Source: an uncultured Pseudomonas sp.
GTDB taxonomy: Bacteria > Pseudomonadota > Gammaproteobacteria > Pseudomonadales > Pseudomonadaceae
Length of the DNA: 16,889 nt
NCBI GenBank assembly: GCA_946886875.1
Contig: CAMPJN010000037.1
Coordinates: 1 to 16,889 of the forward strand
Direction: 5' to 3'
The notes beneath the pieces are model-generated. The model saw only the letters and a program-made list of their open reading frames with translations. It did no database searches and was not told the origin of the DNA. The translations under genes and the position numbers were made by a program. Positions 1 through 16,889 of the stretch are shown one piece after another (within the stretch, counting starts at the first letter, position 1; the number at the start of each line of letters is the position of its first letter).

Positions 1-275
1 TCTGTGCGCTGCTGGTCGGCGGCAGCTTTATCGGTAGTGTGTTTTTGACCCAGCGCCTGGCGCGCAGCCTGCACCCGCACCAGGGCCCGCGCCTGTCGGC
101 GGCATTGATCGCGCTGTACGGCGGCAGCCAGTTGGCCGGTCCCTGGCTGGCCGAACAATGGCTGGCTCAGGGCGGTAGCCTCGGGCAAAGTTTCGCGCTT
201 GGCGCCGCCGCGTTGATCTGGGCCCTGGCCTGGTCGTTTGCAGTTCCCGTTCAATCATCAGAAAGGAGGCACTGA
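1..275 (+). CDS. MFS transporter, C-terminal fragment (5' end outside window)
   Basis: The reading frame is open from base 3 to the TGA at 273-275, giving about 90 residues with no credible start inside, so this is the 3' end of a longer gene. The fragment has one hydrophobic segment at the edge (CALLVGGSFIGSVFL), a basic loop (TQRLARSLHP), a second helix (LSAALIALYGGSQLAGPWLA) and a last helix (FALGAAALIWALAWSFAVP) before a short polar tail. This alternation fits the last helices of a major facilitator superfamily permease, and the phrasing resembles the YbfB/YjiJ group. The substrate cannot be told. The tautomerase ATG follows the stop after one base, so the two genes are almost certainly co-transcribed. 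Confidence 0.6.
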   Translation, partial: CALLVGGSFIGSVFLTQRLARSLHPHQGPRLSAALIALYGGSQLAGPWLAEQWLAQGGSLGQSFALGAAALIWALAWSFAVPVQSSERRH

Positions 276-276
276 A

Positions 277-486
277 ATGCCCTACGTAAATATCAAGATC
301 ACCCGCGAAGGCGCCACCGCCGAGCAGAAACGCCAATTGATCGAAGGCGCCACCCAATTGCTGGTCGATGTGCTGGGCAAAAACCCGGCGACCACCGTGG
401 TGGTGATCGACGAGGTGGATACCGACAACTGGGGCATCGGCGGCATTCCGGTGACCGAGCGGCGGCGTAGCGAGGCCAAAGGCTAG
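277..486 (+). CDS. 4-oxalocrotonate tautomerase family protein
   Basis: A 69-residue protein starting MPYVNIKITREG. After Met removal, Pro becomes residue 1, the catalytic base of the 4-oxalocrotonate tautomerase superfamily, which interconverts enol and keto forms of small acids. The beta-alpha-beta layout is recognisable: strand PYVNIKITR, helix TAEQKRQLIEGATQLLVDVLG, strand TTVVVIDEV, then the NWGIGG turn typical of the small tautomerases. The ATG at 277 is chosen over an upstream in-frame codon at 238 because AGGAGG at 264-269 is ideally spaced and because Pro must follow Met. The real substrate is unknown. Coupling to the MFS gene suggests uptake plus metabolism of an aromatic or unsaturated acid, which is inference. 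Confidence 0.88.
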   Translation: MPYVNIKITREGATAEQKRQLIEGATQLLVDVLGKNPATTVVVIDEVDTDNWGIGGIPVTERRRSEAKG

Positions 487-496
487 GCCTGACTTC

Positions 497-580
497 GTAG
501 GGTGCGCCGCGCGCACCGATACAAAAGCCACGCCAGTAGCGGTACAAGTGACAGCGCCTGGCGCGCACGGCGCACCCTAC
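497..580. repeat. REPIN-like inverted-repeat element
   Basis: The left arm GTAGGGTGCGCCGCGCGCACC (497-517) pairs with the right arm at 560-580, whose reverse complement differs at about two positions. The arms flank about 42 bases and would form a long hairpin. GTAGGGTGCGCC is a dispersed intergenic motif in many Pseudomonas genomes. Paired REPs in inverted orientation (REPINs) are moved by RAYT transposases, but none is encoded here, so the element is non-autonomous. Confidence 0.75.
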
Positions 581-610
581 CGACCGCGGAGGCTCAAGCA
601 GAGCAACGGC

Positions 611-638
611 ATCGCCAGCGAGCTGGCTCCTACAAGGT
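611..638 (-). repeat. REP sequence, Pseudomonas type
   Basis: Read on the minus strand, this contains TGTAGGAGCCAGCTCGCTGG, the shape of the classical Pseudomonas REP (TGTAGGAGCnnGCTnGCTnGCGA). CCAGCTCGCTGG and its surroundings form the imperfect palindrome typical of the family. It lies about 30 bases after the larger hairpin, so REP-like units of two types are stacked in one spacer. Confidence 0.7.
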
Positions 639-741
639 CACTCTGTGCTGGCAGGTTTTGCAGCTTTATCACGCCAATGGATGAAGCTAGGCGCTAATTA
701 TTCAGCAGCCTAGACTGGCGCCATTCCATTGGAGGTAGCCC

Positions 742-2547
742 ATGTCCGAGTCCCTGCTCAGCTCCCGCAACCTGGCCTTCGAGCTTTACGAAGTGCTCGA
801 CGCCGAAGCCCTGACCCAGCGCGAGCGCTTCGCCGAGCACAGCCGCGAGACCTTCGATGCGGCCATCGACACCGCCCGCAGCATCGCCGAGAACCTGTTC
901 GCCCCGCATAACCGCAAGAACGACGAGCATGAGCCCGAGTACATCGACGGCGCCGCGGTATTGATCCCCGAGGTCAAGCCGGCGGTGGATGCCTTCCTCG
1001 AAGCCGGCTTTCTCAACGCCACCCGCGAGTTCGATGTCGGCGGTATGCAGCTGCCCAACCTGCTGTCCCAGGCCTGCTTTGCGCACTTCCAGTCGGCCAA
1101 TGCGGCGACCACCTCCTACCCGTTTCTGACCATGGGCGCGGCCAACCTAATCGAAGCCTTCGGCAGCGACGAGCACAAGCAGCGCTTTTTGCAGCCGATG
1201 ATCGAGGGGCGCTTCTTCGGCACCATGGCCTTGACCGAACCCCACGCAGGCTCATCCCTGTCGGATATCCGCACTCGCGCCGAACCGGCGGGCGACGGCA
1301 CTTACCGGCTCAAGGGCAACAAGATCTTTATCTCCGGCGGCGACCATCCGCTGTCGGAAAATATCGTGCATATGGTGCTGGCCAAGCTGCCGGACGCACC
1401 GCCCGGGGTGAAAGGCATCAGCCTGTTTATCGTGCCGAAGTTCCTGGTCAACGACGACGGTTCGCTGGGCAAGCGCAACGACGTGGTCCTGGCCGGGCTG
1501 TTCCACAAGATGGGTTGGCGCGGCACCACCTCCACCGCACTGAACTTCGGCGACAACGGCGACTGCGTCGGCTATCTGGTGGGCAAGCCGCACCATGGCC
1601 TGGCGTACATGTTCCAGATGATGAACGAGGCGCGCATCGGCGTCGGCATGGGCGCGGTGATGCTCGGCTACGCCGGCTACCTGTACTCGCTCGACTACGC
1701 CCGCCAGCGCCCACAAGGTCGCCTGCCGGACGGCAAGGACCCGACCTCAAGCCAGGTGGCGATCATTGAGCACGCCGACGTGCGCCGTATGCTGCTGACG
1801 CAGAAGGCTTATGTCGAAGGCGCCTTCGACCTAGGCCTGTATGCCGCGCGCTTGTTCGACGATACCCAGACCCTGGCGACCGAGGACGAACGCCGTATCG
1901 CCCTGGAACTGCTCGATCTGCTCACCCCGATCGTCAAATCCTGGCCCTCGGAGTTCTGCCTCAAGGCCAACGAGCTGGCGATCCAGATTCTCGGCGGCCA
2001 CGGCTACACCCGCGATTACCCGGTGGAGCAGTATTACCGCGACAACCGCCTCAACCCGATCCACGAAGGCACCCACGGCATCCAGTCCCTTGACCTGCTC
2101 GGGCGCAAGGTGTCGATGAACGGCGGCGCGGCGCTCAAGCAATTGGTCAAGCTGATCCAGGGCACCTGCCAACAGGCCAGCGAGTATGAATCGCTGAACG
2201 CCCTGCGCCAGCCTTTGGAGCAACTGCTGGCGCGTCTGTCGGCAGTGACCCTGGCGCTGCTCGGCGACTTGATGAGCGGCAAGGTCAACGAGGGCCTGGC
2301 CAACTCGGCGCTGTACCTGAAGGTCTTTGGCCATATGGTCATCGGCTGGCGCTGGCTGGAGCAGGCGATCAAAGCCGAGCAGGGATTGGCGGCCGGCAAC
2401 CCGGCGGATGTCGACTTCTATAAAGGCAAGCTGCAGGCCGCGCGTTACTTCCTGACCTGGGAAGTACCGAGTTGCCACCACGACCTGGCGATCCTCGAAG
2501 CCCGCGACGACACCTGTCTGGGTATGCAGGACGCCTGGTTCTATTGA
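742..2547 (+). CDS. Acyl-CoA dehydrogenase, 600-residue class
   Basis: A 601-residue flavoenzyme that should oxidise an acyl-CoA to the trans-2-enoyl-CoA and pass electrons to ETF. MALTEPHAGSS at residues 162-172 is the FAD/substrate segment, followed by the middle beta-domain (KGNKIFISGGDHP). QILGGHGYTRDYPVEQYYRD and IHEGTHGIQSLDLLGRK form the C-terminal helical signature. Glu442 in IHEGT is in the position of the catalytic base. About 140 extra residues after the core match the additional C-terminal domain of the long class that includes DmdC (methylmercaptopropionyl-CoA dehydrogenase) and the P. aeruginosa FadE-type enzymes. Substrate chain length cannot be inferred. GGAGG seven bases before the ATG sets the start. 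It appears monocistronic. From memory, the P. aeruginosa orthologue (PA5020) precedes the antiporter gene directly. Confidence 0.93.
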   Translation: MSESLLSSRNLAFELYEVLDAEALTQRERFAEHSRETFDAAIDTARSIAENLFAPHNRKNDEHEPEYIDGAAVLIPEVKPAVDAFLEAGFLNATREFDVGGMQLPNLLSQACFAHFQSANAATTSYPFLTMGAANLIEAFGSDEHKQRFLQPMIEGRFFGTMALTEPHAGSSLSDIRTRAEPAGDGTYRLKGNKIFISGGDHPLSENIVHMVLAKLPDAPPGVKGISLFIVPKFLVNDDGSLGKRNDVVLAGLFHKMGWRGTTSTALNFGDNGDCVGYLVGKPHHGLAYMFQMMNEARIGVGMGAVMLGYAGYLYSLDYARQRPQGRLPDGKDPTSSQVAIIEHADVRRMLLTQKAYVEGAFDLGLYAARLFDDTQTLATEDERRIALELLDLLTPIVKSWPSEFCLKANELAIQILGGHGYTRDYPVEQYYRDNRLNPIHEGTHGIQSLDLLGRKVSMNGGAALKQLVKLIQGTCQQASEYESLNALRQPLEQLLARLSAVTLALLGDLMSGKVNEGLANSALYLKVFGHMVIGWRWLEQAIKAEQGLAAGNPADVDFYKGKLQAARYFLTWEVPSCHHDLAILEARDDTCLGMQDAWFY

Positions 2548-2724
2548 TCAGGCCCTTAAATAGTCTCGCTCTGCATACTGCACGTATTGATCCGTAACCA
2601 CTCCATAGTGCACGCATTCAAAATGGCCGACTAAGACCCGGATCATTTGAAGGTGGGCCACCGGGAGAACGAGCAGCCATTGCGGACGGCAAAGCGCTGC
2701 CGAGCAGCAGCGCGGAGCTGAATG
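2548..2724. other. Spacer at the left edge of the exosortase cassette
   Basis: This 177-base convergent spacer lies between the acyl-CoA dehydrogenase and EpsD genes. No gene, terminator or known repeat could be recognised. The part 2640-2720 reads like decayed coding or mobile-element sequence but no family could be named. It is a candidate left junction of the low-GC cassette. Confidence 0.4.
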
Positions 2725-3639
2725 TTATTGCCCTGCCACCGGTGCTGCGGGGGAAACTGGCTCTGTCGGCGAGGTCTTAGCCAAGTCAGCGAACACGCCC
2801 ATATATTCGATCTTGGCTTGTTCCTTTAACGGCTTAAGTTGCTTGGCATGCAAGTCTGCCGCGAACTGATTAAACAGAAACTTCTGAATTGCCGGAGCCA
2901 CTTCAGCCTCGCTAACGGGCATCGGGCTCGCACTCACAATCTGCACAATGCTGGTTTCGCCGGCATTATTCAGCACAATTATTTGCCCGTCTTTAGCGTT
3001 GTGCAGCTCTTTAATATGCGCTAACGGCAGCTGCTCGGCAGGGCTAACACCGGCGTTCCGCTTAAAGTCGACTTTCTTTTGCCCAAGGTATACCTGCAAC
3101 TGTTCAAGACTATTGCCCTGCGCAACCAGCGCCTTCAGCTCATCGAGCGATACCGCACCGATAGGAAAGCTGATTTCGTCCAAGCTGTAGATTTTACGCT
3201 CGGCAAACAACTCAGGGTTTTGATAATAGTAAGTACTGACATCGCGCTTATTGAGCTTCTTGCCCGACGCTAATACTTGGTCCATATAAGCCGCGGCCAA
3301 AATCTCACGGCGCGACTGCTCGATAGCCAACAAAGTCTGCGGGGAGCGATCAAGCTTTTCCTCAACCGCTTTAGCTGCAAATAATTCTTGCTCTATTAGA
3401 CGATCAAGCACCTGCTTACGCGCCATATCAATAGCTTCTGGCGGCACGTTACCGGCCTTCGATAAAACATAGTTAACCTGATGCAGGGTAATTTCTGCCC
3501 CATCAACCTTCGCCACCACCTGAGAAGCACCACCGCCACCCGACTCACCCGTACAGGCCGCCAGCAATACAACTGCCATAACTGCCGAGGCAATCTGACT
3601 GGCCGGCCGTAGCAAATTGTTAAGTGAATTGCTTCGCAT
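2725..3639 (-). CDS. epsD: EpsD-family peptidyl-prolyl isomerase-like lipoprotein
   Basis: A 304-residue exported protein related to SurA/PpiC-type foldases, of the EpsD group that accompanies exosortase and exopolysaccharide systems. Starting at 3639 (MRSNSLNN) gives a lipoprotein signal: basic start, hydrophobic stretch to residue 26, and lipobox LAAC with Cys29 as the lipidated residue. The mature part begins with a Gly-rich linker, then VVAKVDGAEIT, helices rich in charged residues, and the typical YYYQNPELFAERKIYSLDEI segment. The end is a Pro-rich tail. GGAA six bases before this ATG supports it. An ATG at 3651 is also possible. The open frame extends to 3723, but that would bury the signal sequence. 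It is the last gene of the cassette, 40 bases after epsI. A role in folding or presenting the substrate or a partner outside the inner membrane is inference. Confidence 0.85.
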   Translation of the reverse strand: MRSNSLNNLLRPASQIASAVMAVVLLAACTGESGGGGASQVVAKVDGAEITLHQVNYVLSKAGNVPPEAIDMARKQVLDRLIEQELFAAKAVEEKLDRSPQTLLAIEQSRREILAAAYMDQVLASGKKLNKRDVSTYYYQNPELFAERKIYSLDEISFPIGAVSLDELKALVAQGNSLEQLQVYLGQKKVDFKRNAGVSPAEQLPLAHIKELHNAKDGQIIVLNNAGETSIVQIVSASPMPVSEAEVAPAIQKFLFNQFAADLHAKQLKPLKEQAKIEYMGVFADLAKTSPTEPVSPAAPVAGQ

Positions 3640-3679
3640 AAAAAATTCCATATTTAACTGACTAAAGTGTGCAGAGCCA

Positions 3680-4360
3680 TTAAAGGCCTGCAAGTCGTCT
3701 GCGGCCATCGTCAGGCAGCGCATCCATTAAGTTTTTAACAAACTCTTGCTGGTTAGCGAATGCTTGATTATCGGGCACGCCAACTGAGGAAACGCGAAAG
3801 ATCATTCCATCTGGCACGGTTCCGCGCAAGCCATAGGACAGCGCTATCAGCTTTGAGCCAACCGCACTGGTGGCCACCTGATCGCCAATAATGGTCCAGT
3901 AAGTCAGCGGCTCGCGGCGCTGCATACGCTGGGCGATCAGCCGCTTAACCGGGATAACGCCTTGCGAAGTTTGAATATCCCCAAGCTCCGCGTGTTCAAT
4001 CCTGAAGCCGCTCGCTGAATAACAGACATCAGGTACGTGCAGGTCATTGGCGCGATTCTGATTCTCACCATAGGCAATCGACAACATGATGCTGCGTTGA
4101 CTGGCCGCGTGAATGTAAGTACGCGACAACACCTGTTGATAGATACGCCCCTGCAAGTCTGCTTGTTGCGGGTTGACCACCGCCGCGCTCTGCCGCTCGT
4201 CAAGCAGCCAACCGGCGAATTCCCGGGGAACCAAACTTTCCAACTCAAGCGGCCCCACCTGCTCGGCCAAGCGCTCTGTTGGGCGAACCAACACCGCCAC
4301 CACTGCGGCTAACACCACCGCCAGCAGAATGGCGAGGGCACGACTATTAAGTGAACTCAT
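3680..4360 (-). CDS. epsI: Exosortase-associated protein EpsI
   Basis: A 226-residue protein with one N-terminal membrane helix (about residues 7-25, ALAILLAVVLAAVVAVLV) and the rest presumably outside the cytoplasmic membrane. Family hallmarks are visible: REFAGW near the start, SRTY, then the HVPDVCYSASGF segment, YWTIIGD and DGMIFRVSS. These match EpsI, the accessory protein that is either fused to exosortases or encoded next to them. Its biochemical role is not established. The Cys in DVCY is in the conserved CY motif. The ATG overlaps the stop of xrtB (ATGA, 4357-4360), with GGAGG seven bases upstream inside the xrtB coding end, so the two are translationally coupled. Confidence 0.9.
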   Translation of the reverse strand: MSSLNSRALAILLAVVLAAVVAVLVRPTERLAEQVGPLELESLVPREFAGWLLDERQSAAVVNPQQADLQGRIYQQVLSRTYIHAASQRSIMLSIAYGENQNRANDLHVPDVCYSASGFRIEHAELGDIQTSQGVIPVKRLIAQRMQRREPLTYWTIIGDQVATSAVGSKLIALSYGLRGTVPDGMIFRVSSVGVPDNQAFANQQEFVKNLMDALPDDGRRRLAGL

Positions 4361-5301
4361 GCCACCGCCTCCGACGTAGCGCGGGATCTGCCGCGAACAA
4401 ACCAGCGGATCAACGAGTCCACCCCCACCACTAATAAAAGAGCGCTCAGGAACAACACCATTCCAGAGAACATATGCAAATAGCCTTGGCCGGCGGCATC
4501 GCCAAAATAGTAAGTAATCAGCGACAACACCATGACCCGAATGACGTTCGAGGAAAACGCGATAGGAATGATCAACAGCGCCAGCGAGACATTGCGTAAC
4601 AACGACTCATGGCGGAACAGGTTCAGGTACAGCAAGCCCAGTGCTTCCAAGGTCAGCAAGGTATGCAGCCCGGCGCAGGCGTCGGCGACCAGCAATTGAT
4701 ACTGACCAACCTGCAAGATCACCCCGGATCTGGCCACTGGGTAGCCAAGGGCATAGAGAACCCACTCAGCACAAACCGACACGGCAATTTTCATCGGCAT
4801 GGTGACTGCCGCAACCAACAAGCCCGGCAAGGGAATCATAAACAGCATGAAGAACAGCGGAAACCAGATCAGCCGCAGCGCCTTAGCGCCAAACAGCAGC
4901 AGCACCGAACCGGCAAGCACCCAGATAAGGGAGCCGATCTCAAAGAATTCGATCGCCTGGGAGCGCCCAACAATATAAAGCAGCAAACCGATCAGCAGCA
5001 CAACCCAGCCACTTACAAGGACTGCTCGTGACTGCTGGAGTCCGGCTTGCTTAGCATCAGCTTGCCCAGCCGCAATCAAATCGGGCAATGCGCGATAAAT
5101 CAGCCATGCGGCAATGGCCAAAATCATTGGCCCATGAGCTTGGCCATCTTCGCCCCATACCCCATTGAACAGGCGCCAAAGCGTAGGGAGATACAGAATC
5201 GCCAAGCCCAAACCAAGGATCAACAGTGCAACTCTAGGCTGAACGATAGCGATGGACGACGGCGCAGAAGAACACTGGGTATCGGCGGGCACGGGCAGCA
5301 A
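4357..5301 (-). CDS. xrtB: Exosortase, XrtB type
   Basis: An integral membrane cysteine protease/transpeptidase-like enzyme of 314 residues with about eight hydrophobic segments, acting at the periplasmic face on PEP-CTERM tails. The three conserved catalytic-type residues are all seen: Cys209 in ADACAGLHTL, Arg255 in SSNVIRVMVL and His276 in QGYLHMFSG. The WxFPLFFMLFMIPLPG segment is also typical of exosortases. Assignment to type B rests on the context (EpsI and EpsD) and the N-terminal EDGQAHGP motif. The start is uncertain. The TTG at 5301 is only one base from GAGG, whereas GTG at 5292 sits ten bases from it and would drop three residues. Translation may be weak. It lies downstream of a terminator that separates it from its presumed substrate gene. 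Confidence 0.9.
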   Translation of the reverse strand: MLPVPADTQCSSAPSSIAIVQPRVALLILGLGLAILYLPTLWRLFNGVWGEDGQAHGPMILAIAAWLIYRALPDLIAAGQADAKQAGLQQSRAVLVSGWVVLLIGLLLYIVGRSQAIEFFEIGSLIWVLAGSVLLLFGAKALRLIWFPLFFMLFMIPLPGLLVAAVTMPMKIAVSVCAEWVLYALGYPVARSGVILQVGQYQLLVADACAGLHTLLTLEALGLLYLNLFRHESLLRNVSLALLIIPIAFSSNVIRVMVLSLITYYFGDAAGQGYLHMFSGMVLFLSALLLVVGVDSLIRWFVRGRSRATSEAVA

Positions 5302-5321
5302 ACCTCATAAAACCAAACGAA

Positions 5322-5345
5322 AAACCCCGCCAACGGGCGGGGTTT
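5322..5345 (-). terminator. Terminator between PEP-CTERM gene and xrtB
   Basis: A perfect 10-bp stem, AAACCCCGCC (5322-5331) with GGCGGGGTTT (5336-5345), has a four-base loop. On the minus strand it is followed by TTTTTCG, a classical intrinsic terminator. It lies 22 bases after the PEP-CTERM stop codon and 21 bases before the xrtB start, so it would end most transcripts after the substrate gene and let a fraction read into xrtB. Confidence 0.85.
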
Positions 5346-5366
5346 CACAGCTTATAGCGCTGAGAT

Positions 5367-5936
5367 TCAGGCAGCCAACTGTTTCTTACGACGGCGTGCA
5401 ATACCAGCCATCAAGCCAAGACCGGCCAGCAGCATGGCATAGGTTTCTGGCTCGGGAACAGGGGATACCGGGCTAGCCGAATCCACACCATCGATGTTCA
5501 CACGGAAAAAATTGCCACGGCCATGACTCTCAATTGGTTGCGAATCATATTGAAAACCCTGACTAAACAGCGTCCCGTTAGCAAAGTTGTTGTACGGCGC
5601 AATGGTCACGCGATAGTTACCAGCAGCAAGGTTGGCAAAACTCAGACCCGCGTCCCAATAAGTTTGCCCGGCGGCAACAGACGGATTGTCATCATTCTGC
5701 CCGATCAGCTGAAAGTCGGAACCTACCTGCTGCCAGATAGCAATAATCGGATCGAAGTTTACGCCAGACTGAAAAGAGTCAGTCCAAGCCCGAACATTGG
5801 CGCTGATGCTAGCTAACGAGAAATCAAAATGCGTGGTGGCATTGCGATTCTCAAGGTTGCCCGTGAAGGTAAAACTTGCTGCGTTGGCACTAGCAGCAGT
5901 CAGGCTTAACAGTGCAACGGCGAGAAACTTCTTCAT
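5367..5936 (-). CDS. PEP-CTERM sorted secreted protein (presumed XrtB substrate)
   Basis: A 189-residue exported protein. The signal peptide is MKKFLAVALLSLTAASANA with cleavage expected after residue 19. The C-terminus is a textbook PEP-CTERM signal: VPEPE at 160-164, a hydrophobic segment (YAMLLAGLGLMAGIA) to residue 180, then RRRKK. The body is beta-rich and Asn/Asp/Gly-rich (ANVRAWTDSFQSGVNFDPIIAIW, GQNDDNP, LAAGNYRVTIAPYNN), resembling the small PEP-CTERM proteins of the DVUA0089 type, which have a pre-peptidase-like beta-sandwich. That family link is from recollection. After removal of the tail the protein would be released or attached at the cell surface or matrix. AGGG lies about ten bases upstream of the ATG. 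A sigma-54-like promoter lies upstream and a terminator downstream, so it can form its own transcript. Confidence 0.9.
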   Translation of the reverse strand: MKKFLAVALLSLTAASANAASFTFTGNLENRNATTHFDFSLASISANVRAWTDSFQSGVNFDPIIAIWQQVGSDFQLIGQNDDNPSVAAGQTYWDAGLSFANLAAGNYRVTIAPYNNFANGTLFSQGFQYDSQPIESHGRGNFFRVNIDGVDSASPVSPVPEPETYAMLLAGLGLMAGIARRRKKQLAA

Positions 5937-6005
5937 TGCGTCTTTTCCCTAAGGTGATTGATTACTCAAAAGCACACATAGGCAGTTCGTTGACGCCTAC
6001 GCCGC

Positions 6006-6020
6006 GCAAGATACAAGCCA
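6006..6020 (-). promoter_or_regulatory. Sigma-54-like (-24/-12) promoter for the PEP-CTERM gene
   Basis: Read on the minus strand the sequence is TGGCTTGTATCTTGC. It matches the RpoN consensus TGGCACGnnnnTTGC at every position except two in the -24 box, with exact GG-to-GC spacing. Transcription would start near 5994, giving a leader of about 57 bases before the ATG at 5936. PEP-CTERM systems are known to associate with the PrsK/PrsR two-component pair and RpoN. Neither regulator is encoded in the window. Confidence 0.6.
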
Positions 6021-6119
6021 TCCGCGTTTGCGTCAAATTTATGCCAACAATGCCTAGTAGGGATTGACGTGATTGGTGCTTGATCATCCTGGCCCACTCC
6101 TGAAGAGTCAAATCCTGCC

Positions 6120-6136
6120 CCCGGATTACATCCGGG
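6120..6136. repeat. CCCGGATTRCRTCCGGG hairpin repeat, copy 1
   Basis: CCCGGATTACATCCGGG forms a perfect 7-bp stem with a three-base loop. The same motif with two changes (CCCGGATTGCGTCCGGG) occurs at 11579-11595 in another spacer. A dispersed palindromic intergenic repeat is the simplest reading. Confidence 0.65.
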
Positions 6137-6162
6137 CAACGAATGCTTGCGAGCCTCATCAT

Positions 6163-6182
6163 GGGCGAACAACGCTTCGCCC
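6163..6182. repeat. Short perfect hairpin
   Basis: GGGCGAA (6163-6169) pairs with TTCGCCC (6176-6182) across a six-base loop. It is close to the preceding hairpin and probably part of the same composite REP-like element. No T-run follows directly, so it is not called a terminator. Confidence 0.5.
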
Positions 6183-6224
6183 TATCCCCCCTTCTTAGCC
6201 GACCTTGGTCGATAGGGGTTTTTT
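6180..6224 (+). terminator. Terminator-like structure without an upstream + strand gene
   Basis: CCCTATC (6180-6186) pairs with GATAGGG (6211-6217). Inside, GACC-TT-GGTC (6201-6210) stacks on the 3' arm, leaving a 14-base bulge, and six Ts follow at 6219-6224. The polarity fits termination of plus-strand transcripts, yet the nearest plus-strand gene upstream ends at 2547. It may be the original terminator of that gene, displaced by the cassette. Confidence 0.5.
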
Positions 6225-6253
6225 GACAGGGCTGCAAAGGCGCGGGTTAGAAT
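6223..6253 (+). promoter_or_regulatory. Sigma-70-like promoter for cvrA
   Basis: A perfect -35 box TTGACA (6223-6228) and a -10 box TAGAAT (6248-6253) are separated by 19 bases, slightly longer than optimal. The start would lie near 6260, about 45 bases before the TTG start codon. The -35 overlaps the T-tract of the preceding terminator-like structure. Confidence 0.55.
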
Positions 6254-6304
6254 CGATGGCAGGCGCCACCTAGGGCGCTCTTTCGTTTCAGCCCGGAGCC
6301 AGCC

Positions 6305-8050
6305 TTGGACGCCACCACCATCAACAACCTGTTTTTGATCGGTGCAATGCTGGTGGCCATGAGCATTCTGGTCAGCGCATTCGGCTCGCGCTTCGGCATT
6401 CCCATTCTGGTGATTTTCCTCGGCGTCGGCATGCTCGCCGGCACCGACGGCCCCGGCGGTATCGTTTTCGACAATTACCCCTTGGCCTATCTGGTCGGCA
6501 ACCTGGCGTTGGCGATCATCCTGCTCGACGGCGGTATGCGCACCCGGGTTTCCAGTTTCCGCGTGGCGCTCTGGCCATCGCTGTCGCTGGCCACGGTCGG
6601 GGTGATGATCACCGCCGGGCTGACCGGGGTGGCGGCGGCCTGGTTGTTCGACCTGAGCTGGATGGAAGGCCTGCTGATCGGCGCCATCGTCGGCTCCACC
6701 GATGCCGCCGCGGTGTTCAGCCTGCTCGGTGGGCGCGGCCTCAACGAACGGGTCAGCGCCACCCTGGAAATCGAATCCGGCAGTAACGATCCCATGGCGG
6801 TGTTTCTCACCGTGACCCTGATCGCGCTGCTCGGCAACGGTCAGCACGGTTTGAGCTGGGATCTGTTGCTGCAATTACTGCAGCAGTTCGGCATAGGCGC
6901 CTTGTTCGGCCTCGGCGGCGGTTGGTTGCTGCTCAACCTGGTCAACCGCATGGAATTGGCCAACGGCCTTTACCCGTTGCTGGTGGTCAGTGGTGGCCTG
7001 ATTATTTTCGCGGTGACCAACGCGGTCGGCGGCAGCGGCATTCTGGCGATCTACCTGTGCGGCCTGCTGCTCGGCAACCGGCCGATCCGCTCGCGCCACG
7101 GCATTTTGCATATGCTCGACGGCCTGGCCTGGCTGGCGCAGATCGGCATGTTCCTGGTCCTGGGTTTGCTGGTCACCCCCCACGAACTGCTGCCGATCGC
7201 CTTGCCGGCCCTCGGCCTGGCGCTGTGGATGATCCTGCTCGCCCGGCCGCTGTCGATTCTTATCGGCCTGCTGCCGTTTCATGGCTTCCATGATCGCGAA
7301 CGACTGTTTATCGCCTGGGTCGGTCTGCGCGGCGCGGTGCCGATCATTCTTGCGGTGTTCCCGCTGATGGCCGGCTTGCCGAATGCCCAACTGTTTTTCA
7401 ATGTGGCGTTCTTTATCGTCCTGGTCTCGCTGCTGCTGCAAGGCACCAGCCTGCCCTGGGCCGCCAAGTTGCTGCGCGTGACCGTACCGCCGGAGCCGGC
7501 ACCAGTGTCGCGGGCTGGCCTCGACGTGCACCCGACCAGCCAGTGGGAACTGTTTATCTACCGCCTCGGTGCCGAGAAGTGGTGCATTGGCGCCGCCCTG
7601 CGCGAGTTGAAGATGCCCGACGGCACCCGTATCGCCGCGCTGTTTCGCGACAAGCAACTACTCCACCCGTCCGGCAGCACCAAGCTGCAGGCCGGCGACC
7701 TGCTCTGCGTGGTCGGCCATGAGCAAGACCTGCCGGCCCTCGGCAAATTGTTCAGCCAGGCGCCGAAACGTGGCCAGGACTTGCGCTTCTTTGGCGACTT
7801 CGTCCTCGAAGGCGACGCTGAACTCGCGGCGGTGGCTGCGCTCTATGGCCTGAAGCTCGACGGCGTCGACGGCAAGCAACCGCTGGGACGCTTTATCGCT
7901 CATGAAATCGGCGGCGAGCCGGTGATCGGCGACCAGGTCGAATGGCAAAGCCTGACCTGGACGGTGGCGGCGATGGAAGGCCATAAGATTCGCAAAGTCG
8001 GGGTCAAATTTCCCGAAGGTGCCAAGCCCGGTCCAGGCCTGTTTCTTTAA
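6305..8050 (+). CDS. cvrA: K+/H+ antiporter, CvrA/NhaP2 family
   Basis: A 581-residue CPA1-type antiporter exchanging cytoplasmic K+ (or Na+) for protons across the inner membrane. It protects against K+ overload and low osmolarity. The first 390 residues carry about 12 helices. GSTDAAAV with Asp133 and GSNDPMAV with Asp162 are the ion-site motifs of the NhaP2 group. The C-terminal part has a TrkA-C/RCK_C-like domain (about 405-490, WELFIYRLG to [11 protein letters not shown]) and a CorC/HlyC-like end. Length matches E. coli CvrA (about 578). The start codon is TTG. It is chosen because GGAG is six bases upstream and because the MDATTI beginning matches the E. coli protein as remembered. An MscK-like channel gene follows 84 bases later, an osmotic-adaptation pairing. 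Confidence 0.93.
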
Positions 8051-8134
8051 CACGCGCTTAACCGCTGACGGGCGCGCAACGGTGCGCGCCGGCCTGCTAG
8101 ACTCGGCATCTTTTCCAGCCGTACGATCATCCCC

Positions 8135-11100
8135 ATGCCTTCTTTACGTATTCGCTTTGCCATAGCCCTTTTCGCGCTATGCCTGAGTAGCCTGTCGTTA
8201 CCCGTCGTGCATGCCGCCGAGTCGCCAAAAAGCGCCGACGTGCAGCGCAGCCTGGAGAAACTCGCCGAGCGCAATCTGCCCGAGGCCGAAGCCCAGGCAC
8301 TCAAGCAGACCCTGGAAAAAACCCTCAGTCTGCTGAACCTGCAAGCCGAAAGCGAAAAGCGCCTGAGCGAGTTGAAGAAGCAGCTGGAAAACGCGCCGCG
8401 ACTGATCGCCGAAGCACAACGCGAGCTGGCCCGCCTGAAGAACAGCCCGCCAATGGCCGTGAGCAAGCGCTACGCCAACATGAGCGTGCCGCAACTGGAG
8501 CAACTGTTAAGCGAGCGCAGCAGCCAGTTGAGCGACTGGCAAAAACAGATCATCGAAGCCAACAGCCTGATCATCACCGCGCAAACCCGCCCGGAGCGCG
8601 CTCAGGCCGAGATCAGCAGCAATCAGGCCCGCGCCCAGGAGATCAACAGCGCTCTGAAAAGCGGCAAGGAAGGGAATAAACAACTCAATGGCGAACGCCG
8701 CGAGTTGCTCCTCGCCGAACTCGATCAGCTCAACGCGCAAACCCAGCTGCGCCGTCAGGAGCTGACCGGTAACAGCCAGTTGCAGGACCTGGGCAGCAGC
8801 CAGCGCGACCTGCTCGAAGAACGCATCCGCAGCGTCGAACAGGAATTGCTCGAACTGCAATCGCTGATCAACGAGAAGCGCCGGGCACAGTCGCAACAGA
8901 CCGTCGCCGAGCAATCCCGCGAGGCGGAAAAAGCCGGCACCGACACCCTGCTGGCCAGCGTCAGCGCGCGCAACCTGAAACTCTCCGATTACCTGCTGCG
9001 CGCCACCGAGCGCCTCAACCAACTGACCCAACGCAACCTGCAGACCCGCCAGCAACTGGACGCGCTGAACCAGAGTGACCAGGCCCTGGAGGAGCAAATC
9101 GATGTTCTTCAGGGCAGCCTGCTGCTGGCGAAGATTCTCTATCAGCAAAAGCTCTCGCTGCCGACCCTGGACCTCGACAGCAACCTGGCCGACGAAATCG
9201 CCGATATCCGCCTCTATCAGTTCGAACTGAAACAACAGCGCGAGAAGCTCAGCAACCCCGACGCTTATGTCGAAGAATTACTCGCCAAGCAACCCGCCAC
9301 CAACCAGACCCCGGAGCTGCGCGCCAGCCTGGAGGAACTGATCGAAACCCGTCGCGCTTTGCTCGATCGACTCAATCGCGAGCTGAACGCGCTACTCAAT
9401 GAATCCATTACCCTGCAGCTGAGCCAGAAACAACTGCAAAGCACCGCCAATACAGTGCGCGCCACCCTCGACGAGCAGATGTTCTGGATCCCCAGCAACA
9501 AGCCCTTGGCGCTCGATTGGCTGGAGTCGGTACCACGCTTGCTCGAGCAGCAAATTACCGAACTGTCCTGGGGCTCCAACCTGCGCCAGTTGGCAGCCGG
9601 GCTGAGCGAGCGGCCGCTGTTGTTCCTGCCGCTGCTGCTGTTGATCGCCCTGCTGTTGTGGAAGCGCAGTCTGATCTACCGCAAGCTCGCGCAATTGCAT
9701 GGCGATATCGGTCATTTCAAACGCGACAGCCAGTTGCACACGCCACTGGCGATTTTGCTGAATATCCTTCTTGCCCTACCCGGTACGCTGTTTCTCGCCT
9801 TCTGCGGCCTGGCCCTGCAGATCGATGCACGCGGGCAGAATGCCAGCCTGGGCGCGGCGTTTTTCGAGATGGCCCAGGCCTGGCTGGTGTTCTACACCGT
9901 CTACCGCATCCTCGCGCCCGGCGGGGTGGCCGAGCTGCACTTCCGCTGGACGAGCCAGAGCGCGCACTTCGTCCATCGGCATATCCGTCGCCTGGGTTTG
10001 GTGGTGATGGCCCTGGTCACAGTGGTCAGCATCGCCGAGCACCAGCCCGCCAGCCTGGCCGACGACGTGATCGGCATTGCCGTGGTGCTCAGCTGCTATG
10101 CGCTGATGGCCTGGCTGCTGCACAAGTTGTTGCTCAGCGGCCCCGCGCGCGAACATGCGTCGAGCTTCCGCATGCTGATCGGCCTGACCTTCAGCCTGCT
10201 GCCACTGGCGCTGATGGTCGCGGTGGGCTTCGGCTATTACTACACGGCGCTGAAACTCAGCGACCAATTGATTGACACCCTGTACTTGCTGACGATCTGG
10301 CTGATTCTCGAAGCCGCCTTTGTCCGCGGCCTCGGCGTTGCCGCGCGACGCCTGGCCTATCAGCGCGCCGTCGCCAAGCGTCAGAATCAGGCCAAGGAAA
10401 CCAGCGAAGGCGCGGAAGCGGTAGTGGTCGAGCAGCCCACCCTGGATATCGAACAGGTCAACCAACAATCGCTGCGGTTGATTCGCCTGGCCCTGCTCAG
10501 CGGCTTTCTGGTTGCGCTCTATTGGGTCTGGTCGGACCTGTTCTCGGTATTCGCCTACCTCGACAATATCAACCTGTACGAGTACCAGAGCGGCAGCGCC
10601 GAAACCGGCAGCATGGTGCCGATCAGCCTCCGCGATGTACTCGGCGCCCTGCTGATCATCGGCGTCACCGTGATGCTCGCGCGCAACCTGCCCGGCCTGC
10701 TCGAGGTACTGGTGCTGTCGCGACTGAACCTGGCCCAGGGCAGCGCTTACGCCACCACCACCCTGCTGTCCTATGCGATTGCCGGGATCGGTTTCGTCGT
10801 CACCCTGTCGACCCTGGGCGTCAGCTGGGACAAGCTGCAATGGCTGGTGGCCGCGCTGTCGGTAGGCCTGGGCTTCGGTCTGCAGGAAATCTTCGCCAAC
10901 TTTATCTCCGGCTTGATCATCCTGTTCGAACGGCCGGTGCGCATCGGCGACGTGGTGACCATCGGCAACCTGTCCGGCACCGTCAGCAAGATCCAGATCC
11001 GCGCGACCACCATCACCGATTTCGACCGTAAAGAAATCATCGTGCCGAACAAAACCTTCGTCACCGACCAATTGGTCAACTGGTCGTTGAATGACACCAT

Positions 11101-11524
11101 CACCCGCATCACCCTGAAAATCGGCGTCGGTTACGGTTCGGACCTGGAGCTGGTACGCAAGCTGCTGTTGCAGGCCGCCGAGGAAAATGCCCGGGTATTG
11201 AGCGAGCCGGTGCCGCTGGTGTTCTTCCTGACTTTCGGCGAAAGCACCCTCGACCACGAACTGCGCGTGCATGTGCGCGAGCTGGGCGACCGCAACGCGG
11301 CGACCGACGAGATCAACCGGGCGATCGACCGTATGTTCCGCGAGAACGGCATCGAGATCGCCTTCCGCCAAGTGGATATTTTTCTCAAGAACTTTAAGGG
11401 CCAGGAACTACAACTGCCTATTGGGCTACCTGAGCCGGCGCAACCGCAAGCAGCAGAACAACCAAGCGAACCACCCCAACTGCAGCCGCAGTCACAAACG
11501 CCTAAGCAGGATGATCCGGGCTGA
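8135..11524 (+). CDS. mscK: Large mechanosensitive channel, MscK/KefA type
   Basis: A 1129-residue inner-membrane channel that should open on membrane tension to release ions and solutes during osmotic downshock. It has a signal peptide to about Ala27 (LPVVHA). A long periplasmic coiled-coil region rich in Gln, Glu, Leu and Arg extends to about residue 455. A membrane block begins near 493 (LLFLPLLLLIALLLW). The MscS-like core has the pore helix GVSWDKLQWLVAALSVGLGFG at about 895-915, followed by LQEIFANFISGLIILFERPVRIGD and the beta-domain. The tail after about 1095 is Pro/Gln-rich, unlike the core. E. coli MscK (about 1120) has the same size. The ribosome site before ATG 8135 is weak. TAGACT at 8098-8103 may be a -10 box. 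If MscK-like, K+ sensitivity would fit its neighbour CvrA, but this is inference. Confidence 0.92.
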   Translation: MPSLRIRFAIALFALCLSSLSLPVVHAAESPKSADVQRSLEKLAERNLPEAEAQALKQTLEKTLSLLNLQAESEKRLSELKKQLENAPRLIAEAQRELARLKNSPPMAVSKRYANMSVPQLEQLLSERSSQLSDWQKQIIEANSLIITAQTRPERAQAEISSNQARAQEINSALKSGKEGNKQLNGERRELLLAELDQLNAQTQLRRQELTGNSQLQDLGSSQRDLLEERIRSVEQELLELQSLINEKRRAQSQQTVAEQSREAEKAGTDTLLASVSARNLKLSDYLLRATERLNQLTQRNLQTRQQLDALNQSDQALEEQIDVLQGSLLLAKILYQQKLSLPTLDLDSNLADEIADIRLYQFELKQQREKLSNPDAYVEELLAKQPATNQTPELRASLEELIETRRALLDRLNRELNALLNESITLQLSQKQLQSTANTVRATLDEQMFWIPSNKPLALDWLESVPRLLEQQITELSWGSNLRQLAAGLSERPLLFLPLLLLIALLLWKRSLIYRKLAQLHGDIGHFKRDSQLHTPLAILLNILLALPGTLFLAFCGLALQIDARGQNASLGAAFFEMAQAWLVFYTVYRILAPGGVAELHFRWTSQSAHFVHRHIRRLGLVVMALVTVVSIAEHQPASLADDVIGIAVVLSCYALMAWLLHKLLLSGPAREHASSFRMLIGLTFSLLPLALMVAVGFGYYYTALKLSDQLIDTLYLLTIWLILEAAFVRGLGVAARRLAYQRAVAKRQNQAKETSEGAEAVVVEQPTLDIEQVNQQSLRLIRLALLSGFLVALYWVWSDLFSVFAYLDNINLYEYQSGSAETGSMVPISLRDVLGALLIIGVTVMLARNLPGLLEVLVLSRLNLAQGSAYATTTLLSYAIAGIGFVVTLSTLGVSWDKLQWLVAALSVGLGFGLQEIFANFISGLIILFERPVRIGDVVTIGNLSGTVSKIQIRATTITDFDRKEIIVPNKTFVTDQLVNWSLNDTITRITLKIGVGYGSDLELVRKLLLQAAEENARVLSEPVPLVFFLTFGESTLDHELRVHVRELGDRNAATDEINRAIDRMFRENGIEIAFRQVDIFLKNFKGQELQLPIGLPEPAQPQAAEQPSEPPQLQPQSQTPKQDDPG

Positions 11525-11578
11525 GGCGAATTCCGCAGCGAATAAATGCAGTCGCAATCGCGGAGATGGGTGCAGAAC

Positions 11579-11595
11579 CCCGGATTGCGTCCGGG
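11579..11595. repeat. CCCGGATTRCRTCCGGG hairpin repeat, copy 2
   Basis: CCCGGATTGCGTCCGGG, a palindromic unit differing by two bases from the copy at 6120-6136. It lies in the 151-base spacer between the channel gene and selO, where it could also fold in the channel mRNA 3' end. It lacks a T-run. Confidence 0.65.
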
Positions 11596-11639
11596 CTACG
11601 GGATCACGGCGCGACCGGCACCCTTCCCCTAGTGGGTAA

Positions 11640-13136
<1,497 letters not shown>

Positions 13137-13230
13137 CTGACCATCCCCTGCGGCCCGATGCAGCAAGGCGCAAACGCTGGAGCCTCGTCGAGCTTCGCGA
13201 GCTCAGCACCAACCTACGCAGCGCGATCTC

Positions 13231-13350
13231 GTAGCCCGTATAAGCCTTTGGCGCAATCCGGGAGCGGTTTAGCGCCAGACATCGCCCCGGGATCGCATCC
13301 AGACGACAAATCTGCACCCTACAAATCCCTGCGGATTGCACCCGTCCTAC
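13231..13350. repeat. MITE/REP-like composite repeat
   Basis: A block starting GTAGCCCG and ending CGTCCTAC, weakly inverted ends, contains a TGGCGC (13249-13254) / GCGCCA (13272-13277) hairpin enclosing CCGGG. Segments such as GGATCGCATCC, GCACCCTAC and GCGGATTGCACCCG resemble the intergenic repeat phrases of Pseudomonas and the CCCGGATTRCRTCCGGG copies elsewhere here. Copy number cannot be seen from one window. Confidence 0.45.
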
Positions 13351-13518
13351 TCGCCACTGCTCGTTACTCACGTCGAACCGGCCGTGTGGAAGTGCAGTTA
13401 GCGACGCTCCCGATATACCTAGCGCAGCCCACCGCTCACCCATACAGGTGAAATACAGCCCCTTCTCTCCCGCCTAGAATCCATCGCGCCATAACAGGGG
13501 CTGCAGTGGGCGAACGCC

Positions 13519-13538
13519 TAGTCCCGTACAACGGACTA
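13519..13538 (+). promoter_or_regulatory. Hairpin in the lipase leader
   Basis: TAGTCCCGT (13519-13527) faces ACGGACTA (13531-13538), eight pairs with one bulged C and a tight three-base loop. It ends two bases before the AGAGAG ribosome site. It could protect the 5' end of the lipase mRNA or modulate initiation. Confidence 0.4.
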
Positions 13539-13555
13539 ATAGAGAGAAAACAATA

Positions 13556-14488
13556 ATGAAGAAAACACTGTTCGCCGCCGTCAGCGCTCTGCTGATGAGC
13601 GTTTCCGTGGCCTGCCAGGCCGCATACACCGCCAACCCGGTGGTACTGGTTCCAGGTATTTTTGCTTTCGACAATATCGCCATGGTCGATTACTGGTACC
13701 AGATACCTTCCAACCTGCAATCCCAGGGCACCGAGGTCTACATTCCCAAGATCAATGCCTTCGACAGCTCGGTCAAACGCGGCAATCAACTGATCGCCCA
13801 GCTCGACGGCTACAAGGCCGCCTCCAACGGCCGGATCAAGAAGTTCAACCTGATCGCCCACAGCCAGGGCGGCATGACCTCGCGCTATGTGATGAACGTG
13901 CGCCCGGACCTGGTGGCCTCGGTCACCACCATGGCCACCCCGCACACCGGCTCGCCGCTGGCCGACATCGTCACCAACGTCGCCCCACCGGGCAGCTTGG
14001 TCGGCGTGACCTTCGGGGTATTCGCCAACGCCGTGGGCAACCTGGTGAACATGCTGTCGAATAATTCGGCGAGCCAGTCGGACATTTTCGCCATGCTCGG
14101 CGAGTTCAACAAAAATGGCGCTGCCGCGTTCAACTCCAAGTATCCGGCAGGCCTGCCAAGCACCAGCTGCGGCGCCGGGCCTAGCAGCGTGAACATCGCC
14201 GGCAAGAGCATTCGCCTGTACTCCTGGGGCGGCAAGTCGCCGTTGACCAATATCTTCGACCCATCGGATGCACTGTTCGCCATCACCAGCCTGTCCTTCC
14301 TCGGCAAGGGCAACGACGGCGTCACCGGCGTCTGCGCCAGCCACTTCGGCCAGGTGCTGCAGGACAGCTACCGGATGAACCACCTGGATATCACCAACCA
14401 GGTACTCGGTGTGGTCTCCTGGTTGGAAACCAACCCGAAAACCGTAATACGCAGCCACACTACTCGCCTCAAGAACGCAGGCTTGTAA
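13556..14488 (+). CDS. lipA: Secreted triacylglycerol lipase, family I.1-like
   Basis: A 310-residue alpha/beta-hydrolase that hydrolyses triacylglycerols and esters outside the cell. The signal peptide ends at about Ala22 (ACQA|AYTANP), so export by Sec and then type II secretion is expected. VVLVPGIFAFD begins the core. The nucleophile is Ser103 in NLIAHSQGGMTSRYV, the acid is Asp254 in GNDGVTGVCASH and the base is His276 in YRMNHLD. Cys205 and Cys260 are placed for the family disulfide, and Asp235/Asp278 are in the region of the Ca2+ site. The elbow is A-H-S-Q-G rather than the usual G-H-S-x-G. C20 lies in the signal peptide but is not in a lipobox. The foldase gene follows 56 bases downstream. 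Confidence 0.93.
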   Translation: MKKTLFAAVSALLMSVSVACQAAYTANPVVLVPGIFAFDNIAMVDYWYQIPSNLQSQGTEVYIPKINAFDSSVKRGNQLIAQLDGYKAASNGRIKKFNLIAHSQGGMTSRYVMNVRPDLVASVTTMATPHTGSPLADIVTNVAPPGSLVGVTFGVFANAVGNLVNMLSNNSASQSDIFAMLGEFNKNGAAAFNSKYPAGLPSTSCGAGPSSVNIAGKSIRLYSWGGKSPLTNIFDPSDALFAITSLSFLGKGNDGVTGVCASHFGQVLQDSYRMNHLDITNQVLGVVSWLETNPKTVIRSHTTRLKNAGL

Positions 14489-14501
14489 TTCCGCGACCTA
14501 A

Positions 14502-14529
14502 CCGCTCCACCCCGCGCCGGGTGGAGCGG
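14502..14529 (+). promoter_or_regulatory. Strong hairpin between lipase and foldase genes
   Basis: CCGCTCCACCC (14502-14512) and GGGTGGAGCGG (14519-14529) form 11 perfect pairs around a six-base loop. Only CTT follows, so it is not a classical terminator. It ends three bases before the foldase GAGG ribosome site. Expected effects are partial attenuation, 3'-end protection of the lipase message, or reduced foldase translation. Confidence 0.65.
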
Positions 14530-14544
14530 CTTGAGGAAAGCCCC

Positions 14545-15582
14545 ATGCGCAGCCGTCAGATATTTTTGCTCAGTGTCACCTGCGTGGCCGTCGCCATCGG
14601 CGCAGCCAGCCTGCTGGTGAGCCAGCAACCGAGCGCCCCAGCACCCGCCAGCGCAACTCTCGACGAGATTCAGCAGGCCGACCCAATAGCGGCCCTGCAC
14701 ACCAACCGAACCCTGCAAACCACGGCCATCAGCGCCTTGCCCAAATTGCCGCCGCTGCCCGCTTCATTGCAGGGCAGCAGCCACGACGTACGCCTGCACA
14801 CCGATGCCGACGGCAACCTGCTGATCGAGGCGGACATCCTCCACCTGTTCGAGTTCTACCTCTCGGCCCTGGTCGAAGAACCGCTGGAACTGTGCCTGAC
14901 ACGGATCAGCCTGGCGCTCGCCGAACAACTACAAGGCCCCGCCCTCGACCAGGCCCGCGACCTGCTCAAGCGCTATCTGGATTTCAAGATCGCCCTGGTC
15001 GACCTGCATAACCTGCCCGGCGCTGTCGATGCCAGCGGCGGCTATGCCCTGGACGCCATCGAGCTGCGCCAGCAGCGGCTGCGGGACTTGCGCCTGCAGC
15101 ACTTCAGCGCCCACGAGGCCCAGGTGTTCTTCCAGGAAGAGGACAATTACGACAGCTATATGCTGGCGCACCTGAAACTGGCTCAGGATCAGAGCCTGGA
15201 CGCCAGCCAGCGTCAGCAGGCCCTCGAACAGCTGGAACAGCAACTACCCGAGGCCATACGCAAGTCGCGCCAGCAAGCCACCCAGCAAACCGAGCTGTAC
15301 GAATTGACCGAACAGATGAAACAGGACGGCGCCAGTGCCGAAGCCCTGTTCCAGGTCAGGGCCAAAGTACTCGGCAACGAGGCCGCCAGCGCCTTGGCCG
15401 AACTGGATCAACGCCAGGCCAAGTGGAATAGCCGCCTGATTAGTTACGAGCAGGAGCGCGACGCCATCCGCCAGTCGGGCCTGAGCGCCCAGGACCAGCA
15501 GGCGGCGATCGCCAGCCTGATCGAACAACGTTTCGAGGCAGAAGAACGCCCCCAAGTGCAGGCCATGGAGCTTTATCAGTAG
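14545..15582 (+). CDS. lipB: Lipase-specific foldase (Lif/LipB)
   Basis: A 345-residue steric chaperone anchored by one N-terminal helix (about residues 6-26), with a Pro/Ala-rich linker and a mostly helical periplasmic body that wraps the lipase. The order LPASLQGSSHDVRLHTDADG, then the Lif motif region, then EEPLE, matches the family. The Lif signature RxxFDY(F/C)LSAxGE is seen at 99-111 as LHLFEFYLSALVE: F102 and L106-S107-A108 and the Glu are kept, while Arg, Asp, Tyr and Gly are changed. The rest (HFSAHEAQVFFQEEDNYDSYML, YEQERDAIRQSGLS, IEQRFEAEERPQVQAME) is typical. The ATG at 14545 is chosen because of GAGGA eight bases upstream. The in-frame GTG at 14521 lies inside the hairpin. It works only with the lipase next door. 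Confidence 0.9.
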   Translation: MRSRQIFLLSVTCVAVAIGAASLLVSQQPSAPAPASATLDEIQQADPIAALHTNRTLQTTAISALPKLPPLPASLQGSSHDVRLHTDADGNLLIEADILHLFEFYLSALVEEPLELCLTRISLALAEQLQGPALDQARDLLKRYLDFKIALVDLHNLPGAVDASGGYALDAIELRQQRLRDLRLQHFSAHEAQVFFQEEDNYDSYMLAHLKLAQDQSLDASQRQQALEQLEQQLPEAIRKSRQQATQQTELYELTEQMKQDGASAEALFQVRAKVLGNEAASALAELDQRQAKWNSRLISYEQERDAIRQSGLSAQDQQAAIASLIEQRFEAEERPQVQAMELYQ

Positions 15583-15586
15583 CTAT

Positions 15587-15608
15587 CAGGCGGTAGCAAG
15601 ACTGCCTG
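15587..15608. terminator. Weak hairpin between convergent genes
   Basis: CAGGCGGT (15587-15594) pairs with ACTGCCTG (15601-15608) with one G-T pair and a six-base loop. It lies between the foldase stop and the racemase stop. No T-run follows on either strand, so a bidirectional role in 3'-end formation is only possible. Confidence 0.3.
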
Positions 15609-16310
15609 CTATCGACCGCTACCCAGCATCCAGGTAAGGCCCTGGGCCACATGCAACTCGCAACTGTCGAGCAACGCCAGCGGCGGCGATGCCCCCTCCA
15701 GCAACAGGCCGATTTCGGTGCAGCCGAGAATCGCCGCCTCGGCGCCGCGCTGGCGCAATGCCTCGATGCATTGCAGATAGAAAGCGCGGGCCTCGGGCTG
15801 AAACTGCCCCTGGCACAGCTCGGCGAAAATCACCCGATCTATCTCGGCCATCTGCGCCGGCTCGGGGATGATCACCTCGATGCCGAAGCGCTCGGCCAGG
15901 CGCTGGCGGTAGAAATCCTCCTGCATGGTGAAGCGCGTACCGAGCAGCGCCGCGCGCTCGATGCCCTGCCGCTGCAGGGCCTGGCCGACCGCATCGCCGA
16001 TATGCAGCAACGGGATATCCACTGCAGCTTCGATGGCCGGCGCCACCTTGTGCATGGTGTTGGTCGCCAGCAGCAGCGCCGTCGCCCCGGCTCGTTGCAG
16101 GCCCTGAGCGGCTGCGGCCAATAGGTCGCCGGCGGTTTGCCAGTCACCCAGGCGCTGCAGCTCGGCGATCTCGGCGAAATCCACCGAGTGCAACAGCAAG
16201 GGCGCCGAATGCAAGCCACCCAGTTGTTCGCGCACGCCCTGATTGAGCAGGCGGTAATAGCTGGCTGTGGACTCCCAACTCATGCCGCCGAGAATGCCTA
16301 ATTGACGCAT
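15609..16310 (-). CDS. Aspartate/glutamate racemase-family protein, YgeA/L-DER type
   Basis: A 233-residue cytoplasmic racemase of the PLP-independent Asp/Glu superfamily. MRQLGILGGMSWESTASYYRLLN is the family start. The two active-site positions are Thr83 in LATNTMHK and Cys197 in LGCTEIGLL. That Thr/Cys pair, instead of Cys/Cys, is the arrangement described for E. coli L-DER (YgeA), with the same numbering as I recall, and points to L-to-D preference on acidic or broader amino acids. The ATG at 16310 is chosen because AGGAGGAAG lies just upstream and because upstream extension adds an unrelated leader. It is 31 bases after a RidA-family gene on the same strand and is likely in one operon with it. 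A role in D-amino-acid supply for wall or signalling is inference. Confidence 0.9.
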   Translation of the reverse strand: MRQLGILGGMSWESTASYYRLLNQGVREQLGGLHSAPLLLHSVDFAEIAELQRLGDWQTAGDLLAAAAQGLQRAGATALLLATNTMHKVAPAIEAAVDIPLLHIGDAVGQALQRQGIERAALLGTRFTMQEDFYRQRLAERFGIEVIIPEPAQMAEIDRVIFAELCQGQFQPEARAFYLQCIEALRQRGAEAAILGCTEIGLLLEGASPPLALLDSCELHVAQGLTWMLGSGR

Positions 16311-16341
16311 CGTTGCTTCCTCCTGATCGTTGGCCAGTGGC

Positions 16342-16737
16342 CTATTCGGCGGGGTTATGGATCGCATTCAAGTTCATCGTCAGCAACGCGCCCTGCTTTG
16401 GCAGATCGGCGACGCAGATCACCGTGCGGGCGGGCAAATGACCGACGAACGCCTCGGCGTAGGCCCTGTTCATGGCCTCGAAGTCTTCCACGCGCTTGAG
16501 AAACACCTGTACATGCATGACGTCCTCCATCGCCGCACCCACCGAAGCGAGCATCGCCCGCAGATTGATCAGGATCTGACGCGCCTGGCTATAGGCATCC
16601 GTACCCGCCATCTGCCCGGTACTGCTGTCCACCCCCGGGGTCGCGGAGATATAGATGAAGGGGCCACTTTGGGCGATGTGGCTGTAGGGGCCTATGGGTT
16701 CGAACAGGTCGGGCGGGGTGAAGGTTCGTATGCTCAT
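16342..16737 (-). CDS. RidA/YjgF-family deaminase-like protein
   Basis: A 131-residue protein of the Rid family, which forms trimers with an active site between subunits and hydrolyses reactive imines/enamines made by PLP or flavin enzymes. GPYSHIAQSGPFIYISATPGVD is the N-terminal signature, followed by the helix NLRAMLASVGAAMEDVMHVQVFL, and Arg104 in PARTVICVADLP is the key substrate-binding Arg. The usual Glu near the end (IEIEAIA) is replaced by a TMNLNAI sequence, so this is a Rid subgroup other than archetypal RidA. The start is the ATG at 16737, the codon before it being TTG. A GGA sits about eight bases upstream. It is the first gene of a pair with the racemase. Confidence 0.9.
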   Translation of the reverse strand: MSIRTFTPPDLFEPIGPYSHIAQSGPFIYISATPGVDSSTGQMAGTDAYSQARQILINLRAMLASVGAAMEDVMHVQVFLKRVEDFEAMNRAYAEAFVGHLPARTVICVADLPKQGALLTMNLNAIHNPAE

Positions 16738-16740
16738 CAA

Positions 16741-16889
16741 TAAAGTCCATGCAGGCTAAAAACGGGGTGGCTCACGCGCTTCGAGCCTAGCCCGACAGGT
16801 CACCGGCACACAGGCACAGTGCGCCACAGAGGTAGCGGTACAGCCTTATCCATTAAATCGAAAAGACATATAAACCTTCTCAAACATTC
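16741..16889. other. Region upstream of the RidA-family gene
   Basis: 149 bases to the window end. No gene is seen. The last 45 bases are AT-rich and probably carry the promoter of the pair to the left or of a gene beyond the window, but no convincing -35/-10 pair was found. Confidence 0.35.

Follow-up and report, generated by a model that had tools for sequence, protein, structure and literature searches.

The window, by which we mean the whole 16,889-nt stretch of Pseudomonas DNA analyzed here, carries a four-gene exosortase B (XrtB) module that is an insertion between two housekeeping genes. This module was probably acquired horizontally and probably acts in trans on a small set of targets.

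Composition and insertion of the module

The module and the genes flanking it are as follows.

742..2547, + strand: acyl-CoA dehydrogenase gene, left neighbour (Pfam)
2725..3639, − strand: epsD-type peptidyl-prolyl isomerase lipoprotein gene (TIGR02925; lipobox-like LLAAC)
3680..4360, − strand: epsI, B-type exosortase-associated protein (NF045609)
4357..5301, − strand: xrtB, exosortase B (TIGR03113; likely start GTG 5292)
5367..5936, − strand: PEP-CTERM target gene, FDP/DVUA0089 family (NF038127, TIGR02595 and PF07589 above cut-off)
6305..8050, + strand: sodium/hydrogen-exchanger-type antiporter gene, right neighbour (PF00999)

By comparing the four products with curated profiles, XrtB was found to score 376 bits against TIGR03113 (cut-off 275), EpsI type B 248.6 bits against NF045609 (cut-off 220), EpsD 218.8 bits against TIGR02925 (cut-off 108.9), and the target 121.4 against NF038127 (cut-off 29), 26.6 against TIGR02595 (16) and 36.9 against PF07589 (20.7). 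The XrtV model gave XrtB only 263.3, below its own cut-off of 313, and the B-type EpsI partner likewise places the enzyme in exosortase B. All four reading frames are intact, with the ATG of epsI overlapping the stop of xrtB. For xrtB, a start at GTG 5292 is more likely than one at TTG 5301, as close relatives begin there. For epsD, the open frame extends back to 3723, but it is the ATG at 3639 that yields a signal peptide and a lipobox (LLAAC). The residues Cys209, Arg255 and His276 of XrtB (numbered from TTG 5301) lie within the Cys-x-Gly, Asn-x-x-Arg and His-x-x-x-Gly motifs described for exosortases in section 6 of PMC1569441, and were unchanged in 32 of 32 aligned rows. The target combines a signal peptide, MKKFLAVALLSLTAASANA (judged by eye), an FDP/DVUA0089 passenger modelled as a beta-sandwich (AlphaFold2, mean pLDDT 85), and the tail VPEPETYAMLLAGLGLMAGIARRRKKQLAA, with a PEP motif, a hydrophobic helix (residues 163–188 in the AlphaFold2 model) and a basic end, as expected of a PEP-CTERM protein of this family. 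The original prediction of an xrtB with this catalytic triad, an epsI, a lipoprotein epsD and one PEP-CTERM gene was thereby borne out, all four on the minus strand.

The dehydrogenase and antiporter genes were directly adjacent in 17 of 30 loci of relatives, and the empty site was found in Pseudomonas fluvialis and other Pseudomonas; in this comparison, the conserved stretch upstream of the antiporter gene starts near 6219. The GC content of the module is 53.5% against 60–65% in its neighbours, and its GC3 is 0.52–0.66 against 0.80–0.86. Further, both exosortase (PF09721) and PF07589 were absent from all 12 near genomes queried, PF07589 being matched in 20 of 20 genomes that had been chosen via exosortase. 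Because the flanking genes adjoin in relatives, the GC content deviates and the near genomes carry no exosortase, the module is identified as an insertion. Around it, no flanking repeats readable as an insertion boundary were found.

Exosortase gene sets usually adjoin genes for sugar polymers, and exosortases were discovered via their link to exopolysaccharide (EPS) loci. Section 6 of PMC1569441 puts the share near exopolysaccharide genes at 90%. Among eight neighbour genes of the window scanned with profiles (the short left-end frames 3–275 and 277–486 lying outside the scan), no polysaccharide-type gene was found; the lipase matched only weakly, and both the foldase and the Rid protein stayed below the nearest cut-offs. 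A tblastn search of the window, which extends 2.7 kb to one side of the module and 11 kb to the other, with 16 EPS-locus and three module proteins matched only EpsD, EpsI and XrtB. In 12 of 19 related loci, xrtB has epsF or epsG homologues nearby. Neither the window nor P. fluvialis (L001) showed an epsE, epsF, epsG or glycosyltransferase gene beside xrtB, which would mark an EPS-linked XrtB locus, and about 8–9 kb on either side of the P. fluvialis module likewise yielded no EPS genes. Therefore, the description of the cassette as stand-alone, proposed from the window, is true locally.

Targets of related modules and shared tags

In P. fluvialis (L001/L023), whose genome is the nearest of those sequenced that carry the module, the same four genes stand in the same order with identities of 72, 71, 68 and 53%, and the XrtB tree joined its enzyme and the window clade in one clade (support 99/95). 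The chromosomal site differs, being located between mtgA (TIGR02070) and genes that resemble rpoH and ftsXEY by eye. Four P. fluvialis proteins bear the VPEPETYA tag, of which one is encoded in the module and three are scattered, and a separate EPS locus on another contig has its own exosortase, XrtD, and VPLP-tailed proteins. Judged from the tag, the three distant proteins would be trimmed by XrtB and not by XrtD.

A protein from a metagenome, P0243, matches the window target in its last 30 residues and in 18 of 19 signal-peptide residues, while its passenger is unrelated. The contigs of P0243 and of P0001, a 99% identical xrtB, are equal in size (4241) and source (lgn), and this one link suggests that P0243 is encoded near that xrtB. 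The idea that the cassette is dedicated to one target was thus not supported, given four same-tag genes in P. fluvialis and another passenger that carries the window's exact tail. Its alternative, an EPS locus elsewhere together with several distant targets, fared better in that P. fluvialis has both, but the EPS locus there employs its own XrtD and VPLP tails.

Within the window clade, the heads of targets from different families averaged 86% identity and the tails 97%, and for the same family across clades the heads showed 61–65% and the tails 84–87%. A tentative reading of these sequences, which we consider possible but rather unlikely, is that XrtB targets exchange or homogenise both ends, the signal peptide and PEP-CTERM tail forming a shared frame in which unrelated passengers are swapped by recombination, and the site beside xrtB serving as a plug-in display locus. 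In the literature searched, mostly without subscription journals, nothing was found on a shared evolution of PEP-CTERM tags or on XrtB in Pseudomonas, and tag sharing between unrelated passengers is the newest point of this analysis.

Among other relatives, a Pseudomonadaceae metagenome-assembled genome (MAG; L003/L030) has the same order of PEP-CTERM gene, xrtB, epsI and epsD without epsE, epsF or epsG. However, its XrtB belongs to another lineage (one clade with the window was rejected), its target has no FDP match, and the unit adjoins an XrtD locus with EPS-type genes. This genome (G002), which is fragmented (a contig numbered C399 is present), gave a single PF07589 match, beside its xrtB. 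The hypothesis that XrtB entered Pseudomonadaceae only once was rejected (AU p 1.6e-50), for a group that was named after the first tree and includes metagenome rows of unassigned host. The XrtB matches listed include 37 protein clusters at 84–99% identity, and five metagenome pairs lie on contigs of equal size (P0014/P0125, P0023/P0122, P0030/P0124, P0033/P0126 and P0035/P0140), which suggests that the target adjoins xrtB there too.

Proposed mode of action and competing readings

In the mechanism that we propose, the target would be exported by Sec, with its signal peptide cleaved, and would be held in the inner membrane by the C-terminal helix and the Arg/Lys cluster. Cys209 of XrtB, aided by His276 and Arg255, would then attack at the PEP motif and free the beta-sandwich passenger or transfer it to some acceptor, bringing it to the surface, presumably with the assistance of EpsI and the periplasmic lipoprotein EpsD. 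The module would serve, in trans, a few proteins encoded elsewhere in the genome that have VPEPETYA-type tails, including additional targets in the window's own genome, and would work apart from an XrtD exosortase such as that of the P. fluvialis EPS locus.

The target gene adjoins xrtB in the window, in P. fluvialis and in the MAG, and the equal-size metagenome pairs suggest the same, as would be expected if XrtB, EpsI and EpsD formed a simplified one-substrate system serving only the adjacent FDP target. The lone PF07589 match of the MAG fits this as well, although it comes from a fragmented genome with an XrtB of another lineage. Nevertheless, the three additional same-tag proteins of P. 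fluvialis and the different passenger of P0243 render such a dedicated unit improbable. The rhombosortase with one GlyGly-CTERM target outlined in PMC3237569 similarly has the sorting enzyme beside the target gene, but that enzyme is unrelated, and P. fluvialis has more than one protein with the tag. Even less credible, to the point that we give it hardly any weight, is the idea that the module is a non-functional, decaying leftover of an EPS locus: genes of the epsE/F/G type, present near xrtB in those 12 of 19 related loci, are indeed missing, but the four frames are intact, the catalytic residues are in place, 37 clusters retain an 84–99% identical XrtB, and the MAG, whose XrtB comes from a different lineage, shows this gene order too.

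Compatible with a trans-acting module is the view that the proteins, once sorted, become attached to a polysaccharide specified by a distant locus or depart together with it, to which we assign a substantial chance that falls somewhat short of even. PF02563 (Poly_export) was found in 13 of 13 exosortase genomes queried, though 4 of 14 control genomes had it as well; P. fluvialis has its EPS locus on another contig, the XrtB unit of the MAG adjoins the XrtD locus with EPS-type genes, and PEP-CTERM proteins are tied to bound EPS in the accounts given in PMC9850573 and PMC12188702. Against this stand the exosortase and VPLP-tailed proteins that the P. fluvialis EPS locus has of its own, the failure to find an EPS gene next to the XrtB unit of either the window or P. 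fluvialis, and methanolan production in Methylobacillus 12S, which section 6 of PMC1569441 reports as unaffected by EpsH disruption. Both PrsR (TIGR02915) and PrsK (TIGR02916) were above cut-off in one of the seven genomes queried (G411), and not in P. fluvialis (G001), the MAG or G161.

Compared with the betaproteobacterial XrtB loci (epsD-epsE-epsF-epsG-xrtB-epsI), which we take to be of the Methylobacillus 12S type, the module shares the XrtB, EpsI and EpsD families, but those loci have epsE, epsF, epsG and other EPS genes between or beside them, whereas in the window epsD directly follows epsI. The XrtD/VPLPA-CTERM system (L027/L028) is also exosortase sorting in Pseudomonas, and differs in that its exosortase carries a fused EpsI domain, its tails are of the VPLP type and it lies within an EPS locus. 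In a genus as amenable to genetics as Pseudomonas, a mobile module of four genes, none of them for EPS, would allow direct testing of the minimal parts list for PEP-CTERM sorting and of whether such sorting needs polysaccharide at all. P. fluvialis, whose genome combines XrtB and XrtD with two different tags (VPEPETYA and VPLP), offers a natural test of enzyme-tag specificity.

Structural matches and regulatory elements

Searched by sequence, the solved structures gave no match to XrtB, to EpsD or to the FDP profile, apart from one hit of the XrtB profile at E 0.44 that was taken as chance. Foldseek with the XrtB model (mean pLDDT 82) gave no match at E ≤0.001 (best 1.5). The FDP model gave seven at that threshold, of mixed kinds, including the subtilase 3afg (E 3.9e-5), a DeCLIC domain, YPM and LipL32, and the collagen-binding domain 1nqj fell just below it (TMt 0.61, E 0.0024). 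From sequence motifs, we read the modelled FDP fold as a putative PPC-like beta-sandwich.

Two candidate regulatory elements were noted around the target gene.

5321..5346, − strand: terminator-like hairpin in the gap between the target gene and xrtB (11-pair stem, T-rich tail)
6005..6020, − strand: candidate sigma-54 promoter TGGCTTGTATCTTGCG, 68 bases upstream of the target gene

Four terminator-like hairpins were found in the region against 5.6 expected in shuffles; P. fluvialis has a weaker, 6-pair hairpin at the same place between target gene and xrtB, and none was found there in the MAG. The sigma-54 site, scored with a consensus and weights of our own choosing, reached 8.3 of 9.7, a level at which about 0.02 sites would be expected in 250 bases of a single strand, and is offered as a lead only. 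At a threshold of 6.5, no site was found ahead of the P. fluvialis FDP gene or of the L024 and L025 genes; L026 scored 7.4, but 235 bases off, and the MAG has a fair site at 7.9.

Module genes and their insertion site

The gene content originally predicted for this module was borne out, as the PEP-CTERM target, xrtB, epsI and epsD all exceeded curated NCBIfam cut-offs between 5936 and 2725 on the minus strand:

5936-5367, minus strand, PEP-CTERM target gene
5301-4357, minus strand, xrtB (exosortase B)
4360-3680, minus strand, B-type epsI
3639-2725, minus strand, epsD-type lipoprotein gene

All four genes are already named by NCBI models, and P0004, a close relative, is already labelled exosortase B of uncultured Pseudomonas. 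The predicted triad, Cys209/Arg255/His276, is likewise present, and invariant in 32/32 aligned XrtB rows. In the exosortase model as outlined by Haft (2006, PMC1569441), the catalytic Cys of the exosortase cuts the PEP-CTERM tail at its PEP motif, on the periplasm-facing side of the inner membrane; by analogy with that outline, XrtB would use its Cys to cut the target tail at the PEP motif, while family membership suggests EpsI as an exosortase partner and EpsD as a folding helper. The target passenger was modelled as a confident beta-sandwich (mean pLDDT 85) with weak and mixed fold matches.

The xrtB stop is overlapped by the epsI start codon, and a terminator-like hairpin lies between the target gene and xrtB, which would suit a substrate made in quantity and an enzyme made sparingly. 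A sigma-54-like site, TGGCTTGTATCTTGCG (6005-6020, minus strand), was found 68 bases upstream of the target gene and a weaker one 54 bases upstream of the target in the Pseudomonadaceae MAG G002; none was found upstream of the FDP (FDP/DVUA0089 family) gene of P. fluvialis.

The module is an insertion between acyl-CoA dehydrogenase and antiporter genes. These two genes are adjacent without the module in P. fluvialis, with 617 bases between them, and likewise at 17 of the top 30 antiporter loci from 79 Pseudomonas genomes (P. fluvialis counted); at the remaining 13 no dehydrogenase was found within the 1.5 kb examined. The module has a GC content of 53.5% and GC3 of 0.52-0.66, against 60-65% and 0.80-0.86 in seven neighbour genes, and the conserved stretch upstream of the antiporter starts near 6219. 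The other neighbours look ordinary too, namely an MscS-type channel, SelO, lipase, foldase, racemase and a Rid protein scoring below cut-off; on the epsD side the window extends 2.7 kb past the module. The gap separating the module from the antiporter gene contains a palindrome, CCCGGATTACATCCGGG (6120-6136), of which 68 loci held no exact copy. At 13556-15582, a lipase-like gene (weak match only) precedes a lipase-specific foldase gene scoring 254.6, under the nearest NCBI cut-off of 285.

Probable multiple targets with shared tags

Dedication to a single adjacent target, as originally proposed, did not hold in P. fluvialis, which has four PF07589 matches, the module FDP protein and three singletons elsewhere, all ending in VPEPETYA tails. 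Judged from sequence, the window module too probably serves more than a single substrate. Indirect support for several targets in its own lineage comes from the metagenome protein P0243, whose last 30 residues and 18/19 signal peptide residues are identical to those of the window target, with a passenger unrelated to FDP (pairwise BLASTP E 0.81). P0243 and P0001, an xrtB 99% identical to that of the window, are both assigned to a 4241-base contig of source lgn, and from this equal size and source we infer a single contig; by the same kind of argument, five further xrtB clusters would share contigs with FDP targets.

Compared between families in the window clade, FDP-type and CBM-type targets average 86% identity in heads (signal peptides) and 97% in tails (PEP-CTERM ends) over 36 pairs, versus 61% and 87% for FDP targets across clades (36 pairs) and 65% and 84% for CBM targets across clades (8 pairs). 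Pairs differing in both family and clade average 68% and 63% in heads and 85% and 86% in tails, so clade adds to tag identity and family adds nothing. Four proteins were excluded from the averages: P0242 and P0246, which form a third group carrying other tags; P0133, an FDP protein whose tail deviates; and the fragment P0140. Heads of the P. fluvialis-like group keep the pattern (76%), and its tails are not distinctive (85%). The grouping of P0243, P0244, P0245 and P0247 is independent of the tags, because passenger-only identities give it (79-87% mutually versus 70-73% to the P. fluvialis protein); the small passenger tree was poorly resolved. The sharing of tags between targets is a new point. 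The tags evolve together, a pattern that may reflect gene conversion or a swapping of passengers inside one genome, or else strong selection holding each exosortase to a single tag.

Spread of the module and its EPS context

The XrtB module travels. P. fluvialis carries the four genes in identical order at a different chromosomal place, flanked by mtgA on one side and, by eye, rpoH- and ftsXEY-like genes on the other; its XrtB joins the window clade (support 99/95), its module GC is 60.3% versus 63-66% alongside, and no exopolysaccharide (EPS) genes were found within about 8-9 kb. MAG G002 has the same order as the window (PEP-CTERM, xrtB, epsI, epsD), and because its XrtB belongs to another lineage in the tree, the unit seems to have entered Pseudomonadaceae at least twice. 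Among 398 genomes sampled from the larger P. fluvialis family, exosortase matches were confined to P. fluvialis (the draw centre; XrtB) and G161, a distant exosortase of 29% identity; 398 sampled from its genus, also a larger group, gave P. fluvialis and G002. Of the 79 genomes, P. fluvialis apart, the 12 nearest by antiporter identity had neither exosortase (0/12) nor PEP-CTERM matches (0/12), the latter family being matched in 20/20 genomes picked through an exosortase.

Homologues of epsF or epsG lie near xrtB in 12 of 19 loci on genome contigs; two others (L003, L010) adjoin XrtD or PrsT genes, two (L002, L006) lie by eye amid glycosyltransferase-like genes, two (L001 in P. fluvialis, L019) had no EPS-type genes found within 10 kb, and the contig of L013 is too short to judge. 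As Haft (2006, PMC1569441) outlines it, 90% of EpsH homologues are near EPS genes, so a stand-alone exosortase gene is uncommon yet not unknown. The presence of the EPS-free gene order in two XrtB lineages is new. At L019 (9914-10807, a Methylophilaceae MAG), xrtB is alone, neither epsI nor EPS genes having been found within 10 kb, and the genome has 28 PEP-CTERM matches.

Coexistence with XrtD

A further new point is the coexistence of the XrtB module with XrtD. On a contig other than that of the module, P. fluvialis has an EPS locus. It encodes a separate exosortase, XrtD, scoring 559.7 against the TIGR04152 cut-off of 400, along with a sugar transferase above cut-off, genes of PrsT-like, chain-length and export type that fall somewhat below XrtA-type cut-offs, and two VPLP-tailed frames, of which the one tested had no NCBIfam match. 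Given the VPEPETYA proteins and this separate XrtD/VPLP locus, P. fluvialis combines two sorting systems that differ in their tags, and the assignment of proteins to XrtB or XrtD would follow the tags. In MAG G002 (L030, 5386-11303), the XrtB unit is placed back to back with an XrtD exosortase, and VPEPETYA-tail and VPLPGAA-tail proteins lie between the two, an arrangement that would make a natural two-enzyme, two-tag pair. Beside the P. fluvialis XrtD locus lies a very long repetitive protein (L027, 1-6429, minus strand) of >2,100 residues with TTDQVQAL-type repeats, adhesin-like by eye.
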